Shown in pieces: positions 1 through 64,000 of a stretch of DNA of 64,000 nucleotides. This stretch comes from Desulfarculus baarsii DSM 2075. GTDB lineage: Bacteria; Desulfobacterota; Desulfarculia; Desulfarculales; Desulfarculaceae. The stretch's first letter is position 1, and each line of letters begins with the position of its first letter. A program made the position numbers and the translations under genes. Below the pieces are notes generated by a model. That model was given only the letters and a program-made list of their open reading frames with translations, did not search any database and was not told the origin of the DNA. Where the stretch lies: contig NC_014365.1 of the NCBI RefSeq assembly GCF_000143965.1, positions 3,499,501 through 3,563,500 of the forward strand. The letters are read 5' to 3'.

Positions 1-11
1 GGCGATCGCGT

Positions 12-467
12 TCAGCGGCGCAGGGCGCGCTCCATCTCGCGCTGCTGGTCACGCTCCTTGATCGAGGCGCGTTTATCGTGCAATTTCTTGCCCTTGGCCA
101 GGGCAAGCTCTACCTTGGCCCGGCCGTTTTTGAAGTATAACGCCAGCGGGATCAGGCTGTTGCCCTGCTCCTGGGTCTTGCTGGCCAGCTTGGCGATCTC
201 GCGCTTGTGCAAGAGCAGCTTGCGCTGACGGGTGGGCTCGTGGTTGTCGTAGTAGGCGAAGGGATAGGCCTGGATCTGGCAATTGACCAACCACAGCTCG
301 CCGTTTTTGATCTTGGCGTAGGCGTCGACCAGGCTGGCCTTGCCCAGGCGCAACGATTTGACCTCGGTGCCGGTGAGGACCATGCCGGCCTCGAAGCGGT
401 CGCCCAGTTCGTAGTTGAACCGCGCCTTGCGGTTGACGGCGATGATTTTGACGCCAGTTCCGGCCAT
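12..467 (-). CDS. smpB: SsrA-binding protein SmpB
   Basis: SmpB delivers tmRNA to stalled ribosomes for trans-translation in the cytoplasm. The 151-residue product has the usual family length. The N-terminal RNA-binding barrel shows [10 protein letters not shown] (residues 12-21) and a GTEVKSLR segment, and the basic C-terminal tail ([15 protein letters not shown]) is the part that enters the empty A site in known SmpB. I chose the ATG at 467 because a longer in-frame extension would lie inside ptsI and has no SmpB character. It is the last gene of the minus-strand run, 11 bases after ptsI. The tmRNA gene itself is not in the window. Confidence 0.97.
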
Positions 468-478
468 GTCGCCCGCGC

Positions 479-2239
<1,761 letters not shown>

Positions 2240-2253
2240 TTCTTGGCCTTCGC

Positions 2254-3414
2254 TCAAGCTTCCTCTCCGAAACGATCCTCGAACAGACGCTCCAGGGCTT
2301 CCAGGGCCTGATGGGCTTGGCCGCCCATGGCCCGGGCCAGCAGTTCGCTGCCCTTGGGCGCGTCCAGGGCCAGGATGGACAAGACGCTGTCGGCCTCGGC
2401 CTCCACGCCGTCTTTGTGCAAAGTGATCTGGCAGTCGAAGCCGCCGGCCAATTCGGTTATCTTGGCCGCGGCCCTGGCGTGCAGGCCCAGGGCGTTGACC
2501 ACGCTGAGGACTCTTTCGTGTGGCTCTTGGTTGGCTGCGTCCATTTTGCTAGATTCTGGGGTGGTCGTGGCGCGCTCGCGGCCGCCCTTCAGCTCCATGA
2601 GTTTGTTGTAGATCGCTTTTCGCGTTTGCCCCGTGGCCGCCGCCACCCGCCGGGCCAGTTCACCCGGCGATTCCCGGCCCTCGGCCAGCCCGTCGATCAG
2701 CAGCCGCCGGGCCTGATCGGCCGTGTCGGCGGCCGGCGCGGCCTGGCCGGGGCCCAGCACCAGGGTGTATTCGCCCCGAGGCTCCTCACGGGCCGTGGCC
2801 GCCACCAACCCGGCGCAGGTGTCGCGCCAGATCTGTTCGTGGAGCTTGGTCAACTCGCGGGCCACGGTCAGGGGCCGATCGCCCAGGGTCTCCAGCAGGT
2901 CCACCGCCGTGCGCGGCAGGCGGTGAGGCCCCTCGAAAATCACCAGCGGCCAGCCGGTCTGGCCGGCCCGATGCAACAGCTCGCGCCGCGCGCCGGTCTT
3001 GGGCGGCAAAAAGCCCAGAAACACCACCGGCGAGGGCTCCAGCCCGGCCACGCTCAGCGCCGCGGCCAGGGCGCTGGGCCCGGCCACCGGGCAGAGCCTG
3101 TGCCCGGCCTCCAGGGCCAGGCGCACGACCACCGCGCCGGGATCGTTGACGCCGGGCGTGCCAGCGTCGGAGACCAGGGCCACGTCCTGACCCTCATCCA
3201 GGCGGCCGACGATCTCGCGGGCCGAGCGCTGGCGGTTGGCCTCGCGGCAACTGATCAACCGCTTGCCGCTCAAACCCAGATGGGCCAGCAACTTGCGCGC
3301 CCGCTCGACGCTCTCGGCGGCGATGACCCGGCACTGGGCCAGGGTCTGAGCGGCGCGGGGGCTCAGGTCGCCCAGATTGCCCAGGGGCGTGGCCACCACA
3401 AAGAGCGTGGCCAT
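2254..3414 (-). CDS. rsmI: RsmI (16S rRNA C1402 2'-O-methyltransferase) fused to a C-terminal HPr domain
   Basis: One uninterrupted 386-residue frame encodes two proteins that are normally separate. Residues 1 to about 278 are a complete RsmI, the SAM-dependent methylase of 16S rRNA C1402: VVATPLGNLGDLS at the start, SDAGTPGVNDPG (82-93), FEGPHRLPRT (160-169), and the C-terminal helix ending AIYNKLMEL. After a polar linker (279-298), residues 299-386 are an HPr domain. It has the phosphoacceptor histidine H312 in NALGLHARAAAK and a serine, S343, exactly 31 residues later, matching the His15/Ser46 spacing of HPr. An internal ATG at M291 (2542-2544) has no convincing ribosome site, so a true fusion is favoured over internal initiation. 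ptsI follows at once, which fits a working HPr. Confidence 0.9.
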   Translation of the reverse strand: MATLFVVATPLGNLGDLSPRAAQTLAQCRVIAAESVERARKLLAHLGLSGKRLISCREANRQRSAREIVGRLDEGQDVALVSDAGTPGVNDPGAVVVRLALEAGHRLCPVAGPSALAAALSVAGLEPSPVVFLGFLPPKTGARRELLHRAGQTGWPLVIFEGPHRLPRTAVDLLETLGDRPLTVARELTKLHEQIWRDTCAGLVAATAREEPRGEYTLVLGPGQAAPAADTADQARRLLIDGLAEGRESPGELARRVAAATGQTRKAIYNKLMELKGGRERATTTPESSKMDAANQEPHERVLSVVNALGLHARAAAKITELAGGFDCQITLHKDGVEAEADSVLSILALDAPKGSELLARAMGGQAHQALEALERLFEDRFGEEA

Positions 3415-3417
3415 CGC

Positions 3418-3777
3418 TCAGTCCCCCGGCCGGAAGGCGTCGGGCAGGTGTCGCACCCGCGCGCCACCGGCGGCCAGGTCCACGGCCACCACGTCAAAAC
3501 GGCAGACGGGCGGGCCTGGCGCGCCGGCCAGATAGGCCTGGGCCGCCTGGGCCAGCCGACGGCGCTTGCGCGCGTCCACGGCCTCCTCGGGCAGGCCGCA
3601 AGCCGCGCCGCTACGCCCCTTGACCTCCACGAAAACCAACACATCGCCATCCCAGGCGATCAAATCAAGCTCGCCGGCCGTGGTGCGCACATTGGCGCCC
3701 ACCACGCGCATGCCCAGGGCCTCCAGCCGACCCCTGGCCAGGGCCTCGGCCTCCTCGCCCAAGCGCGGCCTAGGCAT
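3418..3777 (-). CDS. yraN: YraN/UPF0102 family endonuclease-like protein
   Basis: The 119-residue product matches the UPF0102 family in length and in its core, GELDLIAWDGDVLVFVEVKGR (about residues 35-55). The Glu-Asp-(Glu-x-Lys) arrangement there resembles a restriction-endonuclease-like or Holliday-junction-resolvase fold. The biochemical role of the family is poorly defined. It overlaps the end of rnhB by 8 bases and precedes rsmI-hpr; rnhB-yraN is a common gene order in Proteobacteria. Start ATG at 3777. Confidence 0.9.
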   Translation of the reverse strand: MPRPRLGEEAEALARGRLEALGMRVVGANVRTTAGELDLIAWDGDVLVFVEVKGRSGAACGLPEEAVDARKRRRLAQAAQAYLAGAPGPPVCRFDVVAVDLAAGGARVRHLPDAFRPGD

Positions 3778-4423
3778 CGCCCCAGGCCAAAGGCATCTGG
3801 GCCACGTCGGCGTAGGAGCGCCGGTGGATCGGGCAGGGCCCGAACCTGGCCAGGGCCTCTTTGTGCTGAGGGGTCGGGTAGCCCTTGTTGGCCGCGAAAT
3901 TGTATTGCGGCCAACGCTCGTGCAATCGCGCCATCAGCCCGTCGCGCCAAACCTTGGCCAGGATGCTGGCTGCGGCGATGCAACGGCATGAGGCGTCTCC
4001 ACCCACGACGGCTTTTTGGGGCAAATCCAGAGGCGTGACGAAACGGCCGTCGACCAACAGGAAATCGGGCCGCGGGCGCAATTGCTCCACGGCCCGGCTC
4101 ATGGCCAAAAGCGAGGCGTTGTGGATGTTGAGGCGGTCGATCTCGTCGGCCTCGACCACGGCCACGGCCCAACCGGCCGCGTCGGCCTTGATGCGCTCGG
4201 CCAGAAACTCCCGCCGCGCCGCGCTCAGACGCTTGGAGTCGTCGACTCCGGGGTCGGGCCAATCGGCGCGCAACATCACCGCGGCGGCCACCACCGGCCC
4301 GGCCAACGGCCCGCGGCCGGCCTCGTCGGCCCCCGCCAGCAAGCGGCAGCCCCGCCGCCACAAGAGCATTTCCTCGTGGCCGACCGGCCCAGGCGCGCAG
4401 CCCTTGGCCGCCGCCCCGCCCAC
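3770..4423 (-). CDS. rnhB: Ribonuclease HII
   Basis: RNase HII cuts RNA of RNA-DNA hybrids and removes single misincorporated ribonucleotides. The 217-residue product has the catalytic Asp-Glu in GADEAGRGPLAGP (about 31-43), DDSKRL, the acidic segment LLVDGR and the C-terminal HRRSYAD. The start is a GTG at 4423, three bases after the rplS stop; an internal ATG (residue 19, MLLWRRG) is a possible alternative. It is translationally linked to rplS upstream and yraN downstream. Confidence 0.95.
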   Translation of the reverse strand: MGGAAAKGCAPGPVGHEEMLLWRRGCRLLAGADEAGRGPLAGPVVAAAVMLRADWPDPGVDDSKRLSAARREFLAERIKADAAGWAVAVVEADEIDRLNIHNASLLAMSRAVEQLRPRPDFLLVDGRFVTPLDLPQKAVVGGDASCRCIAAASILAKVWRDGLMARLHERWPQYNFAANKGYPTPQHKEALARFGPCPIHRRSYADVAQMPLAWGDA

Positions 4424-4425
4424 GG

Positions 4426-4773
4426 CTAGTTGCGCCCCTTCTCCTTGAGACGGGCGGCTTTGCCGCGCAGGCCACGCAGGAAGTAGATGCGGCCCTGGCG
4501 CACCTTGCCCTCGGTGACCACTTCGACCCTGTCGATGACCGGCGAGTGCAACGGGAAGATGCGCTCCACGCCCACGCCGTAGGAGATCTTGCGCACGGTG
4601 AAAGTCTCGCCCGGACCATGGCCCCGGCGGCGCAGCACCACGCCCTGGAAGACCTGGATGCGCTCTTTTTCACCTTCTTTGATCCGCACGTGCACCTTCA
4701 CCGTGTCGCCGCCGCGAAAATCGGGAATGTCCACGCGCTTCTGCTCGAGAGCGAGCATTTCGATGGCGTCCAT
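4426..4773 (-). CDS. rplS: 50S ribosomal protein L19
   Basis: The 115-residue product is L19, at the 30S-50S interface. Recognisable segments are the N-terminal [32 protein letters not shown] and the C-terminal [14 protein letters not shown]. The ATG at 4773 is supported by a GGGAG ribosome site 8 bases upstream; an earlier TTG would add five residues. It follows trmD in the classical rpsP-rimM-trmD-rplS order. The 88-base gap before it carries a terminator-like hairpin. Confidence 0.97.
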
Positions 4774-4804
4774 CACTAAAACTCCCAAAAAGCTGTGCGC
4801 GGGG

Positions 4805-4824
4805 AAAAAAGCGCCGCCGCGCTT
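4805..4824 (-). terminator. Terminator-like hairpin between trmD and rplS
   Basis: Read on the minus strand, AAGCGC, a GGCG loop and GCGCTT form a perfect 6-bp stem (4809-4824) followed by a further run of T. It lies in the leader of rplS, inside an otherwise continuous operon, about 30 bases before the rplS start. It could be a partial terminator or attenuator that sets L19 level. A second GC-rich palindrome (GGCCCGG/CCGGGCC, about 4835-4852) sits just upstream on the transcript. Confidence 0.45.
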
Positions 4825-4861
4825 GTTGGCTTGGGCCGGCCCGGACCGGGCCGCGCATAAT

Positions 4862-5599
4862 CTATCCTATATTATCCTGATCCGCCACCTCATCCAGCAG
4901 GGCCAGGTCCGTTTCACTCAAACGCGCCTTGGCCAGCAGGTCCGGCCGACGGGCCCTGGTGCGGGCCAGCGACTGGGCCCGCCGCCAGCGGGCGATCAAT
5001 GCGTGATTGCCGCCCAGCAGCACTTCCGGCGTCTCAAGCCCCCGAAAAACCGCCGGCCGCGTGTAGTGGGGGTGCTCCAGCAGGCCGTCGGCAAAGCTGT
5101 CGCTGGCCGCCGAATCCTCCGAGCCCAACACTCCCGGCAACAGCCGGCTCACCGCGTCCACCACGCAAAGGGCCGCCAACTCGCCGCCGGAAATGACGAA
5201 ATCGCCCACCGAAAGCTCGTCGTCGACCTTCAACCGCCGAAAGCGCTCGTCCACGCCCTCGTAGCGGCCGCAGACCAGAATCAGCCGCGGCAAACGAGCC
5301 AGTTCCTCGGCCACGGCCTGATCGAAACGCCGGCCCTGGGGCGAAAGCAAGATCACCGGCCCGGCCGGCTCGGGCTCCAGGCTCTCCAGGGCCGCGCACA
5401 ACGGCCCGGCCATCATCACCATGCCGCAGCCGCCGCCATAGGGCGTATCATCGACCACGTGGTGGCGGCCCAGGCCAAAGGGCCGCACGTCCAGCGGCCG
5501 CACGGCGATCAGCCCGGCCTTCTGGGCCCGGCCCAGGATCGACGCCTGGGCGTAGGCCTGGCAGACCTCGGGCAGCAGGGTGAGGATGTCGAATATCAT
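4862..5599 (-). CDS. trmD: tRNA (guanine-N1-)-methyltransferase TrmD
   Basis: TrmD methylates G37 of tRNAs with a GG anticodon context, preventing +1 frameshifts. The 245-residue SPOUT methylase has the N-terminal [24 protein letters not shown], the knotted SAM site [13 protein letters not shown] and the following [14 protein letters not shown]. The C-terminal domain contains [12 protein letters not shown]. The product ends DQDNIG. It starts 13 bases after the rimM stop, in the conserved ribosomal and tRNA-modification run. Confidence 0.97.
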
Positions 5600-5612
5600 C
5601 TCGTGGCCCGCC

Positions 5613-6152
5613 CTAGGGCTCGTCCCAGCCCTGGGCCTCCAACAGGCCCTCGGGCGGATCGACCACCACCAACCCGGCGGCCAGGTCCATTTCGACCAAC
5701 ACGCCCTCGACCAGAGGGATCATGGCCTCCTTGCCACCGGGGCCACGCAACACCAGGTTGTCGTGGGCGCCGTTGTCGGTCAGGGCGAAAACATGGCCCA
5801 GGTCTTGACCTTGGGCCGTGCGCGCCCGCGCGCCGATCAGCTCGAACCAGTAAAACTCGTCGTCGGCCAGGGGCGGCAGGTCTTCCCGGCGCAGATAAAG
5901 CCAGGCCCCACCCAGCGCCGCGGCGTCTTCCCGCGTGGTCACGCCTTCCAGGGTCATCAGCAATCGGCCGCCGTGCCAGCGCGCGCCCAGCAGGCGGTAT
6001 GGCTTGGCCACGCCGGGCTCGGCCCCCAGATAGACCACGCCCGCCCGCGCGAACACCTCGTGGTCTTCGGCGAACGAGCTTATCTTGACCTCGCCCCGCA
6101 GGCCGAACGAGCCCGCCGAACGACCCATGGTCACAAGGCGTTGGGCCGGCAT
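5613..6152 (-). CDS. rimM: Ribosome maturation factor RimM
   Basis: RimM helps mature the 30S head and binds S19. The 179-residue product has the N-terminal [15 protein letters not shown] segment and a C-terminal PRC barrel around [13 protein letters not shown] and [14 protein letters not shown]. The start ATG lies two bases after the khpA stop, indicating translational coupling. Confidence 0.94.
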
Positions 6153-6154
6153 CG

Positions 6155-6385
6155 CTACTCGATGATCTCCAGCACCGCCCGCTTGCGGATCTTGGTCGAG
6201 GCCGCGCTGAGGATGGTGCGCATGGCCCGGGCCGTGCGGCCCTGCTTGCCGATGACCTTGCCCAAGTCTTCCTTGGCCACCTTCAACTCGATCACCGAGG
6301 TCTGCTCGCCTTCTATCTCGCCCACTTCAACTTGCTCCGGATTGTCGACCAATGCCTGCGCAATGTACTTGATCAGCTCCTTCAT
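6155..6385 (-). CDS. khpA: KH-domain RNA-binding protein KhpA
   Basis: The 76-residue protein is almost entirely one KH domain, with the signature [15 protein letters not shown] (about residues 43-57) and a C-terminal VLEIIE strand. KhpA proteins (formerly UPF0109) bind RNA, often with KhpB/Jag. Its position between rpsP and rimM is the conserved one in many bacteria. A ribosome site GGAGG lies just before the ATG at 6385. Confidence 0.94.
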
Positions 6386-6458
6386 AGAGCACCTCCGTAG
6401 GAGTGGCGGAATGGGAACGGCGGCGAAGACCGCGGCGCGTCAAGCCAATAGGCGCTCT

Positions 6459-6716
6459 CTACTCGGCGGCGGCGGACAACAGGCCCCGGGCCTTGAGCAG
6501 GCTGGCCACGGTGTCGGTGCACTGGGCCCCGCTGGCCAGCCACTTGCCCAGGACGTCGGCCTTGACGTTGACCGCGGCCGGGTTCTGGTTGGGGTCGTAG
6601 GTGCCGACGATCTCTAGAAAACGCCCGTCACGCTTGCCCTGGGAGTCGGCGGCGACGATGCGGTAGATGGGTTTTCTCTTGGCGCCCATGCGGGTCAGTC
6701 TGATTTTTACGGCCAT
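6459..6716 (-). CDS. rpsP: 30S ribosomal protein S16
   Basis: The 85-residue product is S16, with MAVKIRLTRMGAKRKP at the N-terminus and the RIVAADSQGKRDGRF and VGTYDPNQNP segments. It lies between ffh and khpA on the minus strand. The 73 bases between it and khpA hold no other gene that I can support. Confidence 0.97.
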   Translation of the reverse strand: MAVKIRLTRMGAKRKPIYRIVAADSQGKRDGRFLEIVGTYDPNQNPAAVNVKADVLGKWLASGAQCTDTVASLLKARGLLSAAAE

Positions 6717-6752
6717 TATTTCGTTTCCGCTTTTGTGTGCCTGGTTATCGGA

Positions 6753-8090
<1,338 letters not shown>

Positions 8091-8173
8091 CGGCAACCAG
8101 ATTTCCGCTATAACTCGCTTCGCGTGATATGGGCGCACCTGACCCTTGCGTGGATGGCCCCACGAAAGAATGG

Positions 8174-8202
8174 ATTATATTGGATGCCCCCGCAACCGTC
8201 AA
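8174..8202 (-). promoter_or_regulatory. Sigma-70 promoter for the ffh-rpsP-...-smpB operon
   Basis: On the minus strand TTGACG (8197-8202) is followed by exactly 17 bases and TATAAT (8174-8179). This is a near-consensus housekeeping promoter and the only good one seen before the eleven-gene minus-strand run. The expected transcript start is about 75 bases before the ffh ATG. Confidence 0.75.
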
Positions 8203-8287
8203 CCAACGGCCGCGCCTTTTTCCCCGAGCCGCGCTTGCGCCTCTTGTGAAAATATACCATCCCTCGCGCTCGGGATTCAATTGCTTG

Positions 8288-8316
8288 TTGCCAGCCTTTC
8301 GGCCCGGACCTAAAAT
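8288..8316 (+). promoter_or_regulatory. Sigma-70 promoter for the DUF1786-thiF-recN operon
   Basis: TTGCCA (8288-8293), 17 bases, TAAAAT (8311-8316), on the plus strand, 28 bases before the ATG at 8344. It is divergent from the ffh promoter; the 253-base gap between the two genes holds these two promoters and no other gene. Confidence 0.55.
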
Positions 8317-8343
8317 CCAATCTCGACCACAAGGAGCGACGCC

Positions 8344-9396
8344 ATGGCCCTGCAAAGCCTATTATGCCTCGACGTGGGCGGCGGCACCCAGGATATTCTC
8401 TTCTGGCGGGCCGATCGCCCCATCGAAAACGCCCTGAAGATGGTTCTGCCCTCGCCAACCCAGATCGTGGCCAAACGCATCCAACGGGCCACGCGCCAGG
8501 GCCGGCCGGTGTTTCTGAACGGCTGGCTGATGGGCGGCGGGGCCATGGCCAAAGCCGCGCGGGATCACGTGGCGGCGGGGCTGGCCTTCCAGGCCACGGC
8601 CCGGGCCGCCGCCAGCTTTCACGACGACCCCGAGCGCGTGCGGGCCATGGGTTTCACGATTGGCGCGCGACCGCCGGCCGGCGCGGCCCGCATCCACGCC
8701 TCCGATCTGGACATGAAGGCCCTGCGCGCCATCTGCCTGGCCTGCGAGATCGACCTGCCGCCGCGCCTGGCCGTGGCCCTGTGCGACCACGGCTTCAGCC
8801 CGCGCTTTTCCAACCGCAAGTTCCGCTTCGCCCAGTGGGAGCGCTTTTTGGCCGGCGGCGGCCGCCCGCTCGCGTTGATCGGCGACGATCCGCCCCCCAG
8901 CCAGACCCGCCTGCGCGCGGCCAGCGCCCAGTGGCCCGGCTGCCTGGTCATGGACACCGCCGCCGCCGCCCTCTGGGGGGCCCTGCAAGACCCGCTGGCG
9001 GCCGCCCACGCCGGGCGGGGCCTGTGTTTGGTCAACCTGGGCAACGAGCACGCCGTGGCCTTTCTGGTGGCCGACGGCCGGGTCTGGGCCGTCTACGAAC
9101 ACCACACCGGCCTGCTCACCCCCGCCTTGCTGGCCGATCACCTGGCGCGCTTCATCACCGGCCGCATCAGCGACGCCGAGGTCTTTGACGGCCGGGGCCA
9201 CGGCTGCGCCCGCGCCGCCGGCGCGCCAGACGAGCCAACCACGCCCATCTTCGTCACCGGGCCCCAACGGGCCCTGGCCCGCGATTTGGGCTGGACCGTG
9301 GCCGCGCCCCACGGCGACGTGATGCTCTCGGGCTGCTTTGGCCTGCTGGCCGCGGCCCAGGCCCTGGACGCCCAGCGAGCCGCGCCCCGATCATGA
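8344..9396 (+). CDS. DUF1786 family protein (ASKHA-like fold), function unknown
   Basis: The 350-residue protein begins SLLCLDVGGGTQDILFW, the hallmark of DUF1786 proteins. The glycine-rich DVGGGTQD resembles the phosphate-1 loop of the actin/hexokinase/Hsp70 nucleotide-binding fold. A second glycine-rich turn, VNLGNEHAVAFLV (about 235-247), and VMLSGCFGLLAA near the C-terminus would fit the rest of that fold. No catalytic role is established for the family. A strong AAGGAG site precedes the ATG. The stop overlaps the next start by four bases (ATGA), so it is co-translated with the E1-like gene. Confidence 0.8.
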   Translation: MALQSLLCLDVGGGTQDILFWRADRPIENALKMVLPSPTQIVAKRIQRATRQGRPVFLNGWLMGGGAMAKAARDHVAAGLAFQATARAAASFHDDPERVRAMGFTIGARPPAGAARIHASDLDMKALRAICLACEIDLPPRLAVALCDHGFSPRFSNRKFRFAQWERFLAGGGRPLALIGDDPPPSQTRLRAASAQWPGCLVMDTAAAALWGALQDPLAAAHAGRGLCLVNLGNEHAVAFLVADGRVWAVYEHHTGLLTPALLADHLARFITGRISDAEVFDGRGHGCARAAGAPDEPTTPIFVTGPQRALARDLGWTVAAPHGDVMLSGCFGLLAAAQALDAQRAAPRS

Positions 9397-10205
9397 GCCG
9401 CCCGCCCGCCACGCCGGTGATGTTCCAGCGCCAGATGGGCTATCTGGGCGCCGAGGAACAACAGCGCCTGGCCCAGGCCAGCGTGGCCGTGCTGGGCCTG
9501 GGCGGCGTGGGCGGGGTCTGCGCCGAGCTGCTGGTCAGGGCCGGCGTGGGCCATCTGCTGCTCGGCGATGGCGACCGTTTCGAGCCCACCAACCTGAACC
9601 GCCAGATCGGGGCCACCGGCGAGACCATGGGCCAGGCCAAGGAGGCCGTCACCGCCGCCCGCCTGGCCCTGATCAACCCCCAGGCCCGCCTGGCCATCAT
9701 CCCGCCCCTGGGCGGCCACGGCTGGCGACCGGACCTGCTGGCGGGCCGGGACGCCGTGATCCTGGCCGCCGACGCGCCCCGCGCGGCGCTGATGGCCCTG
9801 CGCGCCGCCCGCCGGGGCCACGCGCCCCTGGTCGAGGCCGTGGCCCTGCCGACGATCCAGATCCGGGCCTTCGACCCCCAAGGCCCCGACCCCGAGGACG
9901 GCATGGCCACCCAGGGCCGGCCCCTGAGCGATTTCTCCGACGAGGCCCTGAGCCAGGCCATGGCCGAGGGCCCCCTGGCCGCCTGGCTGGAGGGCGACGG
10001 TTCGCCCCTGGCCCTGAGTCCGGCCATGCTGCTGGCCATGGCCCAGGGTCACTCCGCCCTGAGCTTTGGCCCCCACGTCTGGCTGGCCGGAGCCTTGGCC
10101 GCCTTGGAGTGCCTGAAAATCATCCTGGGCCGGGGCGTGGTGGCCTGGCATCCCGGCCGCGCCGCCCTGGACCCTTGCTTGTGGCGGCTTTTCCTGGCAG
10201 AGTGA
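9393..10205 (+). CDS. ThiF/MoeB/HesA family E1-like adenylyltransferase
   Basis: The 270-residue protein has the E1-like nucleotide-binding core: VAVLGLGGVGGVCAELLVRAG (about 31-51), the acidic strand DGDRFEPTNLNRQ with the conserved Asn-Arg pair, and GQAKEAV. E1-like enzymes adenylate the C-terminus of a ubiquitin-like sulfur carrier or another carboxylate. It lacks the paired CxxC zinc motifs of MoeB/ThiF, and no conserved catalytic cysteine is evident after the adenylation core, so a sulfur-relay role is uncertain. TcdA-like tRNA t6A dehydratase activity is an alternative, not clearly supported. It overlaps DUF1786 by four bases and ends three bases before recN. Confidence 0.8.
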   Translation: MSRPPATPVMFQRQMGYLGAEEQQRLAQASVAVLGLGGVGGVCAELLVRAGVGHLLLGDGDRFEPTNLNRQIGATGETMGQAKEAVTAARLALINPQARLAIIPPLGGHGWRPDLLAGRDAVILAADAPRAALMALRAARRGHAPLVEAVALPTIQIRAFDPQGPDPEDGMATQGRPLSDFSDEALSQAMAEGPLAAWLEGDGSPLALSPAMLLAMAQGHSALSFGPHVWLAGALAALECLKIILGRGVVAWHPGRAALDPCLWRLFLAE

Positions 10206-10208
10206 GCC

Positions 10209-11915
10209 ATGCTGTCGTATCTGCGCATCGAAAACTTCGCCCTCATCGACCGCCTGGAGCTGGAGCTCAGCCCCGGCCTGACCGTGCTCAGCGGCGAGAC
10301 CGGCGCCGGCAAATCGATCATCCTGGCGGCCATGGGCCTGATCCTGGGCCAGCGGGCCGCCGGCGATCTGGTGCGCCAGGGGGCCGAGCAGGCGGTCATC
10401 GAGGCCCTGTTCACCGTCGACGAACATGGCCCGGCCGCGGCCGTTTTGGCCGAGGACGGCGGCGCGGCCCTGGAGCCCGGCGGCGAGCTGGTCATCCGCC
10501 GGGTGGTCAACCGCGAGGGCCGCAACCGCGTGCAGGTGGGCGGGACGCTGGCCACGCTGGCCTTGCTGGGCCGGCTGGGGCCCGAGTTGGTCAGCGTGGT
10601 GGGTCAGCACGAATCCACCTCCCTGTTGCGCGCCGATCAGCACCTGGCCCTTCTCGACGCCTTTGCCGGCCTGGACGACCAACGCGGCCAGGTCGGCCGG
10701 GCCGCGGCCCGGGTCCGCGACCTGGACGGCCGGATCAAGGCCCTGGGCCAAGAGCTGGAGCGCCGCGAGCACCGCCGCGACGATCTGCTGCGCGCCGTCG
10801 AGGAACTGGAGGCGGCCAACCTGCGCCCTGGCGAGGAGGACGAACTGCGCCAGGAACGCCATCTGCTGGCCGGGGCCGAGCAGATGGGCAATCTGGGCCG
10901 CCAGGCCTTTGACGGGCTCTACGCCGCCGAAGGCTCGCTGCTGGAGCGCGCGGGCAAGCTGCGCGGCCAGCTCAAGGACTTGACGGCCATCGACCAGCGG
11001 GCCGCCGGCCTGGCCGCCAAGGCCGAGGAGGCCTTTTTTCTGCTGGAAGACCTGGCCATGGAGCTGCGCGCCTACAATGGCAAGATCAACTTCGACCCCG
11101 AGCGCCTGGATTGGATCGAAGCCCGCCTGCACCAGCTCCAGCGTCTGGGCCGCAAGTACGGCGGCGACGCCCCCGCCGCCCTGGAAAGCGCCCGCCAAGA
11201 GCTGGCCAGCCTGGAGACCGGCCAGGACGCCCTGCGGGAGTTGGCCGCCCAACGCCAGGCCGCCCTGGAAAGCGCCCTGGCCCTGGCCGAGGCGCTCAGC
11301 GATCGGCGCCAGCAAGCCGCCAGCCGCCTGGCCCGGGCCGTCGAGGCCGAGCTGGCCCAACTGGGCATGACCGCCTGCCGTTTCGAGGCCCAGTTCATCC
11401 CGCCCGCCGGGGCCGCCGTGGCCACCGACAAGGGCCCCCTGGGCCCGGCCGGCCTGGAAGGCTGCGAGTTCCTCATCGCGCCCAACCCCGGCGAGGGCCT
11501 GCGCAAGCTGGCGCGCATCGCCAGCGGCGGCGAGCTTTCGCGGCTGTTGTTGGCCCTGCGGGGGGTGGTGGCGCAAAAGATGGGCCTGCCGACGATGGTC
11601 TTCGACGAGGTCGACGCCGGCGTGGGCGGGGCCACCGGCTCGGCCATCGGCCGCAAGCTGGCCCAACTCAGCCGGGGGGCCCAGGTGATCTGCATCACCC
11701 ATCTGCCCCAGATCGCCGCCTGGGCCGACAGTCACATCGCCGTGGTCAAGCAGATCGACGGCGGCCGCACGGCCACGGCGCTAGCGCCCCTGGACGAGCG
11801 CGGCCGCCTGGCCGAACTGGCCCGCATGCTGGCCGGCCCCGACGACCAGGGCACCGCCCGTCGCCACGCCGAGGAGCTTTTGGCCGCCGCCCGCCGGCAA
11901 AAGCAGGCTCAGTAG
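10209..11915 (+). CDS. recN: DNA repair protein RecN
   Basis: RecN is an SMC-like ATPase acting early in double-strand break repair. The 568-residue product has the N-terminal IENFALIDRLELEL and Walker A GETGAGKS (29-36). A long charged coiled-coil region occupies roughly 160-380, followed by the signature ASGGELSRLLLALR and Walker B PTMVFDEVDAGVGG, then ITHLPQIAA. Its last seven bases overlap the convergent selD gene. It is the third gene of the plus-strand DUF1786-thiF-recN operon. Confidence 0.96.
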   Translation: MLSYLRIENFALIDRLELELSPGLTVLSGETGAGKSIILAAMGLILGQRAAGDLVRQGAEQAVIEALFTVDEHGPAAAVLAEDGGAALEPGGELVIRRVVNREGRNRVQVGGTLATLALLGRLGPELVSVVGQHESTSLLRADQHLALLDAFAGLDDQRGQVGRAAARVRDLDGRIKALGQELERREHRRDDLLRAVEELEAANLRPGEEDELRQERHLLAGAEQMGNLGRQAFDGLYAAEGSLLERAGKLRGQLKDLTAIDQRAAGLAAKAEEAFFLLEDLAMELRAYNGKINFDPERLDWIEARLHQLQRLGRKYGGDAPAALESARQELASLETGQDALRELAAQRQAALESALALAEALSDRRQQAASRLARAVEAELAQLGMTACRFEAQFIPPAGAAVATDKGPLGPAGLEGCEFLIAPNPGEGLRKLARIASGGELSRLLLALRGVVAQKMGLPTMVFDEVDAGVGGATGSAIGRKLAQLSRGAQVICITHLPQIAAWADSHIAVVKQIDGGRTATALAPLDERGRLAELARMLAGPDDQGTARRHAEELLAAARRQKQAQ

Positions 11916-12952
11916 ACCACCGTGACCACGCCGGCCGGCTCGGCGGTGACCCGGCCGATAATCGCCGCGCCGTCGCCGCCGGCCAAAAGCATCGCCACCG
12001 CCCGGTCGAGCTGATCGGGCTCCAGGCCCATCAACAGCCCGCCCGAGGTCTGGGCGTCGGCCAGCAGATCGCGGACTATGGGGTCGACCGCGCCACGGCT
12101 GGCCAGCCAGCGGTCGCAATATTGCCGGTTGCGGTGGCTGCCCAGGGGCACCAGGCCCATGGTGGCCATCTCCCTGGCCTCGGCCAGCACGGGCACGTCG
12201 TTGGCGATGATCTCCAGGCCCACGCCCGAGGCCCGGGCCAGCTCCAGGCCGTGGCCCAGCAGGCCAAAGCCCGTTACATCCGTGCCGCCGCCGACGCCGC
12301 ATTCGTTCATCACCCGGCCGGCCAGGGCGTTGAGCCGGCGCATCTGGGCCACGGCCCGTTCCACGGCCTGGGGCGAGGCCAGGCCGGCCTTGAGGGCGGT
12401 GGCGATGACGCCGGTGCCCAGGGGCTTGGTCAGCACCAGGATCTGCCCCGGCCGCAGGCCGGCGTTGGTCACCACCCGATCGGGATGGACCACGCCCGTC
12501 ACCGAAAGGCCGTATTTGAGGTCTTCGTCCTCCACCGAGTGGCCGCCGGCCAGGGCCGCGCCGGCCTCGTGGACCTTGTCGGCCCCGCCGCGCAGGATCT
12601 CGCGCAGGGTCTCGAAGGGCAGGGTTTTCACCGGAAAACAGCAGATGTTCATGGCCGTCAGCGGCCGGCCGCCCATGGCGTAGACGTCGCTGAGGGCGTT
12701 GGCCGCGGCTATCTGGCCGAAAAGATAGGGATCGTTGACGATGGGCGTGAAAAAGTCCAGCGTCTGGATCAGGGCCAGATCGTCGCTGAGCTTGTAAACG
12801 CCGGCGTCGTCGGCCGTGCCCGCGCCGACCAGCAGGCGGGGGTCGGTCTCGGGGGGCAGGCCTTCGAGAATCTGCGCTAGATCACCCGGACCTATCTTTG
12901 CCGCTCAACCGGCGGCCCGGGCCTTTTCGGCCAGCCTTGGCTCCTCGGCCAT
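11909..12952 (-). CDS. selD: Selenide, water dikinase SelD, a selenoprotein (in-frame UGA = selenocysteine 16)
   Basis: SelD makes selenophosphate from selenide and ATP, the selenium donor for Sec-tRNA synthesis. Reading through a TGA at 12905-12907 gives a 347-codon product, the same length as E. coli SelD. The N-terminus is MAEEPRLAEKARAAG, then UGA, then AAKIGPGDLAQILEG. The UGA falls where SelD has its active Cys/Sec, three residues before the essential lysine (K19). Downstream are AGTADDAGVY, QTLDFFTPIV, NALSDVYAMGG and MNICCFP, all standard SelD segments. The ATG at 12952 has a GGGGAG ribosome site. A frame starting only after the UGA (12676) would lose the whole catalytic N-terminus. 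It is third in the lysR-HAD-selD operon. Confidence 0.95.
12873..12907 (-). promoter_or_regulatory. Candidate bacterial SECIS stem-loop at the selD UGA
   Basis: On the selD mRNA, the UGA starts a hairpin. UGAGC pairs with GCGCA (one A-G mismatch), an internal loop follows, then AGAU pairs with AUCU around an 11-base loop that contains GGUC. Bacterial SECIS elements recognised by SelB lie directly after the UGA and commonly expose a GGUC-type apical loop. The element lies wholly inside the coding region, as expected. Confidence 0.6.
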
Positions 12953-12976
12953 GATCGATCGCTCCCCTATCGGCCC

Positions 12977-13447
12977 CTAGCGCCGCAAGGTGGCCCGCAG
13001 GCGGTCGGGCCGGGCGAACAGGCCCAGGGCCTCCAACGGGCCGGTGGTGATGACGTCGGCGGCGCGCACGGCCTGGCCGCTGGCGCCCTCGGGGCCGACG
13101 ACGCAGACGCCCACCACCGCCGCCAGCAGCATTGGCGCGTCGTTGGCCCCGTTGCCGATGGCCGCCACGCTGTCGGCGCCCAGCCGCCGCACGAAGGCCA
13201 GCTTCTGCCCGGCCTCGTCGCCGGGGCCGATGACGTGCAGATTCACGCCCTGGCCAAAAATAGTGGCGGCCGTGCCAAAGGTGTCGGCCGTCAACAGGTG
13301 GCAGGTCAGGATTTCACTCAGCCCCAGCACGGCCTGGCGCACCGCGGAGGCGACCACGCCGTCGTGGGCCAGGGTGCCGTTGAGGTCGAGCACCAGGTGC
13401 TCCAGCGCCAGGGCGCGCCAACCGGGGATGTCCAAACGCAAGGCCAT
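12977..13447 (-). CDS. HAD-family protein, soluble P-type-ATPase-like (COG4087 type)
   Basis: The 156-residue protein carries HAD motif I as LDLNGTLAHDG (about 20-30), the LLTADTFGTA segment as motif II, and GNGANDAPML as motif IV. It resembles the phosphorylation domain of P-type ATPases without membrane segments. The motif-I second Asp is Asn, as in that soluble subgroup, so the reaction is unclear. It sits 4 bases after lysR and 24 bases before selD, which suggests a selenium-related or co-regulated role; that is inference from context. Confidence 0.75.
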   Translation of the reverse strand: MALRLDIPGWRALALEHLVLDLNGTLAHDGVVASAVRQAVLGLSEILTCHLLTADTFGTAATIFGQGVNLHVIGPGDEAGQKLAFVRRLGADSVAAIGNGANDAPMLLAAVVGVCVVGPEGASGQAVRAADVITTGPLEALGLFARPDRLRATLRR

Positions 13448-13451
13448 GGCG

Positions 13452-14351
13452 CTACTCGGCCACCGCCCGCTGCTCCTTGAGCAGGGCGATGAAGGCCTGG
13501 GCCGCCGGCGAGTGGGTGCGGCGCTTGCGCATGACCAGATGAAAACGCCGCCGCAGGTCCAGAACCTTGATTTCCACCAGGGCCAGACGGCCGGCGGCCA
13601 CGTCGTCGGCCAGGGCCCGGCGGCTGAGGACGCCCATGCCCACCTTGGCCCGCACGGCCTGGATCACCGCCGTGGTCGAGCCCATCTGGGCGGCCACGGT
13701 CAGGTCGTCGAAGCCGACGCCGGCCTTGCGTAGCGAGGCGGCCAGCGACATGCGCGTGCCGCTGCCGGCCTCGCGCAGGATCAGCGGCCAGCGCAGCAAG
13801 TCGCCGATGCCGGCCACCTTGCCGGCCAGGGGGTGATCGGGCCAGACGGCAAGGGCCAGTTCGTCGTTCCACAGAGCGGAAAACTGCAGGCGGTCGTCGT
13901 CCAGGGCCGCGCCGACCACGCCCAGCTCCAGTTCACCGGCCAACACCTTGCCGGCGATAAGTTCGGTGTCGGCGATGGTCAGGTTGATGCGCACGTCCGG
14001 GTGAGCCTGGCGAAAAAGGCCGATGTAGAGCGGCAGGATGTATTGGCCGGGGATGGTCGAGCCGCCCACCAGCAGATCGCCGCTGAGCCGGCCCAGATAG
14101 GCGTCCACCGCCCGGCGGGCCTCCTCGACCATGATCAGGATGCGTTTGGCGTAGTCGTAGAGCAGTTCGGCGGCCCTGGTGGGCATGATCTCGCGGCCCA
14201 GGCGGTCGAACAGGCTCACGCCCAGGTCTTCCTCCAGCGTCTTGATGTGGCCGCTGACCGTGGGCTGGCTCAGCAGCACCTCCTCGGCCGCCCGCGAAAA
14301 CGAACGCTGCTCGTAAACCTTGGCGAAAACCTGTAGCCGGCGCAGGTCCAT
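13452..14351 (-). CDS. LysR family regulator, selenium-metabolism-associated type
   Basis: The 299-residue protein has an N-terminal winged helix (MDLRRLQVFAKVYEQRSFSRA...SQPTVSGHIKTLEEDLG) and a LysR substrate-binding domain beginning LLVGGSTIPGQYILP. This N-terminal pattern and the STIPG segment match, from memory, the LysR subfamily annotated as associated with selenium metabolism in Deltaproteobacteria. Position at the head of a lysR-HAD-selD operon supports that assignment. Its effector is unknown. Two direct repeats of CACCTATCG in the leader (14356-14364 and 14379-14387) are candidate autoregulatory sites. Confidence 0.88.
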   Translation of the reverse strand: MDLRRLQVFAKVYEQRSFSRAAEEVLLSQPTVSGHIKTLEEDLGVSLFDRLGREIMPTRAAELLYDYAKRILIMVEEARRAVDAYLGRLSGDLLVGGSTIPGQYILPLYIGLFRQAHPDVRINLTIADTELIAGKVLAGELELGVVGAALDDDRLQFSALWNDELALAVWPDHPLAGKVAGIGDLLRWPLILREAGSGTRMSLAASLRKAGVGFDDLTVAAQMGSTTAVIQAVRAKVGMGVLSRRALADDVAAGRLALVEIKVLDLRRRFHLVMRKRRTHSPAAQAFIALLKEQRAVAE

Positions 14352-14355
14352 GGAT

Positions 14356-14424
14356 CACCTATCGATAATTGATGCGTGCACCTATCGGCCAAACCAAGAT
14401 ATCAGCCGGCGACCGCCCGGTCAA
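14356..14424 (-). promoter_or_regulatory. Promoter and direct repeats upstream of lysR-HAD-selD
   Basis: On the minus strand TTGACC (14419-14424), 17 bases, TATCTT (14396-14401) forms a sigma-70 promoter overlapping the stop of the creatininase gene. Between it and the lysR ATG lie two copies of CACCTATCG (plus-strand 14356-14364 and 14379-14387), 23 bases apart. The extended motif CCTATCGGCC (14381-14390) also occurs just before selD (12966-12975). Confidence 0.5.
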
Positions 14425-15143
14425 GCGCCTTCCTGGGCCGCCGCCAGCAGTTCGGCCACCAGCGCCGCCAGGGCCTTGGCCTCGGCCTCCAGAATCAGGC
14501 GGCCCTTTTCGGCCGAGGCTTTGGTGGGATCGCCCCAAACGCCGCCGGGCCAGTGGGCCCGTTTGTCGCGCACCAGGCGAAAGCGCGGGAAGCTGGGATA
14601 TTCCTCGGCGGCCGAACCCTGGACCAGCCCGGGCCACAGATGCATGGCCAGCGACGTTTCGACCTCGCCGGCGTGGCTGTCGCCGGGGCATTGCAGGATC
14701 GGCCGGGCCTCGGCCAGCAGGTCGAGCACGCAGACGGTGGCCACCTGTAGGCCGGTGCTGGTCAAGAGTCTTTCGCCGGCCTCGATGAGGGCGCTTTGGT
14801 GGGTGCCGCCGGCGTGTCCGGTGAGCAGGCACAGGCAGCGTATGCCTTGACTCCAAACCCCCTGTCCTATATCGTGTAGCACGGCTCTGAGGGCGTCGCC
14901 GGAGATGCCGATCGTGCCCGGATGATTGGCCGTGCTGCGGCAGATCCCATAAAAAAGCGGCGGCAAGACAAAGCAAGGCTCGATGGCCGCGGCGGCCTGG
15001 GCCAGGGCCAGGGCGTGCATGGCGTCCAGGCCCAGGGGCAGATGGGGGCCGTGCTGCTCCATCACGCCGATGGGCAAAATCGCCGCCTCGACTTGCCGGC
15101 GTTGCTGTACGAAACCCGGCATGGTCAGTTCATGCATCAACAT
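14421..15143 (-). CDS. Creatininase family amidohydrolase
   Basis: The 240-residue product matches creatininase-type metal amidohydrolases. It has PIGVMEQHGPHLPLGLD (about 24-40, with metal-ligand Glu/His/Asp), the TGHAGGTH turn and DSHAGEVETS. The family acts on cyclic amides or formamides such as creatinine or formamidopyrimidine intermediates; the substrate here cannot be told. A GGGAGG site lies 8 bases before the ATG at 15143. It ends inside the lysR promoter and is probably a separate unit upstream of the selenium operon on the same strand. Confidence 0.85.
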   Translation of the reverse strand: MLMHELTMPGFVQQRRQVEAAILPIGVMEQHGPHLPLGLDAMHALALAQAAAAIEPCFVLPPLFYGICRSTANHPGTIGISGDALRAVLHDIGQGVWSQGIRCLCLLTGHAGGTHQSALIEAGERLLTSTGLQVATVCVLDLLAEARPILQCPGDSHAGEVETSLAMHLWPGLVQGSAAEEYPSFPRFRLVRDKRAHWPGGVWGDPTKASAEKGRLILEAEAKALAALVAELLAAAQEGA

Positions 15144-15277
15144 GATCGTATCCTCCCGGCGGCGGCCGCGGCAACCCGTCGCCCCACGGCGCCAAGCCCG
15201 TCTTGGCCGATTTTTTTACAAAGCACGCCCGTTGGCCGGGCTCCGGCTGGCAGCTAGTTTACTATGGAACACTGGCC

Positions 15278-17773
15278 ATGTCTTTGCGTTTAGCCGACAG
15301 AATCAGCGCCATGCCCGTCGGCCTGAAGCTTGGCGCGACCATGATGGGCGTGTGCCTGGTCGTGTCGGTTTCGATGCTGCTTTTATTCCACGACGTGTCC
15401 ATGCGCCACATCGTGGCCAGCCTGGAGACCAGCCTGGGCAACGAGCTGTGGCACATCCAGCGCCAGGTCGACCATCTGCTTAAGCTGCACGGCGCGGGCG
15501 GGCCGGCCCAGACGCGCCAGGCCCTGGAACGCGGCATGGCCCATTTCGCCCCCGGCCGCACGCCCGGCGGCAGTTTCGCCTTCGTGGCCGACGAGCACGG
15601 CCGCGTCCTGGCCGCCCATCACTACCGCGCCGCCGTCCTGCCCGACCGCCGGGCCATCAAGGCGTTGCTGCTGCGGGGCCACGGTTTCACCAGCCTGAGC
15701 ACGCCCGAGGGCGACATCTGGCTGCGCTTCGACAAGGAGCGCAACTCGGGGCTGTTGTTGGTGGTGCAGGTCAGCGACGATCAGGCGCGGGCCCTGTTCC
15801 ACCGGGCCAAGCTGACGGTCTTCTGGCTGGCGCTCATCGGTTCGGCGGTGCTGGCGGCGGTGGCCATCGTGGCGCTGCGCCGCGGGGTGGCCCGGCCCCT
15901 GCGCCGGCTGACCGCCGAGGCCGAGCGGGTGGCCGCCGGCGACCTGACCCCGCCGGAAACCCTGCAACGCCGCGACGAACTGGGCCGACTGTCGGCGGCG
16001 CTACGCAAGCTGACCATCAGCGCCCAGGACATGATCCGCTCGGCCGAGGCCAACGAGGCTCGTTTCCGCCAACTTTTCTCCGACAGCCGCGACGCCGCCT
16101 TCATCGTCGGCCACGACGGCCGCCTCAGCGACGTCAACGCCGCGGCGGTCAAGGTCTTTGGTTACGACAACCGCCAAGAAATGCTCGACCTGCCCGACAC
16201 CGGCCCCATGTTCGCCGACGAAGGCCAACGCCAGGCCTATCTGGAGGCCATCTTCGCCCAGGGCTACGTGCAGGATCATCACACGACCATGCGCCGCAAG
16301 TCCGGCCAGGCCTTCGAGGCCCTGATCACGGCCACGGCCCGGGGCGGCGGCGAGGGCCGCTTCGGCCTGGTGCGCGACATCACCGAGATGGCCCAGGCCC
16401 AGGCCGAATTGCGCGCCAGCGAAGAGCGCTATCGCCGCCTGGTCGAAAACGCGCCGGGCATCGTCTACCGCTGGTGCATCGACACCAAACGTTTCGAATA
16501 CCTCAACAGCACCGTCGAACGCATCACCGGCTACAAGGCCGACGACATCATCGGCGACAACGACATCATGGTCCGGGCCATCCCCTCCGATCAGCGCCAG
16601 CGCGTGCTGCAAAACTGGCTGTCGCAGATCAGCGGCGAGCCGCCGGCCGTGCGCGAGCAGCAATTCGCCATCCGCGACTGCCAGGGTGGGTTGCACTGGT
16701 TTTTGGAGCGCTCGATACTGGTGCGCGACGACCAGGGCCAGCCGACCTACCTGGAGGGCATCGGCTTCGAGATCACCGAGCGCAAACGTTTGGAGGAGGC
16801 CCTGCGCGAAGGCCAGATGATGATCGAGGCCACCCTGGCCAGCCTGCCCGTGCCGGTCATGGTCATCGACAGCCGGCACAAGGTCGTGCACTGGAACCGG
16901 GCCATGGAGCGCATCTCGGGCCGCGCGGCCAGCGAGGTCATCGGCACCTCCGACCACTGGCGGCCCTTTTACCCCGACATCCATCCCACCCTGGCCGACC
17001 TGGTGCTCGACGGCGACTATGACGCCATGGAAAAGCACTACGGCGCCAAGGGCCTGCGCCGCTCCAGCCTGGTCGAGGGCAGCATCGAGTGCGAGGATCT
17101 CTTCTGGGGCGAATCGGGCCACGGCCGGCACCTCTATTTCATCGCCGCGCCCATCAAGGACGAACACGGCCGCGTCATCCGCGCGGTGGAAACGCTCATC
17201 GACATCACCGACCAGAAAAACCTGGAACAGGAACTGCGCCTGCTCTCGGTGACCGACGAGTTGACCGGGCTCTACAACAAGCGCTTTTTTCACGCCACCG
17301 TCGACCGCGAGATGGAGATCGCCCGCCGCTTTGGCCAACCCCTGGCCCTGCTCATGCTCGACCTTGACAGATTCAAGCAATACAACGACACTTTTGGTCA
17401 CCTGGAAGGCGACAAGGCCCTGGCTCAGTTCGCCGGCGTGGTGCGCGGCGTGGTGCGGGCCGCCGACCTGCCCTGTCGTTATGGCGGCGAGGAGTTCGCC
17501 GTGCTGTTGCCGCGCACCGAGCGCGCCGAGGCCATGGTCGTGGCCGAACGCATCCGCGCGGCGGTGGAGGCCATGGACCTGTGGCCGGTGGCCGCCGATG
17601 GCCAGCGCCAAAAGCGCCGCGTCACGGTGAGCATCGGCGTGGCCTGCCTCAAGGGCGACCTGAACCAGGACCGCCTGATCAACCTGGCCGACCAGGCCCT
17701 TTACGCCGCCAAGCAGGCCGGGCGCAACCGGGTGATCGGCGAGTGCCCCCTGGCCCAGGACGGCCGCGATTAA
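15278..17773 (+). CDS. Membrane sensor diguanylate cyclase (HAMP-PAS-PAS-PAS-GGDEF)
   Basis: The 831-residue protein would make cyclic di-GMP. A first transmembrane helix (about residues 18-38) is followed by an extracytoplasmic sensing region, then a second helix (FWLALIGSAVLAAVAIVAL) and HAMP (RPLRRLTAEAERVAAGDL). Three PAS modules follow, beginning near ANEARFRQLFSDSRDA, ASEERYRRLVENAPG and QMMIEATLASLPVPV. The C-terminal GGDEF domain has SVTDELTGLYNKRFF and the catalytic YGGEEF. An RAAD inhibitory (I-site) motif precedes GGEEF by five residues, so product inhibition is expected. ATG at 15278 is preferred; a TTG 75 bases upstream is an alternative. An HD-GYP gene follows. Confidence 0.92.
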   Translation: MSLRLADRISAMPVGLKLGATMMGVCLVVSVSMLLLFHDVSMRHIVASLETSLGNELWHIQRQVDHLLKLHGAGGPAQTRQALERGMAHFAPGRTPGGSFAFVADEHGRVLAAHHYRAAVLPDRRAIKALLLRGHGFTSLSTPEGDIWLRFDKERNSGLLLVVQVSDDQARALFHRAKLTVFWLALIGSAVLAAVAIVALRRGVARPLRRLTAEAERVAAGDLTPPETLQRRDELGRLSAALRKLTISAQDMIRSAEANEARFRQLFSDSRDAAFIVGHDGRLSDVNAAAVKVFGYDNRQEMLDLPDTGPMFADEGQRQAYLEAIFAQGYVQDHHTTMRRKSGQAFEALITATARGGGEGRFGLVRDITEMAQAQAELRASEERYRRLVENAPGIVYRWCIDTKRFEYLNSTVERITGYKADDIIGDNDIMVRAIPSDQRQRVLQNWLSQISGEPPAVREQQFAIRDCQGGLHWFLERSILVRDDQGQPTYLEGIGFEITERKRLEEALREGQMMIEATLASLPVPVMVIDSRHKVVHWNRAMERISGRAASEVIGTSDHWRPFYPDIHPTLADLVLDGDYDAMEKHYGAKGLRRSSLVEGSIECEDLFWGESGHGRHLYFIAAPIKDEHGRVIRAVETLIDITDQKNLEQELRLLSVTDELTGLYNKRFFHATVDREMEIARRFGQPLALLMLDLDRFKQYNDTFGHLEGDKALAQFAGVVRGVVRAADLPCRYGGEEFAVLLPRTERAEAMVVAERIRAAVEAMDLWPVAADGQRQKRRVTVSIGVACLKGDLNQDRLINLADQALYAAKQAGRNRVIGECPLAQDGRD

Positions 17774-17829
17774 CCAAGACCCTATCCTCGGGCCGCTTTC
17801 CCGCGCCCGAGCCTTGCCCCGGGGGGGTC

Positions 17830-19122
17830 ATGCCGCAAGCCGGCCGCATATCGCTCTATGGCATGGTCGCCTGCCTTTCCAGCGCCTTGGACCTGGTCAG
17901 CCCGGCGGTGGCCAATCATCAGAAGCGCACCGCCTTCATCGCCGCGCGCGTCGCCGAGGTCATGAAGCTCTCGGCCGCCCAGCGCCGGGCGATCATCCTG
18001 GCGGCCATGCTCCACGACTGCGGGGCCATGTCCCTGGGCAGCAAGCTCGAGGCCCTGGATTTCGACTTCGACCAGAAAAATCCCCACCTACACGCCGAGT
18101 TGGGCTACCTGTTCCTTAAAAAAATCGACGCCATGTTTCAAAGGAACCAGGCCCTGGGCATGGCCAACCTGGTGCGCCACCATCACGTGGCCTGGGCCGA
18201 TGGACGGGGCCGGCTGCACAACGACCGCATCGTGGCCATGGAAAGCCACCTGCTGCATCTGGCCGACCGGGTGGAGGTCTTGTGCAAGCGCGGCCGTCAA
18301 CCCCTGGAGCAGGCCGAGGGCGTGCGGCGGCGCATCGATCAGTCCGCCGGCGAAAGTTTCGACCCGCGCATGGTCCAGGCCTTCCAGGAGGCGGCCAGCC
18401 GCGAGGCCTTTTGGCTGGAGTTGGAATACCTTGACGAGATCGAGGCCTATCTGGCGGACCAGGTGGGCGCGGCCGGCGAGATGCCCCTGGACATGAACGG
18501 CCTGATGGGGCTTTCAAACATCATCGGCGAGATGGTCGACTATCGCAGTTCGTTTACGGCCACCCACTCGCTGGGCGTGGCCCGCGCGGCCGAGCTTTTG
18601 GCCGAGTTGGCCGGCTTTTCGCAAGAGCAACGGGCCATGATCATGGCCGCCGGCCACCTGCACGACATCGGCAAGCTGGCCGTGCCCTCGGAGATCCTGG
18701 ACAAGCCGGCGCTGCTCGACGCCGCCGAGATGCGCGTCGTCAAGACCCACCCCTACCAGACCCACCGCCTGCTCTCCGGCCTGAGCGGCCTGGGCGAGAT
18801 ACGGGCTTGGGCGGCCTATCACCACGAAACCCTCGACGGCGCGGGCTATCCCTTCCGGCTGGGCGCCGCCGCGATCCCGCTGGGCTCGCGGATCATCGCC
18901 GTGGCCGACATCTTCACCGCCCTCACCGAGGACCGACCCTATCGCCGGGGCCTGCCCCTGGCCGAGGTGCTGACGATCCTGGGGCAACTGGCCGCCACGG
19001 GCAAGCAGGACAAGCTGGTCATCGGCCTGGCCCAGCAGCACTCGCGCCGTCTGGACGAGGCCCGGCGTCAGGCCCAGGCCGAGGGCGCCGAGGGCTATCG
19101 ACGCTTCGTGGCGGCGGCCTGA
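17830..19122 (+). CDS. Tandem HD / HD-GYP domain protein, probable cyclic di-GMP phosphodiesterase
   Basis: The 430-residue cytoplasmic protein has two HD-type domains. The first contains LHDCGAMS and VRHHHVAW. The second has HSLGVARAAELLAEL, AGHLHDIGKLAVP, KTHPYQTHRLL, YHHETLDGAGYP and DIFTALTEDRPYR, which is the full HD-GYP signature. HD-GYP enzymes linearise cyclic di-GMP. It lies 56 bases after the GGDEF gene on the same strand, an antagonistic synthase-hydrolase pair. No receiver or PAS domain is seen. ATG at 17830 follows a run of G. Confidence 0.85.
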   Translation: MPQAGRISLYGMVACLSSALDLVSPAVANHQKRTAFIAARVAEVMKLSAAQRRAIILAAMLHDCGAMSLGSKLEALDFDFDQKNPHLHAELGYLFLKKIDAMFQRNQALGMANLVRHHHVAWADGRGRLHNDRIVAMESHLLHLADRVEVLCKRGRQPLEQAEGVRRRIDQSAGESFDPRMVQAFQEAASREAFWLELEYLDEIEAYLADQVGAAGEMPLDMNGLMGLSNIIGEMVDYRSSFTATHSLGVARAAELLAELAGFSQEQRAMIMAAGHLHDIGKLAVPSEILDKPALLDAAEMRVVKTHPYQTHRLLSGLSGLGEIRAWAAYHHETLDGAGYPFRLGAAAIPLGSRIIAVADIFTALTEDRPYRRGLPLAEVLTILGQLAATGKQDKLVIGLAQQHSRRLDEARRQAQAEGAEGYRRFVAAA

Positions 19123-19144
19123 GGCCGCCGCCCGGCCAAGCTGG

Positions 19145-19834
19145 CTATTTGCCCTTTTTCTTGCGGAAGGGGAAGCCCTTCATCAACGTGTTCATGCCGA
19201 TATCGGCAAACTGCGCCACCGAAAACCACTGCACGCCGTGCTGGGCGTACTCTTCGATGTTGAGCCAGTTGTCGGTCAGCGGCTGTTGGGCTTGGTCGAA
19301 GTTGCCCGTCCACAGCAGCGAACCGTCGGCGCTGGTGACCAGGGCCAGCTCGAAAGTCACCGCCGCCGGCCGCTCGGCGGCCAAGGGCCCGCCCACCCGC
19401 TCTTGCCAGCGATAGACCGCCCCCACCAGCACGGCGTCGACCTTGAGCCGGCGGCCGATGTCGGCGATGTCCTGGCGGTCGGCCAACCAGACGTCGCGGC
19501 CCAGCGCCTCGCGGGCCACCAGGCCGGTCTGGTCGGCGGAGACAAACGGCAATTCGCAGTATTTGTCCAGGTTCTTTTCCAGCAGCCTGTCGAGGATGCG
19601 CGGGGCCTCGGCCGGCACGTCGGAGGCGTTGAAGCAGCCGCCGGTGATGGCGCAAGTGGCCTCGGGCTTGTCGGGGTTGTCGGGCTGGGCGATGATGAAG
19701 GGCATCACGGCCAGGCGCTCGAAGCCCTTTTTCTCGCGGGGCGAAAGGCCCTTGGCCTTGGGCTGGCAGCCAACGGCCAACACCATGGCCAGCATGAGCG
19801 TGGCGGCGATCAGGATATTTTTGCTGCGGCTCAT
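19145..19834 (-). CDS. Lipoprotein with CsgG/TolB-N-like features, function unknown
   Basis: The 229-residue product begins with a lipoprotein signal: hydrophobic stretch IAATLMLAMVLAVGC, with the lipobox LAVGC at about residues 19-23. The mature part (RLAVMPFIIAQPDN, then DRQDIADIGRRLKVDAVLVGAVYRW) resembles the fold shared by CsgG- and GNA1162-type lipoproteins, in which a regulated A-domain feeds envelope assembly. This is a weak, pattern-level resemblance. ATG at 19834 has an AAGGGG site. It is convergent with the HD-GYP gene. Confidence 0.65.
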   Translation of the reverse strand: MSRSKNILIAATLMLAMVLAVGCQPKAKGLSPREKKGFERLAVMPFIIAQPDNPDKPEATCAITGGCFNASDVPAEAPRILDRLLEKNLDKYCELPFVSADQTGLVAREALGRDVWLADRQDIADIGRRLKVDAVLVGAVYRWQERVGGPLAAERPAAVTFELALVTSADGSLLWTGNFDQAQQPLTDNWLNIEEYAQHGVQWFSVAQFADIGMNTLMKGFPFRKKKGK

Positions 19835-20030
19835 CACATCCCCTTTTTCGTTTGCGGTGGTCGCGGGCTGGCCGCCCGGCGGCGGATTCTTGGCGTCGTC
19901 GAGGTTCGGCGGCCGCGCCCACGGCCCGCCGAAACACGTTATAGCATGGTTTTAGCATCGTCGGCCGACGCACGGAAGCATTTTCACGACGATGGCCGTG
20001 GCCGCGCGGCGACGGCGCGAGCCTGGGGCC

Positions 20031-20059
20031 TTGCTTCGCGCCGGGCCTTGGCCCACAAT
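20031..20059 (+). promoter_or_regulatory. Possible promoter for gnd
   Basis: TTGCTT (20031-20036), 17 bases, CACAAT (20054-20059), 46 bases before the gnd ATG. The 271-base divergent gap (19835-20105) shows no coding sequence. A TATAAC on the minus strand (19938-19943) could serve the lipoprotein, but without a good -35. Confidence 0.35.
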
Positions 20060-20105
20060 GACCAGACAAGGCTGGCTTCCGCCCGGCCCACGAAAGGAGC
20101 GCGCC

Positions 20106-21017
20106 ATGCAGATCGGCATGATCGGCCTGGGCCGCATGGGCCTGAACATGGCCCGCCGCCTGGCCAGGGGCGGCCACCAGGTGGTGGCCCACAATCGCAC
20201 CCCCCAGAAAGCCCTCGATTTCGCCGTGCGGGAAGGCGGCCTGGCCGCCGGTTCGTTGGACGAACTGGCCGCCTTGCTGCGCCCGCCGCGCGTGGTCTGG
20301 CTGATGCTGCCGGCCGAGGCCGTCGACCAGGCCATCGCCGGGCTGGCCGCCGTGCTGGAGCCCGGCGACCTGGTGGTCGAGGGCGGCAACAGCCATTACA
20401 AGCTCGACGGGCCCCGGGCGGCGCTGTTGGCCGCGCGAGGCGTCGATTACCTGGACGCCGGGGTCAGCGGCGGGGTCTGGGGCCTGGAGGAAGGCTATTG
20501 CCTGATGGTGGGCGGCTCGGCCGAAGGCTTCGCGCGCCTGACGCCGGCGCTGGAAAGCCTGGCCCCGGCGGGCGGCTATCTGCGCGTGGGCCCGGTGGGC
20601 AGCGGGCATTTTGTCAAGATGATCCACAACGGCGTTGAATACGGCATGATGCAGGCCTACGCCGAGGGCTTCGAGCTGATGAAGGCCGGGCCCTTTGCCG
20701 CCGAATGCGACTTTCGGGCCATCTGCGAGCTGTGGCAACGGGGCTCGGTGGTGCGGTCGTGGCTTTTGGAGCTGCTGGGCCGGGCCTTTGCCGCCGACCC
20801 GCGGCTGGAGGAGGTGGGCGGCTGGGTGGACGACTCGGGCGAGGGCCGTTGGACGGTGGAGTTGGCCGTGGAGACGGCCACCAACGCGCCGGTGCTGACG
20901 CTGGCGCTGATGAATCGCTTCCGCTCGCGGCAAAGCGAGGCCTTCGGCGACAAGGTGCTGGCGGCGCTACGCGAGCAGTTCGGCGGCCACGCCGTCAAGA
21001 GGCCGGGCCAGGGTTGA
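20106..21017 (+). CDS. gnd: 6-phosphogluconate dehydrogenase, short (NAD-type) form
   Basis: This enzyme oxidatively decarboxylates 6-phosphogluconate to ribulose 5-phosphate. The 303-residue product is the short YqeC/GndA-like form rather than the long GndA of about 470 residues. It has an N-terminal Rossmann fold (MQIGMIGLGRMGLNMARRL), the substrate-binding DAGVSGGVWGLEEGY and the catalytic GSGHFVKMIHNGVEYGMMQ, with Lys and Asn in place. An AAGGAG site precedes the ATG. The next gene converges with it. Confidence 0.93.
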   Translation: MQIGMIGLGRMGLNMARRLARGGHQVVAHNRTPQKALDFAVREGGLAAGSLDELAALLRPPRVVWLMLPAEAVDQAIAGLAAVLEPGDLVVEGGNSHYKLDGPRAALLAARGVDYLDAGVSGGVWGLEEGYCLMVGGSAEGFARLTPALESLAPAGGYLRVGPVGSGHFVKMIHNGVEYGMMQAYAEGFELMKAGPFAAECDFRAICELWQRGSVVRSWLLELLGRAFAADPRLEEVGGWVDDSGEGRWTVELAVETATNAPVLTLALMNRFRSRQSEAFGDKVLAALREQFGGHAVKRPGQG

Positions 21018-21019
21018 AA

Positions 21020-22138
21020 TCAGCGCCGCGCCAGGCGCTGGGCCAGGCCGATCAGCGGCCGCTCCATAACGTGGTAGACCACGAAGGCCGAACCGATGGA
21101 CGCCGCCACGAACAGCAAAAAATAGATATCGGCCGCCCAGGCCGGCAGGGCCCAGCGCCCGGCCGCGAAATAAACGCGGTGAACGTATTGAAAAATCGCC
21201 ACCCAGATGAAGTGGACCAGATAGACCGAATACGATATGTCGCCCAGCCTGGTCAGCGCCGCCACCAGGCCCCTGGCCGACCGACCCAGGCGCGCGCGGT
21301 CGGTCAGCCATTGCAGGCCGATGATCAAAAGCGCCGCGCCCGGCCCCAGCAGGCAGAGCTCCAGCGCGCGCATGACCAGATGGCCCCAGGCCTTGCCGTG
21401 GTTGAGCTTGGCGTAGGCCATCAGCGCCAGCAGGGCCAGCCCGCCCAGCAAATGCCACGGGCCGGATTTTTTACTCCAGCGTTCCTTGGTGAGGTATAGC
21501 GCGCAGCCCAGCACGAAATAGCAGTTGAGGTGCGACGTGAGGTGATAGTCGAACACCGCCGGGATCATGCCGAAAAGCGGTAGAACAACCTCGCGGACGA
21601 CGCCGACCACCGCCGACAGGGCCAGCAGCCACACCGCCGCCCGAAACGAAAAGAGCGCCGTCCCAAGGCCCATAACCAGATAGAAAATGACCTCGTGCTC
21701 CAGGGTCCAGCCCGGATCAAGCATGGGGGCTCGGCATTGGGGTATCAGCAGCATCGACTTGATTAAGTATTCGAAATCATATCCTAATTTATATGGTGGC
21801 GCCTGTCGGTGCAAGAGATAGACCAACCCATAGACCACCGTGCAGAGCATGTAGAGCGGATAAATGCGCAGGCCCCGCTTGATCAGATACGGCCGCAGGG
21901 AAAACGACGCCGAGCTGACCACGTGGGAGATGATGAAGCCGCTGATGACGAAAAAAATGTGCACGCCATATTGACCCGTCCCGAAAAAATAATAAAACGG
22001 CAAAAACAGGCCTTCGGGGAAACGGATCAGGACCATCTGCCCGTGGTGAAACACCACCACAAGCGCGGCGATGGCCCGGGCCATCTGGATGTACTGATAT
22101 TTTGTCGCCGGCGGGGCGGCGGCTCGCTGGTCGTTCAA
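21020..22138 (-). CDS. Acyltransferase 3 family membrane protein (OafA/YrhL-like)
   Basis: The 372-residue protein has about ten hydrophobic helices and the family features: RAIAALVVVFHHGQMV near the N-terminus with the catalytic His, FFVISGFIISHVV, and the WTLEHEVIFYLVMG segment. Members transfer acetyl or succinyl groups onto extracytoplasmic sugars such as O-antigen, exopolysaccharide or peptidoglycan. There is no attached SGNH domain. The start is probably TTG at 22138 with an AAAGGA site. No polysaccharide genes flank it, so the substrate is unknown. Confidence 0.88.
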   Translation of the reverse strand: MNDQRAAAPPATKYQYIQMARAIAALVVVFHHGQMVLIRFPEGLFLPFYYFFGTGQYGVHIFFVISGFIISHVVSSASFSLRPYLIKRGLRIYPLYMLCTVVYGLVYLLHRQAPPYKLGYDFEYLIKSMLLIPQCRAPMLDPGWTLEHEVIFYLVMGLGTALFSFRAAVWLLALSAVVGVVREVVLPLFGMIPAVFDYHLTSHLNCYFVLGCALYLTKERWSKKSGPWHLLGGLALLALMAYAKLNHGKAWGHLVMRALELCLLGPGAALLIIGLQWLTDRARLGRSARGLVAALTRLGDISYSVYLVHFIWVAIFQYVHRVYFAAGRWALPAWAADIYFLLFVAASIGSAFVVYHVMERPLIGLAQRLARR

Positions 22139-22267
22139 CGGCGATCCTTTGGCCAGCGCGGTGAAGCCAGGCCAAGGGCCGAAACGACCGTTGGCGCGTT
22201 GGCGGGCAAAACAGCGCCATCGGCCGGGCTGGCGGCGGCCGATGGCGTTTTCCCGCGCTGGTGCGGC

Positions 22268-24190
22268 CTAGAACTTGCGCCGCAAAAAGAGCATCGTCAG
22301 GTCGTCGAACTTCTCTGTCCCGGCGGTGTATTGGCCGTGACACTCGATGAGCGAGTCGATCATGGCCGGGGCGTCCAGGTCCGAACCAACCTGGGCGTAC
22401 CAATCCAGGGCCCGCTGCATGCCAAACATCTTGCCGTCGATGTCGATGGACTCGTCCAGGCCGTCGGTGAAGACCAGCATCGAGTCGCCGGGCTCCAGGG
22501 TGATGGTGCACTGCTCCAGTTCGATGCCTTCGAAAAAGCCCACGGCCATGCCCGGGATCTGCTCCATGCGCGAAACCGTCCCATCGGCCCGGCGCATCAT
22601 CGGCGCGGGGTGGCCGGCGCAGGTGTAGACCAACTCGCCCGTGGAGATGGCGTAAATGCCGTAAAACACGGTCACGAACATGCACATCTCGTTTTCGGGC
22701 ATGATCTGGGCGTTGACCTCGGCCAGGACATCGGCCGGCCGGCTGTAGTGCGCGGCGGCGTTTTTGATCAGCGTCCGGGCCACGGTCATGAACAGGGCCG
22801 CCGGCACGCCCTTGCCCGAAACGTCGCCGACCACCAGGCCCACGGTATCGGGGCTGAGCATGAAAAAGTCGTAGAAATCGCCGCCGACCTCGCGGGCCGG
22901 GATGGTCTTGGCGAACAGGTCCATCTCGGGCCGCTGGGGGAAGGCCGGATAGGTGCGGGGCAGGATCGATTGTTGGATCTGGTAGGCCGTGTCCAGTTCG
23001 CTCTGGATGCGCTCCTTGATGGCGGTGGTGGCGGTAAGTTCCTCGACGTGGCGGCGCAGGTCGGCCACCATGCGGTTGAAGCTTTCGGCCAGGTCGCCGA
23101 TCTCGTCGCCGGGGCGCACGTCGTCGACGGTGGTGGCCAGGTCGCCTTCGGCCAGATGGGCCGCCGCAGCCGAAAGCCGCCGTAGCGGGCTGGTCAGGCC
23201 CAGCACCAGCAGCCAGACCACCAGAAGCATGGCCGCCAGGCCGCCGAAGACGGTCATGGCCTGACGCTTGGCCAGTTCCCACACCGGGGCCATCACGTCA
23301 TCCTCGGGGATGACCACGCCAAAGCTCCAACCAGCGCCCTCCACCGGGGCGTAGGCCAGCCAGACGTCACGGCCGTCGAGGAAGCTTTTGACGCGCACCA
23401 ACCCCCGTTGGCCGCCGATCATCTTTTTGCCCAGGGCCCGCAGGTCGTCGCGGCCCGCGCCCTCGGCCAGCGAAAAGATGGTCTCGCGCATGACCCACTG
23501 GGCCTTGGGCGCGGCCAAAAAGCGGCCCGAGGCGCTGATGACGAAGGCGAAGCCGTTGCGGCCCACGGTCAAATCGGCCACCTGTCGCTCCAGCGATTGC
23601 AGCGAAACGTCGGCGGTGACCACGCCGCCGACCTGGCCGCCCTGCATCAACGGGGCCGAAAAGGTGCTCATCAGCACGTTGCCGCCGCCCTCGTCGAAGT
23701 AGGGCTCGCTCCACACCGGCCGCTTGAGCAGGGCCGGGATCTTGTACCAGTCCTGGTTGGGGTAGTCGTAGTCCGCGGAGTTGAGGTTGGATGTCTCTAT
23801 GCCGTTGGGCCCGCGGAAAAAGTAGGGACTATGCAGGCGCACGGCCGGGTCGTAGGAGTTGGGCGCGAAGGCCACGGCCATGCCAAAGACCTCGGGGGCC
23901 TTGGCCATGATCCGCTCGACCAGCTCGCGCAGATGCTCCAGGCTGGGTTTGGGCGTCAGCTCCAGGGCGGTGGCGGCCACCAACGGCCGGTCGGCCACCC
24001 TGGTCAGGCGCAGGGCCACCCGCGCGGCCTGGTGGCCGGCCATCATGGCCAACTCGGCGCTTTTGGCCTCCAACAGCGCGGCGCGGCCCTCGTGAAAGCT
24101 GATCACGCCCATGGCCGCGCCGATGGCCAGCACGCCGGCGGCCACGGACAAAACAAAACGGCTGCGCAGTTTCAGCACGCGGGGTCTCAT
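22268..24190 (-). CDS. Membrane sensor with Cache domain, HAMP and PP2C/SpoIIE-type phosphatase
   Basis: The 640-residue protein begins with a transmembrane helix (FVLSVAAGVLAIGAAMGVI), then a large double-Cache-like extracytoplasmic sensor (SYDPAVRLHSPYFFRG...QDWYKIPALLKRPVWSEPYFDEGGG). A second helix, a HAMP domain (SPLRRLSAAAAHLAEGDL) and a short coiled coil follow. The C-terminal SpoIIE/RsbU phosphatase has REVGGDFYDFF, VGDVSGKGVPAALFM and VFTDGLDESID with the metal-binding acids. RsbU-type enzymes dephosphorylate anti-anti-sigma factors; none is encoded nearby. ATG at 24190 has a GGAGG site at 8 bases and overlaps the upstream stop (ATGA), so it is co-translated with a periplasmic binding protein. 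Confidence 0.92.
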   Translation of the reverse strand: MRPRVLKLRSRFVLSVAAGVLAIGAAMGVISFHEGRAALLEAKSAELAMMAGHQAARVALRLTRVADRPLVAATALELTPKPSLEHLRELVERIMAKAPEVFGMAVAFAPNSYDPAVRLHSPYFFRGPNGIETSNLNSADYDYPNQDWYKIPALLKRPVWSEPYFDEGGGNVLMSTFSAPLMQGGQVGGVVTADVSLQSLERQVADLTVGRNGFAFVISASGRFLAAPKAQWVMRETIFSLAEGAGRDDLRALGKKMIGGQRGLVRVKSFLDGRDVWLAYAPVEGAGWSFGVVIPEDDVMAPVWELAKRQAMTVFGGLAAMLLVVWLLVLGLTSPLRRLSAAAAHLAEGDLATTVDDVRPGDEIGDLAESFNRMVADLRRHVEELTATTAIKERIQSELDTAYQIQQSILPRTYPAFPQRPEMDLFAKTIPAREVGGDFYDFFMLSPDTVGLVVGDVSGKGVPAALFMTVARTLIKNAAAHYSRPADVLAEVNAQIMPENEMCMFVTVFYGIYAISTGELVYTCAGHPAPMMRRADGTVSRMEQIPGMAVGFFEGIELEQCTITLEPGDSMLVFTDGLDESIDIDGKMFGMQRALDWYAQVGSDLDAPAMIDSLIECHGQYTAGTEKFDDLTMLFLRRKF

Positions 24191-25200
24191 TGATCGGTCC
24201 TCCAGGCCGGGATAGCGAAACTTTCCCACGAGACGCCACGCTCCAGCAGCCCCTGCTCACGCAGGCTGCGGCCGGTTTGCTGAAAGGCCTCGGGGTCGAG
24301 CCGGCCCATGTTTTTGGGGCCGCCGGCTGGTTCGATGAGTTTGCGCATGGCCGTCAGCATCCATTGCTGATGGCTTTGGTTGGTGGCTTGCTTTTGGGCC
24401 TCCACCCGCGCCATGACCGCCCGCAAGGCCTCCTCGGGGCGCTCGAAGGCCAAGCGCCAACCGGCCAGGCTGGCCTGGGTGAAACGGCGGCACACATCTG
24501 GCTTGTCGCGCCAGGTCGAGGCCAGGCAGTAGAGGCCGTCCTCGGGGAAACTCAGGCCGGCCTCGTTGGCGTCGAAGACGATCATTTCGTCGAAATCCAC
24601 ACCGGCCTGGTAGAGCGCGTGGTATTCGTTGTAGCGCATGGCCGAGACCGCCGCCGCCGCGCCCGAGGTGAGCAGGGCCACCGTCGAGCCCTGGAGCGTC
24701 TCATCGGCCTGGACGCCGTGTTTTTTCAGCAGCGCCCGGGGGGCCAGCGACAGGTAGGCGCCCCACAGGCCCACCAATCGGCCGTTGAGGTCGGCGATCT
24801 TTTTGACGCCAAAACCGGCCCTGGCCACCAGAATGACCGATGACTGCTGAACGATCTGGGCCAGGTTGACCACCGGCAAGCCACGGTCGCGCCAGGCCAT
24901 GGCCGCTGAAAGCCAGGCCACGGCGAAATCGCAACGGTCCTCGCCCAGCCTGGCCAGCGGGTCGAGGCCCGGCCCACCGGACAAAAACTCCACATCCAGC
25001 CCGGCCTGGCGGTAGAGGCCATGATCCTGGGCCATGTAGAGCCCGGCGAACTGGGCCTGATGCACCCACATCAACTGGAGGCGGACCTTGTCGGCCGCCC
25101 GCGCCTGACCGGCCAGCGACAGCGCCGCCAGGGTCAGCAGCGCCCCGGCGATGATTTTTTTGGCGGCCCCCACGGCCCGGCGATCAGTAAAAATCCGCAC
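24187..25200 (-). CDS. NMT1/THI5-like periplasmic substrate-binding protein
   Basis: The mature part matches ABC-type binding proteins of the NMT1/SsuA class: KVRLQLMWVHQAQFAGLYMAQDHGLYRQAGLDVEF, a GGPGLDPLARL turn and DLNGRLVGLWG. A signal peptide (AAKKIIAGALLTLAALSLAGQARA) precedes it. The start is uncertain: the GTG at 25200 behind GAGGGG is favoured (337 residues). No permease or ATPase gene is adjacent. Instead the stop overlaps the start of the Cache-HAMP-PP2C gene, so the protein may present a ligand to that sensor. Related proteins bind pyrimidines, sulfonates or nitrate. Confidence 0.85.
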   Translation of the reverse strand: MRIFTDRRAVGAAKKIIAGALLTLAALSLAGQARAADKVRLQLMWVHQAQFAGLYMAQDHGLYRQAGLDVEFLSGGPGLDPLARLGEDRCDFAVAWLSAAMAWRDRGLPVVNLAQIVQQSSVILVARAGFGVKKIADLNGRLVGLWGAYLSLAPRALLKKHGVQADETLQGSTVALLTSGAAAAVSAMRYNEYHALYQAGVDFDEMIVFDANEAGLSFPEDGLYCLASTWRDKPDVCRRFTQASLAGWRLAFERPEEALRAVMARVEAQKQATNQSHQQWMLTAMRKLIEPAGGPKNMGRLDPEAFQQTGRSLREQGLLERGVSWESFAIPAWRTDQ

Positions 25201-25245
25201 ATCCCCTCGCGATCGCGCCCGGGGCCAATACCCCAAGGTTTTCCC

Positions 25246-25274
25246 ACAATAAACCATAAGCCCTTCACTGTCGA
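25246..25274 (-). promoter_or_regulatory. Possible promoter for the binding-protein/phosphatase pair
   Basis: Minus strand TCGACA (25269-25274), 17 bases, TATTGT (25246-25251), about 45 bases before the GTG at 25200. It is divergent from the promoter of the next lipoprotein gene. Confidence 0.4.
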
Positions 25275-25355
25275 GGATTTGCGAGCGCCCCACGGCGCAA
25301 GCCGCGCAAAATGTCGGCGAGCGGCGTCCGGCGCTCGGAAGGCCGCGCGCCGCCC

Positions 25356-25385
25356 TTGGCAACCCCTGGGTGGCTGGTATATATT
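25356..25385 (+). promoter_or_regulatory. Promoter for lipoprotein gene at 25413
   Basis: TTGGCA (25356-25361) followed after 16-18 bases by an AT-rich TATATATT block (25378-25385), 28 bases before the ATG. A GGGAGGG ribosome site lies between. Confidence 0.5.
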
Positions 25386-25412
25386 TTGTGGCGCAAAGGG
25401 AGGGCATGGCCG

Positions 25413-26177
25413 ATGTTTTCGCGCCCCATCCACAAATTCCTCAACCGCCTGGCCCTGGTCGCCGCCCTGGTCGCCGCCCTGGCCGGTTGTCAGCAGGACG
25501 GCGCCGGCGGCACCGGCTCCCAAGAGCTGGCCCAGCAACTGCGCCAGGCCGTGGGCATCCTCGACAGCTCCCTGCCCGACGGGGCCATCAAGCTCGAACA
25601 CCGCCAGGTGCGCAGCGGCATGCAAAACCCCGATTCGCCCCTGTTGATCATCCCCATCACCATCACCGAAAAACGCCGCTTCGAGAAAAACCACGGCCGC
25701 AAATGGACGCCCCTGGACGGGCTGAAGGACATGGAGGAAAACGGCCCGCCGCCCAACAGCGTCGAAGTGCACGAGATGACCGAACTCTGGGCCCTGTTCA
25801 TCGACTACGACCGCAAGCTCGACGGCCAGACCATCGTCTTCAACTGGCTCTACGGCCTGGACAACAAGCCCTACGCCGAGCCCGTCAGCGTCACCGTGCG
25901 CCGGCACGGCGACTTCCCCTACCCCGTGGCCTGGTCCTATTGCTGGTCCGACCCGGCCAGCGGCGCGCAACTGGTGCGCGGCCTGGGCCTGCGCACCCTG
26001 GTCAACACCAGCGACTGGGCCGCCTCGCGCTGCTATGGCCCGCGCCTGGTGCGCGTGCAGGATTTCAAGGCCATGTTCAAGGAGAAAAACGGCCAGCTCA
26101 AGGTCTTGCCTGGCGAAACGATCATGGCCGAAAGCGGCGTCGACCTCACCGAACCCGGCGTGCAGGTGGTCGAATAG
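25413..26177 (+). CDS. Putative lipoprotein, function unknown
   Basis: The 254-residue protein starts MFSRPIHKFLNRLALVAALVAALAGCQQ, a lipoprotein signal with lipobox LAGC at about residues 22-25. The mature domain is soluble and tryptophan/tyrosine-rich (IFNWLYGLDNKPYAEPVSVTVRR, YPVAWSYCWSDPASG). I do not recognise a family. A GGGAGGG site lies 8 bases before the ATG. It stands alone between a divergent binding-protein gene and pabA. Confidence 0.65.
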   Translation: MFSRPIHKFLNRLALVAALVAALAGCQQDGAGGTGSQELAQQLRQAVGILDSSLPDGAIKLEHRQVRSGMQNPDSPLLIIPITITEKRRFEKNHGRKWTPLDGLKDMEENGPPPNSVEVHEMTELWALFIDYDRKLDGQTIVFNWLYGLDNKPYAEPVSVTVRRHGDFPYPVAWSYCWSDPASGAQLVRGLGLRTLVNTSDWAASRCYGPRLVRVQDFKAMFKEKNGQLKVLPGETIMAESGVDLTEPGVQVVE

Positions 26178-26217
26178 GGCCTTTGGCCGCACGAAGGGGC
26201 TCGATCCCTATTCGCCC

Positions 26218-26246
26218 TTGACCTGAAGCGGACCTCGGGTTAGCTT
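26218..26246 (+). promoter_or_regulatory. Promoter for pabA-pabBC
   Basis: TTGACC (26218-26223), 17 bases, TAGCTT (26241-26246), 34 bases before the pabA ATG. Confidence 0.5.
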
Positions 26247-26280
26247 TGCGGCTGATTTTTCGCCACCACGAGGTCGGCCC

Positions 26281-26874
26281 ATGCCCCGCATGCTGATGAT
26301 CGACAATTACGACTCGTTCACCTTCAACTTGGTGCAGCTTTTCCTGGGCCTGGGCCTGGAGGTGCTGGTGCGCCGCGCCGACAAGATCGCCGTGGCCGAG
26401 GCCGAGGCCCTGGGCGTCGATTACGTGGTGATCAGCCCCGGCCCCAAGGATCCGCGCCACGCCGGGGTCTCGGTGGAGCTGATCGCCGCCCTGCATCAAC
26501 GCCTGCCCATCCTGGGCGTGTGCCTGGGCATGCAGTGCCTCAACGAGGCCTTTGGCGGCCGCACCGAACGCGCGCCCCTGCCGGTCCACGGCAAGACCAG
26601 CCTGGTCCGACACCAGGGCCGGGGCGTTTTCGCCGGGCTGCCCAGCCCCTTTTTGGCCGCGCGCTATCACTCGCTGATGACCGTGCCGGCCGGCCAGGCC
26701 CTGGAGGTGACCGCCGTCAGCGACGACGGGGTGATCATGGGCCTGCAACACCGCCACGGCCTGCTGCACGGCGTGCAGTTTCATCCCGAGAGCTTCTTGA
26801 CCGAGCACGGCCGGGCCCTGGCGGCCAATTTTCTGCGTTTGGGCCCCTGGCGCGACGAGGCCGGCCATGCTTGA
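26281..26874 (+). CDS. pabA: Aminodeoxychorismate synthase glutamine amidotransferase subunit
   Basis: The 197-residue class-I amidotransferase supplies ammonia from glutamine to the chorismate-amination partner. It has MLMIDNYDSFTFNLVQ, the oxyanion strand VVISPGPKDP, the nucleophile in LGVCLGMQCLNEAFGG, and the His/Glu of GVQFHPESF. It overlaps the pabB-pabC gene by 8 bases. That partner carries the PabB-type lysine, so this copy serves p-aminobenzoate rather than tryptophan. The paralogue trpG lies at 56381-56965. Confidence 0.93.
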   Translation: MPRMLMIDNYDSFTFNLVQLFLGLGLEVLVRRADKIAVAEAEALGVDYVVISPGPKDPRHAGVSVELIAALHQRLPILGVCLGMQCLNEAFGGRTERAPLPVHGKTSLVRHQGRGVFAGLPSPFLAARYHSLMTVPAGQALEVTAVSDDGVIMGLQHRHGLLHGVQFHPESFLTEHGRALAANFLRLGPWRDEAGHA

Positions 26875-29131
26875 GGCGATCCTGGCCCGGGCCGGTCGGC
26901 TGGCCGGCGTGCTGACCAAGCCCCTGGAAAGGCCCGAGCCCGTCCTGGACGTGGCCGCCCGCTTCGCCGCCGAGCCGGGAACGGTGCTGTTGCAAAGCGG
27001 CGGCGAGCTGGACTGCGCGCGCCATCATATCCTGGGTCTGCGGCCGTGGCTGACGCTGCGGGGCCGCGCCGACCAGATGAACCTGACCATCGACGGCCAG
27101 AGCCACGAGCTGGGCGTCGAGCCCTTTGACCTGCTGCGGGCCCTGGTCGATCACTTCCAGTTGGCGCCGCCGGCCGATGACGCGCCCCTGCGCGCCGGCC
27201 TGCTGGGCTATCTGGCCTACGACCTCAAGGACCGCCTGGAGCGCCTGCCGCGCACCTCGGTCGATGACCAGAATCTGCCGCACATCCACCTGATCGCGCC
27301 CTCGGTGCTGGTCGTCTTTGACCGCCCAAAAAACCGCGCCGTGGCCCTGGCCCCCTGGCGCGACCGGCCCGGCGGCCGGCAAGAGGCCCGGGCGGCGCTG
27401 GACGGCTTTTTTCGGGCGCTGCAAGGCCCGCCGCCCGCGCCGGGGGCCTTTGCCCGGGGGCCGTGGCGGGCCAACTTCGCGCGCGGGCCCTACATGGCCG
27501 CTGTCGAGCGCATCCGCCAATACATCGCCGCCGGCGACGTCTATCAGGTCAACATGAGCCAGCGCTTCGAGGCCGACTTCAGCGGCGACGCCTTTGCCCT
27601 GCACCGGGCGCTCCACGCGGCCAACCCCGCGCCGTTTTTCGCCTTTGTCAACGCCGGCGATCACCAGATCGTCTGCACCTCGCCCGAGCGCTTTTTGCTC
27701 CAGCGCGGCGACTGGGTCGAGACCAGGCCCATCAAGGGCACCCGGCCGCGCCTGGCCGACCCGGCCCAGGATGAAGCCATGGGCCGCGAGTTGCAAGAAA
27801 GCCCCAAGGACGCCGCCGAACTTTCGATGATCGTCGACCTGCTGCGCAACGACCTGGGCCGCTCCTGCGCCGCCCAAAGCGTGCGCGTCCTGGCCCACAA
27901 GCGCCTGGAGGCCTGGCGCAACGTTTATCATCTGGTCTCGCTGGTCGAGGGTCGTCTGGCCCCGGGCAAGCGCGGCGTGGACTTGCTGGAGGGCTGTTTT
28001 CCCGGCGGCTCCATCACCGGCTGCCCCAAGATCCGCGCCATGGAGATCATCGACGAACTGGAGCCCAACCGCCGTCACATCTACACCGGCTCCATCGGCT
28101 ACATCGGCTTCGACCAAACCATGGACCTGAACATCGCCATCCGCACCGTGACCATCGCCCACGGCCGGGCCAGCTTTGGCGTGGGCGGCGGCGTCGTCTA
28201 CGACTCCGACCCGGCCGCCGAGTACGACGAGACCCTGCACAAGGGCCGCACCCTGCTGGAGGTCATGCCCGGCCCGGGCGAGGCGGACCGATCACGACCC
28301 ATGGTCTGGCTCAACGGCCTGCTCTCGCCGGCCGTGCGGGCCCGCGTCCACGCCGACGACCGGGGCCTGCTGTGGGGCGACGGCTTTTTCGAGACGATCC
28401 GCTTGCAAGACGGCCAAGCCCCGCTGCTGGCGCGGCACCTGGCCCGCTGGGAGCGCGCCTGGCAAGCGCTGGATTTCGGCCCCGTCCCCGATCTGACCTG
28501 GCCCCAGGTCATCGACCAGGTGCTGGCGGCAAACGGCCTGGAGCGGGGCCTGGCCGCCGTGAAAATCTTGGCCACCCGCGGCCGCCTGGCCCAGACCCCG
28601 GCCCTGGGGCCGACCACGCGGCCCACGCTGTTGGTCACCGCGCGGCCCTACGCCCCCCGTGGGGCCGACGGCCTGCGGTTGATCACCTATCCCCAGCCCC
28701 GGCAAAGCCCCCTGGCCGCGCACAAGACGACCAACTATCTATATTATTTGCTGGCCGGCCGCCACGCCGCCCAGGCCGGGGCCGACGAGGCGTTGATCCT
28801 CAACCCCGACGGCGGCGTCAGCGAGACCAACAGCGCCTGCCTGATCGTCATCGAGGGCCGCCGGGCCGTCGCGCCCAGTTCGCCCCATGTCTTGGCCGGG
28901 GTGATGCAACAGCGCCTGCTGGAGGAGCTGAGCGCCTGGGGCTATCAGACGCTCTGGCGCGCGATCCGGCCCGAGGAGCTATTGCGCGCCGATCAGCTCA
29001 TCGTGGCCAACGCCCTGATCGGCCCTTGCCCGGCCCTGAGCCTGGACGGCGCGGCCCTGCCGCAAGGCGACCCCACGCTCTGCCCACGTCTGGCCAGGGC
29101 CGTTTTCGCCGACGACGAACCCAAGACATAA
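26867..29131 (+). CDS. pabB: Fused aminodeoxychorismate synthase component I and aminodeoxychorismate lyase
   Basis: The 754-residue product combines two folate-precursor enzymes. Residues 1 to about 470 are the chorismate-binding PabB: GLLGYLAYDLKDRLERL, YIAAGDVYQVNMSQRF, PIKGTRPR (the Lys that marks PabB against Ala in TrpE), ELSMIVDLLRNDLGR, GCFPGGSITGCPKIRAMEII. After about residue 480, a PLP fold-type IV PabC begins WLNGLL and DDRGLLWGDGFFETIR. Its Schiff-base lysine is in AHKTTNYLYYLLA, followed by LNPDGGVSETNSACL. Together with pabA this gives chorismate to p-aminobenzoate in one operon. Confidence 0.93.
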   Translation: MLEAILARAGRLAGVLTKPLERPEPVLDVAARFAAEPGTVLLQSGGELDCARHHILGLRPWLTLRGRADQMNLTIDGQSHELGVEPFDLLRALVDHFQLAPPADDAPLRAGLLGYLAYDLKDRLERLPRTSVDDQNLPHIHLIAPSVLVVFDRPKNRAVALAPWRDRPGGRQEARAALDGFFRALQGPPPAPGAFARGPWRANFARGPYMAAVERIRQYIAAGDVYQVNMSQRFEADFSGDAFALHRALHAANPAPFFAFVNAGDHQIVCTSPERFLLQRGDWVETRPIKGTRPRLADPAQDEAMGRELQESPKDAAELSMIVDLLRNDLGRSCAAQSVRVLAHKRLEAWRNVYHLVSLVEGRLAPGKRGVDLLEGCFPGGSITGCPKIRAMEIIDELEPNRRHIYTGSIGYIGFDQTMDLNIAIRTVTIAHGRASFGVGGGVVYDSDPAAEYDETLHKGRTLLEVMPGPGEADRSRPMVWLNGLLSPAVRARVHADDRGLLWGDGFFETIRLQDGQAPLLARHLARWERAWQALDFGPVPDLTWPQVIDQVLAANGLERGLAAVKILATRGRLAQTPALGPTTRPTLLVTARPYAPRGADGLRLITYPQPRQSPLAAHKTTNYLYYLLAGRHAAQAGADEALILNPDGGVSETNSACLIVIEGRRAVAPSSPHVLAGVMQQRLLEELSAWGYQTLWRAIRPEELLRADQLIVANALIGPCPALSLDGAALPQGDPTLCPRLARAVFADDEPKT

Positions 29132-29293
29132 CGCAAGCATCTTACGCGCTTAGGCCCTTTTCAGCGGCCGCGTCGGGGGCTTAGAATAAAAGCAGCCCCG
29201 GCGGCGCGCTCAAGCGCCCACGGGGCGGGCGGCTGCCGTCCACGCGGCGGCGATGCGCCAAATTTTGCCAAATACGACAGGGAGTTGCGCCAG

Positions 29294-31291
<1,998 letters not shown>

Positions 31292-31314
31292 TCCCGCCTC
31301 AGATCACAATAAGA

Positions 31315-31395
31315 GGCTGCTGCACGGTGAAACATAACAAATGTTGTAAAAACAGATAATAATCTGTGAAACATAAATTCCACCGTGCAGCAGCC
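31315..31395. repeat. AT-rich element bounded by a perfect 15-bp inverted repeat
   Basis: GGCTGCTGCACGGTG (31315-31329) and its exact reverse complement (31381-31395) enclose 51 AT-rich bases. Inside are two direct copies of GTGAAACATAA (31327-31337 and 31366-31376), and ACAGAT-AATA-ATCTGT forms a small hairpin. The ten bases CCGTGCAGCA of the right arm recur at 31508-31517, giving the left arm a second possible partner. It lies 24 bases past the acetyl-CoA synthetase stop. Its function is not known to me. Confidence 0.6.
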
Positions 31396-31453
31396 GAAGC
31401 GCGCCATGGACGGCGCGCCAAATCGCGAGCCTGATTAGGCGAGCGATTTGCGA

Positions 31454-31483
31454 GGCTTGGCAAAACCGCGCTTTTGCCAAGCC
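31454..31483. repeat. Perfect 12-bp hairpin downstream of acsA
   Basis: GGCTTGGCAAAA, a six-base loop, and TTTTGCCAAGCC (31454-31465 and 31472-31483). Immediately before it, AAATCGC and GCGATTT (31420-31450) frame another imperfect stem. No T-run follows the 12-bp stem, so it is not a simple terminator. Confidence 0.6.
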
Positions 31484-31529
31484 GATGCCGCGCGGGGCAG
31501 GACGCCCCCGTGCAGCACTCTCAATAACG

Positions 31530-31563
31530 AGCCCGGCCGCGTCTCGGCGTGGTCGGGCTTTTG
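31530..31563 (+). terminator. Rho-independent terminator, probably for acsA
   Basis: AGCCCGGCC (31530-31538) pairs with GGTCGGGCT (31551-31559), with one mismatch, followed by TTTTGCTTT. It stands 239 bases after the acsA stop, with the two structured elements in between. Confidence 0.6.
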
Positions 31564-31651
31564 CTTTCGGTCCTGGAAAACGGGCGCTCGGCGTATCGTT
31601 TTTCGTGGCTTTTTTTCTAGCTATCCCAGCCAACAACAATCTGCCCACGAC

Positions 31652-31801
31652 ATTTTTCCGCCGCTAGATTAGCGCGGAAAAATATGCAGCCGCGCCCAAC
31701 AATCTTGCCGCGCCACCAGTCGTTTTTCATTGCTAATATGCTGTATATATTAATTAATAAATATCACATGCACCGCCAATCGTTGGCAATGATGTTGCAT
31801 G
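31652..31801. other. AT-rich intergenic block with nested inverted repeats before the EF-hand gene
   Basis: ATTTTTCCGC (31652-31661) pairs with GCGGAAAAAT (31674-31683) around a GCTA-GAT-TAGC tip. Further on, CATGCA (31767-31772) and TGCATG (31796-31801) enclose GCCAA-TCG-TTGGC (31775-31787). The whole gap 31292-32019 has no convincing gene; short open frames in it lack ribosome sites. Base composition here is far more AT-rich than the neighbouring genes. Likely regulatory or residual mobile DNA. Confidence 0.5.
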
Positions 31802-32019
31802 AATAGTAATGCGAAAATAAAAATCAAGGCGCGACGGACCAGGCCAATCTCGCAAAATTTTATCATTTAAGGCGTCTGTACCAACACCATGGACCGGTAA
31901 ATGGACGCCTTTGAAGCCCTGGTCACAGTCTGGCCGGCCAGGATCGGGGCGGGCCAAGGACGGCCCAAACACAGGCGCTCGGCGACGCCGACATTTCGAA
32001 AAACCCGAGGAGGAGCAAA

Positions 32020-32757
32020 ATGAGCATAGGAGCAATCAGCAGCGGAAGCTGGCAGACATCGAGCCTCTACGGCTCGCAGTCGGCCAGCGAGCGGCCACCG
32101 ACCATCGAGGAGATGCTGAGCGAGCTTGATGTCGACGCCAGCGGAGACCTGAGCCTCGAGGAAAGTGGCCTGAGCGAGGAGCAGTTCACCTCGCTGGACG
32201 TCGACGGCGACGGCGTGTTGACCGAGTCCGATCACGAGGCCCTGCTTTCGCAGATGCAGGGCCGTTTCGGCGGCGGCCAACCGCCCATCGACCCGGCCTC
32301 GCTGGACACCGACGAAAACGGCGAGATCAGCGAGGAGGAAAGCGGGCTTTCCAGCGAGGAATTCACGGCCATGGACATCGACGGCGACGGCGTGCTGACC
32401 GAAGCCGACTTCGAGGCCATGAAGGCCCAGATGGAAGGCGAAACCATGGACGCCATGGCCCCGCCGCCGCCCCAGGACGCCTCGGAGGTGGTAAGCGAGT
32501 TGGACGCCGACGCCGACGGCCAGCTCTCCCAGGAGGAGATGGGCATGTCGTCCACCGAATTCGACGAGCTCGACACCAACCAGGACGGATTCGTCTCCCA
32601 GGAAGAACTGGAGGCCGCCCGCCAGACCATGAAGCAAGACAAGGCCGGCAGCGGGTTCTTGGGTAGCTACGCCATGAGCGCCTACCAGGCCCAGAACGCG
32701 GCCCTGACCGAGGCCAGCCTGACCAGCTTTGGCCAGGGCCTGAGCATCGCCGCATAA
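32020..32757 (+). CDS. Six-EF-hand calcium-binding protein
   Basis: The 245-residue acidic protein contains six 12-residue EF-hand loops starting at D37, D60, D96, D119, D162 and D185. They form three pairs, the members of each pair exactly 23 residues apart. Loops such as DVDASGDLSLEE, DTDENGEISEEE and DTNQDGFVSQEE have the full set of oxygen ligands; loops 2 and 4 end in Asp instead of Glu. There is no signal peptide or membrane segment. The N-terminus (MSIGAISSGSWQTSSLYGSQ) and C-terminus are Ser/Ala/Gln-rich and non-EF. A GGAGGAG site precedes the ATG. It converges on a calcium/cation antiporter gene 78 bases away. The target is unknown. Confidence 0.85.
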   Translation: MSIGAISSGSWQTSSLYGSQSASERPPTIEEMLSELDVDASGDLSLEESGLSEEQFTSLDVDGDGVLTESDHEALLSQMQGRFGGGQPPIDPASLDTDENGEISEEESGLSSEEFTAMDIDGDGVLTEADFEAMKAQMEGETMDAMAPPPPQDASEVVSELDADADGQLSQEEMGMSSTEFDELDTNQDGFVSQEELEAARQTMKQDKAGSGFLGSYAMSAYQAQNAALTEASLTSFGQGLSIAA

Positions 32758-32835
32758 ATCAGCCCGGCGGGGGCCATCGGGCGGCCTGGCTTGCCCCGAT
32801 CGCCCCGGCCTCCGCCGGTTCCCACGCGTTCGCTT

Positions 32836-33819
32836 CTAGACGGCCGGCTTGACCGCGCCGATCACCAACCAGGCGGTGTAGGCCACGTAGGCGACCAACA
32901 GGCCCGTCGCCTCGAAGCGATTGATGCGCCCCGTGCCCGGCCCGCGAAAGCCATAGCCGATCACAAACAGCGACAAGGTCAGGGCGGTCATCACCATGCA
33001 GTCGCGCCAGAGGATGGCCGGCTCCACCGCCAGGGGGTGGATCATCCCGGCGATGCCCACCACGGCCAGGGTGTTGAACAGGTTGGAGCCCAGGACATTG
33101 CCCAGGGCGATGTCGTGCTCGCCCTTGCGGGCGGCGGCCAGCGAGGAGGCCAACTCGGGCAGCGAGGTGCCCACGGCCACGATGGTCAGGCCGATGATCA
33201 GGTCGCTGACGCCCAGGCTCCGCGCCAACTCCACCGCGCCCCAGACCAAAAGCTGCGAGCTGCCCACCAGCAGGGCCAGGCCCACGCCGACCCAGGTCAA
33301 GGCCCGTTTCAGCGGCATTTCGTTGGCGGCCAGCTCCTTGGCCATCTCGGCGTCCAGGGCGTCGTGGCGGTTGCGCAGGCCCTGCCAGATGGTCCAGGCC
33401 ATCAGCCCGGCAAAGACGGCCAGCAAAAGCGCCGCGTCCAGGCGCGTCAAGTCGCCATTCCACAGCAGGGCCACGGCAAAAATCGTCACCGCCGAGAGGA
33501 TCGGCAGCTCCTTGCGCAGCACGCCCGACTGCACGGCGATGGGCTTGACCAGCGCCGAAAGGCCCAGGATCAGGGCGATGTTGGTGATGTTGGAGCCATA
33601 GGCGTTGCCCAGGGCGATGCCCGGGCTGCCCTGGGCCGACGACAGGGCCGAGACGACCATTTCCGGGGCCGAGGTGCCAAAACCCACCACCACCATGCCG
33701 ATCAACAGCGGCGACATGCCGGCGTGACGCGCCGTGGCCGCCGAGCCGTCCACGAAGCGATCGGCGCTCCAAACCAAAAGGATCAGGCCCGCGATCAGGG
33801 CCACGATGGGCAAAATCAT
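32836..33819 (-). CDS. CaCA-family calcium/sodium antiporter (YrbG-like)
   Basis: The 327-residue membrane protein carries the two inverted alpha repeats of the calcium/cation antiporter family: GFGTSAPEMVVSALSSAQG...GNAYGSNITNIALILG and AVGTSLPELASSLAAARKG...GNVLGSNLFNTLAVVG. Each has the ion-binding Glu in the GTSxPE motif. About ten helices are expected. ATG at 33819 follows a GAGG site; a longer frame upstream is basic and not family-like. It exports calcium in exchange for sodium or protons at the inner membrane. Confidence 0.93.
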   Translation of the reverse strand: MILPIVALIAGLILLVWSADRFVDGSAATARHAGMSPLLIGMVVVGFGTSAPEMVVSALSSAQGSPGIALGNAYGSNITNIALILGLSALVKPIAVQSGVLRKELPILSAVTIFAVALLWNGDLTRLDAALLLAVFAGLMAWTIWQGLRNRHDALDAEMAKELAANEMPLKRALTWVGVGLALLVGSSQLLVWGAVELARSLGVSDLIIGLTIVAVGTSLPELASSLAAARKGEHDIALGNVLGSNLFNTLAVVGIAGMIHPLAVEPAILWRDCMVMTALTLSLFVIGYGFRGPGTGRINRFEATGLLVAYVAYTAWLVIGAVKPAV

Positions 33820-33951
33820 GAAACCTCGCCAGGTTGCGGGTTGGGCGCACGACGACCGGCGCGCGGCCGGCCGCCGGCGCAAAGTATACACCAGCCGCCG
33901 GCGGCGCACATTGCGCGTCCGGCCCTTGACGCGGATGGCTTGGCCGTGGCA

Positions 33952-33981
33952 AACTTCTAGTTAACGTTAACTGGAAGTTTA
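33952..33981. promoter_or_regulatory. 30-bp near-perfect palindrome, probable MerR-family operator
   Basis: AAACTTCTAGTTAAC (33952-33966) is followed directly by GTTAACTGGAAGTTT (33967-33981); 14 of 15 positions pair. It ends 12 bases before the MerR gene. The central TTAACGTTAA resembles, from memory, LiuR-type operators of branched-chain and fatty-acid catabolism. It probably mediates autoregulation and control of the acyl-CoA dehydrogenase gene. Confidence 0.7.
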
Positions 33982-33993
33982 CCACGGAGCGCC

Positions 33994-34407
33994 ATGTCGG
34001 ATCACGAACAATGGACCATCAGCGAACTGGCCGAGCAACTGGGCCTCAGCGCCCGGTCGATCCGCTTCTATGAGGAAAAGGGCCTGTTGCGGCCCGCGCG
34101 CACGGCCGGCGGCCACCGGGTCTACGGCCGACGCGAGCGGGCGCGGCTGCGGCTGATCCTGCGCGGCAAGCGCTTTGGCTACAGCCTGGAGCAGATCGCC
34201 GAGATGATCGGCATGGCCGATGTGGACATGGACGAGGCGGATCAGATAGCCAAATCTTTGGAATACGGCGAAAAAAAGCTGCGTGAACTGGCCGCGCGCC
34301 GCCGCGAGATCGACGCCATGGAGGCCGACCTGCTGGCGGTGCGCCAAAAAATGCTCTCGCGCCTGGCCCAATTGCCTGCCAAACCAGACGACAAACCCGC
34401 AAAATAA
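33994..34407 (+). CDS. MerR family regulator, LiuR-like
   Basis: The 137-residue protein has an N-terminal MerR helix-turn-helix (WTISELAEQLGLSARSIRFYEEKGLLRP), the wing (GGHRVYGRRERARLRLILRGKRFGYSLEQIAEMI) and a coiled-coil dimerisation helix. It has no metal-binding cysteines. The RLRLILRGKR segment is like LiuR, which controls leucine/isovalerate and related acyl-CoA degradation genes. It is followed 16 bases later by an acyl-CoA dehydrogenase gene. Confidence 0.9.
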   Translation: MSDHEQWTISELAEQLGLSARSIRFYEEKGLLRPARTAGGHRVYGRRERARLRLILRGKRFGYSLEQIAEMIGMADVDMDEADQIAKSLEYGEKKLRELAARRREIDAMEADLLAVRQKMLSRLAQLPAKPDDKPAK

Positions 34408-34423
34408 AAGTGAGGGTAAAGCC

Positions 34424-35665
34424 ATGTATGAACACTTGCTGAGCAAGGAAGCGCTGAAGCTGCGCGAGGAAGTCCGCGAGTTGGTGGCCTGGGTTCCACG
34501 TCAGACGATCCTGGACATGGACGCCGACAAGATCCAGTTTCCCAAGGAGTTTTTGCGGGAGGCCGGCCGGCGCAACCTCATGGGCTGCCGCTATCCCAAG
34601 CAGTGGGGCGGCCGGGGCCTGGACTGGGTCAGCACCTGCATGACCATGGAGGAAGTGGGCACGCTGGGCTATATCTTCGCCTGCACCTTTGGCGTGGGGG
34701 CCGAGTTGGTCTGCGACGCCATCATCCAGCACGGCACCGACGAGCAAAAGGCCAAATACGTGCGGCCCTTGCTGGCCGGCGAGATCTTCGCCGCCGAATG
34801 CCTGACCGAGCCCCGCGGCGGTTCGGACTTTTTTGGCACCAGCACCGTGGCCGTCGATCAGGGCGATCACTATCTGGTCAGCGGCCAGAAGCGCTTCATC
34901 GTCGGCGGCGAGGGGGCCGACTATTTTCTGGTCTACGCCCGCACCGACCACGACCCCAAGGCCCATCCGCACAAGGCCCTGACCTGCCTGATCGTCGATC
35001 GCGGCCCCGGCGTCAAGGTCGAATACCTCTACGGCCTGATGGGCTGCCGGGGCGGCGGCGCGGCGCGGCTGGTGTTCAAGGACGCGGTCGCGCCCAAGTC
35101 CAACGTGGTGGGCCAGATCAACAACGCCTACGCCGTCTTCAACACGATGATGGTCCCCGAGCGGCTGGGCACGGCGGCCATGACCATCGGCGCGGCGCGG
35201 CCGGCCCTGGAGGTGGCCACCGGCTACACCACCCGGCGCAAGGCTTTTGGCCAGGTCATCGCCCAGTTTCAGGGCGTCAGCTTCCAGGTGGCCGAGGCGG
35301 CCATGCTCCTGGACGCCTGCCGGGCCATCGCCTACACCACGGCCTCGGCGGTGGACAAGGGCGTGCGGCCCGATGTGGTGCGGCGTTTGGTCAGCCAAAC
35401 CAAGAAGTTCATCACCGAGTCGTGCCAGAAGGTGGCCCACAACGCCATGCAGGTCATGGGCGGCATCGGCTACACCAACGTCTTTCCCGTCGAGCGCATC
35501 TTCCGTGATCTGCGCCTGGCCTCGATCTGGACCGGCTCCAACGAGGTGATGTCGATGATCATCGCCCACCAGTGGTACAAGGAATATTTCGAGCGCAAGG
35601 CCGCCCGCGATCACGAAAACGACGCGGCCGAGGCTGGCGCGCCCGACGAAAAAATCTACGAATAA
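34424..35665 (+). CDS. Acyl-CoA dehydrogenase
   Basis: A 413-residue FAD-dependent acyl-CoA dehydrogenase introducing a 2,3-double bond. It shows ECLTEPRGGSDFFG, SGQKRFIVGG, TRRKAFGQVIAQFQ and MQVMGGIGYTNVFPVERIFRD. The usual C-terminal catalytic Glu (IYEGT) is replaced: IWTGS. A glutamate in MVPERLG (E246) lies where isovaleryl-CoA and long-chain dehydrogenases carry their base, so activity is plausible and branched or long acyl-CoA substrates are favoured. The MerR (LiuR-like) gene upstream agrees. A GAGGG site precedes the ATG at 34424. Confidence 0.92.
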   Translation: MYEHLLSKEALKLREEVRELVAWVPRQTILDMDADKIQFPKEFLREAGRRNLMGCRYPKQWGGRGLDWVSTCMTMEEVGTLGYIFACTFGVGAELVCDAIIQHGTDEQKAKYVRPLLAGEIFAAECLTEPRGGSDFFGTSTVAVDQGDHYLVSGQKRFIVGGEGADYFLVYARTDHDPKAHPHKALTCLIVDRGPGVKVEYLYGLMGCRGGGAARLVFKDAVAPKSNVVGQINNAYAVFNTMMVPERLGTAAMTIGAARPALEVATGYTTRRKAFGQVIAQFQGVSFQVAEAAMLLDACRAIAYTTASAVDKGVRPDVVRRLVSQTKKFITESCQKVAHNAMQVMGGIGYTNVFPVERIFRDLRLASIWTGSNEVMSMIIAHQWYKEYFERKAARDHENDAAEAGAPDEKIYE

Positions 35666-35741
35666 GCGGCCGATCAGGCGTCGGGAAGGGCCGCGCCAGG
35701 CCCCTCCCGGCGCGCTCAAGGCCGGAAAGGCGGACCAAGCC

Positions 35742-36065
35742 ATGGTTTTCGACGGCGTCGCCGCCCTCAGCGCCGATCAAGCCCGCCAGACCGCCCAGAT
35801 CAACTTCAGCGACGGCGGCAAGGCCTACGTCCACCCCAAGCTCAAGGTCATGCACGTGACCGCGCCCGGCGGGATCAACTGCTCGCTGCACAGCCGCCAG
35901 GGCGCGCCCTACCACCAGGCCCTGTGCGACGACGAGGAGGCCTCGCGCCAGTTCGCGGAGCTGCTGGGCCAGCGGCCGGAGGAGCTGCTGGGCCGGCCCA
36001 CCCACGAGCCCGAGGGGGCGTCGCCACGGGTGGAGTCGGTGCATCTGGTGGACGTCTACGTCTGA
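35742..36065 (+). CDS. Small protein of unknown function
   Basis: A 107-residue soluble protein, with no signal peptide and no family I recognise. Two cysteines occur (INCSLHSRQG and QALCDDEE), and the N-terminal half looks like a beta-rich domain (AQINFSDGGKAYVHPKLKVMHV). A purine-rich site (GGAAAGGCGG) precedes the ATG. It lies 76 bases after the acyl-CoA dehydrogenase and ends before a terminator hairpin, so it is probably the last gene of the MerR unit. Confidence 0.6.
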   Translation: MVFDGVAALSADQARQTAQINFSDGGKAYVHPKLKVMHVTAPGGINCSLHSRQGAPYHQALCDDEEASRQFAELLGQRPEELLGRPTHEPEGASPRVESVHLVDVYV

Positions 36066-36117
36066 ACGCCCGCGATCAAGCTGAACAACGTTCGATATGA
36101 CGCTGTATTTTTTGGCC

Positions 36118-36142
36118 AAACAGCGCAGTAGCGCTGTTTTTG
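36118..36142 (+). terminator. Terminator hairpin after the MerR/acyl-CoA dehydrogenase unit
   Basis: AAACAGCGC (36118-36126), loop AGTA, GCGCTGTTT (36131-36139) with continuing T residues. It separates the MerR-controlled unit from the TetR-controlled operon. Confidence 0.6.
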
Positions 36143-36209
36143 CCAGGCCTTGCCTCGCTGATAATCTTTTCACAATTGCCGAGAGACCCCAAAAAACCAA
36201 AAAACATGG

Positions 36210-36286
36210 TTGACTTTCAAATTCCCACTTTGGCACGATTGTAAAAAATCTGACCAGTCGGTTTTTTGAACTGATTGGTCGGTCAG
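36210..36286 (+). promoter_or_regulatory. Promoter and candidate TetR operator
   Basis: TTGACT (36210-36215) is a good -35; the -10 (CACGAT, about 36234-36239) is weak. Just downstream, CTGACC (36250-36255) and GGTCAG (36281-36286) form an inverted pair around two copies of a GTCGGT core (GACCAGTCGGTT and TTGGTCGGTC). This fits a TetR-family operator that would autoregulate the following regulator and its operon. The rest of 36066-36360 is AT-rich and non-coding. Confidence 0.5.
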
Positions 36287-36405
36287 AAAACGCGGCGCCG
36301 GACATCAACCACCCCGCACGTCCTCCCTGGCCCGCGGCGTCCCGCGATCAGACACCACCCATGCCCCAAAAAAGGCGCGTCAGCGCGCCAACGGAGAGGT
36401 TTGCC

Positions 36406-37005
36406 TTGGCCGCCAACATCACCCTGGAAAAGCTCCGCAAGGCCCAGATCCTCGACGCCGCCGTGCAGATGATCTCCGCCAACGGCAGCCACAACGTCAC
36501 CCTCGACGACGTGGCCAAGGCCGCCGAGCTGTCCAAGGGCGGCGTGGCCTATTATTTTTCGTCCAAGGACGAGCTGTTCCGCGAGGCCTTCCTCGACCTG
36601 TTCGGCCGCATCTTCGACCGCAGCATGACCACCATGGCCCAGTTCGACGACCCGTTGGAAAAGGTGCTCTCCTTTGGCTGGCTGTTCAACGACCACGAAG
36701 CCATGATCCGCGACATCGGCTACCCGCTGATGTTCGACGCCATGGTCCTGGCCATGCGCGACGAGATGTACCGCAAGATCATCCACGACTGGATCGAAGG
36801 CTGGATCACTCTGCTCAAGGAAGCCCTGGATCTGGGCGTGGACCAGGGTCGCTTCCAGGTCGACGACACCGAAAAGGCCGCCCGCGCCATTTCATCGATC
36901 TATCACGGCTTCGCCATCCGCTGGTATCTGGACCGGCCAAACCATTCGACGGCCTGGGCCCGCGAGCACTGCCGCGTCTCCATCAAGCGCTATTTGGGCT
37001 GCTGA
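36406..37005 (+). CDS. TetR/AcrR family transcriptional regulator
   Basis: A 199-residue regulator with an N-terminal helix-turn-helix (KAQILDAAVQMISANGSHNVTLDDVAKAAELSKGGVAYYFSSKDEL) and a helical ligand-binding domain. The start is chosen as TTG at 36406 because GGAGAGG lies six bases upstream; the ATG at 36361 has no ribosome site. It heads the SCP2-DUF2148-ligase-dehydrogenase-thiolase-SDR operon and probably responds to an acyl-CoA. Confidence 0.88.
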   Translation: MAANITLEKLRKAQILDAAVQMISANGSHNVTLDDVAKAAELSKGGVAYYFSSKDELFREAFLDLFGRIFDRSMTTMAQFDDPLEKVLSFGWLFNDHEAMIRDIGYPLMFDAMVLAMRDEMYRKIIHDWIEGWITLLKEALDLGVDQGRFQVDDTEKAARAISSIYHGFAIRWYLDRPNHSTAWAREHCRVSIKRYLGC

Positions 37006-37044
37006 TTCCCAGCGGCCAACAGGGATAAACAGGGGAGAAACACG

Positions 37045-37437
37045 ATGGCCATATTTGCAAACACCGAAAAAATGTATGAAGTGCTGGGAGAACTCTTCCG
37101 CACCCTGGCCGCCGAGCCGGGGATCGTCGACACCCTGGCCGCCGACAATCTGACGATCAAGTTCAGCATCTCCGAGCCCGGCGGCGAGATCTGGCTGTTG
37201 CCCGACGGCCAGGTGATCTGCGGCGGTCATGACGGCAAGCCGGTGGTCGAGATGACCCTGGGCGGCGACACCTGCCACAAGTTCTGGCTGCAACAGATCA
37301 AAATGCCCGTGGCCCTGGCCAAGGGCCTGATCAAGGCCAAGGGCCCCATGCCCAAGGTGCTCAAACTGATGCCCCTTTTGAAGCCGGCCTACGCCGCCTA
37401 TCCGGCCATCGCCCAAAAGGCCGGCTTGGCCATCTAG
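37045..37437 (+). CDS. SCP2 sterol-binding-domain protein
   Basis: The 130-residue protein is a stand-alone SCP2-like lipid-carrier domain. It has TIKFSISEPGGEIWLLPDGQVICGG, VVEMTLGGDTCHKFW and an alternating strand-helix pattern. SCP2 domains bind sterols, fatty acids or acyl-CoAs in a hydrophobic tunnel. It follows the TetR gene and precedes two DUF2148 genes. A thiolase of the SCPx type lies in the same operon, so the two halves of the eukaryotic SCPx enzyme occur here as separate proteins. Confidence 0.85.
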   Translation: MAIFANTEKMYEVLGELFRTLAAEPGIVDTLAADNLTIKFSISEPGGEIWLLPDGQVICGGHDGKPVVEMTLGGDTCHKFWLQQIKMPVALAKGLIKAKGPMPKVLKLMPLLKPAYAAYPAIAQKAGLAI

Positions 37438-37446
37438 GAGCGCGCC

Positions 37447-38124
37447 ATGAGCAAACAACGCAGCATCAAGCAGTTCGAGGAAGACCGCGCCGCGGCCGCG
37501 CGCATCGCCGCCCGGCTGCTCTTGGCCTCGGGCACCACCAGCCCCCGCGTCGGCGGCGTGGGCGAATGCACCATCCACATCGTCGACGACGAGTGCGACA
37601 TCGAAGACCTCTGCCAGGCCGTGGAGGACATGGCCGACGACAACAAGGCCTGGAAGTTTTTCCGGCGCGACGCGGCCATGCTGCGCGACGCCGACGCGGT
37701 GCTGTTGATCACCTCCCTGCGCTGTCTGGACGACCCGGCCGACATCAACTGCAACATGTGCGGCAAGATCACCTGCGATTATCTGCGCGAGGCCGAGCGC
37801 CTGGCCCCCGCGCCCGAGGTGGCCTTCACCGGGCCCTTGTGCGTTTTTCGGGCCAACAACATCGCCTACGCCCTGGACGGCGTGATCAGCCAGGCCCGCA
37901 ACCTGGGCGTCGATTACGGCGTGTTCTGGTCGGCCGGCGCGGCGGCCATGCGCCTGGGGATCCTGCCCAAGGCCACCGGCTTCGCCCTGGCCGTGGCCAT
38001 CTCCGTCACCGAAAAATCGCCCTTCCGCGACATTCCCAAGCGTTACGACGAGATCAACGAACGGACCATGAACGACCGCACCATCCAGCGGTTGTGGCCC
38101 CAGTTCCGCTCGATCTACAGCTAA
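37447..38124 (+). CDS. DUF2148 (ferredoxin-domain) protein, copy 1
   Basis: The 225-residue protein belongs to the DUF2148/COG4739 family of putative iron-sulfur proteins from anaerobes. The likely cluster ligands are C102-x2-C105-x4-C110 (NCNMCGKITC) and C132 (GPLCVFRANNI). Further cysteines are at 41, 50, 56 and 93. No membrane segment is seen. The second copy follows 27 bases later with the same motif but divergent sequence, so they may form a heterodimer. No biochemical function is established for the family. The operon context suggests redox chemistry on a CoA thioester or electron transfer from the dehydrogenase; this is inference. Confidence 0.85.
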   Translation: MSKQRSIKQFEEDRAAAARIAARLLLASGTTSPRVGGVGECTIHIVDDECDIEDLCQAVEDMADDNKAWKFFRRDAAMLRDADAVLLITSLRCLDDPADINCNMCGKITCDYLREAERLAPAPEVAFTGPLCVFRANNIAYALDGVISQARNLGVDYGVFWSAGAAAMRLGILPKATGFALAVAISVTEKSPFRDIPKRYDEINERTMNDRTIQRLWPQFRSIYS

Positions 38125-38151
38125 CCGCGCGGACCAAGGAGCATTATCACG

Positions 38152-38802
38152 ATGGCCATCATCGAAAAAGAACAGTTGATCCAAAACGGCCTGGAACGCG
38201 CCCTGGAGCTGATGACCGTGGCCGCCCACAACAGCTATCGCTTCAAGGGCCGCAACAACCTCAAAATCATCAGCGTCGGCGTCGAGGAAATGGAGCAGAT
38301 CGCCGAGTTCTGTTTCTCGCTGGGCGACATGTCGCCCCTGGCCGCCCGCGACGGCCGCTTTGTCATGGAGCTGATCAAGGAGCCCTGCGGACTGCTGCTG
38401 GTGGGCGACACCCGCTTCAGCGAGTTCGGCTACAACTGCGGGGCCTGCGGCTACCGCACCTGCGCCGAGCTCAACAAGGCCGAGGAGGTCGAGGCCCTGA
38501 CGGCCATCGGCCCGTCGTGCCAGTTCAAAAACATCAACCTAAACATCGCCGTCAACGCCGCCGCGGCCGCCGCCTGGCGCATGGGCCTGCACTGCCGGGT
38601 CTTCAGCACGCTGGCCTTCGGGGCCATGTCCATGGGCGTGATCCCCGATGTGCACATCGTCAGCAGCGTCTCGGTCTCGGTGGCCAAGCAAGACCCCTAC
38701 TTCGATCGCCACAAGTATTGGACCGCCGAGCACTGGGACGAGACCTTCGAAAAAGAATTCCCCACCTTCACCCGCGGCTTCATCGGGGCCATCGAAGATT
38801 AG
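38152..38802 (+). CDS. DUF2148 (ferredoxin-domain) protein, copy 2
   Basis: The 216-residue paralogue of the preceding gene. The cluster motif is C96-x2-C99-x4-C104 (YNCGACGYRTC), followed by C123 (GPSCQFKNINL). Additional cysteines are at 54, 79 and 148. Both copies share the AAAWRMGL / AAAMRLGI helix and a SVSVA / AISVT strand. An AAGGAG site lies 11 bases before the ATG. It precedes the CoA ligase by 13 bases. Confidence 0.85.
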   Translation: MAIIEKEQLIQNGLERALELMTVAAHNSYRFKGRNNLKIISVGVEEMEQIAEFCFSLGDMSPLAARDGRFVMELIKEPCGLLLVGDTRFSEFGYNCGACGYRTCAELNKAEEVEALTAIGPSCQFKNINLNIAVNAAAAAAWRMGLHCRVFSTLAFGAMSMGVIPDVHIVSSVSVSVAKQDPYFDRHKYWTAEHWDETFEKEFPTFTRGFIGAIED

Positions 38803-38815
38803 CAGGAGCGAACCA

Positions 38816-40429
38816 ATGGCTGGCAAAGCTCACCTCAATCCGATCATCGCCTCGCACCTGGTGGAGCAGAAGGCCGACAAAGAGCCCGACAAGGTCGTCT
38901 ATGTCTTCGAGCGAAACCAGCACGGCCACGACGAGCTGACCTACGCCGACATGCATCAAAAGGCCAACAAGCTGGCGCGCTTGCTCTTGGATAACGGCAT
39001 TGGCAAAGGCGACGCCTTTGTCGTCTACATGCGCAACTACCCCGAGTTCGTCTACAGCCTGCTGGCCGCCACCACCATCGGCGCGGTGGCCGTGCCGGTG
39101 GACCCGCGCATCAGGGGCGAGCGCCTGCGTTTTCTGATCAACAACTCCGGGGCCAAGGCCATCATCGGCACTGGCGCCTGCCTGGAGCAGATCGACGAGG
39201 CCCTGCCCCAGGCGCCCAACGTCAAGTTCGTCTCCATCGCCTACCAGCGCGACGAGGACGTGGACCCCACCGATCGTTATCACGCCCTCAACCAGACCCT
39301 GGCGGCCGACGCCTGGCGCACGGTCGATCAGCAGATCATGGACGTGCGCCAGCCCTGGGAGGTCATCTACACCTCGGGCACCACCGGCGACCCCAAGGGC
39401 GTGACCATCCGCTGCAACCGCATGGGCCTGTTCAACATCGTCAACCGCCTGGCCTGGAAGTACCAAAGCGACGACGTGCTCTACAGCGGGCTTTCGCTGA
39501 CCCACGGCAACGCCCAGGCCGTGACGCTATTCCCTTCGCTGAACCTGGGCATCAAGGCCGTGTTCAGCCCGCGCTTCACCAAAAGCCGCATCTGGGACAT
39601 CTGCCGCCAGTTCGGCTGCACCACCTTCAGCCTGCTGGGCGGCATGATGGCCGGCATCTACAACCAGCCGCCCCGGCCAGACGACGCCGACAACCCGGTC
39701 AAGACCGTCATCAGCGCCGGCACGCCCACGGCCATCTGGGAGGATTTCGAGAAGCGCTTCGACGTGAAGATCCTGGAGTGGTACGGCGCGGTGGAGGGCG
39801 GCTTCGCCTTCAAGCCCGTGGGCAAGGGGCCCGTGGGCTCGTTTGGCAAGCCGGTGCCGGGCATCATGGAGTTCAAGGTCGTCGATGACGACGACAACCC
39901 GGTTCCCGCCGGCCAGAAGGGCGAGCTGATCTGCCGCATGCTCAAGGGCGAGACCCGCGTCGACTATCTGGGCCTGCCCCAGGCCAGCGAGGACAAGACC
40001 CGCGGCGGCTGGCTGCGCACCGGCGACATCGTCCACCGCGACGCCGAGGGCTGGTATTTCTTCGACTTCCGCAAGGGCGGCGGCCTGCGCCGGGCCGGCG
40101 ACTTCATCCAGCCCGAGCGGGTGGAGGCGGTCATCGGCCGGCTGGAGCAGGTCGGCGAGGTCTGCGTCTACGGCGTGCCGGCGGCCAGCGGCGCGCCCGG
40201 CGAAAGCGACCTGGTGGCCGCCGTGGCCCCGCTGCCCGGCCAAAGCCTGGACGCCAAGGCCATCTTCAGCGCCTGCCAGCAAGAACTGGAGGCCAACAGC
40301 ATCCCGTCATATCTGCAACTGGTCGACGAGGTGCCAAAGACCGTCTCGGAAAAGGCCCTGGACCGCCTGCTGAGGGCCGACTTCGAGGCCGGCCGGGGCG
40401 TGATCGTCAAACACGAAGATTATCGCTAA
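38816..40429 (+). CDS. Acyl-CoA ligase (AMP-forming, class I adenylate-forming)
   Basis: The 537-residue enzyme adenylates a carboxylic acid and transfers it to CoA. It has the P-loop YTSGTTGDPKGV (about 185-196), EWYGAVEGG, GWLRTGDIVHRDAEGWYFF and the C-terminal catalytic lysine region PKTVSEKALDR. It resembles CaiC-type and long or cyclic carboxylate ligases, but the substrate cannot be read from sequence. A CAGGAG site lies 7 bases before the ATG at 38816. It would supply the CoA thioester for the next three enzymes. Confidence 0.9.
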   Translation: MAGKAHLNPIIASHLVEQKADKEPDKVVYVFERNQHGHDELTYADMHQKANKLARLLLDNGIGKGDAFVVYMRNYPEFVYSLLAATTIGAVAVPVDPRIRGERLRFLINNSGAKAIIGTGACLEQIDEALPQAPNVKFVSIAYQRDEDVDPTDRYHALNQTLAADAWRTVDQQIMDVRQPWEVIYTSGTTGDPKGVTIRCNRMGLFNIVNRLAWKYQSDDVLYSGLSLTHGNAQAVTLFPSLNLGIKAVFSPRFTKSRIWDICRQFGCTTFSLLGGMMAGIYNQPPRPDDADNPVKTVISAGTPTAIWEDFEKRFDVKILEWYGAVEGGFAFKPVGKGPVGSFGKPVPGIMEFKVVDDDDNPVPAGQKGELICRMLKGETRVDYLGLPQASEDKTRGGWLRTGDIVHRDAEGWYFFDFRKGGGLRRAGDFIQPERVEAVIGRLEQVGEVCVYGVPAASGAPGESDLVAAVAPLPGQSLDAKAIFSACQQELEANSIPSYLQLVDEVPKTVSEKALDRLLRADFEAGRGVIVKHEDYR

Positions 40430-40462
40430 ACGGGGCCCAAAGGGGCCACGACGGAGAATTAC

Positions 40463-41704
40463 ATGTCATACCTGGAGCTTAGCCTTGATTTGGCCGAGGA
40501 CCACGCCGCCCTGCGCGACTCGGTGCGCCGATTCGCCATCGAGCAGGTGCGCCCCACCTCGCTGCTGCTGGACAAAATGACCCCCGAGGAGGTCATCGCC
40601 CCCGGCTCGCCCTATTGGACGCTGATGAAAAAAATGTACGAGCTGGGCTATCACACCGTGCTGATCCCCGACGCCTACGGCGGCCTGGGCCTGGACCCCA
40701 TCGCCAACCACATTTTTTGGGAAGAAATGGCCTATGGCTCGGTGGGCCTGGCCGTCTCGCTGGGCTGCGCGGCCTTTGGCCCCTTCATCTGCGCCATGAT
40801 GGCCGAGGATGAGTTGACCGAGGCCTACATCACGCCCTTCGTGGAGTGCCGCGACGCCAGCGTCATGAGCTGCTGGGGCATCACCGAGCCCAACCACGGC
40901 TCGGACAACCTCATGCCCGGCGGGCCGCAGTTTTTCAACCCCAAGATCACCCAGCAGGTCAAGGCCGCCAAAAAAGGCGACCAGTTCGTGCTCTCGGGCC
41001 AGAAATCGGCCTGGATCAGCAACGGCACCATCGCCAGCAACTCCATGCTCTTTTGCAACCTGGACCCATCCATGGGCCTGGCCGGCGGCGGCATCTGCCT
41101 GGTCGATCTGACCCAGGCCGGCGTCAGCCGGGGCAAGCCCCTGGACAAGCTGGGCCAGCGCGATCTGCCCCAGGGCGAGGTCTACTTTGACGAGGCCGTG
41201 GTTCCGGCCGGGCACTTCATCTGCGACCAGGAATCCTACACCATGATCACCGACATGGTCGTGGCCCTGGCCAACGCCCACATGGGCGCCTTTTTCACCG
41301 GCGTGGCCCGCAGCGCCTACGACCTGGCCCTGCAATACTCCACCGAGCGCGTCCAGGGCGGCAAGCGCCTGTGCGAGCACCCCACCATCCAGCGCCGCCT
41401 GTTCGACATGTTCAGCAAGATCGAGGCCAGCCGCTATCTCTCGCGGGCGGCCATGGTCTACAACATGAGCACCACCCCGCCCAACACCAAATACTCCATC
41501 GCCAGCAAGGTCTTTTGCACCCAGGCGGCCTTCGAGGTGGCCTCCGACGCCTTGCAGATCTTTGGCGGCTACGGCCTGACCAAGGAATACCCCATCGAAA
41601 AGATCTTCCGCGACGCCCGGGCCGGGCTGATCGAGGACGGCGCCAACGACTCCCTGGCCCTGCACGCGGCCAGCGACATCGTGCGGGAGGCCCTGGAGTC
41701 ATGA
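40463..41704 (+). CDS. Acyl-CoA dehydrogenase with Asp at the catalytic-base position
   Basis: A 413-residue member of the acyl-CoA dehydrogenase family: WGITEPNHGSDNL, LSGQKSAWISNG, GGYGLTKEYPIEKIFRDARAG. At the usual base position (IYEGT) it has LIEDGAND, which aligns Asp392 with the catalytic Glu. The alternative base region (ITDMVVALANAHMG) has no Glu. Asp replacing Glu has been described in some dehydrogenases of alicyclic CoA esters, so an unusual substrate is possible. The stop overlaps the thiolase start (ATGA). Confidence 0.9.
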   Translation: MSYLELSLDLAEDHAALRDSVRRFAIEQVRPTSLLLDKMTPEEVIAPGSPYWTLMKKMYELGYHTVLIPDAYGGLGLDPIANHIFWEEMAYGSVGLAVSLGCAAFGPFICAMMAEDELTEAYITPFVECRDASVMSCWGITEPNHGSDNLMPGGPQFFNPKITQQVKAAKKGDQFVLSGQKSAWISNGTIASNSMLFCNLDPSMGLAGGGICLVDLTQAGVSRGKPLDKLGQRDLPQGEVYFDEAVVPAGHFICDQESYTMITDMVVALANAHMGAFFTGVARSAYDLALQYSTERVQGGKRLCEHPTIQRRLFDMFSKIEASRYLSRAAMVYNMSTTPPNTKYSIASKVFCTQAAFEVASDALQIFGGYGLTKEYPIEKIFRDARAGLIEDGANDSLALHAASDIVREALES

Positions 41705-42945
41705 GTCAAAACGTCTACATCATCGGCGTGGGCCAGATTCGCTTCAACAAATACCCCCAGGAAACCGTGCGCACCATGGCCCAACAGGCCATCGAGCTGG
41801 CCCTGCAAGACGCCGGCCTGCAAAAGCGCGACATCCAGGCGGCGTTTTTTTCCAACACCTTCTGGGGCATGTTCGACAATCAGCACTCCATCCGCGGCCA
41901 GGTGATCCTGCGGCGCATGGGCATGGACAAGATCCCCGTCACCAACGTGGAAAACGCCTGCGCCGGGGCCTCCACGGCCCTGCACCTGGCCTGCACCGGC
42001 GTGAGGGCCGGGGCCCACGACGTGGCCCTGGCCATCGGCTCGGAAAAGATCACCAGCGACGACAAGCTCAAATCGCTTTCGGCCTACGCCACCTGCATGG
42101 ACCTGGAAAACTTCGAAAACCACATCAAAATGATCGTCGAGGTGGGCTCCTCGTTCAAAAACATCAGCCTGCCCCAGGGCGAGAGCGCCCCCGGCCAGGG
42201 CCGCAGCATCTTCATGGACGCCTACGCCATGGGCGCGCGCTGGCATATGGACCGCTTTGGCTCGACCCAGGAGCAACTGGCCCATATTTGCAGCAAAAAC
42301 CACCTGCACGGCTCGCTCAATCCCCTGTCGCAATATCAACAGACCATGAGCGTGGCCGAGGTGCTGGCCGACAAGGCCGTGGCCTATCCCCTGACCCGGG
42401 CCATGTGCGCGCCCGTGGGCGACGGCGCGGCGGCGGCCATTGTCTGCTCCGAGGCCATCGCCAAAAAACTCGGCCTGGGCCGGGCCGTGCGCGTGGCCGC
42501 CTCGGTGCTGGGCCAGGGCTCCGACCGCGATCTGGACGGCGAGGACATCGGCGAGCGCCTGAGCAAGCAGGCCTACGCCGCCGCCAATCTGGGGCCCAAG
42601 GACATCGACCTGGCCGAGGTCCACGACGCCACCAGCTATGGCGAGCTGCATCAAACCGAAGTCATGGGCTTTTGCCCGCCGGGCCAGGGCGGCGTCTACG
42701 CCATGAGCGGCGCGACGACCCTGGGCGGCGAACTGCCCATCAACACCAGCGGTGGCCTGGAGTGTCGGGGGCACCCCATCGGGGCCTCGGGCCTGGCCCA
42801 GATCCACGAGATCGTCCAGCAACTGCGCGGCCAATGCGGCCCGCGCCAGGTGGCCGGCGCGCGCGTTGGCCTGGCCGAAAACGGCGGCGGCAACATCGGC
42901 GTGGAAGAAGCGGCCATGTGCATTCACATCCTGCAAAAGGCGTAA
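41701..42945 (+). CDS. SCPx-type thiolase (acetyl-CoA acetyltransferase family)
   Basis: The 414-residue thiolase starts MSQNVYIIGVGQIRFNKYP. It has the acylated cysteine C87 in NVENACAGASTALH, EVHDATSYGELHQTE, and the C-terminal GGLECRGHPIGASG and NGGGNIG. The HDA and GHP motifs belong to the SCP2/SCPx thiolase branch, which cleaves branched or sterol-side-chain 3-ketoacyl-CoAs. It is co-translated with the dehydrogenase (4-base overlap). No separate enoyl-CoA hydratase is present in the operon. Confidence 0.9.
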   Translation: MSQNVYIIGVGQIRFNKYPQETVRTMAQQAIELALQDAGLQKRDIQAAFFSNTFWGMFDNQHSIRGQVILRRMGMDKIPVTNVENACAGASTALHLACTGVRAGAHDVALAIGSEKITSDDKLKSLSAYATCMDLENFENHIKMIVEVGSSFKNISLPQGESAPGQGRSIFMDAYAMGARWHMDRFGSTQEQLAHICSKNHLHGSLNPLSQYQQTMSVAEVLADKAVAYPLTRAMCAPVGDGAAAAIVCSEAIAKKLGLGRAVRVAASVLGQGSDRDLDGEDIGERLSKQAYAAANLGPKDIDLAEVHDATSYGELHQTEVMGFCPPGQGGVYAMSGATTLGGELPINTSGGLECRGHPIGASGLAQIHEIVQQLRGQCGPRQVAGARVGLAENGGGNIGVEEAAMCIHILQKA

Positions 42946-42950
42946 ACAGC

Positions 42951-43769
42951 ATGGCCCGCTATCAACTGCGCGGCAAGACGGCCCTGGTCACCGGGGCCAG
43001 TTCGGGCATCGGCCGCGAACTGGCCCGGGGCCTGGCCGCCCGTGGGGCCGACGTCATGGTGGCGGCCCTGCCCGCCGAGGCCGGGGCCCTGGACGATCTG
43101 GCCGCCGAGTTGCGCCAAAGCCACCGCGTCCAGGCTTGGCCCCTGTGCGTGGATCTGGCCCAAAACGACGGGCCGCGCCAGTTGCACGCCCAGGCGGCGG
43201 CGATCCGCCCCGAGCTGGACGTGCTGGTCAACAACGCCGGCGTGATCAGCTATGGGCCCTTTCACCAAACGCCGCTGGCCAAAAGCGAGCTGCTGCTGCA
43301 CGTCAACGCCAGGGCCTACATGGCCACCATGGCCTTGTTTCTGCCCGAGATGGCGCGGCGCGGACAGGGCCGGGTGCTCAACGTCTGCTCGGCCAGCGCC
43401 TTCCAGCCCACGCCCCACCACGCCGTCTACGGCGCGACCAAGGCCTTCGTGCTGATGCTAAGCGAGGGCGCGCGCCAGGAGCTGGCCGGCAGCGGGGTCA
43501 AGGTCTGCGCCCTGTGCCCCAGCTACGTGGACACGCCGCTGTTGCGCGGCGAGGGCTTTCCCAAAAAGCTGCGCTGGTACGCCATCGGCGGCCTGGCCAG
43601 CCCGGAGTCCATCGCCGAAGCCGGGTTGCGAACCATCGAAAAGGGCCGGGCCGTGTTCATTCCGGGGATACAAAACAAACTGGTGCATCTGCTGATGCCT
43701 CGGCTTCTGCCCAGGCGGCTGCTGCCGTTGATCTCGACGGTGGCGCTGAAGGGTTCGGACCGCGCCTGA
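42951..43769 (+). CDS. Short-chain dehydrogenase/reductase
   Basis: A 272-residue classical SDR with the cofactor motif TGASSGIG (14-21), VLVNNAGVI and catalytic Ser and YGATK. A basic, hydrophobic C-terminal segment (LMPRLLPRRLLPLISTV) may bind membrane. It lies 5 bases after the thiolase and could act on a 3-hydroxyacyl-CoA or an alcohol intermediate. Last gene of the operon, before a bidirectional terminator. Confidence 0.9.
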   Translation: MARYQLRGKTALVTGASSGIGRELARGLAARGADVMVAALPAEAGALDDLAAELRQSHRVQAWPLCVDLAQNDGPRQLHAQAAAIRPELDVLVNNAGVISYGPFHQTPLAKSELLLHVNARAYMATMALFLPEMARRGQGRVLNVCSASAFQPTPHHAVYGATKAFVLMLSEGARQELAGSGVKVCALCPSYVDTPLLRGEGFPKKLRWYAIGGLASPESIAEAGLRTIEKGRAVFIPGIQNKLVHLLMPRLLPRRLLPLISTVALKGSDRA

Positions 43770-43775
43770 TTCACC

Positions 43776-43822
43776 AAGGCGGCGTGTGGGGGCGGGAATT
43801 AAAAACCCCTGCACGCCGCCTT
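43776..43822. terminator. Bidirectional terminator between SDR and porB
   Basis: AAGGCGGCGTG (43776-43786) and its exact complement CACGCCGCCTT (43812-43822) form an 11-bp stem; GGGG and CCCC extend the pairing inside. It lies between converging genes. Confidence 0.65.
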
Positions 43823-43893
43823 CACTGCAACTTGGCAAGTGTCAGCGGCGCACAGGGTTGGGGGGCTTTTCAGGGGCTACGCGTCGGCCTCGA

Positions 43894-44856
43894 TCACTTG
43901 GCCTCCGGGTTCGTAGCCTTTACTAAATTTAGCAGGCGCTCCCACTCTTCGTCCACTCTTTTTTGAATAAATTCTATATCTTCATCTTTCAAGTGGGCGA
44001 AGCGGCGCTGGCTCTTGAGATAGTCGGCCACCGGCTTGGGCTTGGTGATGTCGCGGGTGAGCACGTAGCGCCCGTCGATGACCTCGAACAGCGGGAAGAC
44101 GCGGGTCTGGACCACCAGGCGCGAGGCCTCGATGGCCGTGTCGGGCCCGCAACGCCAGCCGGTGGGGCACGGCGAATAGATGTGCAGGTAGGCCGGGCCG
44201 GGCACGGCGGCGGCCTTGCGGGCCTTGTTCATCAGGTCCAGGTGGAAGGCCGGGCTGGCCGTGGCCACGTAGGGAATGCCGTGGGCCGCGGCGATCAGGG
44301 GCATGTTTTTCTTCCAGGTGGACTGGCCCTTGCTCTTGGCCCCCGGCGGGCTGGTGGTGGTCATGGCGCCGTAGGGCGTGGAGCTGGAGCGCTGAATGCC
44401 GGTGTTCATGTAGGCTTCGTTGTCCAGGCAGACATAGACGAAGTCGTGGCCGCGCTCCATGGCCCCGGAGAGGGCCTGGAGGCCGATGTCGGCGGTGGCG
44501 CCGTCGCCGGCGAAGGCCATGACCTTGGTGTTGTCGTCCTGGATGCGGCCCTTGCGGATCAGGGCCTTGCGGCCGGCCTCCACGCCGCTGGCCACGGCCG
44601 CGACGTTTTCGAAGGCCACGTGGATCCAGGGCACTTCCCAAGCCGTCTGCGGATAGGGCGAGCTGATGATCTCCATGCAGCCGGTGGCGCTGCACGCGAT
44701 GACCTGCTTGCCCACGGCCTTGAGCACCTGGCGCAGGGCCAACACCTCGCCGCAGCCCTGGCAGGCGCGATGCCCGCGGGAGAGCGGCTCGACCAGGGGC
44801 ATGTTCTTGGGCGAGATCTTCTCGACGTTCTTGATTGCCTCGGCTGCCTTGCTCAT
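43894..44856 (-). CDS. porB: 2-oxoacid (pyruvate):ferredoxin oxidoreductase, beta subunit
   Basis: The TPP-binding subunit of the oxygen-sensitive enzyme that interconverts pyruvate with acetyl-CoA and CO2 using ferredoxin. The 320-residue product has GHRACQGCGEVLALR (iron-sulfur cysteines), FAGDGATADIGLQALSGAMERG (TPP motif) and DNEAYMNTGIQRS, where the tyrosine-Met-Asn segment is usual for PorB. A further cysteine lies in CPTGWRCGPD. The order gamma-delta-alpha-beta and this sequence favour pyruvate over branched 2-oxoacids. It overlaps porA by four bases. Confidence 0.92.
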   Translation of the reverse strand: MSKAAEAIKNVEKISPKNMPLVEPLSRGHRACQGCGEVLALRQVLKAVGKQVIACSATGCMEIISSPYPQTAWEVPWIHVAFENVAAVASGVEAGRKALIRKGRIQDDNTKVMAFAGDGATADIGLQALSGAMERGHDFVYVCLDNEAYMNTGIQRSSSTPYGAMTTTSPPGAKSKGQSTWKKNMPLIAAAHGIPYVATASPAFHLDLMNKARKAAAVPGPAYLHIYSPCPTGWRCGPDTAIEASRLVVQTRVFPLFEVIDGRYVLTRDITKPKPVADYLKSQRRFAHLKDEDIEFIQKRVDEEWERLLNLVKATNPEAK

Positions 44857-46028
44857 TCCTTCACCCCCACCATCTCGTAGGGCATCGGCGCGCCGGACTT
44901 GGCGGCCGACAGGGTCTTGGCCATCATCGACTTGAAGTCGGCGCGGGTGACGTCACGGCCGCCCAGGCCGGCCACGAAGTTGGCCACGTAATGGGTCTTG
45001 CCCTTGGCGTACAACAGGGCCCGCAGCTCGGTGGCCACCGGCCCGGCGTTGCAGCCGGGGCTGAGCGCCCGGTCGAGGACCATCAGCGGCTTGCTCTCGC
45101 CGATGGCCGCCAGGAAGTCGTCGGTCGGGAAAGGCCGCCACAGGCGGATGTGCACCAGGCCCACCTTCTGGCCGGCGGCGCGCAGCTCATCCACCGTGGT
45201 CATGGCCGTCTCGCTCAGCGAGCCCATGGTCACGAAAAGCGCCTCGGCGTCGTCGGTCTTGTAACACTCGATGGGCTTGTAGTGCCGGCCGAATTGGGCC
45301 GCGAAGTCGTTCCAGTGCTCGACGATGAAGGGATAGCTTTTTTCCAGGGCGTCCACGCAGGCCTTGCGCGCCTCGGTGTAGACCTCGGGCACGCCGACCA
45401 TGCCCATGCTGATGGGCTTGGCCGGATCGAGCTTCTGGGCCGGGACAAAGGGCGGCAGATAGGCGTCGACCTCGTTTTGCTCGGGCATCTCGATGGGCTC
45501 GATGACGTGGGTGAGGATGAAGCCGTCCATGTTGACGATCACCGGCAGGGTGACGCGGTGGTCCTCGGCGATCTTGAAGGCGGTGATGGTCAGGTCCAGC
45601 ACCTCCTGGCCGTTTTCGGCGAAGAACTGCACCCAGTTGATGTCGCGCTCGCTCATGATGTCGCCGTGGTCGTTCCAGATGCTGATGGGGCCGCTGAGGG
45701 CGCGGTTGGCCACGACCATGACGATGGGCAGGCGCAGGGCGCTGGCGATGTAGAGGATCTCGTGCATCAGGGCCAGGCCCTGGCTGCTGGAGCTGGTGAA
45801 GGTGCGCGCGCCGGCCGCCGACGAGCCCACGCAGGCGCTCATGGCGCTGTGCTCGCTCTCGACGGGGACGAACTCGGCGTCCAGTTCGCCGCTGGCCACC
45901 AGCTCGGAAAGATGTTCGACAATGTGCGTCTGCGGAGTGATGGGATAAGCCGCGATCACGTCCGCGTTGGCAAGCTTGACGGCCTCGCTAACGGCCAGTG
46001 AGCACTCAAGCCCCACACGCTGGGCCAT
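44853..46028 (-). CDS. porA: 2-oxoacid (pyruvate):ferredoxin oxidoreductase, alpha subunit
   Basis: The 391-residue subunit shows AYPITPQTHIVEHLSELVASGEL, EFVPVESEHSAMSACVGSSAAGARTFT, SSQGLALMHEIL and GPISIWNDHGD, the catalytic and domain I pattern of PorA. The ATG at 46028 follows GAGGAGG. It overlaps the delta-subunit gene by 23 bases, indicating tight co-translation. Confidence 0.93.
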   Translation of the reverse strand: MAQRVGLECSLAVSEAVKLANADVIAAYPITPQTHIVEHLSELVASGELDAEFVPVESEHSAMSACVGSSAAGARTFTSSSSQGLALMHEILYIASALRLPIVMVVANRALSGPISIWNDHGDIMSERDINWVQFFAENGQEVLDLTITAFKIAEDHRVTLPVIVNMDGFILTHVIEPIEMPEQNEVDAYLPPFVPAQKLDPAKPISMGMVGVPEVYTEARKACVDALEKSYPFIVEHWNDFAAQFGRHYKPIECYKTDDAEALFVTMGSLSETAMTTVDELRAAGQKVGLVHIRLWRPFPTDDFLAAIGESKPLMVLDRALSPGCNAGPVATELRALLYAKGKTHYVANFVAGLGGRDVTRADFKSMMAKTLSAAKSGAPMPYEMVGVKE

Positions 46029-46335
46029 ACTTATCCTCCTCTTTTTCTTCCTGCCAGGATATGGCGTCCTTGGGGCATTCCTTGACGCAGATGCCGCAGC
46101 CCTTGCAATAATAGCCGTCCCAGTTGTAGTAGCCTTCGGCGTTGGGGTCGGGGCTGAAGGCCATGTCCGGGCACAGGATGTAGCACAGGCCACATTTGAT
46201 GCACTTTTCGCGGTCGGTGACCGGCCGGCGACGGCTGCGCCAATCGCCGGTGTTGAAGCGCTTGGAAGTGCCAGGTTCGACCATGGCGCAACCAAGGGCC
46301 AGGCTCTTCCACGAAACCATTCCTTCGTCGGCCAT
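46006..46335 (-). CDS. porD: 2-oxoacid:ferredoxin oxidoreductase, delta subunit (2x[4Fe-4S])
   Basis: The 109-residue subunit carries two ferredoxin motifs, CIKCGLCYILCPD and CKGCGICVKECPK, for two [4Fe-4S] clusters that pass electrons to external ferredoxin. The N-terminal part (SWKSLALGCAMVEPGTSKRFNTGDWRS) is typical of PorD. It lies 5 bases after porG. Confidence 0.93.
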   Translation of the reverse strand: MADEGMVSWKSLALGCAMVEPGTSKRFNTGDWRSRRRPVTDREKCIKCGLCYILCPDMAFSPDPNAEGYYNWDGYYCKGCGICVKECPKDAISWQEEKEEDKYGPACGA

Positions 46336-46340
46336 TGTCG

Positions 46341-46889
46341 TTACTCCTCGATCACGGTTTCTTCGTAGGCCCGCTTGAGGGCGCGCAGGTTCTTTTCGGC
46401 GATGCGGCCGAAACGCGCGGCCAGCGGTTTCTCGATGGCCTTGAGGTCCACGTGGCCGGCGGCCTTGAGCAGGGCGCCCAGCATGGTGGTGTTGGTGATG
46501 GGCACGCCCAGTTCTTCCTCGGCGATCTTGCTGGCGTCGACGATGGCCGTGCGGCCATTGAATTGACATTCGCCGCGCACGGCCTCGACATTTTTGGCGC
46601 TGTTGACGACCAGCACGCCGTCGGGTTTCAGGCCGGCGTTGACGTTGCCGGTGGCCAGCAGGCTGGGGTCGAGCACGACGACCACGTCGGGCTCGTAGAT
46701 TTTTTCGCGCAGGCGGATCTGCTCGTCGGAGATGCGCAGAAAAGCCTGCAAGGGAGCGCCGCGGCGTTCAGGGCCGAAACTGGGGAAGGCCTGGGCGTAC
46801 TTGCCCTCGGCGATGGCGGCCTGAGCCATCAATTCCGCCGAGGTGACAGCGCCCTGACCTCCCCGGCCATGAAAGCGAACCTCAATCAT
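46341..46889 (-). CDS. porG: 2-oxoacid:ferredoxin oxidoreductase, gamma subunit
   Basis: The 182-residue CoA-domain subunit starts MIEVRFHGRGGQGAVTSAELMAQAA and has PSFGPERRGAPLQAFLRIS, standard for PorG. AAGGAG lies six bases before the ATG. It is first in porG-porD-porA-porB, downstream of a consensus promoter. Confidence 0.93.
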   Translation of the reverse strand: MIEVRFHGRGGQGAVTSAELMAQAAIAEGKYAQAFPSFGPERRGAPLQAFLRISDEQIRLREKIYEPDVVVVLDPSLLATGNVNAGLKPDGVLVVNSAKNVEAVRGECQFNGRTAIVDASKIAEEELGVPITNTTMLGALLKAAGHVDLKAIEKPLAARFGRIAEKNLRALKRAYEETVIEE

Positions 46890-46937
46890 GGGGGACTCCT
46901 TAACGAAGCTGGGTTTTGGTTGTCTGATAAGCGGGAG

Positions 46938-46966
46938 AGTATAGATTGCGTCTCACAAGGTGTCAA
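46938..46966 (-). promoter_or_regulatory. Strong sigma-70 promoter of porGDAB
   Basis: Minus strand: TTGACA (46961-46966), exactly 17 bases, TATACT (46938-46943), 48 bases before the porG ATG. It is the best -35/-10 pair in the window, suggesting high constitutive expression. Confidence 0.75.
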
Positions 46967-46969
46967 GCA

Positions 46970-46999
46970 GTCCGGGGCTCTCCCGGCCGAGCCCCGGAC
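46970..46999 (-). terminator. Hairpin after the BI-1 gene
   Basis: GTCCGGGGCTC (46970-46980), 8-base loop, GAGCCCCGGAC (46989-46999): a perfect 11-bp stem, 19 bases after the BI-1 stop and immediately before the porG -35. There is no T-run, so it may be Rho-assisted or an insulating structure. Confidence 0.5.
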
Positions 47000-47018
47000 C
47001 CAACTCCGAGTAAAACGC

Positions 47019-47744
47019 TTATCGCCTGTCGCCGAACAGCCTCAGCAACATCAAAAACAGGTTGATGAAGTCGAGGTAGAGCTGCAACGCCCCGAAAATG
47101 GCCATCTTGCTGACGGTGACCTCGTTGGCCGCCTCCAGCACCATCGCCCGCAGGCGCTGGGTGTCATAGGCCGTCAAACCAACGAACAACCCCACGCCAA
47201 CCACGCTGATGATCCAGTCCATCATCGGCGACTCGAAGAAAATGTTGACCACCGAGGCGATGATGATGCCGATCAGGCCCATGAACAGGAACGAGCCCCA
47301 GGCCGAAAGGTCTTTTTTGGTCGTCGAGGCCCAGATGCTGGTCACGCCAAAGGTGCCGGCGGTGATCAAAAAGGCCTTGGCCACCGAGGCCCCGGTGAAG
47401 GCCAACATCACAATGCCCAGCGTCACGCCGTTCAAGGCCGCGTAGGCCGTGAACAGGGCCATGGCCGTGGTCGGGCTGAAGCGCCGGATGCCGGCGCTGA
47501 GGGCGATGACCAGGCCGAACTCGCCGATGATCGCCGCCCAGAACATCATTGTCGGGCCGGTCTGGGCGTCGATGAACACGCTCAGCGCCGCATCGGAGTT
47601 CATCACCCACCAGGCCACCACGCCGCTGAGGGCCAGGCCCAGGGTCATCCAATTGTAAACCCGGCGCATGAACGCGCCGATGATCTGGGTCTGACGATCG
47701 CTGATCGCCTCGCCCGCCGGCGAACGCCACGCTGTTTGATCCAT
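47019..47744 (-). CDS. Bax inhibitor-1 / YccA family membrane protein
   Basis: The 241-residue protein has seven predicted transmembrane helices (from WMTLGLALSGVVAWWVM to the C-terminal LQLYLDFINLFLMLLRLFG). The family signature TAYDTQRLRAMV lies between helices 5 and 6 and carries a conserved Asp. Bacterial BI-1 proteins such as YetJ are pH-sensitive calcium leak channels; YccA modulates FtsH. The YLDFINLFLMLLRL end is typical. AAGGAG precedes the ATG. Confidence 0.92.
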   Translation of the reverse strand: MDQTAWRSPAGEAISDRQTQIIGAFMRRVYNWMTLGLALSGVVAWWVMNSDAALSVFIDAQTGPTMMFWAAIIGEFGLVIALSAGIRRFSPTTAMALFTAYAALNGVTLGIVMLAFTGASVAKAFLITAGTFGVTSIWASTTKKDLSAWGSFLFMGLIGIIIASVVNIFFESPMMDWIISVVGVGLFVGLTAYDTQRLRAMVLEAANEVTVSKMAIFGALQLYLDFINLFLMLLRLFGDRR

Positions 47745-47943
47745 ACGGCAAAACTCCTTCTGTCGGGGATCAAGTGCTCCCCGCCGACCGGTCGCGGGGC
47801 CAAACGAACGGCCAGACCACCCCGACCGCCCGACTTGCCGGTCGTGCGCTGGCGGCCGCGGTCATGGCCCGGCATAATAATACTTTGTTATCATGCCCTG
47901 GGCCACTTGCTAAGCTTTTTTTGCGCGCCAAGCGCCTTGGGGC

Positions 47944-47973
47944 TTAACTTTCGCCTGGCCCTTGGTCCATAAT
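47944..47973 (+). promoter_or_regulatory. Possible promoter before the tandem-duplicated genes
   Basis: TTAACT (47944-47949), 18 bases, CATAAT (47968-47973). The 368-base gap 47745-48112 otherwise holds only an AT-rich patch near 47873-47893 and no supportable gene. A transcript from here would have a leader of about 130 bases. Confidence 0.35.
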
Positions 47974-48112
47974 GCGGCTATCTGGCGCGCCAGCGGCGAG
48001 GCCACGGCCCTTCCCCGCGCCAAGCAAAATAGGCCTAAAGTTTCCAGGCCAACACGCCGATAAGCTAGATGAGAAGGTTGCACGACTTGATTTCGTCGAG
48101 GGGGGCGGGGCC

Positions 48113-48793
48113 ATGAGCGTCGGCGGCGTGACAATGAGCCTGATGAACAGCATCTTGCAGAGTTTCGACATCCGAGGCCAGATCGACCAGACCCTGGCCG
48201 AGGGCCTGACCGCAGAGGCCGGCCTGCTGGACGAAACACTCACCGAAACCATCGCCGAGCAGACCGCCGCACTCACATCCAGCGGCCCCGCCGAGCAAAA
48301 CCTCATGGCCGGCAACTTTTTCGACTACGACTACCAGCAGTCGAAATACCTCACGGCCAAGGTGGAGTCGCTGAGCCTCACCTGCAAGATGGAAAGCCTG
48401 CAAAAAAACCGGATCATCTCCATGCTCGATCCCTTTGGCGGCCTCTGCGTCAGCGGCACCTATGGCTCGGGCCTGGGCAAATCCGAGTACGAGGTCGAGG
48501 AGCCCCTGCGCGATAACGCCGATCAGCAGATCATCGAGGACGCCCAGGAAGACTTCGAAAAGCGCCAGGCGGCCGAAGAGGCCCAGGCCCAGGCGGCCGT
48601 GGACGGCGCGGCCCAAGACGCGGCGGTCGAAGCCACGGGCCAGGCAGTCGTCGCCACCGACGCCGAGGTCGCGGCCGACCAACAGAGCGCCGAGCCGCAA
48701 GCCCAGGCCACGACGGAGCCCGCCGCCGACGCCGCGCCGCAAGCCTCCGCCGACGCCGGCGCCGCGCATCCCTCCATCGACGTCATCGTCTGA
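48113..48793 (+). CDS. Unknown protein, first copy of a tandem duplication
   Basis: A 226-residue soluble protein of no family I recognise. Residues 5-80 (GVTMSLMNSILQSFDIRGQ... to FFDYDYQQSKYLT) are helical. The middle (about 82-143) differs from the second copy. Residues 144-226 are Ala/Gln/Glu-rich, probably coiled or disordered, ending HPSIDVIV. There is no N-terminal signal peptide. The acidic-plus-hydrophobic C-terminus (DVIV) resembles the extreme C-terminal motif of some type I secretion substrates, but RTX repeats are absent. GAGGGGGGCGGGG precedes the ATG. Confidence 0.75.
   Translation: MSVGGVTMSLMNSILQSFDIRGQIDQTLAEGLTAEAGLLDETLTETIAEQTAALTSSGPAEQNLMAGNFFDYDYQQSKYLTAKVESLSLTCKMESLQKNRIISMLDPFGGLCVSGTYGSGLGKSEYEVEEPLRDNADQQIIEDAQEDFEKRQAAEEAQAQAAVDGAAQDAAVEATGQAVVATDAEVAADQQSAEPQAQATTEPAADAAPQASADAGAAHPSIDVIV
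48121..48355 (+). repeat. Tandem duplication, N-terminal block (partner 48981-49215)
   Basis: The 235 bases are almost identical to 48981-49215 at a constant offset of 860, with no insertion or deletion. This is far closer than the intervening gene centres, which implies recent duplication or gene conversion. Confidence 0.85.
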
Positions 48794-48795
48794 GG
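48545..48795 (+). repeat. Tandem duplication, C-terminal block (partner 49429-49679)
   Basis: About 250 bases nearly identical to 49429-49679 at a constant offset of 884, extending just past both stop codons. The 24-base change of offset relative to the N-terminal block comes from the longer centre of copy 2. Confidence 0.85.
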
Positions 48796-48975
48796 CAGGC
48801 CAAAGAAACAAGCGCCCAGAGTCTGGCCGAGGATGCGCGCCGCATGCGGGCGTCGCGGAAGTCATCGCCGACCAGGCCACCGAGATAGGCGTCTGCCGAG
48901 CCAAATTGGTCTTGTCGCGCCGATGAATATATGAACAGCGATACAAGACCCTGGCCGGGGCGAGGGGGGTGAGAC

Positions 48976-49677
48976 ATGAGCGGCGGCGTGACAATGAGCC
49001 TGATGAACAGCATCTTGCAGAGTTTCGACATCCGAGGCCAGATCGACCAGACCCTGGCCGAGGGCCTGAACGCCGAGGCCGGCCTGCTGGACGAAGCACT
49101 CACCGAAACCATAGCCGAACAGACCGCCGCACTCACCTCCAGCGGCCCCGCCGAGCAAAACCTCATGGCCGGCAACTTTTTCGACTACGACTACCAGCAG
49201 TCGAAATACCTCACGTCCCAGGTCCAAACCCTGCACGTCGCCAGCCAACTGCAAACCACCCAGCAAAGCCAGGCTTATTGTCTGCTCGAACGCTTCGGCG
49301 GGCTCAAGGCCAGCGGCACGTTCAGCGGCGGCGCCTACGGCCCGGACGAGGCCGGCTCGGGCACGTCCAAAGACGACATCGAAGAGGCCCTGCAAGGCGA
49401 CGTCGATCAACGGATCATCGATGACTCCCAGGAAGACTTCGAACAGCGCCAGGCGGCCGAAGAGGCCCAGGCCCAAGCGGCCGTGGACGGCGCGGCCCAA
49501 GACGCGGCGGTCGAAGCCACGGGCCAGGCAGTCGTCGCCACCGACGCCGAGGTCGCGGCCGACCAGCAGGACGCCGCGCCGCAAGCCCAGGCCACGACGG
49601 AGCCCGCCGCCGACGCCGCGCCGCAAGCCCTCGTCCACGCCAACGCCGCGCATCCCTCCATCGACGTCATCGTCTGA
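48976..49677 (+). CDS. Unknown protein, second copy of a tandem duplication
   Basis: A 233-residue paralogue of the preceding gene. The N-terminal block differs by only two residues over about 75. The middle is distinct (SQVQTLHVASQLQTTQQSQAY... with a Gly-rich ASGTFSGGAYGPDEAGSG) and eight residues longer. The C-terminal Ala/Gln/Glu-rich block is again nearly identical and ends HPSIDVIV. A GAGGGGGGTGAG site precedes the ATG. The 182-base gap before it contains AT-rich TATATGAA (about 48926-48935) that may be an own promoter. Confidence 0.75.
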   Translation: MSGGVTMSLMNSILQSFDIRGQIDQTLAEGLNAEAGLLDEALTETIAEQTAALTSSGPAEQNLMAGNFFDYDYQQSKYLTSQVQTLHVASQLQTTQQSQAYCLLERFGGLKASGTFSGGAYGPDEAGSGTSKDDIEEALQGDVDQRIIDDSQEDFEQRQAAEEAQAQAAVDGAAQDAAVEATGQAVVATDAEVAADQQDAAPQAQATTEPAADAAPQALVHANAAHPSIDVIV

Positions 49678-49779
49678 GGCCACCCCGGCCAAAATTCCGC
49701 GCTATAATAAAAAAATAACCAGCGCCGGCCCGCGCGGGGCCGCCCTTGGCCAGCCAACCACGACCAACGGGGGAAAGCG

Positions 49780-50607
49780 ATGAACATCTCCGACCAACGA
49801 CTCGACGACTTTTTGCAAACCATCGGCCTGGACGAGCCGCCCATGGTCGCGCTGTTTTGCGACGACGAACCAACCGACGGCTTCAGCCCCAAGCCACAGC
49901 TTCTGCCCAGCCGCGAGATGGAGGCCCAGGGCCAGGCCGACTTGGGCCAGGTCTTCGCCAATTTTTCCTGCGCCATGGGCCATATCTGGCGGGCGCGCAA
50001 AAAACGCCTGCCCGCCTGGTTCAGCGCCGAACGGTTTGGCTGTCTGGGCGCGGCCTTCTGGCTGGGCTTTCAAAAGCCCCAGTTGGAGTCGATCATTCAC
50101 TACGTCTCCACCGGGGCCCAGGGCATGGAGAGCGAGCACTACTGCGCCTCGCCCGATGAACTGCGCCGCATCTTCAATTATGTCGACCCCCGGCCCGTGC
50201 CCAGCAAGTATCTGGTCTTCAAGCCCTTCGAACTGCTGAGCGAGGCCGACAAGCCCGTGCTGGTCTGTTTTTTCGCCCGGCCCGAGGCCATGGCCGGCCT
50301 GCACCAGTTGGCCACCTTCGTCAGCAACGACCCGGAGGTGGTGGCTTCGCCCTGGAGCGCCGGCTGCGGCAGCCTGGTGGCCTGGCCCCTGCACTATCTG
50401 GCCAAGGGCCAGGAGCGCGCCGTGCTGGGCGGCTGGGATCCTTCGGCGCGCAAGTTCTACAAGACCGACGAACTGTCGTTTACCGTTTCGCCAGCCATGT
50501 TCGAGGGCATGGTCGAGCTTTACGAACAATCGTTTTTGAAAAAACACGCCTGGCGGGGTTCGCTGCAAAAGATCGCCCGCAGCAAAAAGGCCTGGAACGA
50601 GGCCTGA
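49780..50607 (+). CDS. DUF169 domain protein
   Basis: The 275-residue cytoplasmic protein matches the DUF169 family. It has a CxxG-like GCLGAAFWLGF segment, KYLVFKPFELL, VCFFARPEAMAGLHQLATF and SPWSAGCGSLVAWPL, where conserved cysteines could bind metal. The family is common in anaerobes and methanogens and has no established reaction. GGGGGAAAG precedes the ATG. It lies 102 bases after the duplicated gene. Confidence 0.8.
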   Translation: MNISDQRLDDFLQTIGLDEPPMVALFCDDEPTDGFSPKPQLLPSREMEAQGQADLGQVFANFSCAMGHIWRARKKRLPAWFSAERFGCLGAAFWLGFQKPQLESIIHYVSTGAQGMESEHYCASPDELRRIFNYVDPRPVPSKYLVFKPFELLSEADKPVLVCFFARPEAMAGLHQLATFVSNDPEVVASPWSAGCGSLVAWPLHYLAKGQERAVLGGWDPSARKFYKTDELSFTVSPAMFEGMVELYEQSFLKKHAWRGSLQKIARSKKAWNEA

Positions 50608-50686
50608 GCAAACTTCGGCCCCGGCCGCGCGCGTTTGTGGGCCCTGGCGGCCGGGGCCGGGTCGACGCCCACGCCGGCGCGGCTCC

Positions 50687-51961
50687 TCACGGCCGCCAGA
50701 GCAGCACCCAGCGCTCGAGCGCCCCTTGCCGCCGCAGTTCCTCGGCCCGGGCCAGAGCGGCCTCGCGGCTGGCCAAGGGCCCCAAAAGCACCCGCCACCA
50801 CGGGCCCAGGCCCGCGCCGCCACGCCACTGCTCCAGCAGGCAAGCCTGGCCCAGGGCCCGCCATTGCGCCAGTTGGGCCTGGGCCTGGGCCTCGTCGGGG
50901 TGCGATCCCGCTTGCAGATAATATCCGGTTGGGGTCTGGGCCGCCTCGGCCCGGCCGGCCGGGGGCCTGGCGGCGCTGGTCGGCGTGGGCGCGGGCGCTT
51001 GCCTGGCCGGCGTGGGCTCGGGCGTCGGTTCGGCGGCCGCCAGGCGGCGGCGTTGGGCCGCGTCCAGCTTGGCCAGGCTCTTGGCCAGGTTCTCGGCGCC
51101 GCCGCGTTCGTCGGGGTTCAGCTCCAGGGCCCGGCGCAGGCTTGACACCGCCGAGGCGTGGCGGCCCCTGGCCGCTTGCACCTCCCCCAGGGTCACCCAC
51201 AGCGCGGCCTGATCGGGGGCCAGCTCCACCGCCCGTTTGGCCATGCGTTCGGCCCGGGCCAGATCCTTGCGCTGGTTGGCCAACACCCAGGCCAGGTTGT
51301 TGAGCAGAATCGGGTTGTCGCCGCCCAGGGCCAGGGCCTGGTCGTAGAGTTCGGCGGCCTGGGCCAGGCGGCCCATGGCCAAAAGCGACGAGGCCTTGTC
51401 GCCGATGATGGCCGGGTTGCGCGGGCTGACTTCCAGGGCTTGGTCGAAGTAGGCCACGGCGGCCAGATGGTCGCCGGCCCAGACCCGGCACAGGCCCAGC
51501 AGATGCAAGCACAGGGCCGAATCGGGGTTTAGGTCGAGGTCTTTTAGCAGCAGGCGTTCGGCCTGGGCGTATTGGCCCTGGTCGAACAGGGCCTTGCCCT
51601 CCAGGCGAAAGGCCAGGGTCGTCGGCTGGACCAGGGCCCGGCCCTGGGCCAGGTCGAACGGCGCGCTGACCTGGCCCGGCCCCAGGCCCCGGGCGGCGCG
51701 CAACACGGCCGGGTCGATCTTGGCCCGCTCCAGGCAACTGACCGTCAGGCGCATGCGGCCGCCGCTTTGTTCGACGGCCTGGGCGGCGGCCTTGGCGAAC
51801 GAACGGCCGGCCAGCCGCGCCGGCGTCAGCGGGGCCAGCAGGGCCTGGCTCTCGGCCCAGACCAGGCGCAGGCACAGTTCGCCCTCGGCGGCCACGGCGG
51901 GCCAGCACAGCAGCAAGGCCAGCGCCGCCGGCCCGATGATTTTCATGGCGCGTGGCGACAT
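50687..51961 (-). CDS. Exported TPR protein with C-terminal SPOR domain
   Basis: The 424-residue protein begins with a signal peptide (MKIIGPAALALLLCWPAVAA, cleaved after about residue 25). Residues 25-115 resemble the end of a parvulin-type prolyl isomerase domain (RGLGPGQVSAPFDLAQGRALVQPTT), apparently incomplete. About five TPR repeats follow (for example GQYAQAERLLLKDLDLNPDS, GRLAQAAELYDQALALGGDN), then a Pro/Ala-rich linker and a SPOR domain (GYYLQAGSHPDEAQAQAQLAQW) that would bind denuded septal glycan. Start ATG at 51961, or 51946 if shorter. Likely periplasmic cell-wall role. Confidence 0.8.
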   Translation of the reverse strand: MSPRAMKIIGPAALALLLCWPAVAAEGELCLRLVWAESQALLAPLTPARLAGRSFAKAAAQAVEQSGGRMRLTVSCLERAKIDPAVLRAARGLGPGQVSAPFDLAQGRALVQPTTLAFRLEGKALFDQGQYAQAERLLLKDLDLNPDSALCLHLLGLCRVWAGDHLAAVAYFDQALEVSPRNPAIIGDKASSLLAMGRLAQAAELYDQALALGGDNPILLNNLAWVLANQRKDLARAERMAKRAVELAPDQAALWVTLGEVQAARGRHASAVSSLRRALELNPDERGGAENLAKSLAKLDAAQRRRLAAAEPTPEPTPARQAPAPTPTSAARPPAGRAEAAQTPTGYYLQAGSHPDEAQAQAQLAQWRALGQACLLEQWRGGAGLGPWWRVLLGPLASREAALARAEELRRQGALERWVLLWRP

Positions 51962-52024
51962 GGCCCCGATTATATGCCCCGCGCCCTGGGCCGCCGCCAG
52001 AAAAATCGCCCCTTGGCCGCGCGC

Positions 52025-53254
52025 TCAGGCGCTTTCGGCGACAGGCTCGGCTTGTTCGTCGCGCTCGTGGGGGCACAGGGGCAGTTGCAGGGTGAAGGTG
52101 GCCCCTTGGCCGGACCGGCTTTCGAAGCTCAGGTCGCCGTGATGCTCCAGGGCCACGCGCTTGGCGATGGCCAGGCTCATGCCCACGGCGTCGGCCTTGG
52201 TGCTATAGAATGGATCGAACAGATAAGGCAACTCCTCGGGGTCGACGCCCTTGCCGCTGTCGGTGACGGTGATCAGGGCCAGATCGCCGTTGAGTTGCAG
52301 GCCGATGACCAGCTTGCCGCCGCCGGGCATGGCGTCCAGGGCGTTGGAAAAAAGCATGTCCAGCACCCGTTCGAGCATGGTCTCGTCGATGCGGGCAAAG
52401 GCCGCGCCGGCCTGGCCCACCTCGCCCATGACTTCTAGCTCCACCTTGGACGCGGCGGCCTCCATGCGGAAGTTTTCGGCCTGGGCGGCCAACCAGGGGC
52501 CAAGGTCCACCGGCCGGGGGCGCGGCGCGGGCAGGTCGGCGTAGTCGCGCACCTCGCGGACGATGGTTTCGAGCCTCTCGGTGGCGTCGAGGATGCGGCG
52601 CAGGTATTGGGCATCGCGGCCGTAGGGGTTGACGCTGGTCAGCAGGCGTTTGGCCAGGCCGCCGATACTGGTGATGGGGTTGCGAATCTCGTGGGCCACG
52701 GCCCTGGCCAGGCGGTCGAGACCCTCGGCCTTTTCCTGGGCCAAACGCTGGGAGCGTTGCAGCAGTTCGCTTTCGCTGCGGTGCAGCTTGACCATCTCCG
52801 TCACGTCGCCGACCACCACCAGCACGGCGCTGACCTCTTGCGCGGGGCTGACGCCGTCTTTCATGACGATGGTGGTGACCACCAGATCGCGGACCTGGCC
52901 ATCGGGCCGAAAGTAGCGCACCTGGCGGTTGGCCTGGGTCTGGTCGTCTTGCAGGACGTGGACGACCACTTGGTTGAAGTCGACGTTTTCGGGGTTGTCA
53001 AAAAACAGTTCGGCCCAGCCGGCGCGGGCCAAATGATCCATCTCCACGCCCAAGATCTCGGCGGCGGCCGGGTTGGCCAGGACGATGTCGCCGTCTTCGT
53101 CGATGAGCAACAGCCCGTCGCTGAGCGACTCCAGGATGTGCTCGGCCACCTCGCGCCGGTCCAGCAGCGAGCGCGTCTGGTCGAAATTGATCAGCGTCTT
53201 CTTGCCAGGGTCGCGGCTCACCGCCCACCGTCCTCGCGCGCCGGAAAGTAACAT
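52025..53254 (-). CDS. PAS-domain sensor histidine kinase (soluble, orphan)
   Basis: A roughly 409-residue kinase with no transmembrane segment. A PAS domain (ILESLSDGLLLIDEDGDIVLANPAAAEILG) is followed by the H-box RAVAHEIRNPITSIGGL with the phosphoacceptor His. The HATPase domain has FSNALDAMPGGGK, DSGKGVDPEELPYLFDPFYSTK and GMSLAIAKRVALEHHG. The G2 loop reads ADAVGMSLAI rather than GTGLGL. The start is uncertain (ATG 53254; GTG at 53281 or 53221 possible). No response regulator is adjacent. Confidence 0.9.
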   Translation of the reverse strand: MLLSGARGRWAVSRDPGKKTLINFDQTRSLLDRREVAEHILESLSDGLLLIDEDGDIVLANPAAAEILGVEMDHLARAGWAELFFDNPENVDFNQVVVHVLQDDQTQANRQVRYFRPDGQVRDLVVTTIVMKDGVSPAQEVSAVLVVVGDVTEMVKLHRSESELLQRSQRLAQEKAEGLDRLARAVAHEIRNPITSIGGLAKRLLTSVNPYGRDAQYLRRILDATERLETIVREVRDYADLPAPRPRPVDLGPWLAAQAENFRMEAAASKVELEVMGEVGQAGAAFARIDETMLERVLDMLFSNALDAMPGGGKLVIGLQLNGDLALITVTDSGKGVDPEELPYLFDPFYSTKADAVGMSLAIAKRVALEHHGDLSFESRSGQGATFTLQLPLCPHERDEQAEPVAESA

Positions 53255-53364
53255 CCCTCGCGCCACGCCATTGTCGGCCACGGCGCGGCGGCCCTTCGAT
53301 CCCCTTGCTCCCCTGTTTTCAGATTATGGCATTGGCCCGGCCAGAGCAAGCCCGAGGCGCTTTT

Positions 53365-53766
53365 TCAGCGGGTAAAGCTCACCCGCCGCACGAAAGCGCC
53401 GTCGATGGCCGCCGGCTCGACGCGGCCGCTGATCGGCTCCACCGCCCGGTAGGCGATCATATCGCCCCGGCTGATGGCCGACATCGGCATGATTGCCTTG
53501 AATTTGCGTCCGGCGATATTTTCCAGCACCACCTCGTCGCCGTCCAGGCGAGTGATGCTCTTGATATCGGCCAGAGGCACTTGCTCCTCGCTCTCGTCGT
53601 AGGTCACCGGCAGCGTCTCCACCAACTCGGTGAAGGCGATCACGGCAATGGCCCGGCCCTGATCGGTCTCGATGAGGCCACCCACCGCGCCTGGCTGGGC
53701 CAGCGCCGGCCAAGCCAAGGCCGCGCCGAGCAACAGCGCCGTCAAAACGAGCCGCAAACCTTTCAT
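53365..53766 (-). CDS. Small exported protein, function unknown
   Basis: A 133-residue protein with a signal peptide (MKGLRLVLTALLLGAALAWPALA). The mature domain looks beta-rich (VPLADIKSITRLDGDEVVLENIAGRKFKAIMPMSAISRG). I recognise no family. Its start overlaps the stop of the TPR gene upstream (ATGA), so the two are co-translated. Confidence 0.7.
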   Translation of the reverse strand: MKGLRLVLTALLLGAALAWPALAQPGAVGGLIETDQGRAIAVIAFTELVETLPVTYDESEEQVPLADIKSITRLDGDEVVLENIAGRKFKAIMPMSAISRGDMIAYRAVEPISGRVEPAAIDGAFVRRVSFTR

Positions 53767-54551
53767 CGGGCGAGATCTCCCTGCTCGGTGGCCGCCGCGG
53801 CCGGCTCATCGCCCTGGGCCTGGTCGGTCATGAAACGATTGATGTAGGCCTGGGCCTCGAGCATCGCCGGGTTGAGGGCCAGGGCCCTGTCCATGGCCCG
53901 GCGGGCCAGGTCGGGCCGATGGCCGTCCTCGTGCAGGGCCCGGCCCAGGTTGAACCAGAGGTTTTCGTCGGAGCCGACGATGGTCAGCGCCCGGTGATAA
54001 TGCTCCATGGCCTCGTTGTAGAGCCCCGAGCGCCGCAATTGGATGCCGAACTCGTTGAACAGATGCTTGTGCTGGGGGCTGTAGACGGCCTGGATGTTGG
54101 CCAGACGAAAAAATACGTCGCGGGCCTTTTCGATCTCGCCCTGGGCCATGTAGGTCAGGCCCAGGCCGAAGTTGGCCCGCACCGACTCCTCGTCCAGGCG
54201 CAGGGCGTTTTTGTATTCGTATTCGGCCGAAAGGTATTCCTTGTTGTCGTAGTGCTCGTCGGCCCGGTCGATGATCACCTCGGCCAGACGCTGCTTGCCG
54301 CCCTTGGTCTTGTTCCAATAGCCGGGTTGGTGCATGAAGCGCTGGTGAAACTCCCGCCGCGAGACGATCTCCCACAGGTCGGTGGGCTCGTCGTTGAGGT
54401 CCAGCAACACCACTTTGACCCGGTCTTCGTCCAGGGGGTCGGCCCGCCAATAATTTTCCAGGGCCGTCTTGCGCGAGGTGTCCAGATAACCCACCGTGAC
54501 CTCGGTGCGCTCCAGGTAAACCTCGCCGGCGAATACTTTGGGATAGCTCAC
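53763..54551 (-). CDS. TPR repeat protein
   Basis: A 262-residue soluble protein. The N-terminal third (VTVGYLDTSRKTALENYWRADPLDEDRVKVVLLDLNDE) is of unknown fold. Residues 100-245 contain about four TPR repeats (EYLSAEYEYKNALRLDEESVRANFGLGLTYMAQGEIEKARDVFF; SGLYNEAMEHYHRALTIVGSDE). It starts with GTG at 54551 behind GAGG. It overlaps the small exported protein gene by four bases, suggesting joint function. The region upstream is divergent with the trp leader. Confidence 0.8.
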   Translation of the reverse strand: MSYPKVFAGEVYLERTEVTVGYLDTSRKTALENYWRADPLDEDRVKVVLLDLNDEPTDLWEIVSRREFHQRFMHQPGYWNKTKGGKQRLAEVIIDRADEHYDNKEYLSAEYEYKNALRLDEESVRANFGLGLTYMAQGEIEKARDVFFRLANIQAVYSPQHKHLFNEFGIQLRRSGLYNEAMEHYHRALTIVGSDENLWFNLGRALHEDGHRPDLARRAMDRALALNPAMLEAQAYINRFMTDQAQGDEPAAAATEQGDLAR

Positions 54552-54731
54552 TGACGCCTCGCAGACGATGGCGATTGACCAAAAATATATTGTGTTATTG
54601 ACATGTTGTATGGTCGAGCCTGATCCGGGCTTGCATTACGTATATTTTAGCAGCAAAAAACCGGCCCGGCCGTCGCTTTTTTTCACAGGCGCCGTGACCA
54701 TTGATATTTGCATACTGTATACAAAAAATCA

Positions 54732-54760
54732 TTGACAGGCCGGCCGCGACCTGGCAAAGT
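54732..54760 (+). promoter_or_regulatory. trp/aro operon promoter
   Basis: TTGACA (54732-54737), 17 bases, CAAAGT (54755-54760). An AT-rich near-palindrome, GCATACTGTATAC (about 54710-54722), precedes the -35 and could be an operator. The rest of 54552-54731 shows no gene. Confidence 0.6.
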
Positions 54761-54794
54761 TTGCTTCATCAGACGATAACGGAGCGTAAGCCAC

Positions 54795-54914
54795 ATGTCC
54801 GCCGCCCAAGCCACAAACGTCATCGCCACTCTGGCGGCCCGCCAACGCGGCGGTTGGCGGCGGTGGCGCGCGCGCGGCGGTGGGTTGCGCGTCGGAGGCC
54901 TCTTGCCAGCCTAG
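54795..54914 (+). CDS. trpL: trp operon leader peptide
   Basis: A 39-codon open frame begins MSAAQATNVIATLAARQRGG, then WRRWRARGGGLRVGG, and ends LLPA. Two tryptophan codons lie at 54855-54857 and 54864-54866, three codons apart, the classical sensor for charged tRNA-Trp. The stop (54912-54914) falls just before the terminator hairpin. It is too short to be found by length, but its position between promoter and terminator upstream of trpE makes it convincing. Confidence 0.85.
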   Translation: MSAAQATNVIATLAARQRGGWRRWRARGGGLRVGGLLPA

Positions 54915-54968
54915 CCTCCGGCATGACAAGCGCGAGTGACCCACCGCCCGGCGGTGGGTTTTTTGTTT
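54876..54968 (+). promoter_or_regulatory. Transcription attenuator (terminator and antiterminator) of the trp/aro operon
   Basis: Terminator: ACCCACCGC (54939-54947), loop CCG, GCGGTGGGT (54951-54959), then a run of six T. Antiterminator: GGCGGTGGGT within the leader ORF (54876-54885) is identical to the 3' arm of the terminator and can pair instead with 54939-54948, just after the Trp codons. A third hairpin, CGGAGGC/GCCTCCG (54893-54899, 54914-54920), lies between. Ribosome stalling at the Trp codons would favour the antiterminator. Confidence 0.85.
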
Positions 54969-54992
54969 CCTTCGCCAAGGGGAGCCGAAAAA

Positions 54993-56380
<1,388 letters not shown>

Positions 56381-56381
<1 letters not shown>

Positions 56382-56965
56382 TGATCCTCATCATCGACAA
56401 CTACGATTCTTTCACCTACAACATCGCCCAGGCCCTGGGCCAACTGGGCAAGGACGTGCGCGTCGAGCGCAACGACGCCATCAGCGCCGCCCAAGTCGGC
56501 CGCCTCGACCCCGAGGCCATCGTCATCTCGCCGGGGCCGGGCAAGCCCGACGACGCCGGGATCAGCATGCAGGTCATCGCCGACTATGCCGGGCGCATTC
56601 CCATCTTGGGCGTCTGCCTGGGCCACCAGTGCATCGGCCAGGCCTTTGGCGGGCTGGTGCGGCGGGCCATCGCGCCGGTGCATGGCAAGCTCAGCCGCAT
56701 CTTTCACGACGGCCAGGGCGTCTTCGCCGGCCTGCGCAACCCCCTGGAGGCCACGCGCTATCACAGCCTGATCGTCACCGAGGAGACCGTGACCACGCCG
56801 CTGGTGGTTTCGGCCTTCACCACCGAGGGCGAGGTGATGGGCCTGCGGGCGGCCGAGCTGATGATCGAGGGCGTGCAGTTTCATCCCGAATCGGCGGCCA
56901 CGCCCCAGGGCCTTGCGCTGCTGCGCAACTTCGTGGAGGCCCACGGCCGGCGGGCGGCGGCCTGA
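56381..56965 (+). CDS. trpG: Anthranilate synthase glutamine amidotransferase
   Basis: The 194-residue amidotransferase supplies ammonia to TrpE. It shows MILIIDNYDSFTYNIAQ, IVISPGPGKPDDAG, the nucleophile in ILGVCLGHQCIGQAFGG and the His/Glu of GVQFHPES. It is distinct from pabA at 26281 (ISPGPGKP rather than ISPGPKDP). There is no phosphoribosyltransferase domain attached, and no trpD follows before aroF. Confidence 0.95.
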
Positions 56966-57075
56966 TCGGCGGCCGGCCACGATAAGTCCTTGAGCCTCGG
57001 GGCGTTCATTGTATTATTGCCCATGGCGCGGGCAAGACGCCCCGCGCCCCATCGACCGAGCGGGAGCGAACGACA

Positions 57076-58116
57076 ATGGTTGTATCCATGCGCGAGGGTT
57101 GCCCCAAGTCCCAGGTCGCCGCGGTGATCGCGGCCATGGAGCGGCGCGGGCTGAAGGTGCGCATCATTTCGCCGGGGCCCAAGGTGGTGCTGGGCGTGGT
57201 GGAGGCGGTCAGCAAGCACTTGACCGACGACCTGCGCTTTGTCCTTTCCGACATGCCCGGCGTCGAGGAGGTCTCGGACTTCCACACCGACTGGAAGCTG
57301 GTCTGGCGCGGGCCCGAGCAGCAGACCTCGGTGGTGCGCATGGGCGGGCGGAGCATCGGCGGACCGGAGCTGATGGTCATCGCCGGCCCCTGCGCGGTGG
57401 AGTGCCGCGAAAACCTGCTGCAAACGGCCCAGGCCGTGGCCGCCAGCGGGGCCGGGGCCATCCGTGGCGGGGCCTTCAAGCCGCGCACCTCGCCATACTC
57501 CTTCCGGGGCCTGGGCGAGGAGGGCCTCAAATACCTGGCCGAGGCCAGGGAGCTGACCGGCCTGCCGGTGGTCACCGAGGTGATGAGCTTCCACGAGGTG
57601 GAGCTGGTGGCCCGCTACGCCGACGTGTTGCAGATCGGGGCGCGCAACATGCAAAACTTCGCCCTGCTGGAGGCCGCCGGTGAGGTGGACAAGCCCGTGC
57701 TCCTGAAGCGGGGCCTGGGCAACACGGTCAAGGAGCTGTTGCTCTGCGCCGAATACATCCTGGCCCGGGGCAATCAGCAGGTCATGTTCTGCGAGCGGGG
57801 CATCCGCACCTTCGAGACCGAGACGCGCAACACCCTCGACCTGGCCGCCGTGCCCATCCTCAAGCAGAATTCCCACCTGCCCGTGGTGGTCGATCCCTCC
57901 CACGCCGCCGGCAAGCGCGAACTGGTGCCAGCCCTGGCCCTGGCCGCCGTGGCCGCCGGGGCCGACGGCCTGATGATCGAGGTCCACCCCGAGCCGGCCA
58001 AGGCCCTTTCCGACGGTCGCCAGACCATCGACCTGCCTGCCTTCGACGATCTGATGAAGCGCCTGGCCCTGGTGGCCCAAGCCGTGGGCAAGACCATCCC
58101 CGGAGTCAACCCGTGA
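57076..58116 (+). CDS. aroF: DAHP synthase (3-deoxy-7-phosphoheptulonate synthase), type I-beta with N-terminal regulatory domain
   Basis: The enzyme makes DAHP from PEP and erythrose 4-phosphate. Residues 1 to about 70 form a ferredoxin-like domain as in the Thermotoga enzyme, known there for Tyr/Phe feedback. The catalytic barrel has [51 protein letters not shown] and [17 protein letters not shown] precedes the ATG. It follows trpG after 110 bases with no terminator seen, and overlaps aroA by four bases. Confidence 0.95.
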
Positions 58117-59378
58117 AGCTTGTCGGCCAACTGACCCCGCCCGGCGACAAATCCATCAGCCACCGCCTGGGCCTTTTATCACTGCTGGCCCAGGGCCGCT
58201 GCGAGGTGGGCGGCTTTTCGCCCAGCGCCGATTGCGCCTCGACCCTGGCCGCCGTGGCCGCCCTCGGCGGTGGCGTCGAGCGGGTGGGCGAGCGGGTGAT
58301 CCTCAGCGGCGCGGCCGGCCGCTTGCGCCCCGGCCAGACCATCGACTGCGGCAACTCGGGCACGACGATGCGCTTTTTGATGGGCCTGCTGGCCGGCGCG
58401 GGCGGCCGTTTCGTCCTCGATGGCGATGAATCGCTGCGCGGCCGGCCCATGGAGCGGGTGGCCGAACCGCTGCGCCGCATGGGCGCGCGGGTCGAGTGCG
58501 CGGCCGGCGGTCGGCCGCCGGTGATCATCCAGGGCGGCGGGTTGCGCGGCGGCCAGTTTGACCTGCCCGTCGCCTCGGCCCAGCTAAAGAGCGCCCTGCT
58601 GCTGGCCGGCCTGCAAGCCGATGGCCCCACCACCGTCAACGAACCGGCCGCCAGCCGCGATCACACCGAGCGCCTGCTGGCCCAGTGGGGGGCCCAAATC
58701 CGCCGCGACGGCCTGAGCTGCACGGTCTGGCCCGGCCTGCTGCGCCTGCCCGCGCAAATCTGGACGCCGGCCGACGCCTCGGCGGCGGCCTTTTTCTGCT
58801 GCGGCGCGGCGATCCTCCCCGGCAGCCGGCTGGTGGCCCAGGGCGTGTTGCTCAACGAAAACCGCCTGGGCTGGCTGCGCGTGCTGGAGCGCATGGGCGG
58901 CTGCGTCGACGTTCGCAGGCAAGGCGACGACCCCGAGCCCTGGGGCGACATCGGCGTGGAGTTTTCGCCCGAGCTGCGCGCCGTGGAAGTCGGCGCGGCC
59001 GAGATAGCCGCCATCATCGATGAAGCGCCGATCCTGGCCCTGACCGCCAGCCAGTGCCACGGCGTCAGTGTCTTTCGCCAGGTGGGCGAGCTGCGCGTCA
59101 AGGAAAGCGACCGCCTGGCGGCGATCATCGGCCAGTTGGGGGCCCTGGGCGCGGACCTGCGGGCCGAGGGCGACGACTTGATCGTGCGCGGCCCCACGCC
59201 GCTGCGTTTGCCCGACGCGCCGCTGAAATCCTTTGGCGACCACCGCATCGCCATGGTCCTGCGCGTGGCCGGCCTGCTGGCCGGCGGCTGGCCACGGATC
59301 GACGACGAGGCCTGCATGGCCATCAGCCACCCGGCCTTCAACGACGATCTGCGGCGGCTGGCCGGCATGGCCTCGTGA
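58113..59378 (+). CDS. aroA: 3-phosphoshikimate 1-carboxyvinyltransferase (EPSP synthase)
   Basis: The 421-residue product starts with GTG at 58113 and has [79 protein letters not shown] and SFGDHRIAM, the full EPSP synthase set. It overlaps both neighbours (GTGA at each end). Confidence 0.96.
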
Positions 59379-60205
59379 GCGCGGAGCGCTTTTATCGCCT
59401 GGGCATCCTGGGCGACGAGCGGGCGCGCAAGTCGCTTTCGCCGCGCATGCACGGCCATGTCCTGGCCAAGCACGGCCTGCAAGGCGTCTACGTCGCCCTG
59501 CCCACCCCGCCGGAGCTTGTCGGCCAGGCCGTGGCCGAAGCCAGGGCCATGGATGGCCTCAACGTCACCGTGCCCCACAAGGCGGCGGTGATCGAGTTTC
59601 TCGACGAGCTTGCGCCCCTGGCCCAGGCCATCGGCGCGGTCAACACCATCATCAACCAGGGCGGGCGGCTGATCGGCGACAACACCGACGCCGGCGGTTT
59701 TCTCGACGCCCTGGCCCACGGCGGCTTCAATCCGTCCGGCAAGACGGCCCTGGTGCTGGGGGCCGGCGGGGCCAGCCGGGCGCTACTCTGGGCGCTGAAA
59801 AGCGCCGGCTGCGCGCGGGTGCTCTTGAGCGCCCGCCGTGACCAGGCGGCCCAAGCCCTGGCCGCGGACTTTGGCGCGCAGGCCCTGGCCTGGGCCGCCA
59901 TCGAGGACGCCTGCCCGGCGGCGGAGCTTCTGGTCAACGCCACGGCGGCCTCCAGCCCGGCCGAGGCGCCCGAGCTGGCCCGGCGCATTCTGGCCCTGCC
60001 CCTGCCGGCCGGCGGATTGACCCTCGACATAAACTATGGTCGGGCCGATAATTTCTGGAAGGCGGCGGCCCTGGCCCGTGATCGGGCCTTCAGCGACGGC
60101 CTGACCATGCTGGCCTTGCAGGCCCGGCGCTCGTTTTATCTGTGGACCGGCCTGGACATCCCGGCGGGGGATTACTTCGAGGCCCTGGAAGACTATCATG
60201 CCTGA
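59375..60205 (+). CDS. aroE: Shikimate dehydrogenase
   Basis: The 276-residue enzyme reduces 3-dehydroshikimate with NADPH. It has KSLSPRMHGHVLAKHG (shikimate binding), DGLNVTVPHKAAVIEFLDEL, NTDAGGFLDAL and the Rossmann turn VLGAGGASRALLWAL. Its GTG start overlaps the aroA stop (59375-59378), and its end overlaps the aroK-aroB fusion by eight bases. Confidence 0.94.
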   Translation: MSAERFYRLGILGDERARKSLSPRMHGHVLAKHGLQGVYVALPTPPELVGQAVAEARAMDGLNVTVPHKAAVIEFLDELAPLAQAIGAVNTIINQGGRLIGDNTDAGGFLDALAHGGFNPSGKTALVLGAGGASRALLWALKSAGCARVLLSARRDQAAQALAADFGAQALAWAAIEDACPAAELLVNATAASSPAEAPELARRILALPLPAGGLTLDINYGRADNFWKAAALARDRAFSDGLTMLALQARRSFYLWTGLDIPAGDYFEALEDYHA

Positions 60206-61760
60206 AAATATCTTTCTGACCGGCTTCATGGGCTCGGGCAAGTCCACCGTGGGCGCGCTGTTGGCCAGGGCCATGGGCCGCAAGTTCGTTGACATGGACA
60301 GTGAGCTGACGCGCCACTTTGGCCAGCCCATCGCCGAGGTCTTTGCCCAGCGCGGCGAGGCGGCCTTCCGTCAGGCCGAAAGCGCCCTGCTGGCCCGGCT
60401 GAGCCGGAGGCGGGGCCTGGTGGCGGCCACCGGCGGAGGCGTGGCGGCCAACCCGGCCAACCGCGCGCTGATGCGGGCCGACGGCGGGCGCATCGTCTGG
60501 CTGCGGGCCGGGCTGGAGCACTGCGCGCGCCGCCTTGGCCCGCTGGAGACGGCCGCGCGGCCCCTGTGGCGCGACGCGGCGGCGGTCGAGCGCCTGTTTG
60601 CCCAGCGCCAGGAGGCCTACGCCGACTGCGACCACGCCGTCGACACCGAGGGCCTGCTGCCCCAGCAAGCCGCCGCCGCCGTGCTGGCGGCCATCACGCC
60701 CCAGCGCGTCTTTGACGCCGGCCTGGAGGGCAAGCGTTGCCCGGTCACGGCCACCTTCCAGGCCCCGGCCAAACTGGCCGAGTTGTGCGCCGGCCGGCGG
60801 GTGATCGTCCTCAGCGAAAGCCGCGTGGCCGGCCTGCACCTGGCGCGGCTGTGCGCCGGGCTGCAACCGGCCGCCCAAGTCATCCTGCCGCCGGGCGAGG
60901 CCACCAAGACCCTGGCCGGCGCGCGCCGCGTTTATGACGCGCTGCTTGCGGCCAACGTCGAGCGCGGCGATCTGCTGGTGGCCATCGGCGGCGGGATGAT
61001 CACCGACCTGGGGGCCTTTGTCGCCGCCACCTACAAGCGGGGCATGGATTTCATTTTGGTCAGCACCAGCTTGCTGGGCTGCGTGGACGCCTCGGTGGGC
61101 GGCAAGGCGGCGGTGAACCTGCCGGCGGCCAAAAACATCGTGGGCCTGTTCACCGCGCCCCTGGCGGTGGTGCTCGATCTGTGGGCCCTGTCGACCTTGC
61201 CCCGGGCCCAGCGCGCCGAGGGCCTGGCCGAGGCCTACAAGACCGGGCTGATCGGCCGCCCCGAGCTGTTCGATCTGGTTGACCAGCGCCTGGAGGCCCT
61301 TTTGGCCGGCGATCTGGGCGGTCTGGCGGCCTGCGCCCATCTGGCCGCCGAGACCAAGGCCCGCGTGGTCAGCGCCGATTTCCGCGAAAAAGGCCCGCGC
61401 CGCGTGCTCAACCTGGGCCACACCTACGGCCACGCCGTGGAGAGCTGGCACAACTATAAGATCAGCCACGGCCGGGCGGTGGCCGTGGGCATGATCGTCG
61501 CCGCGCGCCTTTCGCTGGAGCGGGGCCTGCTGGCCGCCGATCTGGCCCAGCGGGTGATCGATGTCTGCGCCCGGCTGCGCGGCCGGCCGGTGGCCCTGCC
61601 GCCGGTGGAGCAGGCCTGGCCGATCATGCAAAACGACAAGAAAAACGCCGGCGGCAAGGTCGTCTTCGTGCTGCTGGAGGGCGTGGGCCGGCCGCTGGTG
61701 GTCGACGACCTGACGCCCGACGAGCTGGCCAGGGCCCTGGCCGCACTGGAGGCCGTCTGA
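60198..61760 (+). CDS. aroKB: Fused shikimate kinase and 3-dehydroquinate synthase
   Basis: One 520-residue frame encodes two shikimate enzymes. Residues 1 to about 170 are shikimate kinase: IFLTGFMGSGKSTVGALLARAMG (P-loop), DMDSELTRHFG, FRQAESALLARL, ATGGGVA and RPLW. From about 175 on is 3-dehydroquinate synthase: LPPGEATKTL, AIGGGMITDLGAFVAATYKRGM, STSLLGCVDASVGGKAAVN, AKNIVGLF, and the metal ligands in EGLAEAYKTG and NLGHTYGHAVE. The fusion is in the order kinase then synthase, opposite to the pathway. Confidence 0.94.
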   Translation: MPENIFLTGFMGSGKSTVGALLARAMGRKFVDMDSELTRHFGQPIAEVFAQRGEAAFRQAESALLARLSRRRGLVAATGGGVAANPANRALMRADGGRIVWLRAGLEHCARRLGPLETAARPLWRDAAAVERLFAQRQEAYADCDHAVDTEGLLPQQAAAAVLAAITPQRVFDAGLEGKRCPVTATFQAPAKLAELCAGRRVIVLSESRVAGLHLARLCAGLQPAAQVILPPGEATKTLAGARRVYDALLAANVERGDLLVAIGGGMITDLGAFVAATYKRGMDFILVSTSLLGCVDASVGGKAAVNLPAAKNIVGLFTAPLAVVLDLWALSTLPRAQRAEGLAEAYKTGLIGRPELFDLVDQRLEALLAGDLGGLAACAHLAAETKARVVSADFREKGPRRVLNLGHTYGHAVESWHNYKISHGRAVAVGMIVAARLSLERGLLAADLAQRVIDVCARLRGRPVALPPVEQAWPIMQNDKKNAGGKVVFVLLEGVGRPLVVDDLTPDELARALAALEAV

Positions 61761-62830
61761 TGTTTGGCAGCTTCATGGGCCAGATTTTGCGCATCGCCAC
61801 CTTTGGCGAAAGCCACGGCCCGGCCGTGGGCGTGGTCATCGACGGCCTGCCCGCCGGCCTGGCCATCGACGAGACCCTGATCCAGCGCGACCTGGATCGC
61901 CGCCGGCCGGGGACCAGCCCCTACGTCACCCAGCGCAAGGAAGCCGACACGGCGCAAATCCTCTCGGGCCTGGCCGATGGCCGCACCCTGGGCACGCCGC
62001 TGTGCGTGGTGGTGCACAACACCGACGCCCGCTCCAAGGACTATGGCGAGTTGCTTGGTGTCTTTCGGCCCGGCCACGCCGATTTCGCCTATCACGCCAA
62101 GTACGGCGCGCCGCCCCAGCCCGGCGGGGGCGCCGGCCGCTCCTCGGGCCGCGAGACCGTGGGCCGCGTGGCCGCCGGGGCCGTGGCCCGGGCCATCCTG
62201 GCCCCGCTGGGCGTGGTCATCCGCGCCTGCACCGCGGCCGTGGGCCAGGTGCGCGCCGCGCGCCTGGACTGGGATTTCGCCGCGCAAGACCCCCTGCGCT
62301 GCCCCGACCCCGACGCGGCCCCGGCCATGGCCGAGCGGATCGCCCAAGCCAGGGCCGAGGGCGACAGCGTGGGCGGCCTGGTGCGCCTGGTCGTCAGCGG
62401 CGCGCCGGCCGGCCTGGGCGATCCGGTCTTTGGCAAGCTCGACGCCCGCCTGGGCGGGGCGATGTTTTCCATCGGCGGGGTCAAGGGCGTGGAGATCGGC
62501 GCGGGCTTTGCCGTGGCCCAGCGGAGCGGCGGCCAGAACAACGACGCCATGGACGAAAATGGCTTTCGCGGCAACAACGCCGGCGGCGTGCTGGGCGGCA
62601 TTTCCACCGGCCAGGAGATCACCATGCTCCTGGCCGTCAAGCCCACCCCCAGCATCGGCCGGCCCCAACAAACCATCGGCCTGGATGGCCAACCACGCCT
62701 CATCCAGATCAAGGGCCGCCACGACCCCTGCCTCTGCCCGCGCATCGCGCCGGTGGCCGAGGCCATGGCCGCCCTGGTCCTGGCCGACGCCTACCTGGCC
62801 CAGCGGGCCCTTGCCGGAGCGGCGCGATGA
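61760..62830 (+). CDS. aroC: Chorismate synthase
   Basis: The 356-residue FMN-dependent enzyme makes chorismate from EPSP. It has ATFGESHGPAVGVVIDGLPAG, RRRPGTSPYVTQRKE, HADFAYHAKYG, GGGAGRSSGRETVGRVAAGAVA and NNDAMDENGFRGNNAGGVLGGIS. It shares one base with aroKB (TGATG) and four with aroQ. Confidence 0.96.
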   Translation: MFGSFMGQILRIATFGESHGPAVGVVIDGLPAGLAIDETLIQRDLDRRRPGTSPYVTQRKEADTAQILSGLADGRTLGTPLCVVVHNTDARSKDYGELLGVFRPGHADFAYHAKYGAPPQPGGGAGRSSGRETVGRVAAGAVARAILAPLGVVIRACTAAVGQVRAARLDWDFAAQDPLRCPDPDAAPAMAERIAQARAEGDSVGGLVRLVVSGAPAGLGDPVFGKLDARLGGAMFSIGGVKGVEIGAGFAVAQRSGGQNNDAMDENGFRGNNAGGVLGGISTGQEITMLLAVKPTPSIGRPQQTIGLDGQPRLIQIKGRHDPCLCPRIAPVAEAMAALVLADAYLAQRALAGAAR

Positions 62831-63261
62831 AAATACTTTTGCTCAACGGCCCCAACCTGAACATGCTCGGCCAGCGCGAACCCGGCCTCTACGGCAGCCA
62901 GACCCTGGCCGACATCGAGGCCCAGACCGGGGCCCTGGCCGCCCAGCACGGCCTGGAGCTGGAGTGCCTGCAATCCAACCACGAGGGCGTGCTGGTCGAT
63001 GCCATCCAGCGGGCCGGCCGCGAGATGGCCGGAGTCATCCTCAACGCCGGGGCCTACACCCACACCTCGGTGGCCCTGCGCGACGCCGTGCTTTCCTGCG
63101 CCGCGCCGGTGCTGGAGGTGCACCTGACCAACCCCCACGCCCGCGAGAGCTTCCGCCAGGTTTCGCTGCTCTCGGGGGCGGCCAAGGGCGTCATCGCCGG
63201 TTTCGGGGCCGAATCCTACGCCCTGGCCGTGCTCTGGCTGGCCCGCAACCTGCCCCGCTAA
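62827..63261 (+). CDS. aroQ: Type II 3-dehydroquinate dehydratase
   Basis: The 144-residue dodecameric-type enzyme shows ILLLNGPNLNMLGQREPGLYG (catalytic Tyr), CLQSNHEGVLVDAIQ, LNAGAYTHTSVALRDAV and EVHLTNPHARESFR (catalytic His). It completes the full set of seven shikimate steps in the operon (aroF, aroB, aroQ, aroE, aroK, aroA, aroC). Confidence 0.95.
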   Translation: MKILLLNGPNLNMLGQREPGLYGSQTLADIEAQTGALAAQHGLELECLQSNHEGVLVDAIQRAGREMAGVILNAGAYTHTSVALRDAVLSCAAPVLEVHLTNPHARESFRQVSLLSGAAKGVIAGFGAESYALAVLWLARNLPR

Positions 63262-63279
63262 AAAAAGGAGCCCACAGCC

Positions 63280-64000
63280 ATGGCCATGGTCGAACTGCGG
63301 CGGATGGACAACCGGTTCCAGGCCGACCTGTGGCGCGACGCCTTGCTGGGCCGGGGCGTGGACTGCCGCTTGCGCGGTTTTCACGATACGGCCTACGACG
63401 GGCTCTACGTCACGCAAAAGGGCTTTGCCATGCTTTTGGTCGACGAGGCCCAACTGGAGCTGGCCCGCCAGATCGACGCCGAATTGCTGGCCCTGGAGGC
63501 CCCGCCGGCGGCCGATGTTCTGGCCCTGGCCCAGGCCATCGAGCACACCCTGCTGGGCGCGGCGGCCAGCCAGGCCGATCTGGAGGGCCACGTGGCCCAG
63601 TGCCTGGAGCACGGCTTTGGCGCGGCCTGCCTGAGCCCCTGGCTGGTGGGCCGGGCGGCCCGGCTGCTGGAAGGCTCGGCGGTGACGCTGTGCTCGGTGG
63701 TGGGCTTTCCGCTGGGAATCCAGACCAGGGCCGGCAAGCTGCAAGAGGCCCTGGAGCTGGCCGGGCTGGGCGCGGCCGAGCTGGACGTGGTGATCAACCG
63801 GGGCCTGGTGGCCTCCGACAGGCTGGATGAGGCCGTCGACGAGATCGCCGCCATTGTCGCGGCCGTGGCGCCGCTGGTGGTCAAGGTGATCCTGGAGACC
63901 TCGGAACTCGGCCCGGAGCTGACCGCCCGCGTGGCCCGGGCCATGGCCCACAGCGGGGCCGCCTTCCTCAAAACCGGCACCGGCCACTTTGGCCCGGCCA
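63280..64000 (+). CDS. DUF2007 domain fused to a deoxyribose-phosphate aldolase-like (DeoC) domain, partial
   Basis: The frame starts at ATG 63280 behind AAAGGAG, 18 bases after aroQ, and is still open after 240 codons at the window end. Residues 4-66 look like DUF2007 (VELRRMDNRFQADLWRDALLGRGVDCRLRG), a small signal-transducing domain. Residues 80-240 resemble class I DeoC aldolases: VTLCSVVGFPLGIQTRAGKLQEAL, ELDVVINRG (D169), VVKVILET (Schiff-base K202) and FLKTGTGHFGPA (K231, 29 residues later as in short DeoCs). So the aldolase active site is intact. Why it is joined to DUF2007 and placed in a shikimate operon is unknown. Confidence 0.8.
   Translation, partial: MAMVELRRMDNRFQADLWRDALLGRGVDCRLRGFHDTAYDGLYVTQKGFAMLLVDEAQLELARQIDAELLALEAPPAADVLALAQAIEHTLLGAAASQADLEGHVAQCLEHGFGAACLSPWLVGRAARLLEGSAVTLCSVVGFPLGIQTRAGKLQEALELAGLGAAELDVVINRGLVASDRLDEAVDEIAAIVAAVAPLVVKVILETSELGPELTARVARAMAHSGAAFLKTGTGHFGPA

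Follow-up and report, generated by a model that had tools for sequence, protein, structure and literature searches.

A fusion of the rRNA methyltransferase RsmI to the single HPr of Desulfarculus baarsii, with a candidate internal start for free HPr

We analyzed a 64,000-nucleotide stretch of the Desulfarculus baarsii DSM 2075 genome (NC_014365.1, positions 3,499,501 to 3,563,500; hereafter, the window, in whose numbering positions are given). On the minus strand of the window, rsmI and ptsH are joined in a fused open reading frame (2254..3414), read as a single, stop-free run of 386 codons (386 aa) from an ATG at 3414 down to 2254. The RsmI part (residues 1-278; 2581..3414, minus strand) comprises the catalytic part and a C-terminal helical part, the helices of which reach residue 283 in the structure model. 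It matched Pfam TP_methylase over the cut-off (residues 3-201), and its assignment to RsmI follows from the score of the NCBIfam equivalog TIGR00096 over the length of the model (residues 4-272, 190.2 bits vs. a cut-off of 167.9, model positions 2-271 of 275). The solved chains of E. coli RsmI (5hw4) and of ribosomal RNA small subunit methyltransferase I (9pzg) were matched over the whole length and over the family cut-off, although the D. baarsii protein, unlike these two, has an HPr part added at its C-terminus. We take RsmI to be the 16S rRNA C1402 2'-O-methyltransferase, and 2'-O-methylation at this position is the predicted function of the RsmI part in the fused protein.

The HPr part (residues 299-386; 2257..2520, minus strand) was recognized by both PF00381 (PTS-HPr; residues 301-379, 73.6 bits vs. 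a cut-off of 23, model positions 3-80 of 81) and TIGR01003 (residues 300-379, 72 bits vs. a cut-off of 47.9). The full-length domain score is accompanied by the phospho-acceptor histidine, H312 (2479-2481, minus strand), within the motif GLHAR. S343 (2386-2388, minus strand) follows 31 residues later, and both residues are invariant in an alignment of 13 fused proteins. The family matches and the alignment thus confirmed what the first-pass annotation of this DNA had read from the letters, namely a complete RsmI and a complete HPr in one frame with the 31-residue spacing of H312 and S343. The linker between them (residues 279-298; 2521..2580, minus strand) is polar, as that annotation had also noted, and partly disordered as judged by pLDDT and GC3. 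In an AlphaFold2 model built with 58 sequences (mean pLDDT of 90.0), two folded parts are separated by a break at residues 284-291 with pLDDT <50, and the RsmI and HPr parts are accordingly predicted to fold separately on a flexible linker.

The fused frame had been placed directly before enzyme I (EI), and this holds to the base. The 592 aa EI of the PTS is encoded by ptsI (479..2257, minus strand; TIGR01417, 600 bits), whose TTG start, supported by its start context, overlaps the HPr stop by 4 nt (TTGA) and whose GAGGA Shine-Dalgarno lies within the final codons of HPr. Along the minus strand, the genes run in the order L19-like, RNase HII-like, YraN-like, RsmI-HPr, EI and SmpB-like; RsmI-HPr and EI were checked against families, and the neighbors were read by sequence. 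The yraN-like gene (3418..3777, minus strand; recognized by a sequence motif) shares the frame of rsmI and sits 3 nt ahead of it, with a single TGA and three bases in between (window 3414-3420), and the same phase of yraN and rsmI was seen at two other loci (L003 and L012). One further stop loss between the two would yield a triple fusion.

The same fusion is present in 14 of the 19 genomes of the window's family with a match, the window's included (genera g1, g3 and g7). The first-pass annotation had suggested searching relatives, and this search returned 13 other fused genes, of which 12 are complete (55-60% identity) and one is truncated where its contig ends. In the other five genomes (g2, g4, g5 and g6) rsmI and ptsH are separate but adjacent, and one further family genome, which is incomplete, gave no match. 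Because the split relatives keep rsmI and ptsH as neighbors, we infer that the fusion arose by loss of the stop codon between them.

Two more full-length fused frames, both in a second family (f54), emerged when 395 genomes from the phylum were scanned, and a subsequent search within f54 brought its total to 12. Some apparent matches over residues 3-385 in distant genomes proved to be tblastn segments of separate genes that had been joined. In the nearest split kin of f54, including strain NaphS2, rsmI and ptsH share one frame with one stop codon between them, which sits at or just before the ptsH start. The fusion is therefore real, inherited and recurrent. A sequencing or assembly error that joined two genes is effectively ruled out, as the identical frame recurs in 14 assemblies of the window's family and in 12 more of the second one; the frameshift or linker stop that the first-pass annotation named as its refutation is likewise excluded by the same open frame in the 13 other genomes. 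In a tree of RsmI plus HPr the two families stand apart, and by parsimony four transitions between the fused and split states are required, three of which are forced by well-supported branches; precisely how many fusion events took place is uncertain on this tree, which has long branches, the window's protein among them. Repeated fusion is explained by adjacency, because single stop codons separate rsmI and ptsH in kin.

HPr is normally a small free protein that meets many partners. The first-pass annotation had stressed this, and it holds as a general rule with known exceptions, as HPr also occurs in fusions whose models match the HPr part found here. FruB (FPr) is a fused fructose EIIA-HPr, and DhaM carries an HPr domain with EIIA- and EI-like parts. 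In these two, as in D. baarsii, the HPr domain lies inside a longer polypeptide. They differ in that their HPr is joined to other PTS proteins, each serving one dedicated substrate path, whereas the D. baarsii HPr is joined to an rRNA methyltransferase and is the only one in the cell. The finished D. baarsii genome (3,655,731 bases) encodes one PF00381 protein, the fused HPr, and the PF00381 search found no second, free HPr elsewhere in it. HPr is also single-copy in every family genome where it was found.

The proteins around this single HPr point to a regulatory role. No EIIC of PF02378 or PF03609 was found in nine genomes of the window's family, the window's included, or in 13 genomes of f54, so that the phosphorelay proteins occur with no permease of these two EIIC families. 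The D. baarsii genome has one EIIA-Man protein, and EIIA-Man is present in the family as well; PtsN-like, RapZ-like and EIIA-Man-like frames, read by sequence, stand behind rpoN and hpf. No HprK or permease gene follows in the rpoN/hpf cluster (L035:7497-9305, C1 about 2178000-2179800). An HprK (PF07475) search gave no match in the D. baarsii genome, and in the relatives searched no match exceeded the cut-off; control of S343 by an HPr kinase is unlikely because no such kinase was found. Among solved structures, the HPr part is nearest to E. coli NPr (5t17). No GAF domain was matched in EI, which scores higher as PtsI (570 bits) than as PtsP (380 bits) and so lacks the features of the EI-Ntr (PtsP) with GAF that marks a nitrogen-type system. 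From its gene content, with EI, HPr, PtsN and one EIIA-Man, the PTS looks purely regulatory. The lack of a detected EIIC of either family, the presence of PtsN and EIIA-Man and the closeness of HPr to NPr suggest that the system works like PTS-Ntr, without strictly being one, as its EI belongs with PtsI.

Brucella melitensis is known to have a regulatory PTS that lacks a permease, with EI-Ntr, NPr, EIIA-Ntr and EIIA-Man (PMC2937029). The system described here is like it in its NPr-nearest HPr, its EIIA-Ntr-like and EIIA-Man proteins and the absence of a detected EIIC. It is unlike it in that HPr is fused to RsmI, beside EI, in a cluster with ribosome-related genes, and also in its PtsI-kind EI and the lack of a convincing HPr kinase. 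A regulatory PTS may run on small amounts of HPr, and its fusion to an enzyme of low copy number would then be tolerable.

The first-pass annotation had proposed that free HPr could be released by internal initiation at M291, an ATG in the linker (2542..2544, minus strand) that would give a free HPr of ~96 aa. M291 lies eight residues before strand 1 of HPr in the model and at about the position of the ptsH start in split relatives. All 14 family fusions carry an ATG or GTG between codons -18 and -23 relative to LGLHAR (a range picked after inspection of the sequences). The conservation that the annotation had asked after is thus borne out for the start codon in general, and fails for M291 in the strict sense, as the codon can be either ATG or GTG, at positions that differ by a few codons. 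GTG is weak evidence here because 329 of the 429 valine codons in the fused genes are GTG, and, taken as a whole, the linkers show no excess of ATG/GTG codons (5.2% vs. 7.3% in the gene body). M291 also has no Shine-Dalgarno, with a duplex energy of +0.2 kcal/mol against -8.6 at the rsmI start and -6.6 at the EI start, so that a Shine-Dalgarno-driven start can be rejected at this codon. At the candidate starts of the relatives, the Shine-Dalgarno score is mostly no better than chance.

The mRNA around M291 is unusually open. In the synonymous fold test, each 17-codon window was compared with 60 refolded variants whose synonymous codons were drawn anew from that gene (the window-wide control used 40). 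A patch of weak structure at codons 283-299 (2518..2568, minus strand) is centered on M291 and has an MFE of -2.3 kcal/mol, and about 1% of the synonymous versions are as weak. Across the family, the fold z averages ~-0.5 over the gene body, climbs in the linker to between +1.4 and +1.6 at offsets of 0 to +3 codons relative to the candidate start, drops below 0 within the HPr domain and reaches +1.15 near the true EI start. The best linker window ranks first of ~112 in eight of 13 genes and within the top six in all 13. Among 4784 positions in the 42 likely genes of the window, the run starting at codon 291 is the highest, by a small margin (2.62 vs. 2.43 for the next patch). As would be expected of a dual-product gene, the family thus combines an in-frame start kept in 14 of 14 fusions with open mRNA that peaks at this start; a Shine-Dalgarno at the internal start, the further feature considered, is absent.

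A Shine-Dalgarno is not an absolute requirement for initiation, and start codons without one sit in unstructured mRNA, where internal AUGs usually do not (PMC3121790). M291 is like these starts in being an AUG without a Shine-Dalgarno in the most open patch of its gene. It is unlike them in that this candidate start would be internal to a longer, in-phase reading frame.

Our best reading, to which we assign a probability of roughly 0.55, is that the fused gene additionally makes free HPr by internal initiation. Loss of the stop codon between rsmI and ptsH would have created the two-domain protein. Judging from the protein families, EI would phosphorylate H312, and the phosphate would pass on to PtsN (EIIA-Ntr) and EIIA-Man, with the fused HPr as the one phosphocarrier in a regulatory PTS for which no permease was detected. 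Free HPr would also be made by initiation in the linker, at M291, as an unstructured AUG without a Shine-Dalgarno, and this step taken alone seems slightly favored over its absence. The release at M291 proposed in the first-pass annotation is thus backed by the ancestral position, the ATG/GTG in 14 of 14 fusions and the open mRNA, and is weakened by the missing Shine-Dalgarno. A fuller version is more tentative, and the balance tips somewhat against it: the gene would have two products (RsmI-HPr and free HPr), its internal start would be kept by selection on synonymous codons, and f54 would have lost this start, leaving HPr obligately fused and the PTS physically tied to ribosome maturation.

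The strongest competing explanation is that full-length RsmI-HPr alone is made, with HPr acting as a tethered phosphocarrier only as abundant as the low-copy RsmI, a state that a permease-free regulatory PTS would tolerate. The open linker mRNA would then be a relic or a codon effect of the domain boundary. Slow, AT-richer codons at such a boundary could give the same open mRNA, and the GC3 of the linker is 0.60 here vs. 0.88 expected and lies well under expectation in 11 of 13 family genes. The lack of a Shine-Dalgarno at M291 agrees with this explanation, and f54 appears to provide a precedent. The ancestral ptsH start codon is kept in three of the 12 fused genes of f54 and has been replaced in nine (by AGG, GGG, GAT, GCA, AAA, AAG or CTG), and the linkers of two of its genes (L121 and L129) have no ATG, GTG or TTG at all. 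HPr in f54 is otherwise single-copy, save for weak partial matches in other long frames, and is probably always fused, given the loss of the old start codon in 9/12. However, the open-mRNA signal in the window's family is centered on the candidate start and is like the signal near the true EI start, whereas in f54 it is much weaker and not above the rest of the gene, a comparison in which f54 is only a partial control, as it differs in base composition and linker length. The pattern fits an obligate fusion in f54 and a dual product in the window's family, and for the latter we regard production of the full-length protein alone as rather unlikely.

Two further observations concern f54. A partial second HPr match (about positions 7-52) occurs in four genomes (G322, G469, G472 and G473) in frames of 435-495 aa that encode a different protein carrying an HPr-like piece. 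The fused gene of G322 (L116:2560-2620) has a GTG at the old ptsH start with GGAGGAG upstream (duplex of -10.3 kcal/mol), and in this combination of a strong Shine-Dalgarno and a kept GTG it is unlike most of f54.

It had also been suggested that the fusion ties the phosphorylation state to an rRNA-modifying enzyme. In that case, the activity of RsmI would change when the HPr part is phosphorylated or docks to EI or EIIA, and 16S rRNA methylation would track PEP and nitrogen state. The occurrence of the fusion in at least two families is in line with such coupling, as are the f54 linkers, which are short and nearly constant in length. However, we saw no conserved linker; in the model it is disordered, and in the window's family it varies widely in sequence and length. 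Recurrence is accounted for by the adjacency of the genes. These observations speak against the suggestion, and PTS control of rRNA methylation, while possible, appears improbable. Release of free HPr by proteolysis, the other route named in the first-pass annotation, gains from the predicted disorder of the linker and loses from the absence of a conserved cleavage motif in the alignment, and it seems still less probable.

A literature search for an RsmI-HPr fusion returned nothing relevant among open-licence papers. HPr domain fusions as such are known, and the RsmI partner, the single-copy state and the apparent series from split to dual to obligate are new as far as we searched. In at least two families the sole cellular HPr is attached to an rRNA methyltransferase, and the extent to which PTS signaling needs a diffusible HPr becomes testable in these bacteria. 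Taken together, the two families line up as a natural series in which split genes are followed by a fusion that seems to retain its internal start and then by one that has lost it, a clear illustration of the way gene fusions come to be fixed. The synonymous-codon fold test can also flag hidden internal starts in other fused genes. In the window, the second strongest open patch lies at about codon 36 of the gene at 47972-48790 (plus strand), where the true start may be downstream of the first ATG/GTG.

Follow-up and report, generated by a model that had tools for sequence, protein, structure and literature searches.

The aromatic genes of Desulfarculus baarsii DSM 2075 raise the question of whether a tryptophan attenuator can govern the supply of chorismate. 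In the 64,000-nucleotide stretch of contig NC_014365.1 analyzed here (the window), trpE is preceded by a region resembling a classical trp leader and is followed by trpG and the genes of the shikimate pathway. We consider it very probable that positions 54732-54992 contain a trpL-type attenuator, that the operon belongs to a dispersed regulon whose parts have separate leaders, and that a regulator recognizing GTATAC palindromes probably acts at two Trp promoters.

Family models identify the genes, all on the plus strand, as trpE (anthranilate synthase component I; 54993-56381), trpG (the amidotransferase component; 56381-56965), DAHP synthase 1 (DAHPS1; 57076-58116), aroA (EPSP synthase; 58113-59378), aroE (shikimate dehydrogenase; 59372-60205, start approximate), an aroK-aroB fusion (shikimate kinase and dehydroquinate synthase; 60198-61760), aroC (chorismate synthase; 61760-62830) and aroQ (type II dehydroquinase; 62827-63261). 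All seven shikimate activities are thus encoded on six genes after trpE-trpG, in the place of trpDCFBA, as the initial annotation had proposed, and trpDCFBA is located elsewhere on the contig. The best model for trpE is trpE_most, with a score below its curated cut-off, as is likewise the case in nine of 14 control genomes. Pfam domains mark 26281-29131 of the window as a pabA-like gene followed by a pabB-pabC-like fusion, and a genome search recovers two TrpE-like genes only, trpE and pabBC. With pabA-pabBC set apart and no third TrpE-like gene recovered, the sole evident anthranilate synthase is trpEG. The open reading frame following aroQ (63280-64000 of the window) has a weak, partial-length match to DeoC/LacD aldolases and may belong to the operon.

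The leader peptide with its WRRW motif, the terminator with six T residues and the segment matching the terminator 3' arm that had been reported here are all present between 54795 and 54964 on the plus strand. The leader open reading frame (54795-54914) encodes the 39-residue peptide MSAAQATNVIATLAARQRGGWRRWRARGGGLRVGGLLPA*, with tryptophans at residues 21 and 24 specified by the control codons UGG CGG CGG UGG (54855-54866); these two non-adjacent Trp codons are the only ones, and Phe and Tyr codons are absent. Segment 2, the antiterminator 5' arm (GGCGGTGGGT; 54876-54885), is equal to the terminator 3' arm, begins 5 nt past the last Trp codon as counted in the duplex test below, and is followed by the stop codon 24 nt beyond it. 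Segment 3 (ACCCACCGCC; 54939-54948) provides both the terminator 5' arm and the antiterminator 3' arm, and segment 4 (54950-54964) comprises the terminator 3' arm and the T run. The terminator arms (54939-54948 and 54950-54959) are 100% complementary over 10 nt, six T at 54959-54964 close the structure 28 nt upstream of the trpE start, and the region of the 3' arm at 54945-54960 matches the leader segment 54871-54886 at 94% over 16 nt. A candidate promoter (54732-54760, plus strand) consists of TTGACA (54732-54737), a 17-nt spacer and a weak -10, CAAAGT (54755-54760). A consensus promoter scan did not report this TTGACA-17-CAAAGT site at 54732-54760. TTGACA is present 38-75 nt upstream of the leader start in all 16 trpE leaders examined, the -10 elements of which were compared by eye only.

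Two Trp codons among 39 are weak evidence when taken alone; the leader evidence is strong because a Trp leader recurs in relatives. A TrpE search of 21 genomes of the order gave matches in 16, with only a PabB-like gene seen in G016. A Trp-rich leader reading frame and a CCCACCG...CGGTGGG terminator are found in D. baarsii and in each of the 14 relatives whose trpE 5' end could be read, and a further relative missed by the TrpE search but found through its terminator (G017, locus L201) has the same arrangement. The terminator pattern is present in 14 of 20 family genomes, with no match to the reversed control in any of the 20, and it occurs once in D. baarsii, at trpE. A MAFFT alignment (A2) places the D. 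baarsii terminator 5' arm one column off, so column pairs were not counted and complementarity was tested through sequence anchors instead, using 15 sequences (D. baarsii and 14 relatives) with dinucleotide shuffles as the null. The segment 2:3 duplex is stronger than in the shuffles (Fisher combined p = 5e-12 for the 15 sequences, uncorrected for kinship); in D. baarsii the corresponding p is below 1/300. Own pairings of segments 2 and 3 also exceed in strength those obtained by re-dealing the segments between genomes (p = 0.0044). Two of the 15 fail the test, L012 and L021 (p = 0.56), and five more fall between 0.027 and 0.08; the L012 test used a late Trp codon as its anchor, and the value is -19.2 with the right one. 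Segment 2 starts 8-10 nt past the last Trp codon in 11 of the 15 (3 nt in L013 and L014; L012 wrongly anchored) and ends 19 nt upstream of the stop codon in nine of 15, with the terminator beginning 24-31 nt past the leader stop codon.

A ribosome-mediated attenuator of the trpL type before trpE is well supported by these features: a predicted short reading frame with clustered Trp codons before a Trp gene in D. baarsii and 14 of 14 relatives, an intrinsic terminator between leader and first gene, and a competing antiterminator downstream of the Trp codons, which is non-significant singly in L012 and L021. The gene order also recurs. Among 13 relatives' stretches examined, 12 extend past trpG, and DAHPS1 is the next gene in every one; the series trpE-trpG-DAHPS1-aroA-aroE-aroKB-aroC-aroQ-DAHPS2 is complete in the nine with long enough stretches, eight of which reach trpD. 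A TrpE scan of named genomes gives at least 80 distant loci (39-47% identity), which served only as an outgroup. Among the matches listed, one of 80, in a Chloroflexi MAG (L053), has trpEG-DAHPS-aro clustered (matches to aroA, aroE, aroC and aroKB), and our script found no Trp leader there.

Folding, suggested earlier as a check, shows the D. baarsii leader to be structured beyond 200 of 200 dinucleotide shuffles (z = -3.4). We folded it with masks standing for the ribosome, either as the full leader or as segments 1-3 only, corresponding to RNA polymerase just past segment 3. In the full leader the terminator is predicted at 0.998 without a ribosome and remains favored at 0.993 in the equilibrium fold with a ribosome on codon 21; a ribosome on codon 24 gives 0.58 for the antiterminator and 0.34 for the terminator. 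With polymerase just past segment 3 the antiterminator is at 0.88-0.99 in five of six stall settings, falling to 0.41 in the sixth (the widest footprint, on codon 24), and it is also at 0.984 without a ribosome and 0.987 with one at the stop codon, a position that leaves segment 2 uncovered. Equilibrium folds thus fail to separate the fed and starved states with polymerase at segment 3, and kinetics must decide, upstream RNA taking segment 2 back once a moving ribosome has gone by. In many relatives a CACC just after the Trp codons could pair with the GGTG of segment 2 as a local hairpin, and this CACC would be covered by a stalled ribosome.

We infer the following course of events, from ribosome stalling and the direction of the response to the extent of the transcript and the regulator. 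When charged tRNA-Trp is scarce the ribosome would stall at UGG codon 21 or 24, leaving segment 2 free to pair with segment 3 as it emerges, and polymerase would continue into trpEG-DAHPS1-aroA-aroE-aroKB-aroC-aroQ. When tryptophan is plentiful the ribosome would pass, segment 2 could refold with upstream RNA, segment 3 would pair with segment 4, and transcription would end at the T run. The operon would be one module of a dispersed aromatic regulon whose other modules have their own leaders (Trp for trpDCFBA, Phe/Tyr for DAHPS2-pheA-tyrA), and a putative DNA-binding regulator probably acts through GTATAC palindromes at both Trp promoters.

Could the terminator be constitutive, or controlled directly by a protein or tRNA in a TRAP-like, TrpR-like or T-box manner, with the leader reading frame incidental? 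A palindrome is present at most Trp promoters, so a protein regulator probably acts there too, but Trp codons are clustered in all 14 relatives read and segment 2 exceeds the shuffles across the set of 15 sequences. TrpR (PF01371) has no match in the D. baarsii genome, E. coli and B. subtilis being those that match among 14 control genomes, and no T-box structure is found by Rfam at E up to 5 in 54600-55100. On these TrpR, T-box and leader results we regard this alternative as very improbable. Rfam gives no matches in the whole window at the gathering threshold, and with E up to 5 there are four sub-threshold matches in 54600-55100 and four at the loci of seven of the 14 relatives. One in each set overlaps a leader, RF02631 (Hrs13; 54895-54965) at 14.7 bits where 52 are required and RF00519 on the L017 leader at 23.8 where 41 are required; these matches were treated as chance.

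The palindrome GCATACTGTATAC at 54710-54722, a candidate operator, is one of four places in the genome within one mismatch of GTATACNGTATAC, compared with one for the reversed control. The four are the trpE promoter, the trpD leader, a site some 170 nt upstream of a TrpB-like gene, and a fourth where no aromatic gene was recognized. At L032:1501-1513 the sequence is GTATACTGTGTAC, and the TrpB-like PLP enzyme about 170 nt downstream is a candidate third member of the Trp regulon. TGTATAC is found near ten of 16 trpE and seven of nine trpD leaders (0.06 and 0.03 expected) and near none of ten DAHPS2 leaders. Exact TTGTATACAAA occurs in six of ten genomes and is absent from D. baarsii; its reversed controls give one match in G009 and three in G011. 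Besides trp sites, it is found at four places without a recognized aromatic gene (L155, L147, L158 and L150, where most neighbors are unnamed) and at two Phe/Tyr leaders in relatives (L146 and L149), so the palindrome is not strictly a Trp-side element. These sites suggest a repressor of a family other than TrpR. At L146:1500-2712 (G003) a protein resembling a metallo-beta-lactamase fold is encoded after a Phe/Tyr leader, a hairpin resembling a terminator, and TTGTATACAAA; the fold was read from its sequence, family searches returned no match, and such a protein would be an odd target for aromatic control.

The remaining modules are dispersed in D. baarsii. The contig also carries the trpDCFBA genes, which occupy ~726.7-731.2 kb of the minus strand as against 3554 kb for the trpE operon, and their leader, MTNTTRDMAWRNWRVRWRRRGRGPCWV, has four Trp codons followed by a terminator; leader, terminator and an exact GTATACCGTATAC lie at L006:11141-11400 (~731.2 kb, minus strand). 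A TetR-type gene (L006 11552-12253) is divergently oriented upstream of this leader and is, by its position, one candidate for the regulator at the palindromes. The split of trpEG from trpDCFBA resembles that in Sinorhizobium meliloti, and by analogy with the action of rnTrpL on trpDC there, as described in PMC7298713, the terminated leader RNA (~200 nt) or its peptide might act in trans on trpDCFBA; with a leader and a terminator already present before trpDCFBA, a trans link is unnecessary, and we think such an action improbable. DAHPS2 is found with pheA and tyrA behind a leader containing YYFSYFYF, and in this leader region (L159:6500-6800, ~548 kb, minus strand) there are two successive hairpins, each with a T run a few bases later. 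A third DAHP-synthase-family gene is 67-71% identical to genes of relatives, of which that at L149 is named DAHP synthase by NCBIfam, and no leader was seen by eye upstream of the D. baarsii gene. A fourth match to PF00793, beside a CTP-synthase-like reading frame, is probably KDO8P synthase, both identities having been read from sequence.

In the relatives these modules adjoin one another, in the order Trp leader-trpEG-aro, Phe/Tyr leader-DAHPS2, and one or two Trp leaders-trpD, with pheA and tyrA between DAHPS2 and trpD in the one relative examined (L049). A Phe/Tyr leader and terminator precede DAHPS2 in nine of nine relatives and Trp leaders precede trpD in eight of eight, as a tandem pair in five. 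TTGACA is found before nine of ten DAHPS2 leaders, and TTGACC or TTGACG before eight of nine trpD leaders, so these modules may be separate transcription units. The antiterminator tests are weaker for these leaders than for trpE. For DAHPS2, p is at most 0.02 in L038, L040, L041 and L050, 0.05-0.065 in L045, L046 and L049, 0.265 in L043, 0.18 in L044 and 0.285 in D. baarsii. First trpD leaders give p below 0.05 in L040, L041 and L045, 0.16-0.61 in L043, L044, L046, L049 and L050, and 0.065 in D. baarsii, the start having been taken upstream of the likely one for D. baarsii and for the first leaders of L043, L044 and L050; second trpD leaders give 0.000 in L045 and 0.055-0.355 in the other four. 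The values for L149 and L146 are 0.000 and 0.145. We also read 12 further loci with a trpE-type terminator, two of which are opposite strands of one place. In seven of them, each from a different relative, a Phe/Tyr leader stands before DAHPS3; in another (L189, relative G011) a WWWW leader stands before trpC-trpB; one is the trpE of G017; and L185 has neither leader nor recognized gene. It therefore seems that this leader-terminator unit was copied and given new codons.

What the trpE leaders sense may also differ between genomes. Of 14 relatives, 13 have a Phe or Tyr codon no more than two codons ahead of the Trp run, and with D. baarsii and L201 added the count for the family is 14 of 16 leaders; in other families of the class this is so in three of 18 (p = 9e-5, uncorrected for kinship), the two residues before the run having been read by hand. 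No WW-run leader was accepted for L138, L143, L144, L162, L163, L164, L169, L171, L173, L175 and L176, which were left out of the 18 (in L163 the WW reading frame overlaps the terminator), and L131, from another family with YF before WWWW and trpD near trpE, runs against the contrast and is uncounted. In other families trpE-trpG is followed directly by trpD at 13 of 13 loci (L133-L145), ten of them among the 18. At L131 and L132, from a further family of this class, trpE is followed by trpD and by trpD-trpC, respectively, and the short stretches read there show no match to trpG. The codons directly before the Trp run suggest a sensor of all three aromatic amino acids in the relatives, in line with an operon whose chorismate serves all three. 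On the other hand, the AT-rich stretch before the Trp run may serve another role, and stalling on codons farther from segment 2 may work less well.

Whether tryptophan sets chorismate synthesis depends on the transcript beyond trpG. The aroB and aroC genes are single-copy in the genome and both are in this operon, and chorismate therefore requires either this transcript or an internal promoter; folate synthesis has its own pabA-pabBC in the window and still requires chorismate. To that extent, and unless an internal promoter acts, the proposal that tryptophan supply sets chorismate synthesis is supported, but for tryptophan alone it is too strong, because DAHPS2-pheA-tyrA with its own Phe/Tyr leader and the third DAHP synthase without a visible leader are other entry routes. 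The attenuator might mainly control trpEG, with the aro genes expressed steadily from an internal promoter at ~57020 and the Trp signal barely reaching chorismate. This is compatible with the attenuator itself and competes only with the claim on the aro genes. The shikimate genes are required even when tryptophan is present, and a possible promoter, TTGAGC-16-TATTAT (56990-57017, plus strand), lies in the 110-nt gap between trpG and DAHPS1, where one had been suspected; six promoter-like sites occur in 8.7 kb (both strands) versus 0.6 expected from shuffles. The site matches the consensus at only nine of 12 positions, however, and the identical scan finds none in the corresponding gaps of 12 of 12 relatives. 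We regard steady internal expression as possible but somewhat doubtful.

For the family as a whole we tentatively propose, at a little short of even confidence, a set of ribosome attenuators matched to the branches of the pathway: trpEG with the shikimate block would answer to a tri-aromatic (Phe, Tyr and Trp) leader, DAHPS2-pheA-tyrA and DAHPS3 to Phe/Tyr leaders, and trpD to one Trp leader or a tandem pair. Leader codons would track downstream products, at least some leaders would be copied leader-terminator units with changed codons, and in D. baarsii, where the modules lie apart, the first leader would retain Trp alone of the three amino acids.

In E. coli, trpL precedes trpE; its leader peptide contains Trp codons, helix 2:3 is the alternative to helix 3:4, the terminator has a T run, and a ribosome at the stop codon covers segment 2. 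The D. baarsii leader is alike in its Trp leader peptide, alternative helices, T-run terminator and position before trpE. It differs in that it precedes trpEG and seven shikimate activities and not trpDCBA, its Trp codons are split by two Arg codons, its stop codon lies 24 nt beyond segment 2 such that a ribosome there leaves segment 2 uncovered, and no TrpR was found in the genome. In the aromatic supraoperon of Bacillus subtilis, trp and aro genes are contiguous under the control of TRAP; the relatives described here share this contiguity but have ribosome-type leaders. According to the accessible part of PMC11802643, citing Neshat et al. 2014, Corynebacterium glutamicum has a Trp leader (trpL) before trpEGDCFBA and a Phe-Tyr-Phe leader (aroR) before DAHP synthase, and so resembles D. 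baarsii in combining Trp and Phe/Tyr leaders in one organism. As far as that account goes, the differences are that here the Trp leader stands before the shikimate genes, trpD is preceded by a separate leader (two in five of eight relatives), and Phe, Tyr and Trp occur together in the trpE leaders of most relatives. S. meliloti, as described in PMC7298713, is alike in having a trpLE(G) attenuator with trpDC in a second operon, on which rnTrpL acts in trans; here a leader and terminator also precede the second operon, and aro genes follow trpEG. Single Trp leaders (E. coli, C. glutamicum) and a Phe/Tyr leader before DAHP synthase (from the same part of PMC11802643) are thus already known, and the arrangement as a whole is not described in the titles or abstract openings among the matches listed from the open literature. 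It extends the textbook Trp attenuator from the branch of one amino acid to the common precursor pathway, and the relatives provide a natural series in which leader codons, attenuator number and operon content vary, making it testable whether leader codons evolve to match downstream products and how control over the parts is maintained in a trp operon interrupted by other genes.
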